From Tildeniella nuda ZEHNDER 1965/U140 (GTDB lineage: Bacteria > Cyanobacteriota > Cyanobacteriia > Leptolyngbyales > Leptolyngbyaceae): a stretch of 64,000 bases of DNA. The stretch is from contig JAHHIG010000002.1 in the NCBI GenBank assembly GCA_019358895.1, positions 248,001 to 312,000 of the forward strand, given 5' to 3'. Under the pieces are notes generated by a model that saw nothing but the letters and a program-made list of their open reading frames with translations, was not told where the DNA came from and made no database searches. The translations under genes were made by a program, and so were the position numbers. Below are positions 1-64,000 of the stretch, piece by piece (positions within the stretch are counted from its first letter, which is position 1; every line of letters starts with the position of its first letter).

Positions 1-380
1 AGCAGATCAATCAGCTCTTCATCACCATCGGGCATCAACACTTCGGTAATCGACCCTAATGTGCGTGTTTGTCCCCACCACACCAGCAAAAAGCCCAGTA
101 GCATCGCTAGTGGACCACTGATGTAGCTGGGAATAATATCTGTGACACGATCGAGAATCTGCCTGAGAAATTGAGTCGTGTAAAAAACGGGTGTCAACTT
201 CAGCCAAACAGCAAACCCTAACGTCGTTAGCAGCACACCGCTCGCACTCAGCAGCAACCAACGCTTGACCAGCAAGCCAGGAGCCAGCCACTTAAACCAT
301 TGGTTAACTCGACTAGGAGTACGGTGACGCGACTCCCGCCGCAGCACGTGGAGCGCTTGTTTCAGTAAACCAATGGTCAT
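1..380 (-). CDS. yvcK: YvcK/CofD-like family protein, N-terminal part (cut by window edge)
   Basis: Reading down from an ATG at 380 gives an open frame of 126 codons that runs off the left edge. It begins MTIGLLKQALHVLRRESR and continues with two hydrophobic segments at about residues 41-62 and 87-103, then reaches TRTLGSITEVLMPDGDEEL. This membrane-anchored leader followed by a GSITEVL-type stretch is what cyanobacterial members of the YvcK (UPF0052, gluconeogenesis factor) family carry ahead of the nucleotide-binding CofD-like domain. That domain lies outside the window, so the assignment rests on the leader alone. YvcK proteins in other bacteria bind UDP-sugars and affect cell-wall and carbon metabolism; the role here is inferred. 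Confidence 0.7.
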   Translation of the reverse strand, partial: MTIGLLKQALHVLRRESRHRTPSRVNQWFKWLAPGLLVKRWLLLSASGVLLTTLGFAVWLKLTPVFYTTQFLRQILDRVTDIIPSYISGPLAMLLGFLLVWWGQTRTLGSITEVLMPDGDEELIDL

Positions 381-859
381 GGCTGGATACGCACAGAGAG
401 GAAGACAGCAAGTGAACGAAGCAATGAAGACGAATGAGGCAAACTCGGCATCTGCATAGCAGCAGAATAACTTAAGTTCTCAACTTCTATAGACTGTTCA
501 TTGAGTGTGCCAGTTCAGTATGCCGTTGGGATACGATCGCCCTGCCCTACCATTTACCTGATGAACCACCGCTGCTTGCCCTACGAGAACGCGAAACGAT
601 CGTGTTTAAATGCGCTAGCATGTCACCTAAAATGCCGTTGACTCCAATCTGACAAGGCAGTCCTAAACTCGTAGATGCTTGAAAAGCCATCTTTGTGCTA
701 TCCGAATCATCTGAACCACGCTAAGGTTTGTGAGTCTAGAATTTTTAGATCTGGGCTGACGGCTCGTTCACAAAGGTTGATATATCGTTCACAAAGGCAG
801 ATGAGGCACCAGCAAGTTGGGGTCTTAGATTGCTACAAGTGTGTCTGGTTCATATCCTA
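381..859. other. Intergenic region with a paired 13-bp direct repeat
   Basis: This is the divergent spacer between the YvcK-type gene and the ABC ATPase gene. No convincing gene is seen; a 61-codon frame at 675-860 has no recognisable family and overlaps the next start. The sequence TCGTTCACAAAGG occurs at 764-776 and again at 785-797, exactly 21 bp apart, about 60-95 bp ahead of the ATPase start. Confidence 0.6.
764..797 (+). promoter_or_regulatory. Possible operator: two direct copies of TCGTTCACAAAGG, 21-bp period
   Basis: Two identical 13-bp words start 21 bp apart, which is two helical turns, so a protein could contact both on one face of the DNA. They lie just upstream of the lipid-transport ATPase gene. 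The regulatory role is inferred from repeat spacing and position only. Confidence 0.35.
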
Positions 860-1642
860 ATGGCTGAAGCGCTGATTGAACTAAAAGGGGTTTCAAAGGC
901 GTTTGGTAAAAATGTCGTGCTGGATGCGGTTGATCTAACAATCTACCGTGGCGAAGCCCTTGCAATTATCGGTCCTTCTGGGACGGGCAAATCCACCATC
1001 TTACGCATTATTGCTGGACTTGCCGCTCCTGACTCTGGAGAGATTTATGTGCAGGGACAGCTTCGGCAGGGGCTGATTGAAGATGCCCAAGATCCGATCG
1101 GGATCGGTATGGTCTTCCAGCAAGCCGCGCTTTTCGATTCGCTCACGGTGGATCAAAATGTTGGTTTTTTGCTCTACGAGCATTCTCGTTTACCGCGACG
1201 GCGCATTCGAGAACTGGTGGTGAAACGCTTGGAGATGGTAGGTTTGGCAAATGTGGGCGATCGCTATCCCTCTGAACTCTCCGGCGGCATGAGGAAACGA
1301 GTCAGCTTTGCGCGGGCAATTATGGCAAATCCAGACAATCCCAGAGATACACCAGAAGTGCTGCTCTATGATGAACCCACCGCAGGGCTTGATCCGGTCG
1401 CTTCCACTGTGATTGAAGATTTAGTGCGGCAGCTACAGTGCGCTGAAGGTGGCTGTAGCACTTATGTGATGGTGACTCACCAGCAAAGCACCATTCATCG
1501 CACGGCTGACCGGGTAGTCTTCCTCTATCAGGGTAAAGTGCAGTGGGAAGGCAGCGTACAGGCAATCAATACGACCGATGATCCGTTGATTCGACAATTT
1601 TTTAGTGGCAACATCAACGGACCGATGCAAGTCATTGGCTAG
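860..1642 (+). CDS. ABC transporter ATP-binding protein, MlaF/TGD3 type
   Basis: This 260-residue ATPase has Walker A GPSGTGKST (about residues 38-46), a Q-loop VFQQ near 86, the signature LSGGMRKRVSFARA near 139 and Walker B VLLYDEPTAGLDP near 167. The GMRKR form of the signature and the H-loop VTHQQST are typical of the MlaF/TGD3 ATPases that power phospholipid transport by MCE systems. I chose ATG 860 (MAEALIELKG) over the upstream start at 830 because family proteins begin at this point. A gene for an MCE (MlaD-type) protein follows after 188 bp, which supports a lipid transporter. No MlaE-type permease is in the window, so it must lie elsewhere if the complex is complete. Confidence 0.9.
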   Translation: MAEALIELKGVSKAFGKNVVLDAVDLTIYRGEALAIIGPSGTGKSTILRIIAGLAAPDSGEIYVQGQLRQGLIEDAQDPIGIGMVFQQAALFDSLTVDQNVGFLLYEHSRLPRRRIRELVVKRLEMVGLANVGDRYPSELSGGMRKRVSFARAIMANPDNPRDTPEVLLYDEPTAGLDPVASTVIEDLVRQLQCAEGGCSTYVMVTHQQSTIHRTADRVVFLYQGKVQWEGSVQAINTTDDPLIRQFFSGNINGPMQVIG

Positions 1643-1830
1643 GCAACGTACTTATAGCCTGCGGGTGCCTCTAGCCAAAGCACGAGCGCCAAAAAACGAG
1701 CGTGAGAGAAAAGGCTCCACTCTGCCGTTTCTTTCCTCTGCCGTCTCTTTCCTATCTTCTTCAGTCCTATATTCTCCAGTCTAGATCTGTTATTTTGCCA
1801 AAGTCTCCCTACTATCAGTGAGGACTCATC

Positions 1831-3060
1831 ATGCGATCGCGAACCGTTCGGGAAGGCTCCGTTGGCTTATTAATTTTATTAGGGTTGGGTCTATTCGCTG
1901 GACTCATCCTCTGGCTGCGGGGCATCAGTGTGGGCAATCGTGGTTATAAAGTCGTCATCGATTTTGCCAACGTTGCAGGTATGGAAGTGGGCACCCCCGT
2001 TCGCTATCGCGGCGTGGCGGTAGGCAAGATTACCAAAACACGACCAGGACCGAACGGTGTTGAGGTAGAAGTCGAAATTTCTCCAGCCGATTTGCTGATT
2101 CCCAACGAAGTGAAGGTAGAAGCAAATCAGTCGGGGTTGTTGGGCAGCACATCGATCGACATCACTCCCCGCAAGCAACTCACAGCGGCAGTCGATGCGA
2201 AGCCACTGGATGCCGAATGCAACACAGCTCTGATCATCTGCAACAAGTCTCGCCTGACCGGTCGGGTGGGAGTCAGCGTGGACGAGTTGATTCGCTCATC
2301 AATGACGTTTGCTAATGCTTACAGCAATCCTGCATTTGTGGCAGATGTGCAAGCTGTGACCAAAAATAGCGCTCAGGCAGCCGCTGAGGTCGCTGCGCTC
2401 AGTCGAGAGTTCAAGAGCGTTGCTGTTGTCGTCAAGCAACAAGTTTCCACGCTGTCAGCCTCTAGCCGCAATGTCGATCGCACTGTTACTAAACTGGGAC
2501 TCACAGCCGACCAGGTGAATGGTCTTTTAGCCACCAATCGCTCAAATTTAGTGGGCACATTGGGCAACATCAACGTGATTACGGCACAACTCCGCACCAC
2601 TGTAGCCACGCTCAATCCGATCGTGGGTCGGGTGCAACAAGGTCAGCTACTGCAAAATTTGGAAACCTTGTCTGCGAACGCGGCTCAAGCCTCTGCTAAT
2701 CTGCGCGATGTGTCCAATGCTCTCAACAGCCCCTCAAACCTGACGGTGCTACAGCAAACGCTCGATTCAGCCAGAGTCACTTTTCAAAACGTGCAGAAAA
2801 TTACCTCTGACCTCGATGACCTGACGGGTGATCCAGCCTTTCGTGCCAATGTGCGGAAGCTAGTCAATGGGTTAAGTGGACTCGTCTCGTCGTCGCAGCA
2901 GCTTCAACAACAGGCACAACTGGCACAGATCCTGACTCCGATCGCCCAAACTGCCGCCGCTAATCCAACCCCATTGCCCAGTGGTAGCGTTCCTGTTGCA
3001 GACTCATTCGGTAAAACAGTGCCTGAAAAGACAGTGGAGGGAGTAGGGAGTAGGGAGTAG
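1831..3060 (+). CDS. MlaD/TGD2-type MCE-domain protein
   Basis: The 409-residue product has a short basic N-terminus, one membrane segment (residues 10-29) and an MCE domain at about 36-115 (VVIDFANVAGMEVGTPVRYRGV, then LLGSTSIDI). A long helical, alanine- and glutamine-rich region follows. This is the layout of the membrane-anchored, lipid-binding subunit of Mla/TGD transporters, and it pairs with the ATPase upstream. A GAGGA ribosome site lies 7 bp before the ATG. The last residues (VGSRE) and the stop codon are encoded by a 7-bp tandem repeat, so the present C-terminus was probably created by repeat expansion. Confidence 0.9.
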   Translation: MRSRTVREGSVGLLILLGLGLFAGLILWLRGISVGNRGYKVVIDFANVAGMEVGTPVRYRGVAVGKITKTRPGPNGVEVEVEISPADLLIPNEVKVEANQSGLLGSTSIDITPRKQLTAAVDAKPLDAECNTALIICNKSRLTGRVGVSVDELIRSSMTFANAYSNPAFVADVQAVTKNSAQAAAEVAALSREFKSVAVVVKQQVSTLSASSRNVDRTVTKLGLTADQVNGLLATNRSNLVGTLGNINVITAQLRTTVATLNPIVGRVQQGQLLQNLETLSANAAQASANLRDVSNALNSPSNLTVLQQTLDSARVTFQNVQKITSDLDDLTGDPAFRANVRKLVNGLSGLVSSSQQLQQQAQLAQILTPIAQTAAANPTPLPSGSVPVADSFGKTVPEKTVEGVGSRE

Positions 3061-3092
3061 GGAGTGGGGAGTAGGGAGTGGGGAGTAGGGAG
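3041..3092 (+). repeat. Heptamer tandem repeat (GAGTRGG), about seven copies
   Basis: Seven consecutive copies of GAGTAGG or GAGTGGG span the end of the MCE gene and supply its TAG stop. Short tandem heptamers of this kind (STRR sequences) are known from filamentous cyanobacteria. A separate pyrimidine-rich block built on CTGCCTT/CTGCCTC follows at about 3109-3151. Confidence 0.85.
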
Positions 3093-3155
3093 GCGTTTTG
3101 AGTTAGTGCTGCCTCCTGCCTTCTGCCTTCTGCCTCCTCCTTCTGCCTCCTATTC

Positions 3156-3443
3156 TTAACTCCAATCGTCTCGCTTGCTCCCTCGCCCCTTGTAGACTTG
3201 AGCGTCAGCGTGAATTTGACGCGTTCTGGCGGTCAAGGTTTCATCGGTTAAGTTCCACTGTTTCAGCACCTTCTCCAGATCTGCTTGAATATCGCGCGCA
3301 CCGGGAAAACCCCGATAGCGAATCCGCAGGCGAGCGAGTTCTGAGAGGTTATAGTCAGTTGGTGCTTCAGCTAGTAGTGTGGTGACGATCTGACGATCGC
3401 TGCTCCAGAGGGGATGCTGCTGATCTTTTTGCGTTTCAGCCAT
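3156..3443 (-). CDS. DUF3288 family protein
   Basis: This 95-residue soluble protein begins MAETQKDQQHPLWSSDRQIV and contains the conserved core LARLRIRYRGFPGARDIQAD, followed by LTARTRQIHA and KGRG. These are hallmarks of DUF3288, a small family that as far as I know is restricted to cyanobacteria and has no assigned function. Length and start match the family. It is convergent with the MCE gene, separated only by heptamer repeats, and its upstream side faces a 479-bp spacer. No catalytic residues can be proposed. Confidence 0.8.
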   Translation of the reverse strand: MAETQKDQQHPLWSSDRQIVTTLLAEAPTDYNLSELARLRIRYRGFPGARDIQADLEKVLKQWNLTDETLTARTRQIHADAQVYKGRGSKRDDWS

Positions 3444-3922
3444 GATTCGGTAGTTAGTTGTCAGTGGTTAGGGTCTGGAGCGGTCGTAGAGGCAACTGAT
3501 GCTGTATGAGTTTAGCGGATGCTGTGTAGAGTGAGCGGATGCTGACCTAAGTTAGATGAGTTCTGGCTACGTCGTCAATCGATCGCTGATGTTCGTCGAA
3601 TCAAGATTGAACGCTAACCGCTGACGGCTGACGGCTGACCGCTAACGCCTACAAATCAAATTGCCTTCTCATCCAGCAAGCCTCAAGCACAAGCCAGCTT
3701 ATTTTTGTTTGAAAATCGAATTGTTGCAGTAGACTGGCTGGTAATCTTGATGCAGATAGCTAACTTGCGATCGCGGTGGGTGATTAAGCATTGTGCCTGA
3801 AGGCAGTTTCTGTACGAACGGTAGGTTTCCTAAGCTTACATCTTGGGTACGTTGAGTTGTACAGCGTGGCTAACCGCAACCAGGCAATGCTGTACGTGTG
3901 TTAAAGGAGTGATGAGAAGCTG
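3444..3922. other. Intergenic spacer with heptamer repeats
   Basis: This spacer lies between the divergent DUF3288 and FtsL-like genes and presumably contains both promoters. At 3613-3647 there are five tandem heptamers of the form GCTRACS. An AAGGAG at 3904-3909 precedes a three-codon frame (ATG at 3911) and sits 13 bp before the FtsL-like start. No other gene is seen. Confidence 0.6.
3613..3647 (+). repeat. Heptamer tandem repeat (GCTRACS)x5
   Basis: Five adjacent heptamers read GCTAACC, GCTGACG, GCTGACG, GCTGACC, GCTAACG. The same motif recurs at about 53113 and, on the other strand, near 61440, which makes this a dispersed repeat family in this genome. Confidence 0.85.
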
Positions 3923-4483
3923 ATGTCCACTGCGTTTCGATCTGCGCCCCGTTCTCGGCGACCTGCTTCTACTCGTCGATCGCCGCTTTACCCAGTGCCC
4001 GCTCAGCCCAGCCAACTGCGTACTGTCCCCAAACGCTCCAGTCAACCACTGCCTAGACCGCCACTAAAGGCAGTCGCGCCTCCAGCAGGCGCAGCAGTGG
4101 TCAGACGTTTGCCTTCAAAACGATCGCTGCCGTTATGGTTACGGTTGCTGATTCAAGCACAGCGCGGCTCTTTGGTCATTGCATTCGTTTTAATGACAGC
4201 GACGCTCATCGTTTACGGCAGCACCGTTTATACGCAGCAGCTTTGGAGCAAAGAATACCGCAAGTTGAAAACACTTCAACGCAACGAGCGAGAAATGATC
4301 GCCACCAATGAGGGTTTGAAGAATCAACTGGCGCTACAAGCCGATCGACCCGGTTCAGGGCTTGTGCCCCAAACGCCAGACAACACGATCTTTCTTCAGC
4401 CTGCTCCACAGCGCTCAGCGTTAAGCATCAGCCCTAGCGTCTCCAAAGCTGAAGTCGCTCCCAACACACCCCTGGGATATTAA
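3923..4483 (+). CDS. FtsL-like single-pass membrane protein upstream of FtsI
   Basis: The 186-residue product has a basic, proline-rich N-terminus (1-80), one membrane helix (about 82-103) and then a predicted coiled coil (about 105-140, KEYRKLKTLQRNEREMIATN). The C-terminal tail is low-complexity. This is the topology of FtsL, the small bitopic partner of FtsI/FtsW, and the gene ends 11 bp before ftsI, where ftsL sits in many bacteria. The sequence itself is not clearly homologous to known FtsL, and FtsL is hard to identify in cyanobacteria. The call therefore rests on topology and position. Confidence 0.6.
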   Translation: MSTAFRSAPRSRRPASTRRSPLYPVPAQPSQLRTVPKRSSQPLPRPPLKAVAPPAGAAVVRRLPSKRSLPLWLRLLIQAQRGSLVIAFVLMTATLIVYGSTVYTQQLWSKEYRKLKTLQRNEREMIATNEGLKNQLALQADRPGSGLVPQTPDNTIFLQPAPQRSALSISPSVSKAEVAPNTPLGY

Positions 4484-4494
4484 GAGCTGTCGTT

Positions 4495-6312
4495 ATGGGT
4501 AGTCCTCCCCGTTCTCTGTCATCGCAGCATGTGCGTCGCTTACCCGTCAGCAAGCGTCCCTTGCGGAGCGATCGCACAGCTTTAGTCAATCTGCCAACCT
4601 TTCGGCTGTTCCTGGTTTGGGCTGCACTGGTAGCTGGTTGTGGGCTGCTGCTGTGTAATCTTTTTCGCCTACAGGTGGTGCAGGCTCCGAAGCTGCAAGC
4701 ACGGGCACAAGAGCAGCAAATGGTTTACATGCGACCGTTCATTCCACGTCGCCAGATTATTGATCGCACAGAGACAGTTCTGGCGTTGGATCGCCCCGTT
4801 TACACCTTATTTGCCCATCCCAAGCTGTTTAAAGAGTCCAAGCAGGCGATCGCTGAGAAGCTCGCTCCGTTTCTGCGTCAGTCATCCGCTGACTTGACTA
4901 AGAAACTTGATGCCGCAGAAACGGGTATTCGCCTTGCATATTCCCTCTCTGAAAGCACGGCTGACCAAATCAGTAACCTGCAAGCCGACGGCTTAGAGTT
5001 GCTCCAGAGTCAGCAGCGGTTCTACCCACAGCATGAGATGGCGGCAGATGTGCTGGGCTACGTCAACGATGAGCACAAAGGGCAGGCAGGGCTTGAATTA
5101 AGCCAGCAGAAACTGCTTGAGCGTCTGGCAAATCCAGTGCGGCTGAGACGGATGGGCGATGGTTCGCTGATGCCAGATCAGGTGCCTGGAGGATTTCTGA
5201 ATGTCGATGACTGGCAACTGCAACTGACGCTGGATAGTCGATTGCAGCGGGTTGCGATCGCCGCCTTGCAGCAACAGGTGAAAAAATTCAACGCCAAACG
5301 TGGAACCGTCATTGTGATGGATGTCCATGATGGTTCCCTGCTCACGCTGGCAGCTACACCATCCTACGACCCCAACCAGTATTTTAAGTACTCGCTCGAT
5401 CGCTTTAAAAACTGGGCGCTCTCTGACTTGTATGAACCAGGATCGACATTCAAGCCGATCAATGTGGCGATCGCCCTCGAAACAGGCTCCGTCAATCCAG
5501 ACAGTGCCTTCTACGATGAGGGACAAATCCAGGTCGGCGGTTGGCCCATTCAAAACTTTGACTATTCCACCTCAGGCGGTAGAGGGCGCATCACCCTCAC
5601 GCAAATTCTGGAATACTCCAGCAATGTTGGCATGGTGCACGTGGTACAGCAGATTAAACCCAGCGTTTATTACACATGGCTGAAACGTCTCGGCATAGGC
5701 GATCCAGTGGGGATTGACTTGCCATCCGAAGCCTCTGGTCAGTTCAAAACTCAAAAGGTTTTTCTTGAATCGGCGATCGAACGAGCCACCACAGCTTTTG
5801 GTCAGGGTTTCTCACTCACCCCGATACACCTGGCTCAGCTCCATGCCGTACTGGCAAACGGCGGCAAACTCGTTACCCCTCATGTCGTTCAAGGGTTGTT
5901 TGATAGTAAAGGGCAACCGTACTGGCAGCCCAGCCTCCCCACACCTCGCTCGGTCTTCTCTAAAGCCACCACGCAAACCGTACTGTCGATGATGGAAACC
6001 GTCGTCAGCAAAGGTACAGGCAAGAGTGCCCAAATTCCCGGCTACCGTATTGCGGGCAAAACGGGGACGGCTCAAAAAGCGAATCCCAACGGTGGCTACC
6101 TGGATCATGCCAAGATCACTAGCTTTGTAGGCATCTTTCCGGTCGAGGCACCCCGCTATGTGGTCGTCGCTGTTGTCGATGAACCAAAGGGAGGCGACGC
6201 GTTCGGCTCAACCGTTGCTGCACCCGTTGTCAAATCGGTTATGGAAGCGCTTATCAGCCTGGAGAAAATTCCACCCAGCACGGTAGAAACGGGTGAGGTC
6301 GTGGGGAGATGA
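4495..6312 (+). CDS. ftsI: Division-type penicillin-binding protein (FtsI/PBP3)
   Basis: This 605-residue class B penicillin-binding protein crosslinks septal peptidoglycan in the periplasm. A membrane anchor lies at about 35-57, a PBP dimerisation domain at about 75-235 and a transpeptidase domain after that. All three active-site motifs are present: STFK (S317, K320), SSN (375-377) and KTGT (522-525). Length and order are normal for FtsI. The gene forms a likely operon with the FtsL-like gene 11 bp upstream. No PASTA repeats are seen. A second class B enzyme involved in elongation would look similar, but the FtsL-like neighbour favours division. Confidence 0.92.
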   Translation: MGSPPRSLSSQHVRRLPVSKRPLRSDRTALVNLPTFRLFLVWAALVAGCGLLLCNLFRLQVVQAPKLQARAQEQQMVYMRPFIPRRQIIDRTETVLALDRPVYTLFAHPKLFKESKQAIAEKLAPFLRQSSADLTKKLDAAETGIRLAYSLSESTADQISNLQADGLELLQSQQRFYPQHEMAADVLGYVNDEHKGQAGLELSQQKLLERLANPVRLRRMGDGSLMPDQVPGGFLNVDDWQLQLTLDSRLQRVAIAALQQQVKKFNAKRGTVIVMDVHDGSLLTLAATPSYDPNQYFKYSLDRFKNWALSDLYEPGSTFKPINVAIALETGSVNPDSAFYDEGQIQVGGWPIQNFDYSTSGGRGRITLTQILEYSSNVGMVHVVQQIKPSVYYTWLKRLGIGDPVGIDLPSEASGQFKTQKVFLESAIERATTAFGQGFSLTPIHLAQLHAVLANGGKLVTPHVVQGLFDSKGQPYWQPSLPTPRSVFSKATTQTVLSMMETVVSKGTGKSAQIPGYRIAGKTGTAQKANPNGGYLDHAKITSFVGIFPVEAPRYVVVAVVDEPKGGDAFGSTVAAPVVKSVMEALISLEKIPPSTVETGEVVGR

Positions 6313-6358
6313 GGGGATAAGGGGTTGGGGAGATTTCGAGCTTTGAGTGCTTTAGCCT

Positions 6359-6802
6359 TTATTCCTCCTTCTCCATCGCGCGCAAAAACTCCAACGGCAA
6401 CCCATCACTATCAGCAATAAAGGCAACTTCGTAAACCCGATCGCCAATCATCTGCTGTTCCGGTTCTAGCAGCACCTTGAGCGGCTGAAATTGCTCTGGT
6501 TGTGCTTGAGTTGCTTTGCTAAAACGGTCTTTCACTGCCTCTAACCAATCAACTAAATCAGCCGTAACAGCCGTGAGATCGAAGGATAAGTGATAGTACC
6601 CAACGTAGTGCTCATCCCCAAAGGCATCGGGTGCAGGCTTTGGTTCTGGGATTTGGATCAGCTCGATCCGTCCGCCTAAGCCTTCCAGCCAGCAAGCCAG
6701 CGTATAGCCAGTGGTGAACCGCTCCTGCACTTGAAAGCCGAGCTGTTCGTAGAAGGCGATCGCTCGAAAAATATTTGCCGTCCGAATCGACGCGTGATGC
6801 AT
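6359..6802 (-). CDS. VOC-superfamily (glyoxalase/dioxygenase-fold) protein
   Basis: The 147-residue protein begins MHHASIRTANIFRAIAFYEQ, the first beta-alpha unit of a VOC metalloenzyme fold. It also has YYHLSFDL in the middle and VAFIADSDGLPLEFLR at the end, the usual second-half metal-ligand strand. Histidine 3 or 2, the central H and the terminal E are plausible metal ligands. Its length matches small glyoxalase-I-like proteins, but the substrate cannot be told from sequence; lactoylglutathione lyase is one possibility. It is convergent with ftsI across 46 bp. Confidence 0.8.
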   Translation of the reverse strand: MHHASIRTANIFRAIAFYEQLGFQVQERFTTGYTLACWLEGLGGRIELIQIPEPKPAPDAFGDEHYVGYYHLSFDLTAVTADLVDWLEAVKDRFSKATQAQPEQFQPLKVLLEPEQQMIGDRVYEVAFIADSDGLPLEFLRAMEKEE

Positions 6803-6989
6803 AGCAGTGATGCTGAAGACTTTTGCTTTAGACTAAGTACTCTAGACTAATACCAATCTAAAGGGTGTTCAGGCATATCCTGCCTCTGTGGGAGTAGGTT
6901 TAGCTAAGATGCTGCTTTGAGCTTCGCAGTCATCAACAGAACCTGCCTCTACCCTACTATTAGCCTTATTCGTTTCGTAGGATCGGTTC

Positions 6990-7739
6990 ATGCATCGAGT
7001 CATGAAGCTGCTATTTATTCGTCATGCCCAATCAACTGGCAATCGGGAAAAACGGATGCAGGGGCACGGTGAGTATGCACTCTCCAGTGAAGGCAAACAG
7101 CAAGCGGAGAAGCTCGCCCGTAGCCTGATGGCAGAAGGCTGGTACCCTTCCCATGTCTATAGCAGTCCGCTCAAACGCACCGCTCAGACCACGCAAATTT
7201 TGCTAGATCACTTTCAAACAGCACCGCTCCCGGCTGCCGTGAGTGACCTCATCGACAGTGCTGAAACCATCATTGATACACCAGAGGATACGTCTAGAAG
7301 CATTACAGTGGCGTATGCAGATGCACTCAAAGAATTTCAAAACGGCATTTTTCAAGGGCTGACCTGGGCAGAAGCCATCAGTCGCTATCCTGATCTTTGT
7401 CGTGAGCTAGAAGCGTCGCCAGATTGGATTCAGATTCCCGGTGCCGAAACGCCACAGGATGCCAGAAATCGCGCCGATCAGTTTATGCAGACACTTTTCA
7501 ACCGACACAAAAACGGGGATCAGATCTGGATTGTCACCCATAGCTGGATCTTGCAACACTTGATTGCTGCACTCATGGGATGCGATCGCTCATGGCGGCT
7601 ACGAGCAAACAATACTGCCATCTTTGAGTTTTGGGTTGATCAATCTCGATGGCATCGTACCGATCAAAACCGCTTTAATACCGATCTTTGGCAGGTACGA
7701 CGCTTCAACGATTGTCGTCATCTCAAAACGCCACTCTAG
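6990..7739 (+). CDS. Histidine phosphatase family protein
   Basis: The product carries LLFIRHAQSTGN near its N-terminus (the RHG-type phosphohistidine motif), YSSPLKRTAQTT, and VTHSWIL near residue 183 with the second catalytic histidine. This is the phosphoglycerate-mutase-like histidine phosphatase fold. The annotated start (MHRVMK) and an internal ATG at 7002 (MKLLFIRHAQ) are both possible; the second matches family starts better. The substrate is unknown, and such proteins include phosphosugar, nucleotide and alpha-ribazole phosphatases. An insertion between the RHA motif and the C-terminal histidine makes it longer (249 residues) than the smallest members. Confidence 0.85.
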   Translation: MHRVMKLLFIRHAQSTGNREKRMQGHGEYALSSEGKQQAEKLARSLMAEGWYPSHVYSSPLKRTAQTTQILLDHFQTAPLPAAVSDLIDSAETIIDTPEDTSRSITVAYADALKEFQNGIFQGLTWAEAISRYPDLCRELEASPDWIQIPGAETPQDARNRADQFMQTLFNRHKNGDQIWIVTHSWILQHLIAALMGCDRSWRLRANNTAIFEFWVDQSRWHRTDQNRFNTDLWQVRRFNDCRHLKTPL

Positions 7740-8156
7740 TATCAACTTTGGTTAAACTTAAAGCCTTATCAACTGATCAAAAGGCATTGATAGCGATGCT
7801 CGTTTGAGTGCGGTACAAGTGCTTAGGTTTTAAGGCAGGAGGCAGGAGGAAAACTCTGCTCCTCCTTGCTTCTGCCCTCTGCCTTCTGCCTCTTGGGGAC
7901 TGTACTTCACACTTGCTTGGAATCCGCTATAGCGCTTTTCTGAGAGCTGATCCCCAAGCACGAGCACATCACTTTAGCTGTAGCGAAATGGCTTCATTCT
8001 ATTAAGTTTTCTATCAAAAAAAACTCTTTTTCATGCCGCTTAGCGTTGCCTTTGTAAGCAGTACGGTTATCCTTTTCTAAAATTGGAGTATCGTGAATCA
8101 AGGACTGACATAGCATCCTTTCTTTAAGATCAGGGTAAACTTAACAGCTTTCAGTA
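7740..8156. other. Intergenic region with a G/A-rich and C/T-rich palindromic repeat
   Basis: At about 7833-7897 a purine-rich stretch (AGGCAGGAGGCAGGAGG) is followed by its approximate complement (CTTCTGCCTTCTGCCTC), so the RNA could fold into a long hairpin that may terminate the phosphatase transcript. A 65-codon frame at 7808-8005 covers this repeat and is not credible as a gene. Confidence 0.6.
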
Positions 8157-9098
8157 ATGACAAGCGCAGTGAACGATATTGTCAAACAAGCCAATCAAGG
8201 TAGCGTTGCAGCCATTATTCAGGTGCTCAACGAAAAGCTGGCTGAGTCGGGTGTGCGGACACGCGCCATTTTTGCGGATGGCGTACTGCAAATCCTCTGT
8301 GAAGCGGCAACGGCAGAGCAGTTGGAACCCGCAGAACTCATCAAACAGATCCGGCACACGTTGGAGGCGATCGCGCCGCGCAACATTCGTCGAGTCAACA
8401 TCAACAGCCGCATCGTGCGCGAACAGCAACTGCTCTGGCTAGACGAAATCAGTCGTGATCCTGAAAATCAGCTTCTCTGGTCACAAGAAATTACACTCAA
8501 TAAACCCAATCTCTTTCGCCATCTCCTGAGCCAGTGGAACCAAAAAGCAGCGTTCCACGAAATCAAGATGCCCAAACGCTCTTCAGGAAAGCAGCGCGAA
8601 CAACATCAGTTTTGGCGGGGACTCGTGGGAGGCGCTAGCGCGAGTCTCTTACTGCTTCTGGGTGGCTGGGCACTGTATAGCTGGCTAGGCGCACCCAAAA
8701 CGGGCACAGCGGTGAAGCCAGAATCATCCGCTAGTCCACAGGCAAGCAACTCCTCTCAGCCAACGCAGACGGCAACACCTGTCCCTATTCTTCAACCCAC
8801 AATCAAACAAGACTCGTTTCCGATCGCCGTTAGAATCGCGGAACAGGCATCGCAGGCAGGCTTAACCGCACAATCACAGGCGCAGTGGCTTGAATTAGCA
8901 GCCCGTTGGCAGCGTGCCTCAGACCTGATGGCAGACGTACCCGCTGGGGACAGCCGCTATCAAACTGCTCAGGATCGAGTCATCGCCTACCGAAAGAACA
9001 AAGAGTTGGCGCTTGCAAAGGCGAATCAGCAACCTGACCCATCACCACTTGAGACAGAACCCTCGCCTATTCCAGACGGTGAGCCAACACCTCCATAA
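8157..9098 (+). CDS. Membrane protein with cyanobacterial N-terminal domain also found in the CapA-like protein
   Basis: This 313-residue protein has an N-terminal soluble domain (about 1-105), a basic linker, one membrane segment (about 157-183) and a periplasmic part rich in A, Q, P and S. The last ends with a short helical region (about 220-285) and a proline tail. The N-terminal domain matches the start of the 56382-58550 CapA-family protein: AI...LN..L...GVR, then LQIL.E, LI..I and EQ..LW. I know no function for this domain. The product is convergent with the HerA-like gene, ending 22 bp from it. The start has no strong ribosome site. Confidence 0.75.
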   Translation: MTSAVNDIVKQANQGSVAAIIQVLNEKLAESGVRTRAIFADGVLQILCEAATAEQLEPAELIKQIRHTLEAIAPRNIRRVNINSRIVREQQLLWLDEISRDPENQLLWSQEITLNKPNLFRHLLSQWNQKAAFHEIKMPKRSSGKQREQHQFWRGLVGGASASLLLLLGGWALYSWLGAPKTGTAVKPESSASPQASNSSQPTQTATPVPILQPTIKQDSFPIAVRIAEQASQAGLTAQSQAQWLELAARWQRASDLMADVPAGDSRYQTAQDRVIAYRKNKELALAKANQQPDPSPLETEPSPIPDGEPTPP

Positions 9099-9120
9099 AT
9101 TCGCACTATTTGATTCACTC

Positions 9121-10857
9121 TTACTCAATGCTGACTCCCCGCACGGTTTGCGATCGCGATCGACCCGCAACGGGTGCTTGTTGAATCTGGCGATCGCGGG
9201 CATGGTGCGCCTGAAAATGCTGCTGCCACATCTCTGGTGCATTGAGCGTTTCGCCACCGTGCTTCGTGAGCCGTTGCCGCACTTTGCAAAGCACAGGCGT
9301 ATTCACGCAGGCACCCGCCACGATGATTTGTCCTTTCGTCAACGCAGGCAACTCTTTTAGCAAATCGCGTCCTGCTGCCTCCACGCCATACTTCAGGCTT
9401 TCCTGATCGACCGGATTGACAATCCGCATGATGAACTGACTCATACACTGCGACAGCACATCTGAGTCGATCTTGCCGGGACGCTGTGTGATCAAGCCCA
9501 TGCCCAAACCAAACTTGCGCCCTTCGCTCAAAATCGTTCGTAGGACAGCTTTACAGCGTGACGGCTCATTAGCAGGTGCAAAGCGATGCGCCTCTTCCAC
9601 AATGATAAAGACAGGATAGGGTAGGAAGTTTTCATCCTCCGGCTTGACCAGATTTCGATGGGTGTTCATCCGCGCCTGGTTCGCTTGCCGCAATACGGCT
9701 GCACAGATGACCTGCTGTTCTTCCTGGCTGATCTCGTTCATTTGCAAGACGGTGACCTGCCCCGGCTCAAACAGGTCTCTGGGCGCAACCGTGTGTTCAA
9801 AGGTATGAAAATACTGCGATCGCTCCAGTCGCTCTAGCTTCCACTCCAGGGCTGGGGCAGATGAACCCGATTTTTCATTGCCTTCTTCATCTACTTGCAT
9901 ATCAGCCTCACGCACCGCTGCAATAAGGTCTTGAATGCCCCAGCGATACTCCCCCTGTTTGTGCCGTTGCAGGAGCCGATATGCCTTGTTGAGAATGGAC
10001 TGCTGGCGATCGCTCATATCTGGCAGCAGCGTCAGAATGTCGTAGTAATCCAGCGACGAGACCCGAATGCGAATATCCTCTGGCGTGAGAATTTTTACCT
10101 TTGGTGCATACCCATCGCTTCCTTGAAACGCCGCATGACCTCGCATCTCTGCCAGTGTGTGATATTCCCCATGCGGATCAAAAATCAGCACAGCCGCACG
10201 ATTATGGGGCAGCAGCAGTTCCTCAATCAGCACACCCGCTGTATATGACTTACCCGATCCAGTGCCTGCCAGAATCGCCATGTGAGTGCTGACCAGTTCC
10301 TTTACATCCAGCGCCACAGGCACATCTGACTCCCGCAGCAGCAGCGACCCAATATGTGCCGCACCGACTTCACCGGGTTGCTTCTTGTTCAGCACCCGCC
10401 GCAGCATGGCATCGTCCGCCAGGTAAACCTTCGCGCCTGGGTTGGGTGTGCGGCGTGGGTTCATAAACCCCAGATTTAGGTCGAAATAACCCACGACATC
10501 GACGGTGATTTCGTAGATCTCTGGATTGTTATAGGTGAAGCCAACCAGAGCCGCGATCGTCTCTGGGCTAATCTCTGTATCGGCAAAAATGCGATCGGGC
10601 AGGTGATCAATCAAACAACGCGCTGAAATCTTGCCTAGAATCTGTAGCGCTGTCTCCTGCCCCGGCGCAACGACCGCATAGAAAACAAATTCGCCGATTT
10701 TGACCGAGCGATTGTCTGCCGTGATAAAAACATACTGATTGCCAGTCTCACCGGGTCCCTTCACCGTGCCAATCACACGCGGCGATGGTAATAAACCCTC
10801 TAAGTTTGTCCCATTTGCCAGAAGCGAATCATCTAGAAGCGAATTGTTAGCGTTCAT
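9121..10857 (-). CDS. HerA-like ATP-binding protein (HAS-barrel plus DUF87)
   Basis: The 578-residue product has a HAS-barrel-like N-terminal domain (about 25-135). It is followed by a RecA-like ATPase core with Walker A GTGSGKS (198-204) and Walker B FIIVEEAHRF at about residue 416. RKFGLGMGLITQRP and a motif with NPVDQESLKYG follow. This is the bacterial and archaeal HerA/DUF87 ATPase family, hexameric DNA-pumping motors. Archaeal HerA works with the NurA nuclease in end resection, while many bacterial members have unknown partners. No nuclease gene is adjacent, so the partner cannot be named. The length is normal. Confidence 0.88.
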   Translation of the reverse strand: MNANNSLLDDSLLANGTNLEGLLPSPRVIGTVKGPGETGNQYVFITADNRSVKIGEFVFYAVVAPGQETALQILGKISARCLIDHLPDRIFADTEISPETIAALVGFTYNNPEIYEITVDVVGYFDLNLGFMNPRRTPNPGAKVYLADDAMLRRVLNKKQPGEVGAAHIGSLLLRESDVPVALDVKELVSTHMAILAGTGSGKSYTAGVLIEELLLPHNRAAVLIFDPHGEYHTLAEMRGHAAFQGSDGYAPKVKILTPEDIRIRVSSLDYYDILTLLPDMSDRQQSILNKAYRLLQRHKQGEYRWGIQDLIAAVREADMQVDEEGNEKSGSSAPALEWKLERLERSQYFHTFEHTVAPRDLFEPGQVTVLQMNEISQEEQQVICAAVLRQANQARMNTHRNLVKPEDENFLPYPVFIIVEEAHRFAPANEPSRCKAVLRTILSEGRKFGLGMGLITQRPGKIDSDVLSQCMSQFIMRIVNPVDQESLKYGVEAAGRDLLKELPALTKGQIIVAGACVNTPVLCKVRQRLTKHGGETLNAPEMWQQHFQAHHARDRQIQQAPVAGRSRSQTVRGVSIE

Positions 10858-11249
10858 TCACTATCACTCACCAGAGCCGTTGCCGTGTCTATCCTAACGG
10901 TTATAACAGCTTCCAACGCTGCGCGATCGCCACGCAAGACAGCCCATCCAGCGATACATCAATCTGGAACAGTAAGGAAGCCGAGGACAGCGAGAATACG
11001 GTGTTGAGCAGTCAGAGAACGCATGATGGGAGCAGGAATTCACGGATACCTTCAGCGAATAGCTAGATTACGCTAGAGACAAGTGAAGCAGTGGCTTGCG
11101 ATCGCCATCACATCAGCCACTGAATGTCGCAGCATTAAAGCTCCGATTTCTCTGCGGAGTTGCTAGAGCTTGAACCAAGATGGGAACCCTAACCTCTAGA
11201 GGAGTAGTTCGACAGCATTAATTTAAGAGCGAACAACGACGAAGGGACA
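10858..11249. other. Divergent intergenic region
   Basis: This is the spacer between the divergent HerA-like and histidine kinase genes. I see no open frame of quality, no repeat and no clear promoter motif. Confidence 0.5.
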
Positions 11250-13418
11250 ATGATTGATCGTTTACGTGTCGTAGAAAGCGATATGCCAGACAATACCGTT
11301 GATTGTCGTGGCGAAGTGCCGTTGACTGTGGTCAAAAGACTGCGATCGTCATTGCCCCCCACCTTGAGGGTGGTTTTGCCAGAAGAAGCCTCTAGTGAAC
11401 CCATGCAGCCGCCTCCACTGACAAATCTGTGTCAGCAGATGCTGCAACTTGCTTCAAGCCAGTCTGATGGCAGCCAAATACTTGCTGATCTCGCTGCCTG
11501 CATTGGCAACGCATTCGATGTTGATGGGTGTGCGATCGCGCTCCCAAGTTCAGTCGATACCAATACCCAAGTTGTTTACTGGTTCGCCGATGCGCCGCCG
11601 CAGGTGCGGCAGTTGAAAACAACGCCTGCTTTCTTTGACGGTTGGCATTTTGATTCACTAGCCATCTCGATCGACCCTGTTGAGACTGTACCAGCCCATC
11701 ACGCGACCGCGTTAAGCGCCCGTAAATTCCTTGCCCTTTGGCAGCCGATCGCCTCGTTGCGGGCATCCTCGTTACCGATCGTTGCTCTTCTAGGTACGAC
11801 AACGCATGTTCAAGGTCGCGTCAATGGAGCCATCAGCTTGATGCGATCGCGCCCGCACACCTGGACTCAAGCAGAAATCGCAGGACTTCAAACCGTGTCT
11901 CATCAGGTCGCCAGCACTATCGATCAGGTTCGGCTTCAACACCAACTCAGCCAGCAGAGGCAGCATCAGCAAGTCGTCAACCAGCTTACGCTGGCAATTC
12001 ACAACGCCTCTGATCTCAGCACGATTTTAAAGCTCGCTACAGATGGGACGGCTCAGGCGCTACAGGTGCAACGGGGTATGCTGTTGCGGCTGAAACATTG
12101 GGATACGCTCTTTCGTAACCGCGCCTCAACACAAATCCCTAAAATTAGAGTAAACGTTGCCTGTGAATGGCTCAGCGCTGACGCCGATCGCGAGTCCTTG
12201 CATGATCATCATGAGCCGATCACGGATCAAAGGCTGACAACAGGCACTAATCAATCATTCTGGCTATCAGAGTGTACTCTCTGTCAACAAGCATTTCTGC
12301 ACCCTGACAGCCCCATTATGCTTGCTGGCGGACAGCTCACCCAGTCGAAACTGGATGTTGCTACTTCAAATCACTTAGACAGTAGTATTGCCACAACGTT
12401 TAACGTAGAGTCGCTGCCGACACTCCTCCTGGCACCGTTAGAGAGTCAGGGTATTGTGTTAGGGTTCCTCGTTTTCCAACAAGATCAACCGCGTTTCTGG
12501 CAGCCAGAGGAACTGGCACTAGTACAACTGGTGAGCGCTCAAGTCAGCACTGCCATCATTCAAACAGAGACGCTCCGACAGGTGCAGTCTCTGGTCGAGA
12601 AGCGCACGGCTGAACTGCGTGAGAGTTTATCTGTACAGGCAAAGCTGTACGATCGCACGCGCTATCAGCTCGACCAGCTACGGCATTTAAATCAGGCTAA
12701 GGATGACTTTCTCAGTACCGTCAGCCACGAGTTACGAACACCGCTCACCAGCATGACGATGGCGATCTGCATGTTACGACAGGTTGGCTTGTCTGGCGAA
12801 CGTAGCGCTCGCTATCTCGATATTTTGGAACAGCAGTGCGCTCAGGAAACCAACCTCATCAACGACTTGTTGGGACTTCAGGAATTGGAGTTGAATCAGG
12901 TTGCCGTAAATTTACAAGAAATTGATTTGAAAGCCTTGATGCGCGACCTGATCAGGCAGTTTCAACAAAAGTGGTCAGCCAAGGGAGTGACCATAGAAAC
13001 CAAGTTACCCAAACGATCGCTGCGCTTGCTGAGCGATCGTGACAGTCTGCACCGCATTCTCTTTGAACTCCTGACGAATGCTGGCAAATATTCTCATCCC
13101 AACAGTTGCGTGCAACTCCACGTTGCGCAAAAGAAAGATCCAGACAGCAACCAGATTATCGTGACGCTAAACAACGTTGGGCAGGGCATTGCGCCTGATG
13201 AACTGCCGCTCATCTTCGACAAATTTAAGCGCTGCCAGGGTGCGACTCAAAATGCCGTTCAGGGTACAGGTTTGGGCTTAGCACTGGTGAAATCATTGGT
13301 GCAGCACTTGAATGGGGATATCACCGCTTCCAGCCATGCAACTGAAGATGCCCACACCTACGAAACCTGCTTTACGCTGACTTTACCGCAAACTTTTGCT
13401 TATCAGGAGTTGCGTTAA
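11250..13418 (+). CDS. GAF-domain sensor histidine kinase
   Basis: The 722-residue protein has two probable GAF domains (about 50-225 and 245-445), a coiled linker (about 448-485) and a HisKA domain with SHELRTPL, whose phosphorylated histidine is residue 493. The ATP-binding HATPase domain shows an N-box ELLTNAGKYSH, FDKFKR and GTGLGLALVKSL. No membrane segment or signal peptide is present, so it is a cytoplasmic sensor. The GAF domains lack an obvious bilin-binding cysteine context, so a light-sensing role is not supported. No response regulator is adjacent. The ubiB-like gene follows after 54 bp but may be independent. Confidence 0.9.
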   Translation: MIDRLRVVESDMPDNTVDCRGEVPLTVVKRLRSSLPPTLRVVLPEEASSEPMQPPPLTNLCQQMLQLASSQSDGSQILADLAACIGNAFDVDGCAIALPSSVDTNTQVVYWFADAPPQVRQLKTTPAFFDGWHFDSLAISIDPVETVPAHHATALSARKFLALWQPIASLRASSLPIVALLGTTTHVQGRVNGAISLMRSRPHTWTQAEIAGLQTVSHQVASTIDQVRLQHQLSQQRQHQQVVNQLTLAIHNASDLSTILKLATDGTAQALQVQRGMLLRLKHWDTLFRNRASTQIPKIRVNVACEWLSADADRESLHDHHEPITDQRLTTGTNQSFWLSECTLCQQAFLHPDSPIMLAGGQLTQSKLDVATSNHLDSSIATTFNVESLPTLLLAPLESQGIVLGFLVFQQDQPRFWQPEELALVQLVSAQVSTAIIQTETLRQVQSLVEKRTAELRESLSVQAKLYDRTRYQLDQLRHLNQAKDDFLSTVSHELRTPLTSMTMAICMLRQVGLSGERSARYLDILEQQCAQETNLINDLLGLQELELNQVAVNLQEIDLKALMRDLIRQFQQKWSAKGVTIETKLPKRSLRLLSDRDSLHRILFELLTNAGKYSHPNSCVQLHVAQKKDPDSNQIIVTLNNVGQGIAPDELPLIFDKFKRCQGATQNAVQGTGLGLALVKSLVQHLNGDITASSHATEDAHTYETCFTLTLPQTFAYQELR

Positions 13419-13472
13419 AGCGGGACTGCATTCTCGCTAAACGGCTAGGCTAAATGGAATATAGTCAATAGT

Positions 13473-15149
13473 ATGCTCAAGTCCGCCACGCCTAAGTCAC
13501 TCCGCTGGCAACGTGCTAAGCAATCGCTGCTGGCACGACAGACAGACATTTGCCTGTCCGCTGCACGGTTGATGGGCTACTTGTGGTGGGATGATACGAT
13601 CGCTCGACGCTTTCCAAAACATCGCAATCGACGCGCACAGTGGTTAGTTGGCACCCTGCTTGACTTAGGTCCTACGTTTATTAAGATCGGTCAAGCCCTC
13701 TCCACACGAGGCGACCTGCTGCCGCCAGAGTACATTCAGGCATTGGGGCAGCTTCAGGATCGAGTACCCTCTTTTGCTGCCGATGACGCGATCGCCATTA
13801 TTGAATCTGAGCTGGGCAGTCCGCTTTATACTCTCTATCGAGATTTTGACCGTGTACCGATCGCGGCAGCCAGCCTGGGGCAGGTACATAAAGCGCGGTT
13901 GCATACAGGTGAAGATGTAGTCATTAAAGTGCAGCGTCCCGGACTCGACACACTCTTTGATCTAGATTTTAGAGTGCTGCGACGCTTGCTCCGGTTCTGC
14001 CAGCGCTATCTCCCCTGGACGCGGGAATATGACCTGGAAGCCATTTATGACGAGTTTGCTCAGGTGCTTTACCAGGAGATTGATTATGTGCAGGAAGCCA
14101 TCAATGCCGATCGCTTCCGTCATAATTTTCGTGACCATGCTCGCATTGTCGCCCCGAAGGTGTACCCCAAATACACCACCAAGAAAGTGCTGACAATGGA
14201 CTACGTGCCAGGCATCAAGATTAACGATCGCCAAAGTCTGGAAGCGATCGGCATCAACGTCAAAGAGATCAATCAGCTCGGCATTTGCTCGTACCTCAAG
14301 CAATTATTGCAGGATGGCTTCTTTCAGGCAGACCCTCATCCTGGCAATATGGCAGTCAGCGCTGATGGTTGCCTGATTTTCTACGATTTTGGCATGATGG
14401 CAGAAGTGAAAGCCATCGACAAAGACCAGATGGTGCGAACGTTTTTCGCGGTTTTACGGAAAGACACTGACCAGGTGATTCACACGTTGACGACGATGGG
14501 ACTGATCGAACCCGTCTCAGATATGGCTCCGATTCGTCGCGTGATGGGGTTTGTGCTGGAGCGCTTTACCGAGAAGCCGATCGCGCTCCAGGAATTTAGC
14601 CAGGTGAAGCAAGAAGTTTCGGCACTGTTTGCACAACAGCCGTTTCGTCTACCCGCTAAGATGACGTTCATTCTCAAAGCACTGACGACGCTGGATGGTG
14701 TTGCCCGTGACCTTGACCCGCAATACAGCCTGTTGGAATCTGCCAAGCCGTTTGTGAAAAGCATCACGATCGCCAAAGGACAGGGCAGCGGTCTTGGCGA
14801 ATTGACGAAACAGGCGCGTGAGTACATTACTTACAAACTCCGTCAGCCGAGCGCTACAGAGCGCTTAATGCAACGCCTCGAAGAGCGGTTAGAGCAGGGA
14901 GAGCTAGACATTCGGGCACGATCGCTAGAAACCGATCGTGCCATCCAAACCATCAATCTCGCCCTCAAAAGCTTGATTTACGCCTGCTTAACCGGGTTTT
15001 GCCTCTTGTCGGGTGCTGTGTTGCTGGTAGGGGCGTACAAAACCTGGGCGTTCGCCGCCTTTGGTCTCACTGGGTTGGGCTTACTTTTCTTGATTCGTTC
15101 CCTCATTGCACTTGCCATTCGAGAGCGCATTGGTCGGCTGACCAGATGA
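13473..15149 (+). CDS. ABC1/UbiB atypical kinase-like protein
   Basis: The 558-residue protein shows the family hallmarks. These are KIGQALSTRGDLLP (the KxGQ motif, 71-74), the alanine-rich loop AAASLGQV (131-138), an ATP-binding lysine in VVIKVQRPG (K152), QADPHPGN near 287 and a DFG-type YDFGM near 306. Two membrane helices close the protein (about 498-545). UbiB/ADCK proteins are ATPases that support quinone lipid synthesis; cyanobacterial paralogues have been linked to plastoquinone or tocopherol metabolism. Which quinone it serves cannot be told here. Length and domain order are normal. Confidence 0.92.
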   Translation: MLKSATPKSLRWQRAKQSLLARQTDICLSAARLMGYLWWDDTIARRFPKHRNRRAQWLVGTLLDLGPTFIKIGQALSTRGDLLPPEYIQALGQLQDRVPSFAADDAIAIIESELGSPLYTLYRDFDRVPIAAASLGQVHKARLHTGEDVVIKVQRPGLDTLFDLDFRVLRRLLRFCQRYLPWTREYDLEAIYDEFAQVLYQEIDYVQEAINADRFRHNFRDHARIVAPKVYPKYTTKKVLTMDYVPGIKINDRQSLEAIGINVKEINQLGICSYLKQLLQDGFFQADPHPGNMAVSADGCLIFYDFGMMAEVKAIDKDQMVRTFFAVLRKDTDQVIHTLTTMGLIEPVSDMAPIRRVMGFVLERFTEKPIALQEFSQVKQEVSALFAQQPFRLPAKMTFILKALTTLDGVARDLDPQYSLLESAKPFVKSITIAKGQGSGLGELTKQAREYITYKLRQPSATERLMQRLEERLEQGELDIRARSLETDRAIQTINLALKSLIYACLTGFCLLSGAVLLVGAYKTWAFAAFGLTGLGLLFLIRSLIALAIRERIGRLTR

Positions 15150-15259
15150 AAAGGAAATAAAAGACGTTCCATGAACGCCCCTATAGACAAAAGTTGCCAG
15201 CACGATCGCTACCGTTTAAGCGACCTGCTGGCACGTGTCGAGCCGCCTTGTTGCGTACT

Positions 15260-15601
15260 TTATTTGTACGTATAAGAGCCGAGTTCACAGAGATCCAGTT
15301 GACGTTCATCCAGTTTGGAACCATCGGCAAAAACGCCCAGGATGTCGTAGGTACAGGTGCTGCGACCATCGGCGATCGTGACAGTGCCTGCTTCTCCAGG
15401 GCTAACTGACTCGCCTAACAGGTTTTCGCCCCAATCGTCCTGTGAGGATGCCTCAACGTAAAATTCTACTAATGGGCTGTTGCTGCTGTTTTTGAGTGTG
15501 AAAGCAAGATCTTCGGCTAGAACGTTTTGACTCATCATCGCTGCGGTGGGCAGCGCCAGGGCAGTAGCAAGCATAACCTTAGGAAAGGACAGTTTAATCA
15601 C
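15260..15601 (-). CDS. Small secreted protein of a cyanobacterial conserved family
   Basis: This 113-residue protein starts with a signal peptide (MIKLSFPKVMLATALALPTA, cleavage probably after VLA near 29). The mature part is about 85 residues with the pattern LKNSSNSPLVEFYVEAS, DDWGENLLG, TIADGRSTCTYDI and LCELGSYTY. I recognise this as a recurring cyanobacterial secreted family of unknown role. The two cysteines, in STCTYD and DLCELG, could form a disulfide. It is convergent with the UbiB-like gene. No function is proposed. Confidence 0.75.
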   Translation of the reverse strand: MIKLSFPKVMLATALALPTAAMMSQNVLAEDLAFTLKNSSNSPLVEFYVEASSQDDWGENLLGESVSPGEAGTVTIADGRSTCTYDILGVFADGSKLDERQLDLCELGSYTYK

Positions 15602-15926
15602 TCAAGACTCCTTGCTGGATGTGAAATGTCAGAGTCAACCATGTGACCCTCTATACCAGTTAAGTAAGCTTGAAGCCCAATCACAATGATGGTTACACAG
15701 ATGCCACGATCGCTCGACCGCTCGAAAGATCCGCAAATCGCAGGTTGACGATCGCGTTGACGGTGGCAAAGCGAGGCTACAAGGCGATCGCCCTGACTTG
15801 AGGAATCATAAAGCGCTGACGAGACCGATCAAAAAAATGTGTTCTTGATCAATCTCGTAGGGCGCGCTGCGGCTACAAGCGTTAGAAGCGACAAGTCTGT
15901 CCCACTTGCAACAGCGGTGCGATCGC
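15602..15926. other. Intergenic region
   Basis: This is a 325-bp spacer upstream of the small secreted protein gene and downstream of the HtrA gene. It contains several CGATCG-type words but no recognisable gene, terminator or repeat. Confidence 0.5.
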
Positions 15927-17138
15927 TCAGGCGGCGTTTTGCAATTCAGCCGTCTGCACGGGCAATTGCTTCGTGATATCGCCGCGTTGCACTTTTACTT
16001 GCAGTGTTTGACCCAAACGGCTGTTTTCCACGATCGTTTGGAGCTGTTCTGCGGTCGTAATTGCCTGACCATCAATTTGAGTGATCACATCACCCCGTCG
16101 CAAACCTGCCTTAGCGGCTGGCGTATTTGGCAGTACACGGACGACAATCACTCCTGTCACTTCAGGCACCATGAAGGCAGAATTGGGGTCGCTATTGTTT
16201 TGTTTTGCGAGTTCTGGGGTCAACAGCGTCATCTGCACACCCAGATACGGATGTACAATGCGTTCACCGTTTGCCAGTTGGTCTTTGATTGCTTTTGCTT
16301 TGTTGATAGGAATAGCAAATCCGATGCCCATTGCATCTGCCCGAATGGCAGTGTTGATACCAATCACTGCACCCTCGTTGTTCACCAGCGGACCGCCAGA
16401 ATTACCGGGATTAATCGCCGCGTCAGTCTGGATAAAATCCAACCGCTTATCGGGAATGCCGACCTGAGCGCTGGAGCGCTTTAGCGTGCTGATAATACCT
16501 AGCGTGACCGTGTTGTCCAAGCCCAAAGGATTGCCAACCGCGATCGCCCAGTCTCCCACCTGAATCTGGTCAGAATTGCCTAGCGTGACAACGGGCAAAC
16601 TACTGCCGTCAATTTTGACCACTGCCAGGTCAGTCACTTCGTCAGCACCGCGTACTTTACCTTCAAAAATACGTCCATCCTTCAGCGTTACCGTTACCTT
16701 ATCAGCACCATTGACGACATGAGAATTGGTTAAGATAACGCCGCTGCGATCGACGATAAAGCCTGAACCCTGCCCTCTCAAATGCTCTTCACGAGGCGAT
16801 TGTGGGAAGCCCTCTTCGCCAAAAAAGCGGCGAAAAAAGGGGTCTTCTAACATTGGATCAGGGTTCGTGCGACGCGTGACTGTCCGCTCGGTATCAATCC
16901 GGACGACGGCGGGACCAACCAGGTTTACTGCCTTGGCGACAAAGCTGCCTTTTCCAGCGTCCTCTGGTAGCTGTGCTGGGTTAACGGCGGCGACCTTGGT
17001 CAACACGTCTGCCTGATCGAGGTCTGCCTGAGCGGGTGAAGCTGGCAAGACTGTGAGGCTTAAAGTGGCTGCCAGCACAAACGTTAGGACAGTCGTAAAA
17101 ACGGGGTGGAACAAGCGAGAAAGGGTTGAGAATCGCAT
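15927..17138 (-). CDS. HtrA/Deg-family periplasmic serine protease (HhoA/HhoB/HtrA type)
   Basis: The 403-residue protein has a signal peptide or membrane anchor (1-38, ending ASPAQA), a trypsin-like domain with triad H140 (TNSHVV), D170 (TDLAVV) and S247 (GNSGGP), and a single PDZ domain at about 290-395. One PDZ domain is the layout of cyanobacterial HhoA, HhoB and HtrA, which degrade damaged exported proteins under light and heat stress. Which of the three it corresponds to cannot be decided from the motifs. A linker with many F and E residues (about 95-120) precedes the protease domain, as in the family. Confidence 0.93.
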
Positions 17139-17284
17139 AGCATCAACCTACGGGTATCAAACAGAGCTGAAAGTATCGTTACATCTATTTTGACAGTCTA
17201 AACCCCAAACTGTGCTCGTGATGTCAATCATGGTTTGACCTGGGCTAGAATCTTGAGTATCCATTCTGCTATTAGCCAACTTAG

Positions 17285-17650
17285 ATGGCAACTTCTGAAC
17301 GTACTCATGGTCGTGATAGCGATCGTCTTGAGACTAGTCACCTTCACAATCACGATCACAGTGCCGCTAAGCATCCACACACGCATAGTGAAGAGTCACT
17401 CAAGCGAGTCTTGAATCGTCTTTCCCGCATTGAAGGTCACATTCGCGGCATCAAAACGATGGTGCAAGAAAGTCGTGCGTGCCCGGATGTGTTGGTGCAA
17501 GTTGCGGCTGTGCGGGGAGCGCTCGATCGGGTTGCTCGGATGATTTTGGATGAGCATTTAACTGAATGCATCGGTCGCGCTGCCAAAGAAGGCAATATTG
17601 AAACTGAGATTGAAGAATTAAAAGCAGCCCTTGATCGCTTTTTACTCTAG
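17285..17650 (+). CDS. CsoR/RcnR-family metal-sensing repressor, InrS-like
   Basis: The 121-residue all-helical regulator has a histidine-rich N-terminus (H8, H19, H21, H23, H25, H30, H32, H34) and then the CsoR core RVLNRLSRIEGHIRGIKTMV. The metal-site residues are C66, H91 and C95, a Cys-His-Cys set also used by the nickel sensor InrS of Synechocystis, which likewise has an N-terminal histidine ligand. In that system the repressor controls a nickel exporter. No exporter gene is next to it here, so the target is unknown, and copper or another metal cannot be excluded. The gene is convergent with the CRP-type regulator across 21 bp. Confidence 0.88.
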   Translation: MATSERTHGRDSDRLETSHLHNHDHSAAKHPHTHSEESLKRVLNRLSRIEGHIRGIKTMVQESRACPDVLVQVAAVRGALDRVARMILDEHLTECIGRAAKEGNIETEIEELKAALDRFLL

Positions 17651-17671
17651 TTATTCAGACTAGATTTCAGA

Positions 17672-18373
17672 CTAGATCATCAGCCGTTCGAGTGCGTGAG
17701 GGTCGGGAATCGTGAGCGTGTCACGTTCACGCACAATCAGTCCTTTTTTTTCAAGCTTGCTTAAGACTCGCGTCACTGTTTCGCGCGCAAGACCACTAAG
17801 GCTACTCAGCTCACGATGGGGCAGGTTCGGAATTTCGGTACCCGTCGAGACCTTTTTACCTTGCCCGTCTGCCAGAAAGAGAAGGATGTCCGCAACGCGT
17901 GAGGTGCTGTCAGATTCGCGTAACCGCAAGCGACGGTTGACTTGTCGCAAACGGCGTGCCATTAGCTGCGCCAGCCGAATGCCTGATTGAGGCTCGGTGT
18001 GCAGTAGATTGACAAAATCCTGCGCGGGCATGTTGCCAATCACAGTCGGAGCGAGGGTAATCACATCGGTCGATCGAGGCACTTCGTCCAGGGGAGCCAT
18101 TTCGCCAAACAACTCGCCTTTGCCCAGAATGTTCAGCGTCACTTCCTTCCCATCTAGATTGTACGTGCGAATTTTGACCCAGCCGTTCAAAATAAAATAC
18201 ACCGAGCTACCCCAGTCATTCTCTAACAGAATCACCTGGTTAGCTGGATGGCTCCGCATCACAACCTGGGCTGTAGCTTTTTCAACCGCCGTCTCTGGGA
18301 GTCCTTCAAAGAAAGGAGCGGAACGAATCGATATGTTAGCTTGAGCATCTCTGGGACTATACCGATCTTCCAT
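17672..18373 (-). CDS. CRP/FNR-family transcriptional regulator, SYCRP1-like
   Basis: The 233-residue protein has a cyclic-nucleotide-binding domain (about 18-135) and a C-terminal winged helix (about 150-225) with a recognition-helix region REL SSLSGLARETVTRVL. The binding-pocket signature GEMAPLDEVPRSTDV keeps the glutamate and the R-S pair that contact cAMP in E. coli CRP, so cAMP binding is plausible. The sequence resembles the cyanobacterial cAMP receptor SYCRP1 (for example NDWGSSVYFILNGWVKIRT). NtcA lacks this cAMP signature, so that identity is less likely. An 819-bp spacer lies upstream. Confidence 0.85.
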   Translation of the reverse strand: MEDRYSPRDAQANISIRSAPFFEGLPETAVEKATAQVVMRSHPANQVILLENDWGSSVYFILNGWVKIRTYNLDGKEVTLNILGKGELFGEMAPLDEVPRSTDVITLAPTVIGNMPAQDFVNLLHTEPQSGIRLAQLMARRLRQVNRRLRLRESDSTSRVADILLFLADGQGKKVSTGTEIPNLPHRELSSLSGLARETVTRVLSKLEKKGLIVRERDTLTIPDPHALERLMI

Positions 18374-19192
18374 GTGACTGCTGCATCAAAATTCTCAAGT
18401 CAGGGTAAATAATAATGCAAGGGTGCAATATTGACTAACGAACCTGACGATGAAAGTCATTATTTTAACAAGCATTGCTGGTCTCAGTGTGAGCAGCCAA
18501 GCCTGAATAGTCAAAGGTCAGTGATTTGCCGAGCCATCGTTCAGATTACAACAGTTACATTCAGGCAACAAACGGTTATCAGCTAACTTCACAGCATCTT
18601 TCTGCTACACCGCCGTGACGACTAGAGTATGGTAGAGGCTAAGCCTTAGGGCTTAGACACAGCAGAACCAGATCAGTGCAATCATAGCAATAATAACCTA
18701 ACGAACCCATGACTTCTAGTTACTATTGCTGAAAGACAGAGCGACGATGCACTTGAGCAGTCGTTTAGAGGCGCTCTAGTGTAGTAATCTCTGGAGAATT
18801 TGTCACTTTTCCACTTTCCTGGCGTACACTTTGTCCAGATGTGCGGTCTTTGGGCGATTCAACCTCTTCTTTAAAATAAGGATGATTCGCCAGGGTAAAT
18901 CCTTTACATCTGGAGGTCGCTTCAATTTTCTCAGCCAATCACTGAGAAAAGATAGGCTTTTTCTTTGATTGCTATATTACTAAACATTAAGAGTCTTGCC
19001 AACTCAGCCACGCTCACGCAACAGCGCTCAATGCTTGACAGACTGTCTTTTCAGCCCCTGCGATCGCTGTTTCAAGTCAACTTTTAGGTTTTGTGAAGGC
19101 GTAACTGGGGCTGTTGTGGGAAGCCTCATTATATTAGGAATAGCAGCTATCTCCTAGCCCGCTTCTGCTCAGTACTCGTCAGGGGTTACAGT
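18374..19192. other. Long intergenic region with structured-RNA candidate and an 18-codon frame
   Basis: This is the divergent spacer between the CRP-type gene and the giant repeat-protein gene. It contains a tiny frame at 18450-18506 (MKVIILTSIAGLSVSSQA), which resembles a signal peptide but has no mature part. It also contains a strongly paired element at 18835-18950, listed separately. No ordinary gene is seen. Confidence 0.6.
18835..18950 (+). ncRNA. Candidate structured RNA ending in a perfect hairpin
   Basis: CCAGATGT at 18835-18842 pairs perfectly with ACATCTGG at 18906-18913. Within it GGCGA (18853-18857) can pair with TCGCC (18887-18891). Thirteen bases later comes a perfect 9-bp hairpin, TTTTCTCAG-CCAATCA-CTGAGAAAA (18926-18950), followed by a T-rich stretch. 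Nested stems plus a terminator-like hairpin suggest a small RNA or a leader element. I do not recognise an Rfam family; strand and function are inferred. Confidence 0.4.
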
Positions 19193-22100
19193 GTGACTTC
19201 TCAGAAGGATCAAATTCAAGCGCTGATTACAGATATCGATGGTGTGCTTCAAAAGACGACTCCCCGTCTTCCGTGGGTGGTGTCTGGCGAGATGACGCAA
19301 CAGCGCCAGGTTCTGGAGCGCGTACGCAATTACTTGGTAACCTTTCAGCGGAGCGTGGGTGAAAGCGTTGGGCAAGGGGGAGCCAGACCAGACCTGCTGG
19401 CGCATGATATCTACTACCAGCCGCAAGCGTCCTACTCATCGCCTCCCGTCGATGCTCAAGCTGAGCGATCGCAGCCGTATAGCCCAGACGAACTGACAGC
19501 GCAACAGATGCTACAGGCGATCGTCCAGGAAATGGGGTATCTACGCTCTAACCTGATGCAGCCGCTTCAATCAGATGTGGAGCTTTTGCGACAACAGCGA
19601 GAATCGTTAGCACAAGAAATCCGTCAGCTTGAGGCACAGCGGCAGGGTTACGCAGGACAGCTACCGAGCAACCAACAGCAGGTGATAACGGAGTTTTTGC
19701 AGGCATTGATGAGCCGACTGCAAGAAACGCTGCCGCAGCAGGTGGCACAGACCTTGAGGAGTGGCAATCAACAGTCATTGCCCTATGGCGCTAACCTGGC
19801 ACTGACAGGCTCGGCTCCATCCATTGCGGCGACATCAGAATCGCCCTCTCAAGGGTCTGGCAATATTCAGATCGCGCAGTCGCAGTCAGATGAACTGCTG
19901 ACCAAGCTAGATTCCACTCTCAGCGTTGTGTTTGAGTCTTTGCAGCGAAACGTGCAGGCATACGAAGAGTCTCTCTCTCAAGGGCTGGATAAGATGCACA
20001 GCCTGGGACAGCAGGGCGAGATGATGTTTACAGCGCTGATTAGTCATTTAGCGAATCAGCTTGGGCACGAAGCCTCTTCCTATCTACAGTCGCCTGCTGC
20101 AACCGGACTGGAGTCAGCGCGACTAGCCAGCCCACAGGTTGCGCCAACAGTGCCCGATCGCTCGCAACCATCCCAACTAACGGTGGCTGGGGCTAATTCA
20201 TCCTTATTTGAGCAACCCAATGCCACTGCTGTCTCACGACCGTTAACACTGCCGTTCCCTGGTACTGAAATCTCCAGTCGCTTTTCCGAGGCGGTGCCTG
20301 CGTCTGCTGCAAATCTACCTGAACCATCGGTAGATACTGCGATCGATTCCTGGCTTCGCTCTGCTAGTGGTGTCGATGCTACACCAGCGGTTGATTTCGA
20401 GCTGGCTGAATTAAATCTGGAAGGCTTTGATTTAAACCAGTTAGCAGCCCAAGACGTGAACGCGCTACTGGAACTGGATGCAAATCTACTGGGCACCAAT
20501 CTATCGCCTCAGCCGATCTTAGCGCCAATCGAGCCGATCGATTCACCGCCTCAACCGATCGCTAACGAGATGTCGTCAGGTGCCATGAGCGCTGAAGATA
20601 CCGCTGACATTGATGCGGCGCTCAAGCTATTAGAACAGCTAAGCTCGGAATTGCAGGATCAGCCAGCGTCGGTAGCAGATGCAGACGCTCAGATTGATCG
20701 GATGTTGAGTACTCCTTCATCACTAGCGGAAGAAACCGCAGCAGCTAGTATCCCTGATGATGCACAGGACGAGCTGGACGAGTTCTACGAAAGTTTATTT
20801 GGCAACAACGCGATCGCGGTTGAACCGTCCTTAGAACCAGCAGTGACAGACAGCCTTGATTCTGCACCTGCGATCGCTGCCGTAGACCCAACATCCACGA
20901 GCGCGCCAGTTACGTCGCCGTTGACCGCTCAACCAATTGACACACTCCCCGCTGAGACGCAAGCACTTACAGAGACGCTAGTGGCACCTGACACCGTTGC
21001 TGCCCCCGCAGTGTCTACAGCCGTTGACCCTACTTTAGGTTGGGATTTGCTGGCAAAGCCGTCAAGTACCCAGGCTACAGAACTAGACATTCCGGCAGCA
21101 CTGTTGGAAGACGAGTTGCTCAGCGGCTGGGATTTTGAAGAGACTGAGGTTGGCTTAACGGAGCCTGAACCAATACCTGTTAGCGATGAACTGTTAGATA
21201 CTTGGGATGCTGACGCTGCGAGCGATCGCGCCCCATTCGTGGCTGATACGCTTACCCAGCCGCCAATCGACACGACAGCAACTGTCTCCAGCGATAGCCA
21301 GGATTCAGCTACAGCGATCAATGCAGACGTTTTAGTGTCAGATACCGCGCCAACGCTTGAGCCACCCGGTAGTACAGACGAAATTGCTGCCCTGACAGAT
21401 TTGTTTGACGAACCGATGCCTGCTGAACCACTAGAAGCACCGATCGCGAATCCTGTAGTACCACCACAGAGCTTCAGTCAATCTCCAGTTGAGGCTTCCC
21501 CCAACACGATTGCACCGACCTTGCCAGAATCTACTCCGAAGCTTGCTGATCAGGTAGAAAACCGTTTGGGAGACGATCGCTATACGCCTGCGTCACCAGA
21601 AGAAGATTTGCTACCGCTTGCCGATCCCGCTGATGAATTGGACTCTGAACTATGGTTGGATGAAAGTACGTTGAATCGCTTGAGCGAAGACCTTTTCAGC
21701 TTAGAAGAGACGATCAGCGAGCCATCAATCCTGTCGTATGACGTTGAACCTGGAGCCGATACAGCAACACTGTACTCAGAAGCAACAGCACCCTATGAAA
21801 CGGCACCTTATGCGGATGAGCCGATAGCTTTAGAAGACTGGAGTACCTCGCTGAATGAGCTTGCTGATAACGTACCCACAACCGACTCAACGCCAGATTC
21901 CACCGAGTCTGAACGTACCGCGATCGTCGCCGAAGAGCCAAGCGCTTTCATTCTGGAGGGGATGGATGATCTATTCACAAACACCCCTATCGTACTGCCT
22001 GTTACGCCGATCCCACCTCCGATCGTCTCCACGCAAGCAGAGCCATCGGCTGCTTTTACGCTAGAGGGAATGGATGATTTGTTTGGAGATTCTCAAACTG

Positions 22101-23023
22101 ACCCCGTACCCTTGCCACCAACCTCGTTTCCAATCGCAACCCAGCCGCCATTTACCCTGGAAGGGATTGATGACCTGTTTAGCGATGCCCCAATCGTCAG
22201 TTCGGCACCGCTAACACCATCTTCAGACGCTCCATCAGACCAATCCCTACCATTCACTTTAGAAGGGGTCGATGAGCTTTTTGCCGATGCCCTTCCCATT
22301 GCTGATGTACCTCCAGTACCGCCCGAAACGGTGGACGTAGGCTTGCTAACCCAACCGGGAACTGCCGCAGATTTTACTCTGGACACAGCAGGTGATCCTG
22401 GTGATCTCTTTGTGGCAGCGCCAACGGCTGTGCCGTCACCAGAAAGCGCATCCACCGAAGCGATCGCGCCACCTGCGTCACCCTCACCTAGCCTGACTTC
22501 GGAGTCTACTGCAGATTTTACTCTAGACACAGCAGGTGATCCTGGCGATCTCTTCGTGGCAGCGCCAACGGCTGTGCCGTTACCAGAAAGTGTGTCCACC
22601 GAAGCGATCGCTCTACCCTCATCGTCCCTACCAAACCCGGCTTCTACACCCGTTGCCCCGTTTACCTTTGAACAAGTGGGCGACTTATTCATAGAAGTGC
22701 CGTCTGGGGAACTGCCTTTTCACGAGCAACCGACGAATGAGCTACCAGGTGCCGATTTTTTGATCGCCGAACCCTCTGCTCCAGTCCCTGAACCGCTTGT
22801 ACCATTCACGCTAGAGCAGGTGGGTGATGTGTTCATGGAAGTGCCCTCTGAAGAAGCAATTCCAGACGCGCTGGCTGCCTCGCCGAACCCACAACCGTCG
22901 TCTCCGCCCCCAGCCGAACCGTCAACCTTGGAGCAAGCCTTTGCCAGTCTGATGGGTTCCTTTGGCGATCCAATGTCAGCCGACGATGGGACAGACGCTC
23001 AAGATGCTGAAAAAAAAAAGTAG
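19193..23023 (+). CDS. Giant acidic protein with C-terminal FTLEG-DDLF motif repeats
   Basis: This 1276-residue protein starts at GTG 19193. The N-terminal part (about 1-290) is helical and glutamine-rich with probable coiled coils. The rest is acidic and rich in A, P, S, T and D, so probably disordered. From residue 919 a hydrophobic motif recurs: FILEGMDDLF (F919), FTLEGMDDLF (F955), FTLEGIDDLF (F987), FTLEGVDELF (F1021), FTLDTAGDPGDLF (F1061 and F1109), FTFEQVGDLF (F1157), FTLEQVGDVF (F1205) and a degenerate STLEQAF at 1244. I do not recognise the protein. Its arrangement suggests a scaffold presenting short docking motifs. The frame ends GAA AAA AAA AAG TAG; a -1 shift there joins it to the downstream Hsp70/actin-fold gene. 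Confidence 0.85.
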   Translation: MTSQKDQIQALITDIDGVLQKTTPRLPWVVSGEMTQQRQVLERVRNYLVTFQRSVGESVGQGGARPDLLAHDIYYQPQASYSSPPVDAQAERSQPYSPDELTAQQMLQAIVQEMGYLRSNLMQPLQSDVELLRQQRESLAQEIRQLEAQRQGYAGQLPSNQQQVITEFLQALMSRLQETLPQQVAQTLRSGNQQSLPYGANLALTGSAPSIAATSESPSQGSGNIQIAQSQSDELLTKLDSTLSVVFESLQRNVQAYEESLSQGLDKMHSLGQQGEMMFTALISHLANQLGHEASSYLQSPAATGLESARLASPQVAPTVPDRSQPSQLTVAGANSSLFEQPNATAVSRPLTLPFPGTEISSRFSEAVPASAANLPEPSVDTAIDSWLRSASGVDATPAVDFELAELNLEGFDLNQLAAQDVNALLELDANLLGTNLSPQPILAPIEPIDSPPQPIANEMSSGAMSAEDTADIDAALKLLEQLSSELQDQPASVADADAQIDRMLSTPSSLAEETAAASIPDDAQDELDEFYESLFGNNAIAVEPSLEPAVTDSLDSAPAIAAVDPTSTSAPVTSPLTAQPIDTLPAETQALTETLVAPDTVAAPAVSTAVDPTLGWDLLAKPSSTQATELDIPAALLEDELLSGWDFEETEVGLTEPEPIPVSDELLDTWDADAASDRAPFVADTLTQPPIDTTATVSSDSQDSATAINADVLVSDTAPTLEPPGSTDEIAALTDLFDEPMPAEPLEAPIANPVVPPQSFSQSPVEASPNTIAPTLPESTPKLADQVENRLGDDRYTPASPEEDLLPLADPADELDSELWLDESTLNRLSEDLFSLEETISEPSILSYDVEPGADTATLYSEATAPYETAPYADEPIALEDWSTSLNELADNVPTTDSTPDSTESERTAIVAEEPSAFILEGMDDLFTNTPIVLPVTPIPPPIVSTQAEPSAAFTLEGMDDLFGDSQTDPVPLPPTSFPIATQPPFTLEGIDDLFSDAPIVSSAPLTPSSDAPSDQSLPFTLEGVDELFADALPIADVPPVPPETVDVGLLTQPGTAADFTLDTAGDPGDLFVAAPTAVPSPESASTEAIAPPASPSPSLTSESTADFTLDTAGDPGDLFVAAPTAVPLPESVSTEAIALPSSSLPNPASTPVAPFTFEQVGDLFIEVPSGELPFHEQPTNELPGADFLIAEPSAPVPEPLVPFTLEQVGDVFMEVPSEEAIPDALAASPNPQPSSPPPAEPSTLEQAFASLMGSFGDPMSADDGTDAQDAEKKK
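22370..22657 (+). repeat. 144-bp tandem duplication inside the repeat-protein gene
   Basis: The 48-codon unit beginning at D1060 is followed directly by a near copy beginning at D1108. The first 22 residues of each copy (DFTLDTAGDPGDLF and onward) are identical, while the last half has drifted. The duplication adds one complete docking-motif unit in frame. Confidence 0.85.
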
Positions 23024-23052
23024 CTGAGCTAACGACTAACCGCTTAGAAGCG
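23010..23052 (+). promoter_or_regulatory. Candidate -1 frameshift site: A AAA AAG with two downstream stem-loops
   Basis: A run of ten A (23010-23019) followed by G gives the zero-frame reading GAA AAA AAA AAG TAG, which contains the heptamer A AAA AAG in the correct phase, as in E. coli dnaX. After a -1 slip the ribosome would avoid the TAG and enter the open frame of the ATPase gene. Right after it are a short stem TAGC-TGA-GCTA (23021-23031) and CGCT-TAGA-AGCG (23041-23052). A run of ten A also allows transcriptional slippage, as in Thermus dnaX. A homopolymer sequencing error would give the same picture. Confidence 0.6.
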
Positions 23053-23055
23053 CCA

Positions 23056-24993
23056 GTGCCCAGCGCTCAACCTGATTTGTCAGTGGAAGGCTCGATCGCG
23101 CCCCTAACAGAGCTATCTCCAGCAGAACTAGAGAACGCGATCGCTGCGATAGACCCACCCGAAGCTGATGCAGCGGCAGCCGTCGCAACTTGGTGTCTGG
23201 GCATTGATGTGGGCACAACAGAAATCACAGCCGTCTTGTTGCAGGTTCAGACAGGGCAGACCTATCCCATTGTTTGGCAAGAGGTGGAAGCACCCGATCA
23301 GCCAGCGCTGGCTGGTCTACCTGCGATCGTTTATCTATCTGCTCAACAATTCAAGCACCTGCCTGAAGTGCCAAATGCATTAGGGTATCAGGCGCTGGAG
23401 TCCGCCTTAACCGCTGCCAACCAGCCAGATACAGGGCTATTGCTGAGCAACTTTAAACCTTATCTCAAGGCTGGTACGCCTTATCTGAGTGAGCAACAGC
23501 ATTGGGAGCCAGTTTTACAATGGTCTGACCAGCAGCCTCTGAGTCTCCAGTGGTTACAGCAGGCGCTGGTGGCTCTCCTGCAAACGCTAAAGGGAAGGAC
23601 GCTTGGCTTAATCAGCACTGCCCCAGCGATGACACAAGAGGCATTTCAAGCCGCGATCGAGCACATCACAAGCGTGATCATTGGGTGCCCAACCGGATGG
23701 TCAGATACGTATTGCTTTAATCTACGAGAAGCAGTGCTGGCGACGGGTTTAGTCGATCGTGCTGAACAGATTTACTTCCTTGAAGAGGCGATCGCGGCAC
23801 TGCTCGCTACACTACCTCAACCAGCCGTCCAGCGTCCGTCCAGCGTCGCCTCTTCTGCTGTTACTGACAGCCGTTCTGACAGCTCATTGCAGGGTAGCAC
23901 TCTGGTCTTGAGTGCGGGTGCCACGACGACGGAGCTTTTGCTGGTTGATCTGCCCCGCGACTTAGCAGTTGAACAGTCCGATCGCACCTTCTTAACCCGC
24001 GAAGGCTTGTATCTACGTAGCCTTGCCTATGCAGGCGATGCGATCGACCAGGACATTATTTGCCAGATTCTCTATCCATCTGCCTGGAGTTGGGGCAGCC
24101 TGGATTTACAAAGCCTGGACTTGCCATTACCGGGAGAGCCAGACCAGAATGCCCGCGATCGCCTACAGCAACGGCTACGCAACAGTGATTTAGGACAACA
24201 ATTGCTGAATGCTGCCAGACAGCTCAAACTGGCGTTGCAGCAGCAAGATACGGCAACGTTTAAGTTGAACGACCAGCAGTGGACGGTCAGCCAACAGGAT
24301 TTGCACAGCCGCGTCACAATGCCCTACCTTCAGCAATTAAACCGAGAGCTAAATGTCTTGCTCAATCAGAGTGGCATTGCGGTACAAGCCGTACAGCAAG
24401 TGATTTGTACGGGTAGAACGATGGCGCTACCTGCGATCGCCCACTGGCTTAAGCAGAAACTGCCCAACACGCGCGTACTTCAAGATGATGAACTATCCGG
24501 TATGGTTAGCAACCGCATCGCTGTTGGTCTGGCAACGCTGCCTCTCTACCCACAGATGTTGGATGCAGTGCGCCATCAATACAGCGATTACTTTCTGCTG
24601 CACGAACTGGTGCGGCTCTTACCAGATGAGTCGCTTTCAGTTGGACGCATTCTGCAACTGTTAGAAAAGCAAGGCATTAACACCAACTTCTGCCAGCGTC
24701 CTATCCTCAGACTCCTGGAAGGACGCTTGCCAGAGGGACTGTTGCCCTCTAACACGGCTGCGATGCTCACACTTGAATCACAGCAAAACCCTGATTATCA
24801 AGCGTTGATGGCACAACCGCTGTTTTCTAGAGAGGGTAATCAGCTCTACGGGTTCAAGCCGGAACTGCGCGATCGCCTCCAACAGTACCTGACTGCTATC
24901 CTGGCAAATACCCATCAGACCCTGGCAGAGCCGCTGTTAATTGAGCTAGGCGCTGAAGTGAGGAATGAAGGCTACAACGTTCTGCCTATGTGA
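23056..24993 (+). CDS. Hsp70/actin-fold ATPase, partner of the repeat protein
   Basis: The 645-residue product has the ATPase signatures in order. These are phosphate-1 LGIDVGTTEITAVLL (D51), the helix AEQIYFLEEAIAALLATL, phosphate-2 LVLSAGATTTELLLVDL (about 283-300), a connector GDAIDQDI, the adenosine motif VICTGRTMALPAIAHWL (about 449) and a second connector RIAVGLATLPLYP. This is the Hsp70/actin fold, without the DnaK substrate domain and with its own C-terminal helical region (about 500-645). The GTG start at 23056 has no good ribosome site, and the frame stays open upstream to 23011. It may therefore be made only by coupling or by -1 frameshifting from the upstream gene, as part of a 1933-residue fusion. 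The function is unknown. Confidence 0.8.
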   Translation: MPSAQPDLSVEGSIAPLTELSPAELENAIAAIDPPEADAAAAVATWCLGIDVGTTEITAVLLQVQTGQTYPIVWQEVEAPDQPALAGLPAIVYLSAQQFKHLPEVPNALGYQALESALTAANQPDTGLLLSNFKPYLKAGTPYLSEQQHWEPVLQWSDQQPLSLQWLQQALVALLQTLKGRTLGLISTAPAMTQEAFQAAIEHITSVIIGCPTGWSDTYCFNLREAVLATGLVDRAEQIYFLEEAIAALLATLPQPAVQRPSSVASSAVTDSRSDSSLQGSTLVLSAGATTTELLLVDLPRDLAVEQSDRTFLTREGLYLRSLAYAGDAIDQDIICQILYPSAWSWGSLDLQSLDLPLPGEPDQNARDRLQQRLRNSDLGQQLLNAARQLKLALQQQDTATFKLNDQQWTVSQQDLHSRVTMPYLQQLNRELNVLLNQSGIAVQAVQQVICTGRTMALPAIAHWLKQKLPNTRVLQDDELSGMVSNRIAVGLATLPLYPQMLDAVRHQYSDYFLLHELVRLLPDESLSVGRILQLLEKQGINTNFCQRPILRLLEGRLPEGLLPSNTAAMLTLESQQNPDYQALMAQPLFSREGNQLYGFKPELRDRLQQYLTAILANTHQTLAEPLLIELGAEVRNEGYNVLPM

Positions 24994-25053
24994 GGATTCT
25001 GAGGCACGGTTGGTTGGTTAGGCTGCATAGAGATTCACAGAGGAGCCAAGCCA

Positions 25054-25533
25054 ATGACGATGGCGGACGATCGAGAGCTAGACTTGCAAACCAACGACGC
25101 GCTAGATGATGTTGACCTGGATACCGACGATCTTGATACTGATGATTTTGTAGAGCCAGATTCAGGCGATCTGCCCCAAGAAATGACGGAGTCATACGGC
25201 ACAGGTGTGCATGACCAACCGGGATTTGCAGCGGGTGGACGCACGATGCGCGACCGTGCGAGTGACTTCAATGAGGCTAGTCCCACGCTTACAGGTGGCG
25301 ACGTTGATGGGAACTATGAGCAAGCGAATGCCGATGGCGACGAGTCGGTTGGTGGTACCGTTTCCACACCGGATATGGATGTAGTGGATGAACTCGGTGC
25401 GGCTGTAGGACTAGAGATGAACGAGCGCTCCTTTCTCCGCACAAATGACGTGCTGGAAGAGCGTGATTCTCGCCGTTGGGAGCTGGAGCCAACCTCCTCA
25501 GAAGATTACACCGAGCGGAGAGACGAGGAGTAA
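25054..25533 (+). CDS. DUF6335-like acidic cyanobacterial protein
   Basis: This 159-residue, very acidic protein starts [12 protein letters not shown] and has an aspartate-rich segment (16-40). The conserved tail includes [55 protein letters not shown] and [13 protein letters not shown] recognise these as a recurring cyanobacterial family (probably DUF6335) of unknown role. A GGAG ribosome site precedes the ATG by 9 bp. It follows the ATPase gene by 60 bp in the same direction, so co-transcription is possible. No enzyme motif is seen. Confidence 0.7.
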
Positions 25534-25595
25534 GGCGATCGCGCCCGTCTGCCCACCCTCACACTGTTCATTGCTTCCTTTGCTGCCCCAAAAAT

Positions 25596-26147
25596 ATGGC
25601 TAGACCGCGCAAACGCACAAAGCAGATTGAGAAGGCTGCTCAGGAGCATTTTGGTTATGACGACCTTCGACCTGGACAGGAAGCGGCAATTCAATCCGTC
25701 TTAAATCGGCAAGATACCCTTGTGGTGATGCCAACGGGTTCTGGTAAGTCTGCTATTTACCAAATTGCAGCGGTAGAACTGTCCGGTCCTACAGTCTTTG
25801 TCTCGCCGCTTCTTGCCTTGCAAAAAGATCAGGTAGACGCGATCGAGAATCAAAATCTGGGTGGTGCAGCACAGGTCAATTCAACTATTCGGGAAGGCGA
25901 TCGCCAGGATGCTTTTGACCACTTAAAGACAGGCAAGCTTGAATTCATCTTTCTGGCTCCCGAACAGTTTAAGAATCCAGAAACGCTGGAGCATCTCCAG
26001 ACCACAAAGCCATCTCTGTTTGTAGTCGATGAGGTACACTGCATCAGTGAATGGGGACATGATGTTCGTCCCGATTACCGACGCTTGGGAGCCGTGATCG
26101 AAGCCAGTTACACATCAGCCCGTCAACCTGTACCGCTGTGGTCATGA
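25596..26147 (+). pseudogene. Truncated RecQ-family helicase (N-terminal ATPase half only)
   Basis: From ATG 25596 ([20 protein letters not shown]) the frame encodes about 183 residues matching the start of RecQ-like helicases. It has Q-motif [10 protein letters not shown], Walker A MPTGSGKS, motif Ia [14 protein letters not shown] and motif [28 protein letters not shown]. It then changes abruptly to an unrelated [13 protein letters not shown] and stops. Motif III (the TAT motif), the second RecA domain and everything after it are missing, and no frame nearby resumes the homology. The gene is probably a remnant after a deletion. The frame could be read from 25476, but that part overlaps the upstream gene and matches nothing. 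Confidence 0.85.
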
Positions 26148-26208
26148 CACACTGATTCTGGGCACCGATAATTTCGATACAGTGTTCAGAGTATGAGGAT
26201 TTACCGCT

Positions 26209-26955
26209 ATGACATTGAATCGTCGCCACTTTTTGGGTTTATTGGGTGCAGGGACAGGTGCGATCGCGACCAGCATCTACGTACCCCAATTAGCCTGGGC
26301 AGCCGAACCAACGACCAAACCCACCGCACAAACGCCTTTTACGCTACCGCCTCTGCCTTACGCCTACAACGCTTTGGAACCGCATATTGACGAACGCACT
26401 ATGCAGTTCCACCACGACAAGCATCACGCTGCTTACGTTAAAGCCCTGAATGGTGCGATCGAGAAGCACCCGGAACTCAAAGGCAAAACGGCTGAGGATC
26501 TCATTCGCAACCTCAGCAGTGTGCCCGAAGACGTTCGCACGATCGTTCGCAACAATGGCGGTGGACACATCAACCACACCATGTACTGGGTCATTATGGG
26601 ACCCAAGGCAGGCGGTGAACCCACGGGAGAACTTGCCACTGCCATTCAAAAAACCTTTGGCAGTTTTGACGAGTTCAAAAAGCAGTTCAATGAAGCAGGC
26701 ACAAAACGCTTTGGTAGCGGTTGGGCATGGCTCGTGCGTACCAAAGAGGGCAAACTCCAAATCACCAGTACGGCTAATCAGGACAACCCGTTGATGGAAG
26801 GGCTGTACCCCATCATGGGTAATGATGTCTGGGAACATGCTTACTATCTTAACTACCAGAATCGCCGCGCTGATTATCTAGAAGCCTGGTGGAATGTCGT
26901 CAATTGGAAAGCGGTGAACGATCGATTCAAATTAGCCACGACAAGCAACGTTTGA
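26209..26955 (+). CDS. sodA: Manganese superoxide dismutase with Tat signal
   Basis: This 248-residue protein has a twin-arginine leader ([12 protein letters not shown], residues 4-15, cleavage near AWAA at 30). The mature SOD has metal ligands H68 (MQFHH), H123 (GGGHINH), D206 and H210 (DVWEHAYY). Manganese-type markers are a glycine before the second histidine ligand (NNGGGH) and Q191-D192 in the QDNP motif, where iron enzymes carry the glutamine at the other position. The enzyme removes superoxide, here probably in the periplasm or thylakoid lumen or tethered to a membrane. The truncated recQ lies upstream and a tRNA gene downstream. Confidence 0.93.
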
Positions 26956-27086
26956 GGCTGAGGGATGAAGGATGAAAATGGACGATCGCATTTGTAGTGC
27001 AACTCACGCTCTATAATGGCTAATACAGCGTGGCTCGCAACGGCTTACACATCTCCGACTCCTATTTATCTCTCATCCCTTTTTCT

Positions 27087-27158
27087 GCGGGTATAGTTCA
27101 GTGGTAGAACGTCACCTTCCCAAGGTGAATGTCGTCGGTTCGAGTCCGATTACCCGCT
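27087..27158 (+). tRNA. tRNA-Gly (anticodon CCC)
   Basis: A full cloverleaf is visible: acceptor stem GCGGGTA/TACCCGC, D arm with AGTGGTA, anticodon stem TCACC/GGTGA enclosing loop TTCCCAA (anticodon CCC), T arm GTCGG-TTCGAGT-CCGAT and discriminator T. It has no encoded CCA and no intron. It reads GGG glycine codons. It lies alone after sodA and is followed by a short T-rich stretch. Confidence 0.93.
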
Positions 27159-27394
27159 TTTTCCTTACAGCTACCCACAAAATGCTTCCTCCTTGAGATG
27201 CTGCTAGGAAGCCAATTTGCTGAAGCGATTTGTGGAAATCATCGGCACACTGATCTGGCTATGGGATGATTTTGAGTATGGAGTGCTGCTACTGGCATGT
27301 TCAAAAACGTATTTCTGTAGAGAGATTGTGCAATCCGTAGGAGCGTATGTTAAATTGCATAGCTATAACTGTAGCCAGTCAGCTTAATCCATAT

Positions 27395-27580
27395 TTTCGC
27401 TGAAGCCAATGCGGTTTCTGTATTAAATGGAGCGGAGGACCCAAACCTTGGGGCGAACCGTTGAAAGGCTAAAGGCTAAAGGCTTGAACCACTCATCCTT
27501 GATCCTTGATCCTTTCCAGTGGAGGGCATCTCTCAGCCCTAGCCCGTCAGCTAACCCCGTCAGCATTGAGGGAGGACTGA
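27395..27580 (+). promoter_or_regulatory. c-di-AMP riboswitch (ydaO-yuaA type)
   Basis: Conserved blocks of the ydaO-yuaA aptamer are present in order: GCGGAGGACCCAA (27432-27444), GGGGCGAACC (27450-27459), and a 3' part CCCGTCAGCTAACCCCGTCAG (27543-27563) ending in GAGGGAGGAC. Between them lies the hairpin AGGGC...GCCCT. The aptamer ends just before the permease start at 27593, with AAGAG as a possible ribosome site, so it would control the ABC operon. Such riboswitches bind cyclic di-AMP and usually switch genes off. The fold was read by eye from conserved words. Confidence 0.82.
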
Positions 27581-27592
27581 AGAGTAAGCATT

Positions 27593-28531
27593 TTGATCAA
27601 TGCTTCAGACTCGTCAGTGTCTCTTGCTAGTACTGCTCAGTTTTTTGTACCTGCTTTAGACTCTGAGGCGCTGAAGATGGTTTTTCAGATGAATTTGGCA
27701 GCGGTTTTTGCCGCTGTGGCTCAGGCTAGCTGGAAACGAACCAAGCCTGTGCTTGTTCGAGATACAGTCATTCTGCCTGCGCTGGGATTTCTCGGCATTC
27801 TTTTGCTGTGGTGGGGCGTGGCGCTGCTCCGACGCGATCTCATGCCTACTCCGGCTGAAGCACTGGTCAACAACCTGGATTTCATTCTGAACCCGTTTTA
27901 TCAACGTGGTCCGGGAGATTTGGGTCTTGGCTGGCTTTTGCTAGCTAGCTTGCGTCGCGTGCTGCTGGGCTTTCTGTTAGGAGCGATCGTGGCTATTCCG
28001 GTTGGCTTTTTGATTGGGATGTCCCGCCCGGTCATGCTGGCGCTGAACCCGATCGTGCAAATTTTTAAGCCTGTATCACCGTTGGCATGGTTGCCGATCG
28101 CCCTCGCAATCTTCAATCTTGCCGATCCCTCCGCCATTTTTGTGATTTTCATTACGTCTCTATGGCCCACCATTATTAACACTGCCTTAGGTGTGTCCAG
28201 CGTGCCTCAGGATTATCTGGACGTGTCGCGGGTACTGGAAATGCCTCGGTGGCGAAGGGTGATCAAAATTATTCTGCCTGCCAGTTTGCCCTACATTTTT
28301 ACAGGCTTGAGAATCAGTCTGGGCATTGCATGGCTCGTCATTGTTGCTGTAGAAATGCTGACAGGCGGTGTGGGCATTGGCTTTTTTGTATGGGATGAAT
28401 GGAGCCGCCTCAACTTAAGTTCCGTTTTTCTGGCAGTCCTTGTGATTGGCTTAACTGGGTTGTTGTTAGATGCGGCGATTAGCCAACTGCAAGTTTTAGT
28501 CACCCATCGACGATCGACAGCCGTGAGTTAG
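27593..28531 (+). CDS. NitT/TauT-type ABC transporter permease (NrtB-like)
   Basis: This integral membrane protein has about six helices and the EAA-type cytoplasmic loop SRVLEMPRWRRVIKIILPAS, as in NrtB, CmpB, CynB and SsuC permeases. The first 35 residues are not typical of the family, so the true start may be ATG 27677 or 27689. The TTG at 27593 is kept because it follows the riboswitch and an AAGAG. It is the first gene of an operon with a binding protein and an ATPase; most relatives place the binding protein first. The substrate is not settled: nitrate, bicarbonate, cyanate and others all fit. Confidence 0.85.
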   Translation: MINASDSSVSLASTAQFFVPALDSEALKMVFQMNLAAVFAAVAQASWKRTKPVLVRDTVILPALGFLGILLLWWGVALLRRDLMPTPAEALVNNLDFILNPFYQRGPGDLGLGWLLLASLRRVLLGFLLGAIVAIPVGFLIGMSRPVMLALNPIVQIFKPVSPLAWLPIALAIFNLADPSAIFVIFITSLWPTIINTALGVSSVPQDYLDVSRVLEMPRWRRVIKIILPASLPYIFTGLRISLGIAWLVIVAVEMLTGGVGIGFFVWDEWSRLNLSSVFLAVLVIGLTGLLLDAAISQLQVLVTHRRSTAVS

Positions 28532-28563
28532 GGAGTGGCTTCGACGTGAGCGCTCAGCCGAAC

Positions 28564-28737
28564 GGGAGTGGGGAAGCAGAGGAAGCAAGGGGAGCAAGGG
28601 GAGCAAGGGGAGCAGGGGAAATTTTGAGTGGAAGAAGTTGTTGGTTGCAAAGCCCTATGGGTATGCCAGCAAAGTTACGAGCCATGCGATACCCATTTAA
28701 CTTGCCCTTGTGATTCTTGACTCCTGACTTTTGACTC
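28564..28737. repeat. Left arm of inverted repeat flanking the binding-protein gene
   Basis: About 160 bp here match, as reverse complement, the region at 30223-30390 with few differences. The arm starts with GGGAGCAAG-type purine repeats and contains an internal stem TGGGTAT (28658-28664)/ATACCCA (28689-28695). The copy at the other side has CGGGTAT/ATACCCG at the same place, which is a compensatory pair change. Confidence 0.88.
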
Positions 28738-28805
28738 CTACCTCCGATCCCTCATCACCCTATCCTTACAGTCCAAGTCTTTCTTCAAGCCAAATTTTTA
28801 ACGCC

Positions 28806-30221
28806 ATGAATCACTGGACGCGACGAGAATTCGTGTTGGGCATGGGTGCAGCGGCAACGGGCGCAGCGTTGTCTTCTTGTGCTATAAATGCCGATCGCTC
28901 GGCTAAAGGGTTAACAGAAGAAGCCAGAGCCATCAAGCAAGTCATCCGACCAGACGAACTAGAAAAACCAGACCTTACCGTGGGCTATGTGCCCGTGAAT
29001 GACTGTGCACCGTTTGCGATCGCCTGGAAGAAAGGCTTTTTTCGCAAATATGGGCTGAACGTTCGTCTCAATCGTGAAGCCAGTTGGGCAACCTCCCGCG
29101 ACGGCATCATCTTTGGTCGTCTGGATGCCTCCCCAGTGGTGTCAGGTGCGGTTACGAACGCTCGGATTGGAGCCGAAGGGGCGCGTCATGCGCCGCTGTG
29201 TGCCGGGATGACGATTCATCGCCACGGCAACGCGATGACGATGAACAGAGCCATGTGGGACTTTGGGTTGCGCCCCTGGCACGAGTACAACGGGAACCTG
29301 GAAGCATTTGGCAAGCAGTTTCGTAACTTCTTTGAAAGCCAGCCGCTAGAAAAAAGAGTGTGGGCTGTGGTGCTGAGTTCTGCCATCTACGAATACTTTG
29401 TTCGCTACCTGGCAGCCGCTGCTGGTGTAGAGCCAGATAAGGAGTTTCGCATCATCATCATTCCGCCACCGCAAATGGTGACGAATGTACGCATTGGTGC
29501 CATGCAAGGGTATATGGTCGCAGAACCGTGGAATACCCGTGCCATCACTGGCAATGCGAATGTGGGCTTTACCTTTGCCCAGGGTAAGGAAATCTGGCGA
29601 GGGCACCCCGATCGCCTGTTGGGGGTGATGGAATCGTTCATTGACAACCACCCCAAAACCTATCGATCGCTGCTGAAGGCGATGATCGAAGCTTGTCAAT
29701 ATTGCAGCAAACCAGAGAACCGCGAAGAAATCGCCAAACTGATTACGGATCGATCGTTTACTGGAGCCAAACCAAAAACAGGTTCTATAGACAAATTCAC
29801 GCGTCCAGCGATCGTCGGTGAATACAACTATGGTGGCTTTGATGGCAAAGAACGCATCATCAAAGCAGACGACACCACCCTCTTTTTCGATATTCCTGAG
29901 AGCGTTTCTCATGTCCCCAACGAACACTCCACCTTCATGTGGCGATCGCGCAGCCTCTGGCTGATGACCCAGGCAGCACGATGGGGACAAATCGAAGCGT
30001 TTCCCCAAAACGCTGAGGCGTTAGCCGAAAAGGCATGGCGAACCGATATTTATCGTGAAGTCGCCGCTGATTTAGGCATTGCCTGTCCGCAGGATGATTT
30101 TAAGGTCGAACCCCCCGACGTATTTATCGACAAAAAAGGGTTTGATCCCAGCGATCCCATTGGCTACCTCAACAGCTTTGAAATTCGCGCCAATCGTCCC
30201 ACAAGATTTTATATGGGGTAG
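28806..30221 (+). CDS. NrtA/CmpA-family ABC substrate-binding lipoprotein
   Basis: The 471-residue product starts at ATG 28806 with a twin-arginine lipoprotein leader (RREFVLGMGAAATGAALSSC; lipobox LSSC). The mature part shows the NrtA/CmpA fold signatures VGYVPVNDCAPFAIAWKKGF, EASWATSRDGIIFG, IIIIPPPQMVTNVRIGAMQ and YMVAEPWNTRA. The family binds nitrate, nitrite, bicarbonate or cyanate in the periplasm. This one differs enough from classical NrtA that the ligand is open. The frame also runs back to a TTG at 28731, but that lies inside the inverted repeat and gives no signal peptide. The gene is bracketed by two 160-bp inverted repeats. Confidence 0.88.
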   Translation: MNHWTRREFVLGMGAAATGAALSSCAINADRSAKGLTEEARAIKQVIRPDELEKPDLTVGYVPVNDCAPFAIAWKKGFFRKYGLNVRLNREASWATSRDGIIFGRLDASPVVSGAVTNARIGAEGARHAPLCAGMTIHRHGNAMTMNRAMWDFGLRPWHEYNGNLEAFGKQFRNFFESQPLEKRVWAVVLSSAIYEYFVRYLAAAAGVEPDKEFRIIIIPPPQMVTNVRIGAMQGYMVAEPWNTRAITGNANVGFTFAQGKEIWRGHPDRLLGVMESFIDNHPKTYRSLLKAMIEACQYCSKPENREEIAKLITDRSFTGAKPKTGSIDKFTRPAIVGEYNYGGFDGKERIIKADDTTLFFDIPESVSHVPNEHSTFMWRSRSLWLMTQAARWGQIEAFPQNAEALAEKAWRTDIYREVAADLGIACPQDDFKVEPPDVFIDKKGFDPSDPIGYLNSFEIRANRPTRFYMG

Positions 30222-30222
30222 A

Positions 30223-30390
30223 GAGTCAGAAGTCAAGAATCACAAGGGCAAGTGAAACGGGTATCGCATGGCTCGTAACTTTGCTGACATACCCGCAGGG
30301 CTTTGCAACCAACCACTTCTTCAATTCAAATTTTCCCTTGCTCCCCTTGCTTCCTCTGCTTCCTCCGCTTCCCCTGCTCCCCTTGCTTCC
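30223..30390. repeat. Right arm of inverted repeat flanking the binding-protein gene
   Basis: This is the reverse-complement partner of 28564-28737. The core from GAGTCAGAAGTC to the polypyrimidine stretch aligns nearly throughout. It contains the internal stem CGGGTAT (30258-30264)/ATACCCG (30289-30295). Confidence 0.88.
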
Positions 30391-30482
30391 TCTGCTTCCC
30401 CACTCCCCACTCCCTTTGCTTCCCCTGCTTCCCCTGCTCCCCTTGCTTCCTCTGCTTCCCCACTCCCCACTCCCCACTCCCA
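30337..30482 (+). repeat. Polypyrimidine tandem repeat (CTTGCTTCC/CCCCACT units)
   Basis: A 145-bp C/T-rich block is made of repeated CCCCTTGCTTCCTCTGC-type units and CCCCACT heptamers. It lies directly upstream of the ATPase gene. A reading frame through it (from 30303) exists only because the repeat lacks stops. Confidence 0.85.
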
Positions 30483-30506
30483 TCCCTTTTCACCCAAGGA
30501 GCCATC

Positions 30507-31349
30507 ATGACCAAATCGACGTTGTACTCTTCTGATACAAACCCGCATAAGCCTGTTAATTCTGAGTTTCTGGTCATCGAAAACTTAACCAAAGCCTATC
30601 CGACTCCTGATGGCGGTGAATTCGTTGTCTTAAATGACATCAGCTTCACCATGAGAGAAGACGAATTTATTTGCCTCATTGGGCACTCTGGTTGTGGTAA
30701 ATCGACACTGCTAAAAATTGTGGCAGGACTGGAGCGATCGACCTCTGGACTGGTAACGCTGGAAGGAAAAGAAGTTCGCAAGCCAGGGTGCGATCGCATG
30801 ATGGTGTTCCAACAATACTCCCTTCTGCCCTGGCTCACAGTACGAGACAACGTGCGGCTGGCAGTGGATGAAGTGCTTGAAAGTGTCTCCAGGGCGGAAA
30901 AAGCGCAGATTATCAATGAGCATCTGGCAATGGTGAACCTAACAGCCGCCGCGCACAAATACCCCGATGAGATTTCGGGTGGTATGAAACAGCGAGTGGG
31001 CATTGCTCGTGCGTTGGCAATTCGCCCCAAAATGCTGCTGATGGATGAACCGTTTGGCGCACTGGATGCCTTGACTCGCGGCAAACTCCAACGACAGGTG
31101 TTAAAGATCTGGGAGAGTCATCGTCAGGCAGTGCTAATGGTGACTCATGACGTTGATGAAGCCCTTTATATGTCTGACCGGATTGTCATGATGACGAACG
31201 GACCTGCTGCCACAATTGGCGAAATCCTCGAAGTCCCGTTTCCTCGCCCTCGCGATCGCCAACAGCTTCGTGAGTCCCCCGAATATTTCGAGTTACGTAA
31301 CCATGCGCTCAATTTTCTCGATCGCTATTTCACAGTGGACGACGAATAA
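30507..31349 (+). CDS. NitT/TauT-type ABC transporter ATP-binding protein (NrtD-like)
   Basis: This 280-residue ATPase has Walker A GHSGCGKST, Q-loop VFQQYSLLPWLTV, signature ISGGMKQRVGIARA and Walker B LLMDEPFGALD. Its TVRDNVRLAV and VTHDVDEALYMSDRI segments match NrtC/NrtD, CmpC/D and SsuB. ATG 30507 is chosen because AAGGA lies 6 bp before it; the longer frame upstream is repeat sequence. There is no fused binding domain as in NrtC or CmpC, so it would act as a homodimer with the permease and binding protein encoded upstream. Confidence 0.92.
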   Translation: MTKSTLYSSDTNPHKPVNSEFLVIENLTKAYPTPDGGEFVVLNDISFTMREDEFICLIGHSGCGKSTLLKIVAGLERSTSGLVTLEGKEVRKPGCDRMMVFQQYSLLPWLTVRDNVRLAVDEVLESVSRAEKAQIINEHLAMVNLTAAAHKYPDEISGGMKQRVGIARALAIRPKMLLMDEPFGALDALTRGKLQRQVLKIWESHRQAVLMVTHDVDEALYMSDRIVMMTNGPAATIGEILEVPFPRPRDRQQLRESPEYFELRNHALNFLDRYFTVDDE

Positions 31350-31363
31350 AAGGATGGTGATCG

Positions 31364-32407
31364 TCACGATGTCCAGATAGCCTCCAACAACAGTTGAGCA
31401 CCGAAACGGACGGGGTCAGTGCAGGGCAGATTGGTTTCTTGCTGTACCTGGTCGATCGCCTGTTGAGCCTCCTCATCGGATCGATGCGCGGTATTAAGCG
31501 CGATCGCGGCAACTCGTGCAGGAGCAAAGGCTCCTGCTGCGGTCGCAACCGCTTCGTATAAGCTCACCACTTCAGAGAGAGGCGGAATCTGGACATGGGG
31601 CGCATTACGAATGTGCGTTTGTCCCGCTCGATGCACCAGCACTAAATGAGTCGGCTGACTGCCTCGAAGTAAGGGCAATGTTGCAGTTGAAGAAGGATGA
31701 AGTAAGGAACCCTGACCTTCAAGATGCAAAATATCGCGATCGTCACTCGCCTGCATCACCAGTTGTTCCACCGCTCCTGCCGCAAAATCAACCCGAATTG
31801 CATCCAGGGGAACACCGCTGCCAGAAATCATCATGCCAGCTTGTCCAGAGGCGAGGAATTGCGATCGCAGCCCTTGTTTCACAGAAGCGTGGTGAAGCTC
31901 CAAACTGGTAGACATTTTGCCGACGCTCATATCTGTGCCAACCGTGAGTACCCGCAGACAGGAGAGCAGCCGAGCCTGTCCGGTGCCAACCGTTAAGTTC
32001 ATTGGCTCCTGCCGCACATCCCAGATCCACTGTCCCGGTTTGAGTAGCGCTTGAAGCGTTGGATCGCGGTTTAAGGGTGTATGTAAGCCGTTGACGATCG
32101 AGAGTCCAGCCGCGATCGCCTGCTGCACATCGTGATACCAATCTTCAGGCAGAACACCACCCAATAGAGCAATACCAATGACCAGCACATCTGGTTGATA
32201 AGTAAGTGACTCTGCCACCGATGCCACGATCGGCACATCGCGTGGAATACCCGTTAGCTCAGGGATTGATAAACCAGCGGTGGCGCGATCGATGACCGCG
32301 ACAATGTCGGCTTCGCTATACCGCAGCATCGCCAGCCCCGTTTTGCCCTGTGTGCCAAGAACGCTCTCATGCAATAGGATGACAATTCGATCGTCAGGAC
32401 TGATCAT
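31364..32407 (-). CDS. DUF1611 family protein (DgcN-like)
   Basis: From ATG 32407 (MISPDDRIVILLHESVLGTQ) the 347-residue product shows an N-terminal Rossmann-like part (GKTGLAMLRYSEADIVAVID) and a C-terminal P-loop with VLTVGTDMSVGKMSTSLEL. Later motifs are GQAGMMISG and LHLEGQGSLLHP. This is DUF1611, the family of DgcN, reported in D-glutamate catabolism of other bacteria. In cyanobacteria it often occurs beside a dipeptide epimerase, which is not visible here. The frame is open to 32590, but the part before 32407 overlaps the dead toxin gene and matches nothing. The activity here is inferred. Confidence 0.82.
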   Translation of the reverse strand: MISPDDRIVILLHESVLGTQGKTGLAMLRYSEADIVAVIDRATAGLSIPELTGIPRDVPIVASVAESLTYQPDVLVIGIALLGGVLPEDWYHDVQQAIAAGLSIVNGLHTPLNRDPTLQALLKPGQWIWDVRQEPMNLTVGTGQARLLSCLRVLTVGTDMSVGKMSTSLELHHASVKQGLRSQFLASGQAGMMISGSGVPLDAIRVDFAAGAVEQLVMQASDDRDILHLEGQGSLLHPSSTATLPLLRGSQPTHLVLVHRAGQTHIRNAPHVQIPPLSEVVSLYEAVATAAGAFAPARVAAIALNTAHRSDEEAQQAIDQVQQETNLPCTDPVRFGAQLLLEAIWTS

Positions 32408-32550
32408 TGGCTTAGTTGCGTGGCTACAGATAACATCAGCATCCACATCGCGATCATCCAATGCTTCGCTCCAGCGCGTTTGACTGCCACGCTTGCTCCA
32501 GGGATTTCGAGCATTCAACCGACCATCTTGTAGGGTAACAAAACAACATT

Positions 32551-32850
32551 TTAATCGGACTCCTTGAAAAGCGAGGGAAAGTTGCGACAACCGCTCAAAA
32601 CGCGCAGAATTTCAATTCCATCATCCAAAAGCCTATAGAAAATGACATAGCCTTCTAGAGTTATCCCTCTCAGTCCAGGGCGGATAGCAGCATAGCTTTT
32701 GCCACTGTTTGGGAAAACAACAAGGTGTTAACACTTGCGGTCGAAGGAGCGAAAAAATCGTTCACCTGCTTCCAGGCTATGTTCAGCGAAGCAGTCAGCA
32801 ATTTCGTCCAGATCTCGACTGGCGAGACTGTTGATAACGTAGCGGCTCAT
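32551..32850 (-). pseudogene. ParE-type toxin with an in-frame nonsense codon
   Basis: Reading from ATG 32850 gives MSRYVINSLASRDLDEIADC and so on to FDRKC, then TAA at 32730-32728 (codon 41). The same frame resumes HLVVFPNSGKSYAAIRPGLR and ends normally at 32551, 99 codons plus stop. The restored protein has the ParE fold signatures RDLDEIADYFAEH-like, FPNSGKSY, LRPGLRG-like and YVIFYR...GIEILRV. A glutamine (CAA) is the likely original at the stop, so one base change inactivated it. The antitoxin upstream is degenerate as well. Confidence 0.85.
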
Positions 32851-32951
32851 GCCTGCTTTGCTTGCTGGAATCGTTCTAAAACTTGATTGATAAGTGTCTC
32901 GCCATCAATCGGAGGTTCATGAGCTGATACTTCAATGGCTGCATCAATTGA
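32847..32951 (-). pseudogene. Remnant of the ParD-type antitoxin
   Basis: The C-terminal SIDAAIEVSAHEPPIDGET and the following INQVLERFQQAKQA match ParD-like antitoxins, and the stop overlaps the toxin start (ATGA). Upstream of about 32951 the frame no longer resembles an antitoxin N-terminus, so the gene is truncated or frameshifted. Confidence 0.6.
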
Positions 32952-33173
32952 ACAACGGGAACGTCTCCTCAAAGCCCAACAGAGCTTAGAAGCGCAAAAC
33001 TTTTGCTTACCAACAACTACCCAGACATTGAGTTTGGGGTCAGACTTTTTGCGTCTAGCGCAGTCGAATGGTGAATGTACAACGGTGAGCGATCGCAGTC
33101 CATCACTCCATTCATGCCATGCTCCGAAATTGTTTATGGTGAGAAGCAATGGTCGTTAGGACAAGTTACTTCC

Positions 33174-33428
33174 ATGTCAGCCAAAGACATCCAGCAGTTG
33201 GTTCAGTATGTCACCGATAGTCAAGGCGCGCAGATCGGTGTAGTCGTACCGATCGCGCTTTGGGAGCAGATTCTGATGGCTTTGGAGCGGAGGGAAAGCG
33301 GGCTTGATGCGCTCGACGAAGATGAACCCAACGCGCGCATCTTGTCGGATTTAGAGGAGTCCGTGCGATCGTCCCGGGCAGGTAAGGTGTTTCCGATCGC
33401 GCAACTTTGGGATCAAGTTTATGAGTGA
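33174..33428 (+). CDS. Antitoxin of a type II toxin-antitoxin pair
   Basis: From ATG 33174 (MSAKDIQQLVQYVTDSQGAQ) the 84-residue product resembles small antitoxins, with an N-terminal DNA-binding-type part containing VVVPIALWEQILMALE and an acidic tail. The last codons overlap the toxin start by 8 bp, the usual coupling in such pairs. It would bind and neutralise the toxin and repress its own promoter; the family cannot be fixed precisely. The longer frame from 33075 has no family match in its first 33 codons. Confidence 0.8.
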   Translation: MSAKDIQQLVQYVTDSQGAQIGVVVPIALWEQILMALERRESGLDALDEDEPNARILSDLEESVRSSRAGKVFPIAQLWDQVYE

Positions 33429-33768
33429 GTTGGACAAGGTTGAGATTTTATTTTCAGCCCCATTCCTCCGACGCTTAAAGGGATTAGCCAAACGCTATCG
33501 TCACATTCAGCCCGATCTTCAGCCCTTCCTGGCAGCATTGGAATTGGGTGATTTTCAGGGCGATCGCATTGTAGGACTGAATGATGTCGTGCTAAAAGAA
33601 CGAATCCGAAATAGCGATATTCCTACGGGTAAAAGTGGTGAGTATCGGGTGATTTATCAGATTCTGTCTGAGCGATCGGTCTTATTGTTACTTATTTACG
33701 CAAAGTCGGATCAAGCGGATATTGCTCTAGAGGAGATTCGTGAGGCAATTCAGCGGGGAGTGAGTTGA
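33421..33768 (+). CDS. RelE/ParE-superfamily toxin
   Basis: The 115-residue product contains IRNSDIPTGKSGEYRVIYQI and LLLLIYAKSDQADI, the strands and basic residues of RelE-type ribosome-dependent mRNA interferases. Its order behind a small antitoxin with an 8-bp overlap supports a type II pair. It is uninterrupted, in contrast to the dead ParE pair next door. Cleavage of translating mRNA is the expected activity, not shown. Confidence 0.82.
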   Translation: MSELDKVEILFSAPFLRRLKGLAKRYRHIQPDLQPFLAALELGDFQGDRIVGLNDVVLKERIRNSDIPTGKSGEYRVIYQILSERSVLLLLIYAKSDQADIALEEIREAIQRGVS

Positions 33769-33862
33769 AACGCCAACACGATGGCTTTGCCGTTAGCTAA
33801 CCCTTCAATACCTGAGTCAGCGACGCGTTAAGTTTCATCGTGACTATGCTCATTCAAACGCT

Positions 33863-33892
33863 AAAGGGGTGCGACGATCGCCGCACCCCTTT
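33863..33892 (-). terminator. Strong hairpin after rpoC2
   Basis: AAAGGGGTGCG (33863-33873) and CGCACCCCTTT (33882-33892) form a perfect 11-bp stem 27 bp beyond the rpoC2 stop. The T-run after it is weak on the minus strand, so it may act in both directions for rpoC2 and for the toxin gene. Confidence 0.65.
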
Positions 33893-33919
33893 AAGCACCA
33901 GAAGTTCAGCCCTCAGGTT

Positions 33920-36900
33920 TTATTCGTCATCCACGTCGATGTCCACGTCATCGACCTCAACATCGTCCACATCATCGCTGATGAGGTCATCGTCTTCCAG
34001 GATCGGTGAAAACGGCTCGGCATCAACGGTAGCTGCCACCCCAAAGTTATCGAAGGTGTAGCTGGGGCGTTCATCAAAGCTGTCTAAGCCGTAAGAACGA
34101 GCGGTGCGATCGTCCAGAACGACATCCTTTAGATCCGCATCATCGTCAAACACGCCAATGCCGTCGTAGGAAAGATCCACGTCAGGGCTGCTTTGCTCTT
34201 CGTAAGCGTTGAATCCTGTGCCAGCAGGGATTAAGCGTCCAATGATCACGTTTTCCTTCAAGCCGCGCAGCCAGTCAGACTTACCTTCGATCGCCGCCTC
34301 CGTGAGTACCCGTGTCGTCTCCTGGAAACTCGCCGCTGAGATAAAGCTATCTGTATTCAGCGATGCCTTCGTGATGCCTAACAGCACTGGTGTATATTCT
34401 GCTGGTGCGCCACCTGTAATTGCCATCGCTTCGTTAACTTGCTCCACTTGGTAAAGCTCCACAAGTTCACCCGGCAGCATCGTTGTATCGCCGCCGTCAT
34501 CAACTCGCGCTTTCGAGGTCATCTGGCGCACCACAACCTCAATATGCTTGTCCGAAATATCAACCCCTTGAGACTGATACACCGACTGCACCTCGTTTAC
34601 AAGGAACGTCTGCACCATTTGTAGACTCACCAGCGCCGCATCGTGTACGCCATCGCTTTCACGTCTGTATTTGAAGAAGACCTCCAAAATTTCGTGCGGG
34701 TTCGCAGGACCATCAGTAAGCGGTTCCGCTGCCAGCACATCCTGTCCATCAGAAACAATCACGTTCTGTCCGGGACCAATAATGTATTCAGCAATCACGC
34801 CATCGGTTTCAATCACCTTGACCTTCACCGAATCGTCATCGCCATAGACAACTTGAGCAGTGCCCGGTCGCGCTGCCAATACACAAGCTTCTTTAGGCTT
34901 ACGCGCTTCCAGTAGTTCTTCGATTCGGGGTAGACCCTGAATGATGTCGCCTGTTTTCGTGCGCTCAAACACCAGAATGACCAGGTTGTCGCCTCGCTGC
35001 ACCAAGTCTCCGTCGTCAATATGAAGTACGGCTCCGGGCGATACCCGATACGGACGTGCATGGCGGAGCGTGACCTCCGCATCTCCAACGCTGACGACCT
35101 GACCAGATTCTTGCAATGCGACACCAGGAGCAAGTTCAGCACCCGCTACTAGCAGATCGCCTGCTTTGACAGTGGGTGGTTTGTTCTTTGTCGGTACCGT
35201 CACCATGTCTGCCGTCCGCACGACGAGAATCCGGCGAATGGCTTCGGCTGCCTCTCGAATCCCCTGTACTTCACCTGCCTCTTTACATAGAATCTCGGTG
35301 CGAGCAACAACCGCTCCAGGTGCAATCTGGTCGCCATCCTTGACCAGAACACGCGTTTTTGTCGGACCTTGAGTTGGGTCAGCCGCAATGTCACGACGAA
35401 TCACTAGCGATTCCAGGATCACAAGCTGTAGCCGCATCGTCTCAGAGTCAGTTTCGTCGGGCATCAGCTCAATGTCGGCTGCAAGCTGAGGAGCATCCTG
35501 ACCAATCTCTAGTACTAACTGAATCTTCAGCAGTTCTAGACCTTCAACCGATTTGACCCGCTCACCGTCTTTATAGGGCATACGCTGCACTGCCCGCAAA
35601 CGGATAGAGCGTCCTGACTCCTCATTGGTCGACTCTTGACTGGGCACCGAAGGCTCGTCAGGAACCGTAAATTCGGTGACTGGGCGCAGCAGTAAGGCTG
35701 GACCTTCAGGTGTTTCAACGTACTCAACGTAACGCAGCTCGTCAACGGTCAACCCCTCCATGACGGTCTGACCAGGGTTCACCAGAATGCTTTCCTTCGT
35801 GATGATGTTGTCCAGGTTATCCACCATGTGCAGATCGCCTGGTTTGATGACGATTTCGCGCAGGATGTCATTTTTCTGGGTGACTTCGACGACACCGTTG
35901 CTTTGGCAGAAGATGTCTTTCACGACTTCAGTGCCAGCTTCGACGTATTGACCGTCTTCCACCATCAAGAGTGAAATGTCTTTGTTGACTTCGTGTGCCT
36001 CTTCAGGTATCCATAGCAACGTGCCGCCTTTGACGACTTCGTACCCCTGCTTTGCTTTACCGCGTTTGGCAACTTCAACGCCGGAGTACTTGATGATGCC
36101 GCCTGTTTGAGTTCGATACTGGTCATCAATCAGTTCAGCCACGACCTGATTGTTGGTGACTTTGGTACCTGGAGTGGCTTTGAGCGAGAAGAGCTGGTTG
36201 TAGTTGGTTTCGATCAGGTAATGATCACGCCCTTGATAGCTCTCTGCCCGCACTTTTGCTTCATCAAGTAAGACAGATGCGGTGATGATTTCCACTTCTC
36301 GTCCGCCTTTGCCGTCTGCGTCTGCGGGTAAGCGTACGACTCCACCGTGCTCGGTAACGAGCTTGGTTTCAGCAATCACGCCGTCGGCATCAATACGATC
36401 GCCATTCTTGACGATCGGCTCAGCACCAGGGGGTAGGTTATACACTTCACCAGAGCGAATCCAGACCAGACCGCCTCGTTGTGCGATGCGGGTTGTGTTT
36501 CCCTGACGGTCTTTTTTCTCCTCTGGCACAAGGTCGGCAAACTGGACTTCCCCTGCCATGTCAGAGGCAACGTCTTTAGCCGCTTTCTCCGTCGTTTTAC
36601 GAGCGCGTCCGGTCAACGGCACTTCTGCTAGAATCTGCCCTTCTTTAACCTTTTGACCATCTTTGACAAGTAGCGTTGCACCTTGTAGTACAGAGAAGGT
36701 TTGCTGCCGCCCGTCTTTGTTATCGAGGGTGATCTTAGAGCTAGCTTCCACAGACTCGACGGTATACGCATCTTCACCGTGACGAGTGCGGTAGGGACGA
36801 ATACGCAGCTTCTTGGGAAACTTCAGTGTGCCGTCAAACTGTGCTTTCTCTTGACGTGCCATTTCGCCAGTGAACACGCCGCCTGTGTGGAATGTCCGCA

Positions 36901-37936
36901 TGGTGAGCTGGGTGCCCGGTTCACCGATCGACTGTGCGGCAATAATCCCAACAGCTTCACCAATATCGACCATGTGGGCGTGCGCCAAGCTCCAACCGTA
37001 ACAGTGCTGACACACCGATCGTGTGGCTTCACAGGTCAGCGGCGATCGCACGATCACTTCCTCCAGCTTCGCCTTCCCGATGCGGTCAGCCATTTCATCC
37101 GTGATGGATTGGTTGCGCTCGACGATGACTTCGCTTGTGGTGGGATCCACCATGGGTTCCGCTGCGACTCGACCGAGCAAGCGGTTTTTCAGGGGGATGA
37201 GGACGCGATCGCCATCCATCATGCTCCGAACGGGAATGCCACGCTGGGTGCCACAATCCAATTCCCGAATAATGACATCCTGAGAGACATCGACTAATCG
37301 ACGCGTGAGATAGCCGGAGTCTGCTGTTCGCAGCGCTGTATCTACCAGACCTTTACGCGCGCCATAAGACGAAATAATGTACTCAGTGACCGTTAGCCCT
37401 TCGCGGAAGTTCGTTTTAATGGGCAAGTCAATGATTTCACCCTGCGGATCTGCCATCAAACCGCGCATACCAACCAGTTGCCGTACCTGAGAGATGTTTC
37501 CCCGTGCGCCAGAAAATGCCATCATATACACTGAGTTAAGCGGATTGTTCGACCGGAAATGCCGTACAACCTCATCCTTCAGCTCTTCACTGGCACCGTT
37601 CCAGGTATCAATGACCTTCTGGAACCGCTCAACCTCAGTGATTTCGCCTCGCGTATAGCGCTCTTCCGTGACTCGAATCGTTTCCTCTGCTGCTTCTAAG
37701 AGCTTGCGCTTGCTGGGAGGAATCTGTAAGTCATCGACGCTGATTGAAACCCCTGCTCTAGTGGCATAGCGAAAGCCCAAATCTTTGAGCTGATCTGCCA
37801 TCTGAGCTGTACGAGCCGAGCCGTACGTAGTGAACGCCCAGGAAATCAACTTCCGAAGCTGCCCTTTATCTACAACACGGTTACGAAAAACTGGTTGATT
37901 ATTTTGCTCTACCATGAGTTGTCCCGCCTCTCCCAT
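33920..37936 (-). CDS. rpoC2: RNA polymerase beta'' subunit
   Basis: The 1338-residue protein is the C-terminal half of beta' that cyanobacteria and chloroplasts encode separately. It carries the zinc-site region ([18 protein letters not shown]), [24 protein letters not shown]-type trigger-loop region and the [20 protein letters not shown] segment, plus a large insert in the middle (about residues 360-1000) typical of cyanobacteria. The acidic tail ([13 protein letters not shown]) is unusually long. It is the last gene of rpsT-tatD-rpoB-rpoC1-rpoC2. Confidence 0.97.
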
Positions 37937-38017
37937 GAATGAATTCCAGATCTCAGAGCAGGGCGATCGGCACCTTTACCAAGCGCCACACGCTGAAATC
38001 ACTGATCTAAAATCGCC

Positions 38018-39892
38018 TTAAACCGCCAAAGCATCTTGAATTGCTTTGTTGTAGATGATCCGTCCCGGAGTCGTTTCAATGTATTGCGAGATCAGCTTGC
38101 CGTCCGCATCGTGCCGCGATCGCCGAAACTTGTAGATCCTGGTAATCGCGCCATCGTCTGACGTTAGCTCTTCCACCACGTCATGATCCGGTTCATCTGT
38201 CTCAACCTCGCCATCAAAGCGCACCCACACATGGGCATGGAGGTCTACCTGCTTCTGTTCGTAAGCAGTGATGGCATCTTCCAGGCTAGAGAAGTAGCGA
38301 TCGCCATTTGATTTTGCATCTGGGTTCTCTGCTGTCAGGTAGTAGCAGCCCAACACCATATCCTGACTCGGCGTGATGATCGGTCGTCCTGTCGCTGGCG
38401 ACAAAATGTTGTTCGATGCCAGCATCAGTAAACGTGCTTCTGCTTGGGATTCGATCGACAGCGGCACATGCACTGCCATCTGGTCACCATCAAAGTCAGC
38501 GTTGAAGGCTGGGCAAACCAGCGGGTGAAGCTGAATCGCACGTCCTTCGACGAGAATCGGTTCAAACGCTTGAATACCCAAGCGGTGTAGAGTGGGTGCT
38601 CGGTTTAGCATGACGGGATGCCCATCAATGACCTCTTCCAGTACATCCCAGACGGTTGGGTCGTTACGCTGAATCAGCTTCTTCGCCGCTTTGATGTTGT
38701 TAACCAAGCCTTGGCGGATCAGGCGATGAATGACGAACGGTTGAAACAGCTCGATCGCCATCTCCCTTGGTAACCCGCACTGATGAATTTTCAGCTTTGG
38801 ACCGACCACGATGACCGATCGTCCAGAGTAGTCTACCCGCTTACCCAACAAGTTTTGGCGGAACCGTCCCTGCTTCCCTTCAATGATGTCGGAGAGAGAC
38901 TTCAGAGGACGGTTGTTAGCACCAACCACTGTGCGACCGCGACGACCGTTATCAATTAACGCATCCACTGCCTCCTGAAGCATCCGTTTCTCATTACGAA
39001 CAATGATTTCGGGAGCCAGAATTTCTTGCAGGCGCGCCAAGCGATTATTCCGGTTGATGACTCGACGATACAGGTCATTCAGGTCAGAGGTTGCAAAGCG
39101 TCCACCGTCTAGCTGCACCATCGGGCGCAGATCAGGAGGAATCACCGGAATCACTGACAGCACCATCCAGTCAGGCTGCGAACCAGTCGCAATAAAGTTG
39201 TCAATGACTCGCAGGCGCTTGATCAACTTGGCTCGCTTCTGCCCTTTGGAGGTCGCAATTTCCTCGCGCAGTTGCTCCGCTTCTTTTTCAAGATCGATAT
39301 CTTGTAGAAGACGTTGAAGCGCTTCAGCACCAATGCCCACCTCAATGCCCGAAAGCTTTGAGTCTTCGCTGTAGAGTTCGTCCTCAATTTCAATCCACTG
39401 GTCTTCAGTCAGCAGTTGCTTGTAGGTGAGGTTTTCTGCGTTGCCAGGAGTCAATACGACATAGGCGTTGAAGTAAACGATCTGCTCCACATCCCGCAAC
39501 GGCATGTCTAACAAAATTGCCATGTAGCTAGGAATACCTTTGAGGTACCAAACGTGAGCAACCGGAGCTGCCAGCTTGATATAGCCCATACGATGTCGTC
39601 GCACACGGGATTCCGTCACTTCTACGCCGCAGCGCTCACAAACAATGCCCCGATGACGCACTCGCTTGTATTTGCCGCAGTGGCATTCCCAGTCTTTAGC
39701 GGGACCAAAAATCCGTTCGCAGAACAGCCCGTCCATTTCAGGCTTCAGCGTTCGGTAGTTAATGGTTTCCGGCTTGGTTACTTCACCAACAACCTGCCCG
39801 TTCGGCAGTGTGCGCTCTCCCCACTGACGAATTCGCTCTGGAGAAGCCAGACCAATCTTCACGTAGTCAAACCGCTGCTCTAGCTTTGGCAT
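38018..39892 (-). CDS. rpoC1: RNA polymerase gamma subunit (N-terminal part of beta')
   Basis: The 624-residue protein contains the zinc-binding [20 protein letters not shown] and the catalytic [12 protein letters not shown] motif (about residues 459-470), whose aspartates hold the catalytic magnesium. Length and layout are normal for cyanobacterial RpoC1. It is encoded 81 bp before rpoC2 and after rpoB, consistent with an operon read on the minus strand. Confidence 0.97.
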
Positions 39893-39922
39893 CGTGTCTT
39901 TCCTTATATCAGTTCTTAGTTT

Positions 39923-40027
39923 TTGGTTGCTAGTTGTTAGAAAAAGGCAGGCTTGCGTTTAGATGCCAGTTGCTAGCTGTGGGTACTTGCAGATCGGTGC
40001 TTGCAAAGACTAACAGCTAACAACCAA
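39923..40027 (-). repeat. Inverted repeat in the rpoB-rpoC1 spacer
   Basis: TTGGTTGCTAGTTGTTAG at 39923-39940 is complementary at 16 of 18 positions to the sequence at 40010-40027, with about 70 bp between. It lies inside the 150-bp rpoB-rpoC1 spacer, so the transcript could form a long stem there. A role in processing or partial termination is only inferred. Confidence 0.7.
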
Positions 40028-40042
40028 CAACTAACCACGTCA

Positions 40043-43000
40043 CTACTCGTCACTCTCGTCGATCTCATCTCTCGAAATGGACTCGTACGTCGGTCGGGAG
40101 GGTGCGCGACGGCTACTAACATCTGCCATTAGATCAACCTCACTGTCGCGACTGGTGCCATCTTCTCTGGTATCGAGTTTATGCACCGCCACGTCTAAGC
40201 AAAGTGACTGTAACTCACGCATCAGCACCTTGAAGGATTCTGGTGTACCGGGTCGAGGAATGGCTTTACCTTTGACGATCGCATTTAGCGCTTCGTTACG
40301 TCCCTGCATATCGTCCGATTTCACCGTGAGCAGTTCTTGCAGCGTGTAGGCTGCACCGAATGCTTCCAGTGCCCAGACTTCCATTTCACCAAAGCGCTGA
40401 CCGCCTTGCTGCGCCTTACCACCCAGAGGTTGCTGCGTCACTAGCGAGTAGGGACCCGTCGAACGGGCGTGGATCTTATCGTCTACTAAATGCACCAGCT
40501 TCAGCATGTATGCTTTGCCAACGGTAATGGGGCGATCGAACGCTTCGCCAGTGCGCCCGTCGTAAACCAGCGTTTTGCCAGCGTTTTCTGGGTCAAACAG
40601 CCAGTCTTTTGCCAGAATCTCGCTTGCCTCAAGCAGCTTCCCATGAACCGTCTCGCGTGACTTTTCTTCCCCGTGCATTTCGTCAAACGGCACGACTTTG
40701 AACCGTACATCCAGGTTCTCGCCTGCCCATCCCAGCAAGCACTCGTAAACCTGCCCTACGTTCATCCGGGAGGGTACACCCAGAGGGTTGAGCACAATGT
40801 CTACAGGGGTGCCGTCTGGCAGGTAGGGCATATCCTCAGTCGGCAAAATGCGGGAAATGATGCCCTTGTTGCCGTGGCGACCCGCCATCTTGTCGCCGAC
40901 CTGGATCTTGCGCTTCTGTGCCACGTAGACTCGCACCACCATATTGGCTCCAGGCGGTAGTTCGTCTCCCTGTTCGCGAGTGAACACACGCACGTCTACA
41001 ACTCGACCTTTCTCACCGTTGGGAACGCGCAGAGAGTTGTCACGCACATCTCTGGCTTTTTCACCAAAGATGGCACGCAGCAGCTTCTCTTCAGGCGGTT
41101 GGTCAGATTCACCTTTAGGGGTCACTTTACCAACCAGGATGTCTCCTGCTTCTACCCACGCACCAATGCGGATGATACCTGTTTCGTCTAACTGACGCAG
41201 AGAGTCTTCGCCAACGTTGGGAATTTCGCGGGTGATTTCTTCCGGTCCAAGCTTGGTTTGCCGTGCCTCAATCTCAAATTTTTCAATGTGAATCGAGGTG
41301 TACGTGTCGTTGGAAACCAGTCGCTCACAAATCAGAATGGCATCTTCGTAGTTGTAGCCCTCCCAGGGCATGTAGGCAACCAGGATGTTTTGTCCGAGTG
41401 CCAGTTCACCTTTTTCGGTCGCGGAGCCATCAGCCAGCACCTGACCAGTCACCACTTTGTCGCCGACAAACACGATCGGACGTTGGTTTAAGCACGTGTC
41501 CTGGTTAGAACGCTGATATTTCTGGAGCTGGTATTCAATTTCGCGTCCTTCAGGATTGCGAACTCGCAGGCGATCGGCGGAGACATACGTCACCTCACCA
41601 TCGGTACGGCTCACAATGACCATTCCAGAGTCACGCGCTGCCTGTGCTTCTAAGCCAGTACCGACCAATGGACGTTCGGGGCGCAAAAGGGGCACTGCCT
41701 GCCGTTGCATGTTTGAACCCATGAGTGCCCGGTTGGCATCGTCATGCTCCAGGAAGGGAATCAGCGACGTTGCTACAGAGATAATCTGTACTGGCGAAAC
41801 CGCTACGTAATCCACTTCATCGCGGGTGGTGGTGGTAAACTCTTGCCGATAGCGCACAGGCACCGTTTCACCCAAAATGTTGCCATCTTCATCCATCGTG
41901 ACATCGCCCGCTGCGACACGCAGGTCGTCCTCTTCATCAGCAGTCATATAGACGGGAGGAAGATCTTTGATCACTCGCCCAGCTTCTACCGGGTAGAAGG
42001 GCGTTTCGATAAAGCCGTAGGCATTCACCCGCGCATGGGTTGCCAAAGACCCAATCAAGCCAGCGTTCGGACCTTCTGGAGTTTCGATCGGGCAGATCCG
42101 ACCGTAATGAGAGGGATGAATGTCTCGCACCGCAAAGCCTGCGCGTTCCCGCGTCAGTCCACCGGGCCCAAGGGCACTGAGACGACGCTTGTGGGTCAGC
42201 TCTGCCAGAGGATTGGTTTGATCCATGAACTGAGAAAGCTGAGAGGAGCCAAAGAACTCCTTGATTGCCGCAACTAACGGTTTCGGGTTGACCAACGACG
42301 CAGGTGTAAGAGACTCAGCATCGGAAACGGTCATCCGCTCTCGGATGATACGCTCCAGACGATTGAGACCCACCCGCACCTGGTTTTGCAGCAGTTCGCC
42401 GACCGATCGCACACGACGGTTGCCTAAATGGTCGATGTCATCAATGCTGCCAATGTCAAATTCCAGGTTGATGAGATAGTCGATCGCTGCCAGGATATCT
42501 TGCGCGGTCAACACACGAGTTGGTTCTGGCACATTCAGCCGCAGCTTCTTGTTGAGCTTATAGCGACCCACTTTACCCAAGTCGTAGCGTTTGGGGTCAA
42601 AAAAGCGCGAATCGAGCAATTGCTGACCACCAGAAACCGTGGGCGGTTCACCTGGACGCAGCTTGCGGTACAGTTCCATCAGCGCTTCTTCTTCGCCGAA
42701 CTGTCCTTCTTTTTCGATCGTCTTCTGAAAGTACTCAGGGTGACGCAGTGCATCAAAAATTTCACCGTCGCTCAAGCCAAGCGCTTTGAGCAGCACTTGA
42801 GCCGATAGCTTGCGGGTTTTATCAATGCGAACCCACACCAGATCATTTTTATCGGTTTCAAATTTCAGCCATGCACCCCGGTTAGGAATCAAGCTGGCGT
42901 TGTAGGTACGACGACCGTTTTTATCGGTTTCCGACTTGTAGTACACACCAGGGCTACGGACGATCTGGTTGACGATCACGCGCTCCGCACCGTTGATGAT

Positions 43001-43342
43001 GAACGTACCGCGATCGGTCATCAGTGGCAAATCGCCAATAAAGACTTCTTGCTCCTTAATTTCGCCCGTTTCTTTGTTGATCAAACGAGTCGGCACATAC
43101 ATCTGCACCGCATAAGTACTATCTCGCCGCTTCGCTTCATCCACGTCATACTTGGGGCGCTTTAGCTTGTAGTCTTTGCCTAAGAAGTGTAGTTCCAGCT
43201 TTCCCGTGTAGTCTGTAATGGGGGAGAAACTATCCAGTTCTTCAATCAGTCCTTCTTCAAGAAACCAGCGGAAGCTTGCCCGCTGAATCTCAACTAGGTC
43301 TGGCAACGTAAAGGCGGGGGGGGTATAAATCTGCTTAGTCAT
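40043..43342 (-). CDS. rpoB: RNA polymerase beta subunit
   Basis: The protein from ATG 43342 ([20 protein letters not shown]) is 1099 residues. It contains the rifampicin-region signatures [20 protein letters not shown] and [20 protein letters not shown], and a C-terminal [23 protein letters not shown] 43342 is preceded by GGAGAC at 6 bp, which decides the start over the upstream one at 43363. It is the catalytic partner of RpoC1 and RpoC2. The 405-bp upstream spacer probably contains its promoter. Confidence 0.97.
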
Positions 43343-43747
43343 GCGTCTCCTCGAAGGGGTCACGCCCAGCGCGAGTCCCAGATTTTACGTGGTTTGTACA
43401 AAAACGTCAATACAAAATGCTTGGGTTCCAGCTAGAACCCAAGAGACAAGTTATTCAGCTAAGTTGGCGGTTGACGGTTCAGAGCAGTCTCCCATGAATC
43501 TTTAATAAACGCGAAGCGCATTGTGTCAGCAAACGTCCCGAACAGAAAATGCTAGAGCACCCTTTAACAGGCAACGACTCCAACAACGAAGAATGAGGTG
43601 ATTTTGGAGCGAAAGACGTGCTCGATCAAGGCGATTAGTCATTCAATATATAAGTCCTCATCTATTATGGCGCAGAAAAACCCACTTTGTGGGCAAATCT
43701 TTAGCAAAGATTGGCGACTCAGTCAACAGTATCATGCGTGATTCTCC
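43343..43747. other. Spacer upstream of rpoB
   Basis: This 405-bp region separates tatD from rpoB, both on the minus strand. No gene or strong repeat is visible. Its length suggests rpoB has its own promoter rather than relying only on readthrough from rpsT-tatD. Confidence 0.5.
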
Positions 43748-44578
43748 TTATTGGCGCAGCAGCAAGGGTATCTCACTCACAACAGACGATGAGTCAGGCT
43801 GCGGCAAGCGAAACAGCTTGCAGGCGTTTTGAGTGGTTTGCGCTGCCAGCTCAGCTAGAGATACTTGCCTCAGCCGAGCAACTTGCTCAGCCACATGCTT
43901 TACATAGGCGGGTTCATTGCGTTTCCCTCGTTGAGGCACAGGCGCTAAAAAGGGACAATCAGTTTCAATCAGCAGGCGATCGCTCGGAACCATTTTGACC
44001 GATTCGTGAATTTGCGTTGCTTTTGGAAACGTCACTGTTCCACTGAAGCTCATGAGAAACCCTAAATCGAGAAACCACTGGGTTTCCTCTGGCGTACCGC
44101 CCCAACAGTGCATAACACCCTTTACAGAACCGTGCTGATGCCAGAAGTTCTGAAGCATCGCTGCCATTGGTTCAGCCGCATCACGACAGTGAATAATTAC
44201 TGGAAGTGAAAGCTGTTGAGCGATCGCTAGCTGCGCTTCAAAGGCTTGCTGTTGCTGCTCACAGTTGCTTGCCTTAAAGAAATCAAGCCCTGTCTCGCCA
44301 ATCGCAACAACTCGCGTATCAGACTGGGCGAGTGCCAGAATCTCATCAACAGATCCAGTGATCCATTTTGCTTCGACATCTAGTGGATGAAGTCCGACTG
44401 CAAAAAAGAGTTCCGGAAAACGATCAGCCAGAGCTTGAATCGCTGAAAATTCCGACGGTTCAACGCAGGAATGAACCAAACGTACGATGCCAGCGTCTCG
44501 CCATCGAGTAGCAACAGCATCTAGATCGGACTGAAAGGAGTCAAAGTTGATGTGGACATGGGTATCAATCAGCTGCAT
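43748..44578 (-). CDS. tatD: TatD-family metal-dependent hydrolase
   Basis: This 276-residue TIM-barrel hydrolase has the metal motif DTHVHINFD (D5, H7, H9), a glutamate in [26 protein letters not shown] and [20 protein letters not shown]. TatD family members are DNases or 3'-5' exonucleases; the true role in cyanobacteria is not established. It lies between rpsT and rpoB in the conserved cyanobacterial order. Confidence 0.92.
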
Positions 44579-44662
44579 GAGCGTAAAAGTCAGGGGCTGA
44601 TAGTCAACATAAACAGCAAAAAACCATCGTTCACCAACCTAGTGGCAACCCAAATGCTTTTC

Positions 44663-44965
44663 TCAAGATACAGACCGGGGCGCTTCGTGTCTTTGCAACG
44701 TCCGCGCTATCAGTGACTTCTTGCGGGCACCAGTGTTGGGGTGCAACGCGCCTCGCTTGATCGCTTTGTCAATTTTGCTGTATGCAGCAGCCTGACTCTT
44801 GCGAACTTCTTGCTCCAGCTCGGGACTAGGGCTTGCTGCATACTTACTCACAGCTGCTAGGTATTTCTTCGTCAGGGTTTTGACCGCTGACTTGTAGCTC
44901 TTATTCCGTAGGCGATTGCGTTCAGCAATTTCAACGCGCTTGATAGCAGACTTGATGTTAGCCAC
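44663..44965 (-). CDS. rpsT: 30S ribosomal protein S20
   Basis: This 100-residue basic protein begins (GTG) [20 protein letters not shown] and contains [29 protein letters not shown], the S20 signature. The longer frame up to 45067 adds residues that S20 proteins lack, so GTG 44965 is preferred. It is the first gene of the block reading toward rpoC2 and is divergent from hisD, with a 220-bp spacer for the promoters. Confidence 0.95.
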
Positions 44966-45185
44966 AGTAAATCTTGAGAACCTTTCTATTGAGTGTTTTG
45001 AACCAAGCGTGCTACACGCCAGATAAATAATCATAGCATCTCCTCTTGAGGATAACGTGATCCCCAAAAAATCCAGGTTAAGCTAGAGTAGCGATTACAG
45101 ATAAGTCTGCTATCCAACGGTTTCTGCGGTGCTGATTGACTTCTGTTCTCGCTAGGCAATCTCTTAAGACTGGCATTCCTACTCC

Positions 45186-46499
45186 ATGCTGCGAATCATC
45201 ACTCAGCGGGCTGAGGCACGAACCGAATTGCGACGGATTTGCGATCGCATTTACGATGATCAGGTCGTTCATAAAGAGGCGACGGTACGGGAAGTGCTTC
45301 AAGCCGTGAAGCGCCAGGGAGACCGAGCCGTTCTCCACTACACTGCCGAGTTCGATCGGCTGACATTCAAGTCCGAAGAACTGCGTGTCAGCGGTTCCGA
45401 ACTAGATGCGGCTTATCAGCAGGTCTCTAAAGAGCTTCTATCTGCTATCAGGTTTGCCTGTCGGCAAATAGAAGACTTTCACCGTCAGCGTATGCCCAAG
45501 AGCTGGGTGCAATTTGCTGACGATGAGGTCGTGTTAGGTAAGCGCTACACGCCTGTGGATTGCGCTGGCTTGTACGTGCCAGGCGGACAGGCAGCTTACC
45601 CTAGTACTGTGCTGATGAATGCTGTGCCTGCGAAGGTTGCTAGTGTGCCTCGAATCGTCATGGTGACACCGCCTGGTTCTGAGAAAATGATCCATCCAGC
45701 GGTGTTGGTGGCGGCGCAAGAAGCAGGTGTAGAAGAAATCTACCGTGTTGGCGGTGCACAGGCGATCGCAGCGCTTGCTTACGGCACGGAAACCATTCCT
45801 AAAGTGGATGTGATTACCGGACCTGGTAACATCTACGTCACGCTGGCAAAAAAGTTAGTTTATGGAATTGTGGGCATTGATTCGTTGGCAGGTCCATCAG
45901 AAGTGCTAATCATTGCCGACAAAGCCGCTAATCCAGCCCATGTTGCGGCTGATATGCTGGCGCAGGCAGAGCATGATCAAATGGCAGCCGCAATCTTGTT
46001 AACAGATGATTCTGTCTTAGCGCGCAAGGTCGTAGATGAGGTCGAGCGTCAGTTGATTGACCATCCCCGACGGTTACTCACCGAAAAGGTGATCGCTCAC
46101 TACGGCTTAGTCGTCGTCGTTGAGTCGCTCGCCGATGCAGCGGCGTTGTCCAACGAATTTGCCCCCGAACACTTAGAGTTAGAAATTGCTGACCCCTGGG
46201 GATTACTTGACAAGATTCGTCATGCTGGGGCTATTTTCATGGGCTATTCTACCCCTGAGGCGGTAGGAGATTATCTAGCAGGTCCAAATCACACCTTACC
46301 GACCTCTGGTGCCGCCCGTTACGCCTCAGCTCTGAGTGTAGAAACCTTCATGAAGTATTCGAGTCTGGTGCAATATTCCCAGACCGCTTTACAAAAAGTG
46401 GCAGGCGCGATCGACGTGCTTGCTACAGCAGAAGGGTTACATTCCCATGCTGCATCCGTTCGTCTGCGCGTTCGGGGGAATCTCAATCCAGATGCGTAA
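45186..46499 (+). CDS. hisD: Histidinol dehydrogenase
   Basis: The 437-residue enzyme oxidises L-histidinol to histidine in two NAD-dependent steps. Visible signatures are GLYVPGGQAAYPSTVLM, VDVITGPGNIYVTLAKKLV, the zinc-site region AEHDQMAAAILLTDD, FAPEHLELE and GPNHTLPTSGAARY. Length and start (MLRIITQRAEARTELR) are normal. No other his genes are adjacent. Confidence 0.95.
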   Translation: MLRIITQRAEARTELRRICDRIYDDQVVHKEATVREVLQAVKRQGDRAVLHYTAEFDRLTFKSEELRVSGSELDAAYQQVSKELLSAIRFACRQIEDFHRQRMPKSWVQFADDEVVLGKRYTPVDCAGLYVPGGQAAYPSTVLMNAVPAKVASVPRIVMVTPPGSEKMIHPAVLVAAQEAGVEEIYRVGGAQAIAALAYGTETIPKVDVITGPGNIYVTLAKKLVYGIVGIDSLAGPSEVLIIADKAANPAHVAADMLAQAEHDQMAAAILLTDDSVLARKVVDEVERQLIDHPRRLLTEKVIAHYGLVVVVESLADAAALSNEFAPEHLELEIADPWGLLDKIRHAGAIFMGYSTPEAVGDYLAGPNHTLPTSGAARYASALSVETFMKYSSLVQYSQTALQKVAGAIDVLATAEGLHSHAASVRLRVRGNLNPDA

Positions 46500-46528
46500 A
46501 TGACGGTAACAATGTCTAGCAATGATGT

Positions 46529-46666
46529 CTAGAAATTGCGCGCTCCCTTGTAGCCAGAGGCATTAGCAAGACCGGTAAGCGTTTGCGTTCCCTCATGTGT
46601 CTTGCCCTTGATCGTCCACTTGGGATAGCCCTCGATCCCCGCTGTTCTGCAGAGATCAGGACAGAC
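46529..46666 (-). pseudogene. Fragment of a VKOR-family protein, thioredoxin-like C-terminus
   Basis: This 45-codon fragment, ending in a TAG at 46529, reads VCPDLCRTAGIEGYPKWTIK and continues GKTHEGTQTLTGLANASGYK. It matches the C-terminal thioredoxin-like end of vitamin K epoxide reductase fusion proteins (IxxYPTWxINGKxYxGxxSLxxLAxxSGY). It has no start codon of its own and begins directly after the TGA of the SRPBCC gene, in the same frame. It is probably the relic of a deleted gene. Confidence 0.75.
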
Positions 46667-47044
46667 TCACGATGAGAGAAACTGCCGGAGTCTCAGCAAG
46701 CTAGCAGTCTGTGCCAAGTTTAGCGGTAGAAGCGAGATGCCCTCCAAACGAGACTGCACCCAGCCGTCACCCCAATACCATTCGTGGAAGCCGTCGATAC
46801 CTCTGCTCAACAGCAACCGTAGACTGTTTAACTCCACTCGATCGACAACCTGTTGAATCGCGATCGGTCCAGCCCAACTCGTAAACGTTAACCCTGGATG
46901 GAGCTGTTCGGGCAGCCCTTGGTCTAACCGCAACGGCGATAACCACTGCTGTAGTTTGGCTGAGTCAGTCAGGCTCTGCCGTAAAATTTGCTCTGAAGCT
47001 GCGACTTCGATTCGGAGGCTACTTTGCTGAAAGGTACCAAGCAT
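46667..47044 (-). CDS. SRPBCC-family (START/Bet v 1-like) protein
   Basis: The 125-residue protein starts MLGTFQQSSLRIEVAASEQI. Conserved segments are PEQLHPGLTFTSWAGPIAIQ, LLLSRGIDGFHEWYWGDGWV and SLLPLNLAQTASLLRLRQFL. This is a cyanobacterial branch of the SRPBCC ligand-binding fold; no ligand is known. The TGA stop is followed at once, in frame, by a VKOR fragment, so the downstream border looks like a deletion junction. Confidence 0.78.
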   Translation of the reverse strand: MLGTFQQSSLRIEVAASEQILRQSLTDSAKLQQWLSPLRLDQGLPEQLHPGLTFTSWAGPIAIQQVVDRVELNSLRLLLSRGIDGFHEWYWGDGWVQSRLEGISLLPLNLAQTASLLRLRQFLSS

Positions 47045-47207
47045 CGGTAAAGGGCGATCGCAAAAAGGACTCCTTCAGTATGCCAAACGTGAGCGTCGGC
47101 AAACACAACTGGCATTTAGCTTTTTGCTCCCACAGCTTCTTCAAACGTCCGGCATCTGGCATCTTAGAATAGATAAGGAAGACTATTAAGAAACGTAAGG
47201 GATTTTC

Positions 47208-48113
47208 ATGGCTGATCAGCTAATTCGCGCAACCGCCGCCGGGGGTGGTATCCGTGCTGTGGGAGCGATTACAACTCGCCTGACCGAAGAAGCCAGACGG
47301 CGGCACAACCTTTCCTATGTTGCTACAGCAGCACTGGGGCGCACCATGACCGCTGGATTGCTACTGGCATCAAACATGAAGCGGGCTGAATCAAGAGTCA
47401 ACATTCGCATCCGAGGCAATGGACCTTTAGGCGGCATTCTCATTGACGCTGGCTTGGATGGCACCGTGCGTGGCTATGTGGGTGATCCTACAGTCGAGCT
47501 GCCGCCTAATGCAAGGGGAAAACTGGATGTAGGCGGCGCGGTTGGTGCGGATGGATATGTCTATGTGGTGCGGGATGTCGGGTATGGCTACCCCTACTCC
47601 AGCACTGTAGAGTTAGTGTCAGGCGAAATTGGCGACGATTTAACGCATTATTTAGTGGCATCCGAGCAAACACCCTCAGCGCTTGTCTTAGGCGTGTTTG
47701 TTGGAGCGGATGGAGTCACGGCTGCTGGTGGTTTACTCATTCAGGTACTGCCCAAGGCTGCCAGCGACGATGCCTTGGTAGAGCTTCTGGAGTCCCGCAT
47801 TTCATCACTCTCAGGCTTCACACCCTTGCTGCAAGAAGGTAAAACGCTGCCCGACATCTTTGAGGAGCTGCTGGGCGATCTGGGTCTAGAAATTCTGCCA
47901 GAGGTGCAGCTTGTGCGGTTCCACTGCCGCTGCTCGTTCGATCGCGCGCTCAATGCACTGAAGCTGTTTAGCGCCACAGAGCTACAAGACATGATTGAAA
48001 AAGACAACGGTGCAGAAGCCATTTGTGACTTTTGCGGCAACGTCTACCGAGCCAGCAGTGACGAACTCGCTCAGTTGATTGGCGACTTACAGACGGACTC
48101 ATCGCAGGGCTGA
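47208..48113 (+). CDS. hslO: Hsp33 redox-regulated chaperone
   Basis: The 301-residue protein binds unfolded proteins under oxidative stress. The zinc switch is C240-x-C242 and C273-x-x-C276 (CRC and CDFC), which become disulfides on oxidation. The N-terminal domain shows GRTMTAGLLLASNMK and RGNGPLGGILIDAG. Length and motif spacing are normal. The upstream AAGGGATTTTC gives a plausible ribosome site. Confidence 0.95.
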   Translation: MADQLIRATAAGGGIRAVGAITTRLTEEARRRHNLSYVATAALGRTMTAGLLLASNMKRAESRVNIRIRGNGPLGGILIDAGLDGTVRGYVGDPTVELPPNARGKLDVGGAVGADGYVYVVRDVGYGYPYSSTVELVSGEIGDDLTHYLVASEQTPSALVLGVFVGADGVTAAGGLLIQVLPKAASDDALVELLESRISSLSGFTPLLQEGKTLPDIFEELLGDLGLEILPEVQLVRFHCRCSFDRALNALKLFSATELQDMIEKDNGAEAICDFCGNVYRASSDELAQLIGDLQTDSSQG

Positions 48114-48128
48114 TTGCTATAGCCCAAT

Positions 48129-48320
48129 CTAGTTGAGAATGGCGCTGTTAGGGTTAAATAGTTGATTCCGCACAGCGTTCCAGGCGATCTTGTGTGCCTT
48201 GGTCTCCTCGCCGTACCACTGAATCGCTGAATTAAAAGCGACCCGATACAGATGTTGCGATGCTTCAGACAGCCGATCGCGGACACCAGTGGGCAAGTCT
48301 TGATTTGTTAAATACGACAT
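48129..48320 (-). CDS. ChaB-like small protein
   Basis: From ATG 48320 (MSYLTNQDLPTGVRDRLSEA) the 63-residue protein shows LPTGVRDRL, HLYRVAFNSAIQWYG and AHKIAWNAVRNQL, matching ChaB-type small proteins (LPxxVKxxLPxxAQxIYxxAFNSAW...AHKVAWAAVK). ChaB was first named for cation transport regulation in E. coli, but its role is uncertain. It lies convergent with hslO. Confidence 0.75.
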   Translation of the reverse strand: MSYLTNQDLPTGVRDRLSEASQHLYRVAFNSAIQWYGEETKAHKIAWNAVRNQLFNPNSAILN

Positions 48321-48449
48321 AATCGTTAGCCCGTGCAATTGCAAATGAGATAATGGCATGTTAAGTCGCCATCAAAAATGGCACACCATCTTTAGGCTGA
48401 TCTTTCCTGAAAGTGAAAAAACAGTCCAGTGAACGTTAAGGAGTTAATT

Positions 48450-49748
48450 TTGATTACCAGTAGCTTGAATACCACCAAATCAGAAGAAATTTTTGCCGCG
48501 GCTCAGAAGCTGATGCCCGGCGGTGTGAGTTCCCCTGTGCGTGCCTTTAAGTCAGTGGGGGGGCAGCCGATCGTCTTCGACCATGTTAAAGGAGCGTATG
48601 CCTGGGATGTCGATGGCAATCGCTACATCGACTACATTGGCACCTGGGGACCCGCCATCTGCGGTCATGCTCACCCCACTGTGCTCAAAGCCTTGCACGA
48701 GGCGCTAGAGAAAGGTACCAGCTTTGGTGCGCCCTCCAGCCTGGAGAATGTCCTTGCCGAAATGGTCATTGATGCCGTTCCAAGCATTGAAATGGTACGC
48801 TTTGTCAACTCTGGGACAGAGGCGTGCATGTCGGTTTTACGCCTGATGCGTGCGTTTACCGGACGCGAGAAAATCATCAAGTTTGAGGGGTGTTACCACG
48901 GTCACGCTGATATGTTCCTGGTAAAAGCGGGATCAGGCGTAGCGACTCTGGGTCTCCCTGACTCTCCTGGTGTCCCCAAATCGACGACCGACAACACGCT
49001 CACGGCTCCTTTCAATAACTTGGAAGCGGTCAAAGCGTTGTTTGAAGCGAACCCTGGTGCGATCGCTGGGGTAATTTTAGAGCCGATCGTCGGTAATGCA
49101 GGTTTTATCCCACCGGACGCAGGCTTTCTGCCAGGCTTACAGGAGATTACCCGCGAACACGGTGCGCTTTTGGTCTTTGATGAAGTCATGACGGGCTTCC
49201 GCATTGCTTACGGCGGCGCTCAGGAGAAGTTTGGCATTACTCCCGATCTGACCACCCTCGGCAAAATTATTGGTGGTGGACTACCCGTGGGTGCCTACGG
49301 TGGACGGCGAGATATCATGGCAATGGTTGCCCCCGCCGGACCCATGTACCAGGCAGGCACTTTGTCAGGCAACCCTCTGGCAATGACGGCTGGTATCAAA
49401 ACGCTGGAACTGTTGCGGCAGCCTGGTACCTATGAACAGCTCGATCGCGTCACCAAACGACTTGCAAACGAGCTGCTGAAACTTGCTAAAGCTGCTGGAC
49501 ATGCTGCCTGTGGTGGGCAAATCAGCGGTATGTTTGGCTTTTTCTTCACTGAGGGACCAGTTCATAACTACGAAGACGCTAAACTGTCCGACTTAGGTAA
49601 GTTCAGCCGCTTCCATCGCGGGATGTTAGAACGCGGGGTTTATCTAGCGCCCTCCCAGTTTGAGGCAGGCTTCACCTCACTGGCACATACAGATGAGGAC
49701 ATTGACGCTACCCTGGAGGCAGCACAGGCGGTACTATCGAGCTTGTAG
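48450..49748 (+). CDS. hemL: Glutamate-1-semialdehyde 2,1-aminomutase
   Basis: This PLP enzyme converts glutamate-1-semialdehyde to 5-aminolevulinate, the entry to heme and chlorophyll synthesis. The frame has [49 protein letters not shown] and the PLP lysine in [19 protein letters not shown] prefer the TTG start at 48450, because AAGGAG lies 6 bp ahead of it; the GTG at 48429 overlaps that ribosome site. The product is 432 residues, normal for the family. Confidence 0.95.
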
Positions 49749-49757
49749 AGTATCGTC

Positions 49758-49785
49758 GTAGGGGCGTTGGGTGTAACGTCCCTAC
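49758..49785. terminator. Hairpin between hemL and the glycosyltransferase gene
   Basis: GTAGGGGCGTT pairs with AACGTCCCTAC around a six-base loop in the 36-bp gap between two convergent genes. It is likely a bidirectional terminator. No strong T-run follows. Confidence 0.55.
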
Positions 49786-50927
49786 TACCATTGAGTGATG
49801 AGACCATCACCTTCAACGCGCAGTTGCCGCCCACGCCAGTAAATGCCCTGACCAAACGCTCCTGCGAACCAGACAAAGAAGTTGAGCACATCCCGTAGAG
49901 GGAGCGCCCAGAGCCAGGGTAAGAGCTTGAGACAGTGGATGCTAGAGATAGCAATCAGCACTTGAATATAGCGAACGGTGAAGGTGGCACAGCTAAGCGC
50001 GATCGCCCAATCGGCAAACCCCGACACCAGCAGCAAGGGGAAACAGTAAGCAGTGCCGTAGCAGAAAATCATGCTGTAATACTGAGCGCCTCGGTTAAAG
50101 CGAATCGTTCTTGCCCAGCGTAACTCTCGCTGTAAGACCTGTGCCATGCTCTCCTGCCCCGTATCTGACTCCAGTACATACAGGGACAGCTCGATGCGGT
50201 AGCCTGCTTGAGCGGCTCGTTTGCCCAGGTTATAGTCAGAGCCGATCCGGTTAAAGTGTAGTCCACCAAAGCTGGCGAGAGTGGCTTTACGGGTTGCGAT
50301 CGTCGCGCCGACCGCACAGCGCAACCCCTTATCAATCGTGCGGGCAATCAGCAAGCTAGGAATAAAGTCAAAGCAGCGACCAAACGACGCGATCGCGGCT
50401 CCTAACGACTGGGGATGATAGCCAATAAACGCACACGTCACCAGTCCCACTTTTTCATCCGCCAGAGGAGCCGTAACGGTGTGAATATATTCCGCATGAA
50501 CGCGAATATCGCTGTCAGCAAAGATAATGACCTCATGACGAGCTTCCTCCAGCAGGTAACTGAGGTTGCTGTCTTTATAGTTAATGCCGCGTGGCTCTAA
50601 ACCGTAGAACAAACGCGCGCGATCGCCATAGGCTTCCACAATCTTTTGCAGCATCGGAATTGCTGGATCGTGTGGATCGGTCACACCAAATAGCACTTCG
50701 TAGTTGGGATACGCTTGTAGGCAAAGAGACGACCAGTTATCCCAGGCTCCAGCGTCCAGACCGCAAACAGGTACAAGAATTGATACAGGTGGCTTGAAGT
50801 GCTCTACTGTGCTGACGCGCTGGGTCGTAGTTGTAAAAAACTGGTGAGTAAAAACGGCACAGGCAAGATAAAAAACAATCGAACCGCCGATTAAAAAAAC
50901 AAGCAAGAGTTCCAGAAGCGTAATCAT
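49785..50927 (-). CDS. GT21-like glycosyltransferase (ceramide glucosyltransferase/HpnI type)
   Basis: The 380-residue membrane protein has an N-terminal helix (2-24), a GT-A domain with VSILVPVCGLDAG, EVIIFADSDIRV (the D-x-D metal site) and a Q-x-x-R-W motif (QRELRW), then three to four C-terminal helices. This layout is that of ceramide glucosyltransferases and of HpnI, which modifies hopanoid lipids. The acceptor here is unknown. No hopanoid genes are seen nearby. Confidence 0.8.
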   Translation of the reverse strand: MITLLELLLVFLIGGSIVFYLACAVFTHQFFTTTTQRVSTVEHFKPPVSILVPVCGLDAGAWDNWSSLCLQAYPNYEVLFGVTDPHDPAIPMLQKIVEAYGDRARLFYGLEPRGINYKDSNLSYLLEEARHEVIIFADSDIRVHAEYIHTVTAPLADEKVGLVTCAFIGYHPQSLGAAIASFGRCFDFIPSLLIARTIDKGLRCAVGATIATRKATLASFGGLHFNRIGSDYNLGKRAAQAGYRIELSLYVLESDTGQESMAQVLQRELRWARTIRFNRGAQYYSMIFCYGTAYCFPLLLVSGFADWAIALSCATFTVRYIQVLIAISSIHCLKLLPWLWALPLRDVLNFFVWFAGAFGQGIYWRGRQLRVEGDGLITQW

Positions 50928-51244
50928 CGTTCCTTGGCGTTTGACACGAACAGTTAAAGAGTTGCCTCGCTAAAGAGAATTAGTAAACGTCTGTGAAGTT
51001 GAGTGTCTGTAAGGACATTACCTGTAGCGTCTTTGTAGACGCAACCCGCACTGTTGAACCATAGCCCCGTTTGGCGTTTGTACCTTAGCGGTTCACGACA
51101 ATCGCTGCAAAGATTTTTCTAAACAGAGAAAGTGGCTCAAGACCCTGGTAACAGTTGCTAGATAGTGCCTTACGTTGTGCTCAAGACAACCAGTAGAACA
51201 GTAAGCGCTTTTAAAGGTTTTCAGAAAGTAAAAGATTAATCTTG
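50928..51244. other. Intergenic region
   Basis: This 317-bp spacer between two minus-strand genes contains a run of AT-rich sequence and no recognisable gene or repeat. Confidence 0.45.
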
Positions 51245-52882
51245 TCAGTTAGCTGGTGACTCATGATGCTGGTGTGATTCAATCTGTCCATAGTTCAGTT
51301 TGAGGACACGATCGCACAAATGAAAGTAATGGTCATCATGGCTAATCACAAGCACCGTCTTTCCTTGCTTCTGTAGCTGCGGCAAAAACTCCGTATAAAA
51401 AAGATCTTTAAACGTTGGATCTTGATCGGCTGCCCATTCATCAAAAACGTAAATGGAGCGGTTCTCCAGATAAGCAGTGAGCAGCGTCAGCCGCTTGCGC
51501 TGACCTTGAGACAACGCTGTCGTCGAGAGCCTGCCTTGAGTCACGGTCACTTTGCGATCGAGGCGTAAGCGCTGCAAATATCGCTGTGCTTGCAGGTCAA
51601 GGTCGTCTTGATCTAAACCCAGGAGCCGATCGAACAGGTAAAAATCGGCGAACACAACCGAAAAATGCTGGCGATACCATTCCCGACGATCGGCAGTGAT
51701 TAATTGCCCATCCAGATAAATTTCACCCATTTCTGGAGTGTACAGCCCTGTAATCAGCTTTGCCAAGGTCGATTTGCCACTCCCGTTACCACCCACAATG
51801 AAGACAATCTCACCCCGCTGCAACGTCAGGTCGATCGGTCCTAAGGCAAAGCAGGCATCGTCCTGCTCAATTTGATACGTATAAATGACGTTCTTGAGCG
51901 TCAACGTTTGCCAGGTTTCGCAGACAGGTTCTGGCACCGTTGTTGACTCTGCCCGACTCGCCAAAGACAACCCTAACGATTCAACTTTGTTGAGCGCCAC
52001 CCCAGCGCGACTAATCGTTGGCAGTTGACTCACCAGACGATCCATCGGCAGCATCAGGTATGTAAACGTCAGCACATAACCCGAAACGGTTTGTGGATCG
52101 AGCGTCATAAATTTGGGTAACGCAAACAGCACAAACCCAACCGCAAAGAAAAAGATCAGCTTGCCCCAACTGGCTGTCACCGCAAACAGCACCAGCCCAC
52201 GGATGCTATAACGGCGAAAGGCAGCCGCGGTTGGCTGCAAATCCTCTTGCAAAAACGCCTGCCGTCGCCAGAAATGCAGTTTTAATTCCTTTGTTCCTTC
52301 CGTTACGGTACGAAAGTGCTGAAACAAGTGATCCTGCTCTTCACGCGCACGCGCCAGCAGTTGATTACCCTGTCGAAGCAGCCAACTACAGCTACTAAGC
52401 GCGACGATCGTCAGCCCTGCAACAAGAAAAAAGACTTGCCAGGAAAGCCAGGTGATATAAACTAGGCAACCAGCCACAGTAGCAAGATCAATGCAGAGAA
52501 AAGGCACCAAACGCACCGCATCAGTCACGGCTTGTACGTCATCCGTCAGCGTTGCCAGCAGACGCGGTGCGCCTAATTTTTCGAGATGGGCAAGCTCAGA
52601 GTTGAGAATCTGACGGCTGAGGGTGAGGCGCAATTGAAACACTGCCTGTTGCGCCAACTGGATCAGCATCAGTTGTGAAAGAACGCTCGTGACCAATGCA
52701 ATCAGCGACAAACCCACAAACACCCATGCGATCGTGGTCAGCGAATGCAACGACCCCTGACTGAGCGATCGACTAATCAGCGCGATCAGACTGGCTGTGC
52801 TGCCGCCACTAACGAAACCCGTCAGAATAGCGATCGTTACCATCCACCAGGAAGAATGCAAGAGAAAAACAATCAAACTCAT
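51245..52882 (-). CDS. Cyclic-peptide-type ABC exporter (SyrD/PvdE family)
   Basis: The 545-residue protein fuses a six-helix membrane domain (about 1-295) to an ATPase with Walker A GGNGSGKST, the variant signature ALSQGQRKRLTLL and Walker B SIYVFDEWAADQDP. The D-E-W-A-A-D-Q-D-P form and the short length identify the SyrD/PvdE/cyclic-peptide exporter family. These exporters move siderophore precursors and nonribosomal peptides to the periplasm. No peptide synthetase gene is in the window, so its cargo is unknown. Confidence 0.88.
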   Translation of the reverse strand: MSLIVFLLHSSWWMVTIAILTGFVSGGSTASLIALISRSLSQGSLHSLTTIAWVFVGLSLIALVTSVLSQLMLIQLAQQAVFQLRLTLSRQILNSELAHLEKLGAPRLLATLTDDVQAVTDAVRLVPFLCIDLATVAGCLVYITWLSWQVFFLVAGLTIVALSSCSWLLRQGNQLLARAREEQDHLFQHFRTVTEGTKELKLHFWRRQAFLQEDLQPTAAAFRRYSIRGLVLFAVTASWGKLIFFFAVGFVLFALPKFMTLDPQTVSGYVLTFTYLMLPMDRLVSQLPTISRAGVALNKVESLGLSLASRAESTTVPEPVCETWQTLTLKNVIYTYQIEQDDACFALGPIDLTLQRGEIVFIVGGNGSGKSTLAKLITGLYTPEMGEIYLDGQLITADRREWYRQHFSVVFADFYLFDRLLGLDQDDLDLQAQRYLQRLRLDRKVTVTQGRLSTTALSQGQRKRLTLLTAYLENRSIYVFDEWAADQDPTFKDLFYTEFLPQLQKQGKTVLVISHDDHYFHLCDRVLKLNYGQIESHQHHESPAN

Positions 52883-53209
52883 TAGCTGTCATTAGGCTTT
52901 GCCACAGAGAGTGCTCTGAAACAAAATAAACTTTACACTGAAGAACACTGAATCCTATTATTCTGTCAATTTAGGATCGAAAATCAAGCATGAACACTAT
53001 TTAAACTCAGCAGACGGTAAGAAGATACTTAGCGTTTGTTAAAAAATAACTGCACACTTTCAAAGTAGCCATCAGCTATCAGCTATCAGCTCTAAACCAT
53101 GGGCTGACCGCTGACCGCTAAAGTCCATAACATTATTTTTTACAGCCCCTTAGCTGAAACTGAACTTTCGCTAAATGAACCCTATCCCACCGCTGCGTAG
53201 GAGTAGCCA
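52883..53209. other. Divergent spacer with heptamer repeats
   Basis: This region separates the exporter and glycosyltransferase genes. At about 53076-53125 there are tandem ATCAGCT heptamers followed by GCTGACC-GCTGACC-GCTAAAG, the same family as the repeat at 3613. An AGGAG lies ahead of the next start. Confidence 0.6.
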
Positions 53210-54238
53210 ATGCAGTCAGTTAGTATAGCCCCAATCGAAGAACGACTGAGTTTTTCCCTGGTACTGGAAACCGAAAATCTAGCGAACGCTGATCTCGACG
53301 GGTTGTCGCAATCATTGGCATCACTGGCACAGCAGGAGTTACCGCTAACGGCTGCCAACGAGGTATTGATCGTTGACAGTGGCAATACACCCGCTCAATT
53401 GTTAGCTCAACTGTGCGATCGCTATCCCTGGCTACAAGTCCACCAAGCACCCTCTTCAACTGGCTACTATAAAGCAAAGATGCTGGGGGCAGCACAGGTT
53501 ACTGGGCAAGTCGTTGTCTATGGTGATTCTGACTGTGCCTATGAGCCGGACTGGCTGCGATCGCTCTTGATGCCATTTACGTCAGACAATGATGTCCAGG
53601 TTGTGGCTGGCGAAACAACGACTCGCGGCGTTGGTATCTACGGCACAGCCATGGCGCTGACCTACATCTTTCCGCAATATTCGGGAGAGCACGCATTAGC
53701 GCCAACAGCCCAATACTTTCTCAACAACGTAGCGTTTCGGCGCGAGTTCTTACTGCAACAGCCTATTCCAGCCGACTTACCGTTGTATCGAGGCAACTGC
53801 GTGATCCATGCACACGCGCTAAAACGGTACGGTTACACCATTTGGCGACAGCCTCTAGCCAGAGCAACCCATGCTCCCCCAAGTGACCTGTCTCACTTCT
53901 TTTGGCGCTTTTTATTGATTGGGCATGATTACTATTGGCAGCAGCGCTTGTCAGCCCAGACGGGTAGCGAAACAGCCAAACCAAAGGCGGCTCAAACAGC
54001 ACTGGACGATCGCGATCCCACTTCTAGTTTCCAGGGCAAAATAGACATCTTTTTCGATCGCATCCGCAAGATGGTGCAGCACGATCGTCGCCATCTGCTT
54101 TATTTACCATTTTCGGTACCGATCGCGTCTGCTTCAGTCATGCTGATTTTTATTGGCTACGTCATCACTTCACGCAAACCTGACTATTTACTCAAAACTT
54201 ACAGCCATCTGCTTGACGATAAAGCTGATTTCTACTGA
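53210..54238 (+). CDS. Glycosyltransferase family 2 protein
   Basis: The 342-residue protein has a GT-A domain with the nucleotide-sugar region VLIVDSGNT, the metal motif VVYGDSDCAYEPDW (D-x-D) and an ED-like AHALKRYGYTIWRQP section. A C-terminal hydrophobic stretch near 300-320 may be a membrane anchor. AGGAG lies 8 bp before the ATG. The substrate is not known; an envelope polysaccharide or glycolipid is the default guess. Its last codons overlap the next, convergent gene by 7 bp. Confidence 0.8.
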   Translation: MQSVSIAPIEERLSFSLVLETENLANADLDGLSQSLASLAQQELPLTAANEVLIVDSGNTPAQLLAQLCDRYPWLQVHQAPSSTGYYKAKMLGAAQVTGQVVVYGDSDCAYEPDWLRSLLMPFTSDNDVQVVAGETTTRGVGIYGTAMALTYIFPQYSGEHALAPTAQYFLNNVAFRREFLLQQPIPADLPLYRGNCVIHAHALKRYGYTIWRQPLARATHAPPSDLSHFFWRFLLIGHDYYWQQRLSAQTGSETAKPKAAQTALDDRDPTSSFQGKIDIFFDRIRKMVQHDRRHLLYLPFSVPIASASVMLIFIGYVITSRKPDYLLKTYSHLLDDKADFY

Positions 54239-54606
54239 AGTGGTATCTTCACCCCGCCATCTAGGGCAGGGGGCTTAAAGAAATCGATCGGGTCGATCGC
54301 AGTCGGCTTACGATCAGCGTTGGAAAACCGTTGGATGAGAGATTCGATCGAACCCGTTGGTGCAGGGGTTGCAGCTTTGGGATTTGCCTGGAGAACGCCC
54401 AACGTGCTGTTCAGTTGATCGGATGTGTAGGGTGCCGCAAGACGACTAGAACCTGGCATTTGGTTGACTGACGCTGGCTGAGTTACCAGGGGGGCACTCT
54501 GAGTTCTTACAGAAGACGGGTCAGAAGCATTGGTTTGTGCGAAAGCCGCTCCAGACATTCCAAGCACGGTCATTGTTAGCAGCCCACCAACTAGCAAACA
54601 GTTCAT
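54232..54606 (-). CDS. Small secreted protein, unknown
   Basis: The 124-residue product begins with a clear signal peptide (MNCLLVGGLLTMTVLGMSGA, cleavage after AFA near 23). The remainder is polar and low in hydrophobic residues, with no cysteines. A conserved-looking C-terminal part reads RFSNADRKPTAIDPIDFFKP. I do not recognise a family. The 3' end overlaps the glycosyltransferase gene by 7 bp, tail to tail. Confidence 0.6.
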   Translation of the reverse strand: MNCLLVGGLLTMTVLGMSGAAFAQTNASDPSSVRTQSAPLVTQPASVNQMPGSSRLAAPYTSDQLNSTLGVLQANPKAATPAPTGSIESLIQRFSNADRKPTAIDPIDFFKPPALDGGVKIPLQ

Positions 54607-54795
54607 CAGCTTTGCTCCTCTATGTGCCTAATCTTTGTGTACTGATTCTTCTGTCTTAGATACGATCCGTGTTCCCAAAGTCCGCCTTCTCAAAGATAGT
54701 GCATCTTTATGAGGGTGCCATACGCTTTCTGTGCCTGTTTTGCTCAGGGCGCAGAGATGCTACGTTGAGTGAAACATTTCTGAGCGATCGCTCTA

Positions 54796-55506
54796 ATGAC
54801 TTCACCGCTCTCAAATCAGGTTCCCGCCGCGATCGTGCCCCCAAAGCTGGCAGCGATTCTTTACGATCTGGATGGCACGCTAGTCAACACTGACCCGCTA
54901 CACTTTCAGGTCTGGCAAGCAATGTTGCGAGAGTTCGGGTTAGACATTGACGAAGCCTTTTACCAGACCAAAATTAGTGGACGCTTGAATCCAGCGATCG
55001 TGCAGGATTTGCTGCCGTACCTATCGCCAGCCGAACAGCAGCAGTTCATTCAGCAAAAAGAGTCTCGGTTTCGTGAACAGTCTCCTCAACTCACACCGTT
55101 ACGTGGACTTGAGAAGGTGATGCAGTGGGCAACGGAGCACGGGCTGAAACAGGGCGTTGTCACAAATGCACCGACTGAAAACGTTTACCACGTTCTGAAA
55201 GCGCTGCATCTAGAAGAAACCTTCGATCAGGTCGTGATCGCAGACGTACTTGGCATTGGTAAGCCCGATCCAACTCCCTACAGCCATGCGCTTAAACAAT
55301 TTAGTCTCTCACCCAAACAGGCGATCGCGTTTGAGGATTCACCATCAGGGATGCGATCGGCAGTAGCAGCAGGTATTCCCACCATTGGCATTGCCTCAAC
55401 CCATGATCCAGAAACGCTTTACTCGCTGGGAGCCATGCTAGTCGTCCCCGATTTCGCCGCTGCTGAGCTGTGGCAGTGGTTGAGAACCACCGTGAACCGC
55501 TTTTAA
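54796..55506 (+). CDS. HAD-superfamily phosphatase (beta-phosphoglucomutase type)
   Basis: The 236-residue protein has the HAD motif ILYDLDGTLVNTD (two aspartates near residues 23-25), KLNP-like cap helices, VVTNAPTENV, IGKPDPTPY and FEDSPSGMRSAVAAGI. This is subfamily IA with an inserted helical cap, and sugar-phosphate hydrolysis or mutation is typical. The substrate is not visible from the sequence. It is convergent with the next gene, overlapping by 4 bp. Confidence 0.85.
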   Translation: MTSPLSNQVPAAIVPPKLAAILYDLDGTLVNTDPLHFQVWQAMLREFGLDIDEAFYQTKISGRLNPAIVQDLLPYLSPAEQQQFIQQKESRFREQSPQLTPLRGLEKVMQWATEHGLKQGVVTNAPTENVYHVLKALHLEETFDQVVIADVLGIGKPDPTPYSHALKQFSLSPKQAIAFEDSPSGMRSAVAAGIPTIGIASTHDPETLYSLGAMLVVPDFAAAELWQWLRTTVNRF

Positions 55507-56372
55507 ACAAAGTCTACTTCTAGAGTAAAAACGGTTTCTAGACGTTCTCCTGGTGCTAAGTGGAGCAGCCGATCGCCCGTATTCATGGCATTGCGTCCGG
55601 CTGTCCAGGGTTCCAGACAGTAGAAGGGCTTCCCTTTCACCGTCCAGAAGACGATGATGGAGAACTCGTCGCTTTGAGTGAGGGTTAGACGTAAGCCTTG
55701 AGCGCGATCGGTGACGCTTGACGACTGACGCGACAGTGCCGTAAAGGCAACGTCGATTTCATCCTGGTCAAAGTCGAAGGTGCCGTTAAATGGATGCTCG
55801 GTTTTAGTGGGTTGATCAAGCAGGCGATCGGCAGGAATATCAACCGCTAGCTGGGTCTTATCCATCACCTGAAAATAGGGATGAAACCCAGCGGAAAATG
55901 GCATGGGTTCATCTGCATGATTCGTATAGCGCTGATGGACACTCAGCTTGTTGCCGTCCAGCGTGTAGGTGAAAAGAAGCTGAAAGTCAAACGGGTAAAC
56001 GGCGCGAGTCTGGTCGTTGCTAGTGAGTGAGAGGGTCAGGCTGGCGCGATCGTCTGTCGCCTGATCAACTACCTCCCAGGGCAGTTCACGGGCAAAGCCA
56101 TGCTGCTTGAGCGTGTAGGTCTGCCCGTTGTGCGTGTAAGTGTTATCGGGCAGATTGCCGCAAATGGGAAACAGAATGGGAATGCCGCCCCGCACCGTCA
56201 GCGTGGGATCAGTGAGACGTGCTTCATCCAGGTAGAAAATCTCCTGTCCCTGAACCCGCCAGCGAGTCACGATCCCGCCGCGCTCTGGGATGATCTCTAG
56301 TGCAGTATTGGTTGCTTGATTGGAGAGCGTATACGTTTTGTACTGACCTTGTTCAACCGCGATCGCAAACAT
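55503..56372 (-). CDS. Aldose-epimerase-like (galactose mutarotase fold) protein
   Basis: The 289-residue protein has the beta-sandwich signatures ALEIIPERGGIVTRWRVQGQ, GGIPILFPICGNLPDN, LKQHGFARELPWE and FSAGFHPYFQV, ending FYCLEPWTAGRNAMNT. These are features of the D-hexose-6-phosphate or aldose 1-epimerase group. The histidines in QHGFAR and FHPYF are candidates for catalysis. The exact sugar is unknown. Confidence 0.82.
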   Translation of the reverse strand: MFAIAVEQGQYKTYTLSNQATNTALEIIPERGGIVTRWRVQGQEIFYLDEARLTDPTLTVRGGIPILFPICGNLPDNTYTHNGQTYTLKQHGFARELPWEVVDQATDDRASLTLSLTSNDQTRAVYPFDFQLLFTYTLDGNKLSVHQRYTNHADEPMPFSAGFHPYFQVMDKTQLAVDIPADRLLDQPTKTEHPFNGTFDFDQDEIDVAFTALSRQSSSVTDRAQGLRLTLTQSDEFSIIVFWTVKGKPFYCLEPWTAGRNAMNTGDRLLHLAPGERLETVFTLEVDFV

Positions 56373-56381
56373 CCTGAGACC

Positions 56382-58550
56382 TCACCATGCCATCGCTGCC
56401 AATAATGACACATCTGGAATGAGTTCGGCACCCACATGCTCTGAAGCAACCCAATCGTTTTGCTGCTTTTCAGACGGCTTGCTGCGGCGCGTTTGTTGCC
56501 GTGGCGTGGTCTCGTTTGGCGATCGGGCGTTGGAAGGAGAGGTCAGACTTGTCGCGGGTAAATGACTGTTGGGCTGGCGACTGGCTAACTGGCGACTGGC
56601 AAATGGCACAGCGCTCAACAACTTAATTTCGGGTAACGCTGAGTGGTCTGATGTTACAGGCGCGGCATCGGGCTTAGCAGGCTCCGTTGCGGGAACCATT
56701 GAGTCGGATGCTGGACTTGCACCATTGAAATCGGTTGCACCCGGCTGCATTGAGTCAAGCGGCGTACGGTTCGGTGAGGTGATGAATGAATCGGTAGGGT
56801 TGGCGAACCCAGAGTGCTTTTTCTTCTGGAATGAAGGCGGTTGTACACTCTCGCTGGGGCTAGGCGTTGGAGACAGGGATTCTGTAGGAGCGGATGTCAC
56901 AGTCGGTTCGGGTGTACTGAGGATCGTGTTGGTAGGCTGTACGGGTGGTACGATCGACGTTGCTGCCGCTTCAGGATTCGCTGGACGGGCATCTAGCGCT
57001 ACAGGCGATCGCATCGGTTGCTGAAACCCACTGGATCGATCGGCGATTTGGTTCAGAATTTGGGCGCTGCGATCGGTGGCAACTTGCGGTTTGTAACCCC
57101 GCACTTCCACAGGAACAAATTCCACCTTCATCTGCTTGTCTTTAAGAGCGACCTTCAGGACAGCGGTATCGTAGTCACTACGGGAATTGCCACCAAAGAT
57201 AAAGTTGCCCATTGAGTAGGCGATCGGACGACCTTTGTAGATTTCTGCGCCTTGCAACACATGAGGATGGTGCCCCACGATGACATCAGCACCCTGGTCG
57301 ATCGTGAAATGCGCCAGATTTACCTGCCAGTCGGCGGGATGGGTTGCCAACTCTTCGCCCCAGTGATAGTTCACAATCACCCAATCCACCTGACTACGAA
57401 CGGCTTTAATGTCTTCAGCAATACGCTGTTCGTCGGCGTAGTTAGTGCCAGCCCTGGTCTCGCCTGCACTTTCAAAATCCGCACCGTAGTAGCCAAAATA
57501 CGCCACTCGCTGCCCCTTCACGTCAATGATTTCGGGACGACGCGCTTCTTTCACATCTCGTCCGGCACCAACGTGTTCAACGCCAGCTTCTTTCAGCGTT
57601 TCTAGCGTCTCCAACAGCCCAGGTTCCTGGTAATCCATCGCGTGATTGTTAGCCAAAGTCACCAAGCTGACACCGCCGCTGGTCAGCGCTTTCACTGAAT
57701 CTGGATGGGCTTTGAAGTTGAACTTCTTATCGGGTAGCGGAATGGTTGCTCTCGTCAAAGGATTTTCCAGGTTCACCATGCCCACGTCTGCCTTGCGGTA
57801 CGCATCCATGTTGGCGAAGGTGCGCTCGTAGTCTTGCCCGATCGCATCGGCAAAATGGTCAGACAGCGTGACATCACCCGCAAACATGAGCGTGACCGTT
57901 GGGTCATTCGGATCAGGGACGCGATCGTGCTTGACCACAGGTATCGTCTCCAGGGCTGCCTGTACCGTATCGGGGCGAATGGATGGATTTGGGCTGGGGG
58001 TTGCATTGGGCAACGAGGAAGAGGCGATCGCGTTGGTTTGCTCAGAGGGCGCTTTGGAAAAACCTAAAACGCAGCCGAAGACGAACGCAAAAACGGGTGG
58101 TCCGCTGATCAACATTGAGCGCATTGTCTTGAGTTGCGATCGCTGTTGCGCAGTTTGGCGAAGCTGAGTCCGAAGGTGCTGCGATCGCTGCTTTCTGGCA
58201 CGACGCGCAGGCGAAACGACCCGTACACTCTGCTCCCATAGCATTGCTTGTTCATGCGTCAGCTTGCCAGCAATGCGAATACCCTCAATTTGGGCAGAGT
58301 TTAGCTTCCAGATGCGATGACAGATCAAGCGAATCAGTTGACTGCGCCACGGCTCAGTCAGTTCATGTTGCTCCGACGACAGCGGAAACTCGACCAGCAC
58401 CTTCAGGCAGCCCGGACGGATGCCACCCACACAAGCCCGCATACCGTGGGGCATGAGCACCGAATTCAGCCAGTGCGCGATCGCCTGGAAATTTCCCGCC
58501 CGCGCCAGTTCTACTAGCGATGGATGGTGAAGACTTTCTGTATAAACCAT
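56382..58550 (-). CDS. CapA-family protein with cyanobacterial N-terminal domain
   Basis: The 722-residue protein has an N-terminal domain (about 1-110) shared with the 8157-9098 protein, a membrane segment (about 143-165) and a CapA/PGA_cap metallophosphatase-like domain (about 218-470). That domain contains LMFAGDVTLSD, VNLENPLTRA, LANNHAMDYQ, VNYHWGEE and GHHPHVLQGAEIY. A long P/S/T-rich tail follows. CapA domains occur in poly-gamma-glutamate and other envelope-polymer systems; the substrate here is not known. It lies 9 bp from the epimerase-like gene in the same direction, so the two may be co-transcribed. Confidence 0.85.
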   Translation of the reverse strand: MVYTESLHHPSLVELARAGNFQAIAHWLNSVLMPHGMRACVGGIRPGCLKVLVEFPLSSEQHELTEPWRSQLIRLICHRIWKLNSAQIEGIRIAGKLTHEQAMLWEQSVRVVSPARRARKQRSQHLRTQLRQTAQQRSQLKTMRSMLISGPPVFAFVFGCVLGFSKAPSEQTNAIASSSLPNATPSPNPSIRPDTVQAALETIPVVKHDRVPDPNDPTVTLMFAGDVTLSDHFADAIGQDYERTFANMDAYRKADVGMVNLENPLTRATIPLPDKKFNFKAHPDSVKALTSGGVSLVTLANNHAMDYQEPGLLETLETLKEAGVEHVGAGRDVKEARRPEIIDVKGQRVAYFGYYGADFESAGETRAGTNYADEQRIAEDIKAVRSQVDWVIVNYHWGEELATHPADWQVNLAHFTIDQGADVIVGHHPHVLQGAEIYKGRPIAYSMGNFIFGGNSRSDYDTAVLKVALKDKQMKVEFVPVEVRGYKPQVATDRSAQILNQIADRSSGFQQPMRSPVALDARPANPEAAATSIVPPVQPTNTILSTPEPTVTSAPTESLSPTPSPSESVQPPSFQKKKHSGFANPTDSFITSPNRTPLDSMQPGATDFNGASPASDSMVPATEPAKPDAAPVTSDHSALPEIKLLSAVPFASRQLASRQPNSHLPATSLTSPSNARSPNETTPRQQTRRSKPSEKQQNDWVASEHVGAELIPDVSLLAAMAW

Positions 58551-58848
58551 GAATATCCAACCTCACTCTCTGCCGCATCACACCTGGTCATACGGTTTCT
58601 GCCGCTGGTTAGCTTTGCATTACCGCAATCATTAGTTCATTAATACTCTATAATTCTCAACTTTCGGCAAAAAAACGCCAGCAAAGTGCCTAAATCTTTA
58701 GGATTCATCTAGTCAAGAGGTGTAGTCGTAATCTTAGGATTTTTCTGGGCTATCAAAGATGGGCGATCGTCCGAACATTCAATTTAGGGGCTGCTGACCC
58801 GCTCAATTCACTGCAAAATGAAGGTAGTGATTTTTACAACGCGCTGAC

Positions 58849-60252
58849 ATGGTGACATTGCCCGCCCATCTGAAGGACTTGCTCTCTGACCTCATGACGC
58901 GCTACCGCACTCGCGTAGATTACCTGGCAGTGCGCCTCGAAGCGGCAGAAGGAGCCGATATTCTCCTGCGGGGCGACAAAATTGAAACGTTAACAGAAGG
59001 AATTTCGATCGGGGGGCAGGTGAGAGCCTGTCATAAAGGCGGTTGGGGCTTTGCCAGCTTCAATCAACTCTCGACGCTGAGCGATCGCATTGAAGAGGCG
59101 ATCGCGGCTGCCCATCTGGTTGGTGATGAAGAAACGCTGTTAGCACCCATCACACCCATTCAAGATACCTGCATCCTGCCGCTGACGGGCACCGATCCCC
59201 GCCAGATTCCGCTGATTCAAAAAAAAGCGCTTTGTCAGCATTACAGCGAGATTCTTCGCAGCGTCAGTCCTCAGATTGCAACGACTTCTGTCCGCTATGG
59301 CGATAGCGCTCAACACGTTATTCTCGCTACATCTGAGGGAACGCTGTTAGAGCAATCGTGGGTTGACATGGAAATGCGGTTTGCTGCCACCGCTCGTAAC
59401 GGTGAAACAGTGCAAACCGGACGCGAAACCACAGGCTCCCGCAAAGCGTATGAAGACCTGCTGGGTTTGGATGCTCAAGTGCGTCATGCTGCACAACGAG
59501 CCGTTGACTCACTGGTGCTACCACCTGTGCGAGGCAACACCTACACCGTTGTGATTGATCCCATCCTTACCGGGCTGTTTGTGCATGAATCGTTCGGGCA
59601 CCTTTCCGAAGCTGATATGACGTATGAAAACCCTGACTTGATGGAAGTGATGAGTATCGGACGGCAGTTTGGTTCTGCAGATCTGCAAATTTTTGACGGT
59701 GCCGCTCCTGCGGGTCATCGCGGCAGCTACTTCTATGATGACGAAGGCACCCCAGCTACCACTACGCAATTAATCAAAGATGGCGTTCTGGTTGGACGAC
59801 TTCACTCTCGTGAAACTGCGGGCAAGTTGGGTGAAACTGCTACTGGTAATGCTCGTTGCCTTAACTACCACTACCCGCCGATCGTCCGTATGACTAACAC
59901 CTGGATCGAGCGCGGTAAGACGCCCGTTGCCGACCTATTCAACGGCATCCAGGAAGGCGTATACGCCCGCAACTGGTTGGGCGGTATGACCAATGGCGAA
60001 ATGTTTACCTTCACAGCAGGCGAGGCATGGATGATTCGGAATGGCGAACTTGCCGAACCTGTTAGAGATGTCACCCTCTCAGGTAACGCGTTCAAGACGT
60101 TAGGAGAAATTGAGGCGATCGGCGACGATTTCTTTTGGGATGAATCTGGCGGCTGTGGCAAAGGTGGACAGAGCGGCTTACCCGTCGGCTGCGGTGGTCC
60201 TAGCTTAAGGATTCGCAACGTTGTTGTCGGTGGAGAAGCGATGGAAGACTAG
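58849..60252 (+). CDS. tldD: TldD-family metalloprotease
   Basis: The 467-residue protein carries the zinc motif HESFGH (H246, E247, H250) in VHESFGHLSEADM, with YENPDLMEV and GGMTNGEMFTFTAGEAW further on. TldD works with PmbA (TldE) to cleave unfolded peptides, and in other bacteria matures microcin and processes the CcdA antitoxin. PmbA is not adjacent here. TldD has the active site; PmbA lacks the HExxxH, so this is the catalytic subunit. Confidence 0.92.
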   Translation: MVTLPAHLKDLLSDLMTRYRTRVDYLAVRLEAAEGADILLRGDKIETLTEGISIGGQVRACHKGGWGFASFNQLSTLSDRIEEAIAAAHLVGDEETLLAPITPIQDTCILPLTGTDPRQIPLIQKKALCQHYSEILRSVSPQIATTSVRYGDSAQHVILATSEGTLLEQSWVDMEMRFAATARNGETVQTGRETTGSRKAYEDLLGLDAQVRHAAQRAVDSLVLPPVRGNTYTVVIDPILTGLFVHESFGHLSEADMTYENPDLMEVMSIGRQFGSADLQIFDGAAPAGHRGSYFYDDEGTPATTTQLIKDGVLVGRLHSRETAGKLGETATGNARCLNYHYPPIVRMTNTWIERGKTPVADLFNGIQEGVYARNWLGGMTNGEMFTFTAGEAWMIRNGELAEPVRDVTLSGNAFKTLGEIEAIGDDFFWDESGGCGKGGQSGLPVGCGGPSLRIRNVVVGGEAMED

Positions 60253-60261
60253 AAGCTTTGA

Positions 60262-60475
60262 AAGAAACCGGGTTTCTGAGCGCAGTTTCGATCTTTGAAA
60301 CCATCTTCTCGTTGAGAAACCCGATTCTGTGTAAGCCGATCTTAAAAAGCGGCGTTGCTGAATTGAGGTATGAACCGCAAAATCCGCCCTCACCCTAACC
60401 CTCTCCCAAAGGGCGAGGGGACAAGAATTCTAGCTCCCTTCTCCCCAGGGAGAAGGGCTGGGGATGAGGGAAAAT
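60262..60475. repeat. Dispersed intergenic repeat cluster (two palindromic elements)
   Basis: The first element has AGAAACCGGGTTTCT (60264-60278) with a partner GAGAAACCCGATTCT near 60314. The second, at about 60388-60475, has CCCTCACCC and AACCCTCTCCC opposite GGGGATGAGGG, with an inner stem CCCTTCTCCC/GGGAGAAGGG. Both fold into hairpins and resemble repeat types seen between genes in many cyanobacteria. Confidence 0.75.
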
Positions 60476-60532
60476 CATACTTGCATTCAGCAACGCCTAA
60501 AAAGCTAACGTCCATTTTTTAGCCTTTAGCCT

Positions 60533-61111
60533 TTAGCTTTCGTCCTTACCCTCACTCTCTGGCGGCAGCCGCCCTCGTCGCTTGCGGGCTTCCATTGCAC
60601 GTTCAAGCACGTCTAGAAGTCCAGGTGCTTCTTCTTGCATCTTCAGCAGCAACCGTTCTCCTTCCGTGACATCACCCGGATCTTCGCCCGTTTCCATGAC
60701 CGTTTGGAGACGAGGCAACGCAATTTCATCAACCAACTCAACCAGACTATACAGGCAGCGATTAAACTGACGCTCAGTGAGGGTGGAATCTTCTAAAGGA
60801 AACTCAATGATGGCGCGAATTTCGCCGTCTGACGGGTCGTACTCCCATTGCAACATTTTGGTTTCCCAGGAGATGCAAAGCATCGTTTGCAGAATCGCTG
60901 CTTTGTGAGGATGATTGTTGACCCCAGAAAGTACGCGTGGCGCAAACAGCTCAAAAAATTCACCGTCTTCATCAAGCTGGATGACAATAAGGAACTCTTG
61001 AATGTTCTCGGCGTAAACGCCTGTAAGAATGCGGCATTCATCTTCGTCAAGCTTATATTTCCACCCTTTGTTGTCCAGGTAGCCAGCAATTTGTTGCAGC
61101 GTCGCGCCCAT
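60533..61111 (-). CDS. YbjN-like (T3SS-chaperone-fold) protein
   Basis: The 192-residue acidic protein begins MGATLQQIAGYLDNKGWKYK and contains FLIVIQLDEDGEFFELFAPR and LCISWETKMLQWEYDPSDGE, as in YbjN and related proteins with the type III secretion chaperone fold. The C-terminus is a charged helix (EARKRRGRLPPESEGKDES). The function is unknown; YbjN proteins affect stress and motility in other bacteria. Confidence 0.75.
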   Translation of the reverse strand: MGATLQQIAGYLDNKGWKYKLDEDECRILTGVYAENIQEFLIVIQLDEDGEFFELFAPRVLSGVNNHPHKAAILQTMLCISWETKMLQWEYDPSDGEIRAIIEFPLEDSTLTERQFNRCLYSLVELVDEIALPRLQTVMETGEDPGDVTEGERLLLKMQEEAPGLLDVLERAMEARKRRGRLPPESEGKDES

Positions 61112-61552
61112 ATAAAAGTCTCGCTAAAAACCTGAAAGCCTGCGTGTGCCCCAGGTGACTGATGGTGAATAGTGGATTCGGAGGTAGAGATAAACCTCAA
61201 CGGTTTGCCTTCAACAATTATCGTCTAAAGTTTAGCCAAATCAGAAACGGTTGCCATGCTGCAATCGATTTGCCGTCGCGCACGATCGCGTCCCGCAAGG
61301 AGTGCTTGAGCCATTGGCGACAACGGACGATCGCTGCCTCAGTCTGTGAGCTTACCTCAGACCGTGAGCTTACCTCAGACCGTGAGCTTACCTCAGACCG
61401 TGAGCCTGAGAGTTGTACAGAAATAACAGCATGGTCTGTAGCCGTCAGCCGTCAGCCGTCAGCGAAAAGCTGATCGCTGATCCAAAAGTGTGCCGTTATT
61501 TTTTAGCAAGCTCTTGCTACTCAACAAGCCCTGAAACTTAATGCTGAGTTAC
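61112..61552. other. Intergenic region with an 18-bp tandem repeat
   Basis: Four copies of an 18-bp unit lie at 61338-61409, and a CAGCCGT heptamer series at about 61441-61463. The frame at 61162-61473 reads through both and is not a credible gene. Confidence 0.65.
61338..61409 (+). repeat. 18-bp tandem repeat, four copies
   Basis: Unit CTCAGACCGTGAGCTTAC occurs at 61338, 61356, 61374 and 61392; the middle two are identical and the outer two diverge slightly. Each unit contains CTCA-GACCG-TGAG, a small hairpin. It lies between coaE (its downstream side) and the YbjN-like gene. Confidence 0.88.
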
Positions 61553-62206
61553 TCACCCACGAGGCGCGGTAAGGCGAACGGGCTGATGTACGAGTCCAGC
61601 ATCCACTTGCCGAAACAGATGCTCTAGCGTTGAAGTATTGTCCAGCACCAGATCGGCATGAGCCGCCTTTTTCTGAATCGACATTTGGCTATCAATCCGA
61701 GCACGAGCCTGCTGTAGGCTGAGGCGATCGCGCTCCATCAACCGTTCTATCTGTTGCTCTTGGGGGCAACGCACTACCCAGGTCTCAGTCACTAAATCCG
61801 TCATACGCGCTTCAAACAGCAGCGGAATCACCAGCACGACGATGAGAGGCTGTGTGTCTCGCATTGATAAGGCTTGCATGGCTTCGATCAGGCGATCGCG
61901 GACGTGAGGATGAATCTGCTGCTCTAACCACAACCGTTCTGGCGGACTGCTAAAAATAATGTCTCCCAGCCGATGACGATCCAGCGTTCCATCTGATGAC
62001 AGCACGCCTGCACCATAGCGTTCAGCAATTTCTACCAGCACAGGTAAACCTGGCTCAACTGCTTCTCTCGCGTAAACATCAGCATCCAGAACAGGCAGCT
62101 TGTGAACAGTTGACAGATAGTTCGACACAGTGGTTTTGCCCATCCCAATGCCACCCGTAAGACCGATGAGGCGCTGAAATAGCTGAGCTTGGCTGCGAGT
62201 GTTCAT
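61553..62206 (-). CDS. coaE: Dephospho-CoA kinase
   Basis: This enzyme makes the last step of coenzyme A synthesis by phosphorylating dephospho-CoA. The product from ATG 62206 (MNTRSQAQLFQRLIGLTGGI) has Walker A GLTGGIGMGKTT, the catalytic D in PVLDADVYAREAV, LVVIPLLFEA-like VLVIPLLFEA and a lid with ERLMERDRLSLQQARARI. The start at 62290 is less likely, since it adds 28 residues with no family match. Length is normal (217 residues). Confidence 0.93.
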   Translation of the reverse strand: MNTRSQAQLFQRLIGLTGGIGMGKTTVSNYLSTVHKLPVLDADVYAREAVEPGLPVLVEIAERYGAGVLSSDGTLDRHRLGDIIFSSPPERLWLEQQIHPHVRDRLIEAMQALSMRDTQPLIVVLVIPLLFEARMTDLVTETWVVRCPQEQQIERLMERDRLSLQQARARIDSQMSIQKKAAHADLVLDNTSTLEHLFRQVDAGLVHQPVRLTAPRG

Positions 62207-62290
62207 ACGTAGACACCTGACGATGTGAAGGTGATCTGCCAGCAAGGGTTCTCTAAGTTTAGGGTCACTCAAGCAAGGCGCTGCAATCAA

Positions 62291-62793
62291 AGCAGTTGAG
62301 CCAGAAAAGTTAGAACAGCCCTGATATCCTTGGCGCTGACAAGAGCCACCTGAATCCTGCGAGTTTCCTAAATAATGAACGAAAATTTAGCAAAATGAGC
62401 AAACAGAACTCAATTAGCAGGTGGACAGACCGATACCACGAAGATAGACAGTAGATGCTAGGTCATTGCAGCTCTAGCCTATTACGCCTTACCGTCTAGC
62501 GAGGCATCGACGAATACGTTTACAGTCGTTCCGAAGGCTTTCCAAAGGCTTTTTGAAGGCTTTTTGGAAGTAAGCTCCACACGCTGCCGTCCTAATCTAC
62601 AGAATAGAAAGCGTTTTCTCCAGCGGCAAAAAACACCTTAGCGGCACTTGTAGCCTTTTGCCTCTTGTCTTCCTCAATCCGCACATGCGTCACCACTTCA
62701 AAAAAATGCTGCGTCAAACGATGGAATCGCTCTCTACCCCTTTACAATAAAAAGCAGAGCTGTGTCCAGTACCCAGTCCAGCGGAGTCATACC
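62291..62793. other. Spacer upstream of coaE and ndhM
   Basis: This divergent spacer contains three direct copies of AAGGCTTT-type sequence at about 62537-62572, which could pair as CCAAAAAGCC, and a frame from 62665 that only extends ndhM backwards. No separate gene is seen. Confidence 0.5.
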
Positions 62794-63135
62794 ATGCTGT
62801 TAAAATCCACTACTCGACACATCCATATTTTTACGGCTGTGATCGAAAATAATGAACTCGTCCCTAGTGACAGCGTACTAACGCTCGATATTGACCCAGA
62901 CAACGAATTCAATTGGAATGAAGAGTCTGTACAGAAGGTGTATCGCAAGTTCGATGAGTTAGTCGAATCCTATAGTGGAGCTGACTTGACCGACTACAAC
63001 CTCCGTCGTATTGGCTCCGATCTAGAGCATTTTGTACGATCGCTCCTGCAAAAAGGCGACATTTCTTATAACCTCAACAGTCGCGTACTGAACTACAGCA
63101 TGGGTTTACCGCGCGTTGCTGCGGGTGAAAACTAG
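62794..63135 (+). CDS. ndhM: NAD(P)H-quinone oxidoreductase subunit M
   Basis: From ATG 62794 ([20 protein letters not shown]) the 113-residue protein matches NdhM of cyanobacterial NDH-1. Visible signatures are [40 protein letters not shown] and [13 protein letters not shown]. NdhM is a hydrophilic subunit of the NDH-1 complex in thylakoid membranes, used in cyclic electron flow and respiration. The frame runs back to 62665 but that part is not conserved. Confidence 0.95.
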
Positions 63136-63417
63136 CGCCTCACTGACTGAGAATGCTGATACGGGCGATCGGGCAGCGCTTACTTTTGACAGCGGTATTG
63201 ACTGAACGTCCGGCACCTCTTTCACAAAGCGTTATCGATCACTGCTTTTTCGCTCGAAAACGCTTAACGGCAGCGATTTGCTTTAGATTTTTTAATAAAA
63301 ACTCTCATCAAATCAGTCTACCGTAACAATTGGGTGGGTTATCAAAGAGGTCGAACTGCGTTCATCGATCGACGCATCATCCAGCATCAAGTCAACGTTA
63401 GATTTAGAAGATTTAGC

Positions 63418-64000
63418 ATGAGCAGTAATTTAGCAACAAAGCTACGTGAGGGCACCAAAAAGTCTCACTCAATGGCTGAGAACGTCGGTTTCGTGAAATG
63501 CTTTTTAAAGGGAGTTGTCGAGAAAAACTCCTACCGCAAGCTTGTAGCCAACCTTTACTTTGTCTACTCAGCAATGGAAGAAGAGATGGAGCGCCATCAG
63601 CACCATCCGCTTCTCTCTAAAATCTATTTCTCCGAACTAAACCGCAAAGCGTCGCTAGAGCAGGATTTGTATTACTACTTCGGCAGCAATTGGCGAGAGC
63701 AGGTGTCTCCCTCTCCAGCCGCTGAAGCGTATGTGCAACGCATTCGTGAAATCTCTCAGACGGCTCCTGAACTGCTGATCGCTCATTCTTACACCCGTTA
63801 CTTAGGCGATCTTTCCGGCGGTCAAATCTTGAAAGGCATTGCGCAACGTGGCATGAATCTTTCAGAAGGCAACGGTACAGCGTTCTACGAGTTCAACAAC
63901 ATCGCCGACGAAAAGCAGTTTAAGGCAACCTACCGTCAGGCAATGAACGATCTACCGATCGATGACGCAACTGCCGATCGCATTGTTGACGAAGCAAACG
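63418..64000 (+). CDS. ho1: Heme oxygenase, 5' part (cut by window edge)
   Basis: From ATG 63418 (MSSNLATKLREGTKKSHSMA) the frame runs 194 codons to the window edge, most of a roughly 240-residue protein. H17 is the proximal heme ligand, VKCFLKGVV and YLGDLSGGQILKG are the distal helix signatures. The enzyme opens heme to biliverdin, the precursor of phycobilin pigments. It is the usual cyanobacterial type; downstream genes are outside the window. Confidence 0.96.
   Translation, partial: MSSNLATKLREGTKKSHSMAENVGFVKCFLKGVVEKNSYRKLVANLYFVYSAMEEEMERHQHHPLLSKIYFSELNRKASLEQDLYYYFGSNWREQVSPSPAAEAYVQRIREISQTAPELLIAHSYTRYLGDLSGGQILKGIAQRGMNLSEGNGTAFYEFNNIADEKQFKATYRQAMNDLPIDDATADRIVDEAN

Follow-up and report, generated by a model that had tools for sequence, protein, structure and literature searches.

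A coiled-coil scaffold with a motif-bearing acidic tail and an Hsp70-type ATPase belong to an undescribed cyanobacterial family

Two adjacent open reading frames in a 64,000-nucleotide stretch of the genome of Tildeniella nuda ZEHNDER 1965/U140 (contig JAHHIG010000002.1; the window, to which all positions refer unless stated otherwise) raise the question of whether a protein with a long, motif-rich tail and an ATPase of the actin/Hsp70 superfamily form one system, and of what the motifs bind. Both ORFs lie on the forward strand, the upstream one (19193-23023) encoding a protein of 1276 residues, here called the scaffold, and the downstream one (23056-24993) an ATPase of 645 residues. A preliminary description of this DNA, made from the sequence alone, had placed the two ORFs correctly and regarded them as a functional pair in which the motifs might recruit the ATPase.

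The GTG start of the scaffold is consistent with the aligned N-termini of its relatives (MTSQKDQIQ...). Residues 1-300 (19193-20092, forward strand) comprise a conserved N-terminal helical segment and a coiled coil, identified from the alignment and from the helices predicted for a fused relative; the coil itself extends over about residues 110-290, in line with the coiled-coil N-terminal part described before. Searched against PDB sequences, the coil profile matched generic coiled coils only, ZapB being the best match, and the scaffold gave nothing above cut-off in Pfam or NCBIfam. The tail comprises nearly 1000 residues of low complexity, is rich in Pro, Ala, Ser and Thr, and contains 15-27 acidic and 0-3 basic residues per block of 100 between residues 401 and 1200. 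The acidic, motif-bearing tail is thus as the preliminary description had it, but of the nine motifs counted there we found eight clear FT(L/F)(E/D)...DLF copies, and a ninth would be degenerate.

The array of FTLEGxDDLF-type motifs extends from 21947 to 22834 on the forward strand, with copies starting at 21947, 22055, 22151, 22253, 22373, 22517, 22661 and 22805 (Phe at residues 919, 955, 987, 1021, 1061, 1109, 1157 and 1205). It is composed of four F(T/I)LEGxD(D/E)LF, two FTLDTAGDPGDLF and two FT(L/F)EQxGD(L/V)F motifs, and FTLEGMDDLFGD is one motif peptide. A regular expression written post hoc, with the copies already seen, counted eight motifs in the real tail and at most one in 2000 shuffles (mean 0.0005). 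Two motif copies are held by a 139-nt direct repeat with 84% identity, a tandem duplication within the array, and the motif arrays look like lineage-specific amplifications. When a profile of the motif was run over the organism's own 6.08 Mb genome, no other convincing copy was found outside the scaffold. Two further tail motifs lie on the same strand. M1 (DELDEFYESLFG, 20765-20800), matched by eye, is the counterpart of EVDxLYxSLFG in relatives, a strict pattern that occurs in 48 linkers of the family, and M2 (YTPASPEEDLLPL...LDESTLNRLSEDLFSLEE, 21581-21724) recurs across the family, its strict pattern (YIPASPxENLL...LDExxLxQLxxDLxxFE) being present in 29 linkers. Among the 58 relatives searched, strong M2 matches were confined to the scaffold-type protein, and the other proteins of the own genome yielded no convincing M2.

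Adjacent genes in the split lineages, scaffold and ATPase are one polypeptide in many others, where a single ORF encodes the scaffold N-terminus followed by the ATPase in a chain of about 550-2600 residues. In a FastTree phylogeny of 92 ATPases, through which alone kinship was taken into account, 63 were fused to the scaffold and 29 split, and the two states changed at least nine times, three of these changes being forced by well-supported branches. Every heterocystous strain in the tree has the fused form; the nearest named relatives of the window organism include Stenomitos frigidus and S. rutilans. Compact forms, in which coil and ATPase are joined with almost no linker, also occur (L179, L180). 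Of 292 cyanobacterial genomes, 71 matched the ATPase profile and 67 the coil profile, whose matches include a paralogue in an EamA/DMT transporter; the two sets are largely the same genomes, co-occurrence having been named as a check in the preliminary description. We regard the repeated fusion or fission as strong evidence that the parts work together, and judging from these sequence comparisons the pair is very probably the split form of a single cyanobacterial protein and one functional unit. In the predicted model of a natural fusion from Desmonostoc, coil and ATPase were formed and the linker was disordered (pLDDT mostly 23-31), the only helices in it being short ones of low confidence at M1 and M2; docking of the motifs was sought in this model, and the tail stayed disordered.

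In 15 genomes of 10 genera the ATPase is absent and the scaffold is found at the syntenic place (L173-L176, L194, L195, L197-L205), usually with a length of 245-460 residues. Thirteen of these genomes belong to the window's own family and were assigned on having no ATPase match at E <= 1e-10 with the coil domain kept in place, and the phylum sample supplied the other two, G242 and G274. Twelve of the 15 scaffolds keep the motif, mostly near the extreme C-terminus, seven by profile match and five by an evident variant near the C-terminus, namely ITLADIDQLFADLPSL (L201), MTLTEIDQLFADVPSL (L202), FSLDGVENLFDDDASHQ (L203), FVLSDIADLFGPDV (L204) and ITLADVADLFKDLPHQP (L205). No motif was seen in L175, L176 and L195; L175 has kept M2. 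As the motif outlives the ATPase in these 12 genomes, its partner is probably not the ATPase, or not the ATPase only.

This result bears directly on the proposal of the preliminary description that the array docks the neighbouring ATPase, one scaffold recruiting several ATPase copies. The distribution of the recognisable motif, present in 17 of 29 split scaffolds vs 3 of 57 fused proteins, would fit such docking, as if the array had replaced the covalent link, with the limits that these counts are raw and not corrected for relatedness and that most of the split rows in which the array is long belong to one clade. However, 12 of the 29 split scaffolds have no recognisable motif, nor do 54 of the 57 fused proteins, and together with the persistence of the motif in ATPase-less genomes this makes docking of the ATPase unlikely. 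For the motifs of the ATPase-less strains a switch of partner once the ATPase had been lost is conceivable.

The structure of the ATPase was predicted with AlphaFold2 from an alignment of 63 sequences (pLDDT 88.6, pTM 0.89). The model consists of an Hsp70-type nucleotide-binding domain, about residues 44-500 (23185-24555), and a mostly helical, family-specific C-terminal domain of about 130 residues, about residues 501-630 (24556-24945), both encoded on the forward strand. Structure comparison with Foldseek and VIA-align grouped it with the nucleotide-binding domains of Hsp70/DnaK proteins (Z ~22, rmsd 3-4), the best DnaK match having a Z of 22.7 and an rmsd of 3.9 over 368 residues, and the 50 matches listed in each comparison were of the Hsp70 type except for one mixed crosslinking model. 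At the level of sequence the matches were weak. The Pfam HSP70 model (PF00012) scored 9.4 bits against a cut-off of 20.6, matching the nucleotide-binding part only, and PilM (TIGR01175) scored 13.1 bits against 133. The best NCBIfam match was YegD (PRK11678), which represents the single-domain relatives of Hsp70, but with 24.3 bits it remained far below its cut-off of 331 and spanned only the adenosine-binding end (residues 372-482). PDB sequence searches with the ATPase and its profile returned nothing useful and a PADLOC search nothing convincing. Both proteins thus stayed below the cut-offs of Pfam and NCBIfam, which supports the statement of the preliminary description that no named family is known for either partner.

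Less of the claim survives that the ATPase bears every Hsp70/actin signature: an Hsp70-type fold is predicted and the phosphate-1 Asp is present, but the phosphate-2 Asp is a Ser. By motif correspondence the adenosine Gly is conserved in 63 of 63 family members, the phosphate-1 Asp in 61 of 61, the E171-like Glu in 60 of 63 and the K70-like Lys in 58 of 63; the T199-like position varies. At the phosphate-2 position (the Asp of DLGGGT) 58 of 63 sequences have Ser or Asn and 2 have Asp, the correspondence being set by the motif and the secondary structure of the model, as the profile alignment with the host DnaK proteins covered residues 383-477 only and stopped short of this region. Because phosphate-1 Asp, Lys and Glu are conserved but the phosphate-2 Asp is lost, the residues suggest that ATP binding is likely and ATP hydrolysis uncertain. 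Two loci encode divergent, compact relatives of the ATPase that have no long tail and whose N-terminus is a short helical segment (L178:6542-7786, 415 residues, adjoining a CRP gene; L177:6126-8063, 646 residues).

Its predicted DnaK-type nucleotide-binding domain raises the possibility that the ATPase acts as a functional Hsp70 chaperone on the tail or on an associated envelope protein; pilus activity and polysaccharide production are linked by a DnaK/DnaJ pair in Nostoc punctiforme (PMC9239167). However, neither Pfam nor the PDB sequence search of the C-terminal domain, which retrieved no relative of residues 501-630, revealed a DnaK substrate-binding domain, as the preliminary description had noted, the phosphate-2 Asp is lost, and neither dnaJ nor grpE was recognised near the pair among the neighbouring ORFs annotated, all of which makes a chaperone function rather improbable. 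Fusion or linkage to a coiled-coil scaffold is a further difference from Hsp70/DnaK. Also improbable is that the ATPase forms actin-like filaments like ParM or FcmB, with the scaffold as membrane or cargo adaptor: the ATPase is in the same actin/Hsp70 superfamily, and FcmB/FcmC is a precedent for an actin-like protein with an interacting partner in filamentous cyanobacteria (PMC12645912), but ParM, MreB, MamK, FtsA and FcmB are all missing among the 50 structural matches listed per comparison, and the long N-terminal tails fused in many relatives would crowd a filament. Neither point is decisive, and the data as a whole are neutral on filament formation. By the account of the paper FcmB derives from plasmid-partitioning actins, which makes this partition-derived pair a different one from the scaffold and its ATPase (PMC12645912).

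The conserved neighbour of the pair is a divergent CRP/FNR-type regulator gene on the reverse strand (17672-18373), recognised by Pfam and by locus comparison. Its cluster was found in 47 of 55 loci, and it directly adjoins the ATPase locus in at least 40 of 53. All 15 ATPase-less scaffolds are flanked by this gene and by a Bac_transf sugar transferase, which lies downstream in 13 of the 53 ATPase loci; its nearest homologue in the strain of the window lies on another contig. A CRP-type operator was sought in the intergenic region between the divergent genes and none was found, and the conserved gene order may reflect plain ancestry. Beyond the CRP gene many filamentous strains (L073, L076, L118, L138 and others) have a conserved run of genes for a DUF2232 membrane protein, a protein weakly similar to CobT-type phosphoribosyltransferases and a small SlyX-like protein. 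In the window the ATPase is followed directly by a gene for a DUF6335 protein of 159 residues (25054-25533), which L064, L065 and L068 also have close to the pair but other lineages do not. A RecQ-like ORF of 223 residues (25476-26147) in the window matches the first part of RecQ only and looks truncated, the corresponding neighbour in L064 having 476 residues.

A second occurrence of the coil domain was found in EamA/DMT-family transporters (L164:6581-8515 on contig C4 of G000, and L165-L172), which have an N-terminal cytoplasmic coil homologous to that of the scaffold (E about 1e-14 to 1e-28), usually with one transporter per genome. Such a transporter is a possible membrane partner of the scaffold through pairing of the coils. 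HmpF proteins (Slr1301/HmpF), coiled-coil motility proteins of cyanobacteria that are absent from picocyanobacteria (PMC7002697), resemble the scaffold by description as coiled-coil proteins of this phylum, but HmpF was rejected as the coil paralogue, as the second coil-domain match in these genomes is the EamA/DMT transporter.

Taken as a whole, the data are best read as a coiled-coil scaffold with a putative partner bound to its tail and normally controlled by an Hsp70-type ATPase, a reading to which we assign a probability of about 0.5. In such an assembly the coil would multimerise the scaffold chain, the tail motifs would bind a non-ATPase partner through many weak contacts, and ATP binding, perhaps with slow hydrolysis, would open or close the assembly or set its lifetime, the nucleotide-binding domain acting in cis where it is fused and as a bound subunit where the genes are split. 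Gene order, with the CRP-type regulator and the sugar transferase, makes the envelope or exopolysaccharide machinery the first candidate for the motif partner. This assignment is a guess from association; it gains plausibility from the DnaK1/DnaJ3 system of Nostoc, a different protein, through which polysaccharide production is coupled to pilus activity (PMC9239167). Similarly speculative is the more specific proposal that the Hsp70-type domain with its altered phosphate-2 site might, by binding ATP, act as a switch for a disordered, multivalent scaffold, whose clustered motifs would organise a site of envelope or polysaccharide assembly, with the motif number tuned by repeat amplification and the ATPase dispensable without loss of the scaffold.

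Scaffold and ATPase constitute a real, undescribed cyanobacterial family with a known fold and an architecture not known from elsewhere; a literature search, with most subscription journals outside its coverage, found no paper describing it. The family is present in about a quarter of the sampled cyanobacterial genomes (71 of 292), and no name or domain model for it was found. Its three modules, the oligomerising coil, the disordered tail rich in motifs and the Hsp70-type nucleotide-binding domain, exist naturally in fused and split form and without the ATPase, so that their roles are testable with natural variants, and the lineages free of the ATPase amount to a natural experiment on the contribution of an Hsp70-type domain to a scaffold.

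Follow-up and report, generated by a model that had tools for sequence, protein, structure and literature searches.

The 64,000-nucleotide stretch of Tildeniella nuda ZEHNDER 1965/U140 analysed here (the window) contains a long gene that runs into ten consecutive A residues just in front of an open frame for an Hsp70-like putative ATPase, and the question is whether both frames form one gene and by what means the frame is changed between them. The upstream gene (19193..23023, like all features below on the forward strand unless stated otherwise) has a GTG start and encodes a scaffold-like protein of 1276 amino acids ending in ...AQDAEKKK*, directly behind the run. The joint at 23009-23023 reads GAA AAA AAA AAG TAG, and the letters around it are CTG, the A10 run (23010..23019) and GTAGCTGAG. 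The TAG (23021..23023), in frame S, which is the ATPase frame +1, terminates the unslipped product, and a TGA (23025..23027) closes the third frame at a distance of 2 codons. From 23020 the -1 frame continues for 657 codons without interruption, until a stop at 24991-24993. This frame for linker and Hsp70-like ATPase (23020..24993), assigned on the single-ORF architecture of relatives, would after a one-base frame change yield a fusion of 1276 + 657 = 1933 residues. The end of the 1276-codon gene, the open -1 frame and the length of the fusion were all as claimed when the sequence alone was first read. A10 with non-A flanks occurred 3 times in the whole 6.08-Mb genome, both strands counted.

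The conservation and rarity of the run suggest that it is a programmed transcriptional-slippage site within one bipartite gene, a reading to which we assign a probability of roughly 70%. RNA polymerase would slip on the run and produce mRNAs differing in the number of A. In the window, the unslipped A10 mRNA would give the 1276-aa protein, consisting of a helical N-domain and a long disordered linker with the EKKK-stop end, and an mRNA with one A more (or two less) would be read through into the ATPase to give the 1933-aa fusion. The slip rate would set the ratio of scaffold with ATPase to scaffold without it, and both products would be used by the cell. The sequence-only reading had offered programmed frameshifting, transcriptional slippage and a homopolymer sequencing error, all of them linking the two proteins. 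The link itself was borne out, as the two ORFs appear to be one functional unit through a frame change at the run and many relatives have a single ORF; slippage is favoured here, there is very little likelihood of a sequencing error, and the dnaX-type signal was not conserved.

At the joints of 58 loci the run measured A9 to A11, being exactly A10 in 43/58 and A8 in one, with at least A9 in 57/58, and the genomes with a run at this joint belong to at least 13 cyanobacterial families. Only 2 other coding-strand runs of nine or more A were found within 755 kb of the compared loci. GA10G was invariant in 9 genomes, while the mean column identity of its flanks was 48%. Full lysine codons within the runs were AAA in 131/131 cases, whereas upstream in the same genes AAA and AAG were used almost evenly (120 : 124), which points to selection at the DNA level beyond the need for lysine. 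The base after the run varied among the loci and was G, T or C. In about 42 other examined genomes both halves formed a single open frame without the run, and the linkers of fused relatives without A10 contained no run of nine or more A or eight or more T. Clades that have lost the run entirely make only the fusion, so that two products are not needed universally. The unfused loci were fetched first and no census was taken; the proportions of these states are therefore not estimates of prevalence. A run of ten A is an error-prone context, and the frame change might be a sequencing or assembly error in a truly fused gene. The same layout was nevertheless present in independently sequenced species, including the single-contig genomes G019, G028 and G053, every genus-mate with a readable joint had the same -1 arrangement, and an error would not be expected to put stops right after the run in one and the same frame (p < 5e-5). 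An artefact of this kind is hardly credible.

The frame in which the ATPase follows the upstream gene differed among the 58 loci, being -1 in 36, +1 in 8 and 0 in 14, some of these assignments resting on draft or metagenome assemblies. Stenomitos frigidus ULC18 is an example of the -1 state and Cylindrospermum NIES-4074 of the 0 state. At least 14 frame changes occurred on the ATPase tree, with the run length kept; the close relatives G190 and G234, for example, have different frames and both have A10. Homopolymers mutate through replication slippage, and the frame is not the same between related species, so a phase-variable contingency locus that toggles cells between fusion-on and fusion-off might be considered. 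The run length is nearly constant, however (exactly A10 in three quarters of the loci), and nothing about the protein suggests a surface antigen. As the frame varies behind runs of equal length, it was changed by flanking indels and not by run length, and we regard phase variation as most improbable.

Most loci had a stop 0-4 codons past the run in the ATPase frame +1, regardless of the entering frame. A stop within 4 codons in this frame was found in 18/22 genera with -1 loci, against 4.6 expected under the null (p < 5e-5), in 7 genera with +1 loci against 1.4, and in 9/14 of the 0 loci against 3.0 (p 6.5e-4); the other frame of the 0 loci showed no excess of close stops (3/14). A fixed close stop whatever the entering frame would suit a site that delivers several frames. 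Against slippage, the in-frame A10 loci G232, G269, G302 and L064 lack a close stop, and in the +1 loci the unslipped product ends after 2-26 codons with no clear selection. Tentatively, and at less than even odds, the pattern may reflect a phylum-wide, frame-agnostic stoichiometry device, in which the run of about A10 and the fixed stop are selected, the entering frame is free, and cyanobacteria hold a set, possibly condition-tuned, ratio of free to ATPase-tethered scaffold.

Alternatively, ribosomes could make the fusion from unslipped mRNA, either by a dnaX-type -1 tandem slip or by looser sliding on poly-A lysine codons. The heptamer A AAA AAG (23014-23020) indeed lies in the zero-frame phase in the window, as had been pointed out from the sequence, and is correctly phased in most -1 loci; in 25/36 of these, the last A of the run is the second base of a codon (AAN). 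Sliding of ribosomes on A stretches has been reported in E. coli (PMC4363877), and more than one frame might in principle result from it. Since A10 always includes A_AAA_AAA, a -1 ribosomal shift could still take place in the -1 loci, the window included. Any run this long contains such a heptamer, however, and about 7 bases suffice for a -1 slip, whereas runs shorter than 9 A are all but absent from the loci. Relatives have fused genes and a conserved run length, but neither the phase of A AAA AAG nor the base behind the run is constant across the loci, and on the sequences compared the conserved element is the A run and not the heptamer phase. The restriction to -1 arrangements expected of dnaX-type shifting failed, as 22/58 loci were +1 or in-frame, A10 loci among them. 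In the +1 loci a -1 shift reaches a stop within 0-5 codons and never the ATPase, and in the 0 loci the conserved stop lies in the +1 direction and cannot be reached by a -1 shift. A stimulatory stem-loop or SD-like element was not found at the joint either. The two short stem-loops noticed behind the heptamer had no folding advantage over shuffled sequence (z +0.76; 150/200 shuffles folded equally well), the 58 loci showed no enrichment of stem-loops (mean z -0.50 against -0.26 in the control, pseudoknots being outside the model), and an SD-like stimulator upstream was seen in 8/58 loci and at 59/679 control positions. Ribosomal frameshifting on the run is unlikely to be the mechanism. Marks of transcriptional slippage found in the family were a homopolymer of at least about nine A, conservation beyond protein constraint, and both +1 and -1 arrangements.

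The downstream half (23176..24990, 605 aa modelled with AlphaFold) is predicted to be a nucleotide-binding domain of the Hsp70/actin fold, extended by helices at its C-terminus (pLDDT 90.3, pTM 0.92). Foldseek matched the model to the DnaK/Hsp70 NBD (E ~1e-14), and VIA-align against DnaK gave a Z of 23.6. The identity was only about 15-17%, and the Pfam HSP70 score of 9.3 bits was under the gathering cut-off of 20.6; neither half of the window protein exceeded any Pfam or NCBIfam cut-off. By its model the downstream half has the Hsp70-type fold; it is not a Pfam HSP70 member by score, and its ATPase activity is putative. It also differs from the Hsp70/DnaK NBD in its helical extension and in its fusion to a coiled-coil and disordered scaffold.

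This half might instead be the second of two ordinary, translationally coupled genes, started at GTG 23056 or another internal codon, the A run being incidental. The GTG (23056..23058) is the sole early start candidate for separate translation of the ATPase, and a few related lineages (G188, G341, G335, G381 and G383) do have separate genes and ATG; among separate ATPase genes without the run, ATG was present in 5/6. In the window, however, the only starts are this GTG and one later, neither with a Shine-Dalgarno-like motif, which agrees with the sequence-only reading, and G001, the closest relative, lacks both ATG and GTG in the interval from the run to the ATPase domain. An ATPase motif was recognisable in 41 shifted loci, of which 30 had no ATG between run and motif and 18 had neither ATG nor GTG. 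Independent initiation of the ATPase was rejected, as no start was conserved across the loci. Coupled genes would also leave the run conservation, the fixed stop frame and the fused relatives unexplained, and are highly improbable.

The first ~300 aa of the upstream half (19193..20092) form a helical or coiled-coil domain that is conserved in the N-terminal halves of relatives, both separate and fused; its invariant residues in an alignment of 36 loci include L11, I15, L19, D240 and Y257. Its AlphaFold model was all helix with a pLDDT of 65, too weak for a fold search. An FTLEGxDDLF-like motif occurs 8 times in a section of the Pro/Ala/Ser/Asp-rich linker (21941..22850), where shuffling would lead one to expect 0.3 matches; it is also prominent, with 7 copies, in the closest genus-mate and weak elsewhere. 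A divergently transcribed Crp/Fnr-family regulator (17672..18373, reverse strand) neighbours the gene, and this neighbour is conserved in most named loci compared (Leptolyngbya, Halomicronema, Nostoc and Cylindrospermum).

To our knowledge, IS elements apart, few well-studied conserved chromosomal genes rely on transcriptional slippage, namely dnaX and some secretion genes. With its run kept in many cyanobacterial families through so many changes of the template frame, this single-copy family sets slippage against ribosomal shifting in a natural test of unusual clarity. The family is also a first point of entry to an uncharacterised scaffold joined to an Hsp70-like putative ATPase, a conserved cyanobacterial protein of ~1300-2600 residues which automatic annotation will break up, start wrongly or call a pseudogene.

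Poly-A slippage is already known elsewhere; judged from the open-access literature, the scaffold-ATPase family is undescribed, as a search of that literature, with subscription papers and the GeneTack supplement outside its scope, yielded no description of the family or its slippage. The E. coli dnaX site shares A AAA AAG in the same phase with the window joint. The family differs from it in having no conserved phase, stem-loop or SD-like stimulator, a run longer than needed, and +1 and 0 relatives. In IS elements poly-A slippage likewise joins two ORFs, orfA and orfB, and copies in the cyanobacterium Nostoc PCC 7120 have 8-10 A (PMC1088944); the scaffold-ATPase gene, in contrast, is chromosomal and single-copy, its neighbourhood is conserved, and it is not a mobile element. 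Closer in layout are two-ORF dnaX with A10 and the GeneTack clusters for Mg-chelatase and DUF111, in which a -1 ORF pair is joined at A9-A11 and fused relatives exist, although the genes are different (PMC3711429). Frame change measured in tested bacterial genes was 40% at 9 A and 63% at 11 A, and +1 and -1 pairs inside one family were read as pointing to transcriptional realignment (PMC3711429). The scaffold-ATPase family may be hidden among the unnamed GeneTack clusters. In Thermus thermophilus, a long A run in the chromosomal dnaX gene gives slipped mRNAs for a long and a short product, tau and gamma, with about 50% slippage at A9 (PMC1088944), and this layout is matched by 0-frame loci such as G057 and G201. 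The gene is a different one, and the roles are reversed: in most species with the run the template joins the two halves out of frame, so that slippage would be required here for the long product and not for the short one.

The upstream, scaffold-like gene (19193-23023; 1276 codons) ends in GAA AAA AAA AAG TAG and carries a run of ten A (A10) at 23010-23019. From 23020 the -1 frame stays open as far as 24993, a stretch coding for 657 residues. Re-reading the sequence confirmed the sequence-only reading exactly on these points. The genome (G000) comprises 6.08 Mb in 38 contigs; Stenomitos frigidus and S. rutilans are among the named members of its genus. Six-frame searches recovered the ATPase from 24 of 39 relatives; across the class, 214 of 390 sampled genomes had it. 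In many of these it formed the terminal part of one open frame of about 1200-2600 codons. Such fused relatives exist, and the first ~300 residues of the upstream protein were conserved in them as well as in the corresponding gene where the halves are unfused; the two ORFs are therefore halves of one protein. The N-terminal half was helical in the structure model, with a long linker rich in Pro, Ala, Ser and Asp. The C-terminal half is predicted to be an Hsp70/actin-fold ATPase (model pLDDT 90; E about 1e-14 and Z 23.6 against the DnaK NBD), its sequence score falling below the family cut-offs. Eight copies of an FTLEGxDDLF-like motif, possibly a binding motif, occurred in the disordered linker at 21941-22850 (0.3 expected on shuffling), with seven copies in the closest relative and few elsewhere.

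A divergent gene for a Crp/Fnr-family regulator (17672-18373, minus strand) precedes the scaffold gene. The same neighbour was kept at the loci of Leptolyngbya, Halomicronema, Cylindrospermum and Nostoc; in some of these, DUF2232 and CobT-like genes come next. A DUF6335 protein is encoded immediately 3' of the ATPase (25054-25533, plus strand); similar genes lay near the locus in several genus-mates and were not found adjoining the fused relatives compared. The TTG-started ORF at 25476-26147 (plus strand) encodes the N-terminal part of a RecQ-like DEAD-box helicase and ends after about 220 codons. It looks like a truncated gene, since relatives of ~550 aa sit nearby in genus-mates.

The joint between the two halves was examined in 106 genomes or records, and 58 had an A run there (A10 in 43, A9 in eight, A11 in six, A8 in one). 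In the whole genome, A10 bounded by non-A occurred three times and A9 thirteen times; the compared loci (755 kb) contained, outside the joint, two further coding-strand runs of at least nine A. One of the genome's two other A10 runs (L151 1501-1512; G000:C35:67282-67293, minus strand) lies in frame in a 309-aa ORF (ATAKKKASPV) and is a possible second slippage site. GA10G was invariant in nine near genomes, in an alignment whose column identity averages 48%. Full lysine codons within the runs were AAA in 131 of 131 cases, whereas the upstream parts of these genes had 120 AAA and 124 AAG. The base directly 3' of the run was G in 40 loci, T in 10 and C in 8. Thus the A run of the proposed dnaX-like A AAA AAG site is kept among relatives, but the conserved element is the run and not the heptamer. 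The linker of fused relatives without the run had no other stretch of at least nine A or eight T.

Measured against the upstream gene, the ATPase lay in the -1 frame at 36 of the run loci and in the +1 frame at 8; at the other 14 the two were in frame. On the ATPase tree (102 rows; a quick tree with some placements unsure), frame state changed at least 14 times among run-bearing loci and run presence 8 times. The near neighbours G190 (+1; GATCGC after the run) and G234 (-1; TCGC after the run) both had A10; the neighbours G018 (in frame) and G044 (+1) both had A11. The entering frame is free.

With F as the frame of the ATPase and S as that lying one base beyond it, the -1 loci, which enter in S, met a stop within four codons of the run in 32 of 36 cases. 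Counted once per genus, this was 18 of 22 against a null of 4.6 (0 of 20,000 draws as high). The +1 loci do not enter in S, yet nearly all had the early S stop (7 genera; null 1.4). Of the 14 in-frame loci, 9 had it (null 3.0, p 6.5e-4), while the other frame was stopped early in only 3. Because early S stops recur whichever frame enters, an open F and a closed S are kept together. This would be expected of a site that, like one of RNA polymerase slippage, delivers several frames side by side. Four Nostoc-like in-frame fused genes (L119, L120, L123 and L064) kept A10 (E-K-K-K) without the early S stop; their run may be either a relict or a differently used site.

A -1 ribosomal frameshift at the run would also make the fusion in the -1 loci, but it would give no access to F from the +1 loci nor to S from the in-frame loci. 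RNA structure 3' of the run was not enriched (mean z -0.50; control -0.26), nor were SD-like elements 5' of it (8/58 versus 59/679), and shuffled sequence folded just as well as the two stem-loops proposed for the window (z +0.76). Looser sliding of ribosomes on poly-A, as reported in PMC4363877, is a possible source of the frames. Translation of the ATPase from its own start would make it a separate gene. Between the run and the ATPase motif, however, 30 of 41 shifted loci lacked ATG and 18 lacked both ATG and GTG, as did the closest relative, G001; only 5 lacked TTG as well. Run-less separate ATPase genes had ATG in 5 of 6 readable cases.

The most likely mechanism is gain or loss of A by the polymerase as it transcribes the run. 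For the window this would mean the 1276-aa scaffold from A10 mRNA and the 1933-aa scaffold-ATPase from mRNA with A11 (or A8). Where the ATPase is in frame, such a run would give chiefly the fusion, with some scaffold. What the analysis shows is the sequence, its conservation and the fold; slippage in vivo, its rate, the use of both products and any scaffold function are inferred.

No account of the scaffold-ATPase family was found in the open literature searched, although unnamed GeneTack clusters might contain it. Two traits that define ribosomal shifting of the dnaX type, stimulators and a restriction to -1 members, were not seen at the joint. The long run, its conservation and the presence of both +1 and -1 members are the sequence features by which transcriptional realignment is recognized. 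For A9-A11 the literature gives rates of tens of percent (in E. coli 40% for 9 A and 63% for 11 A; PMC3711429), and about 50% was reported for the A9 of Thermus dnaX (PMC1088944). The joint would work in the same manner as Thermus dnaX and the two-ORF A10 dnaX genes, and its conservation pattern is unusually wide and informative.
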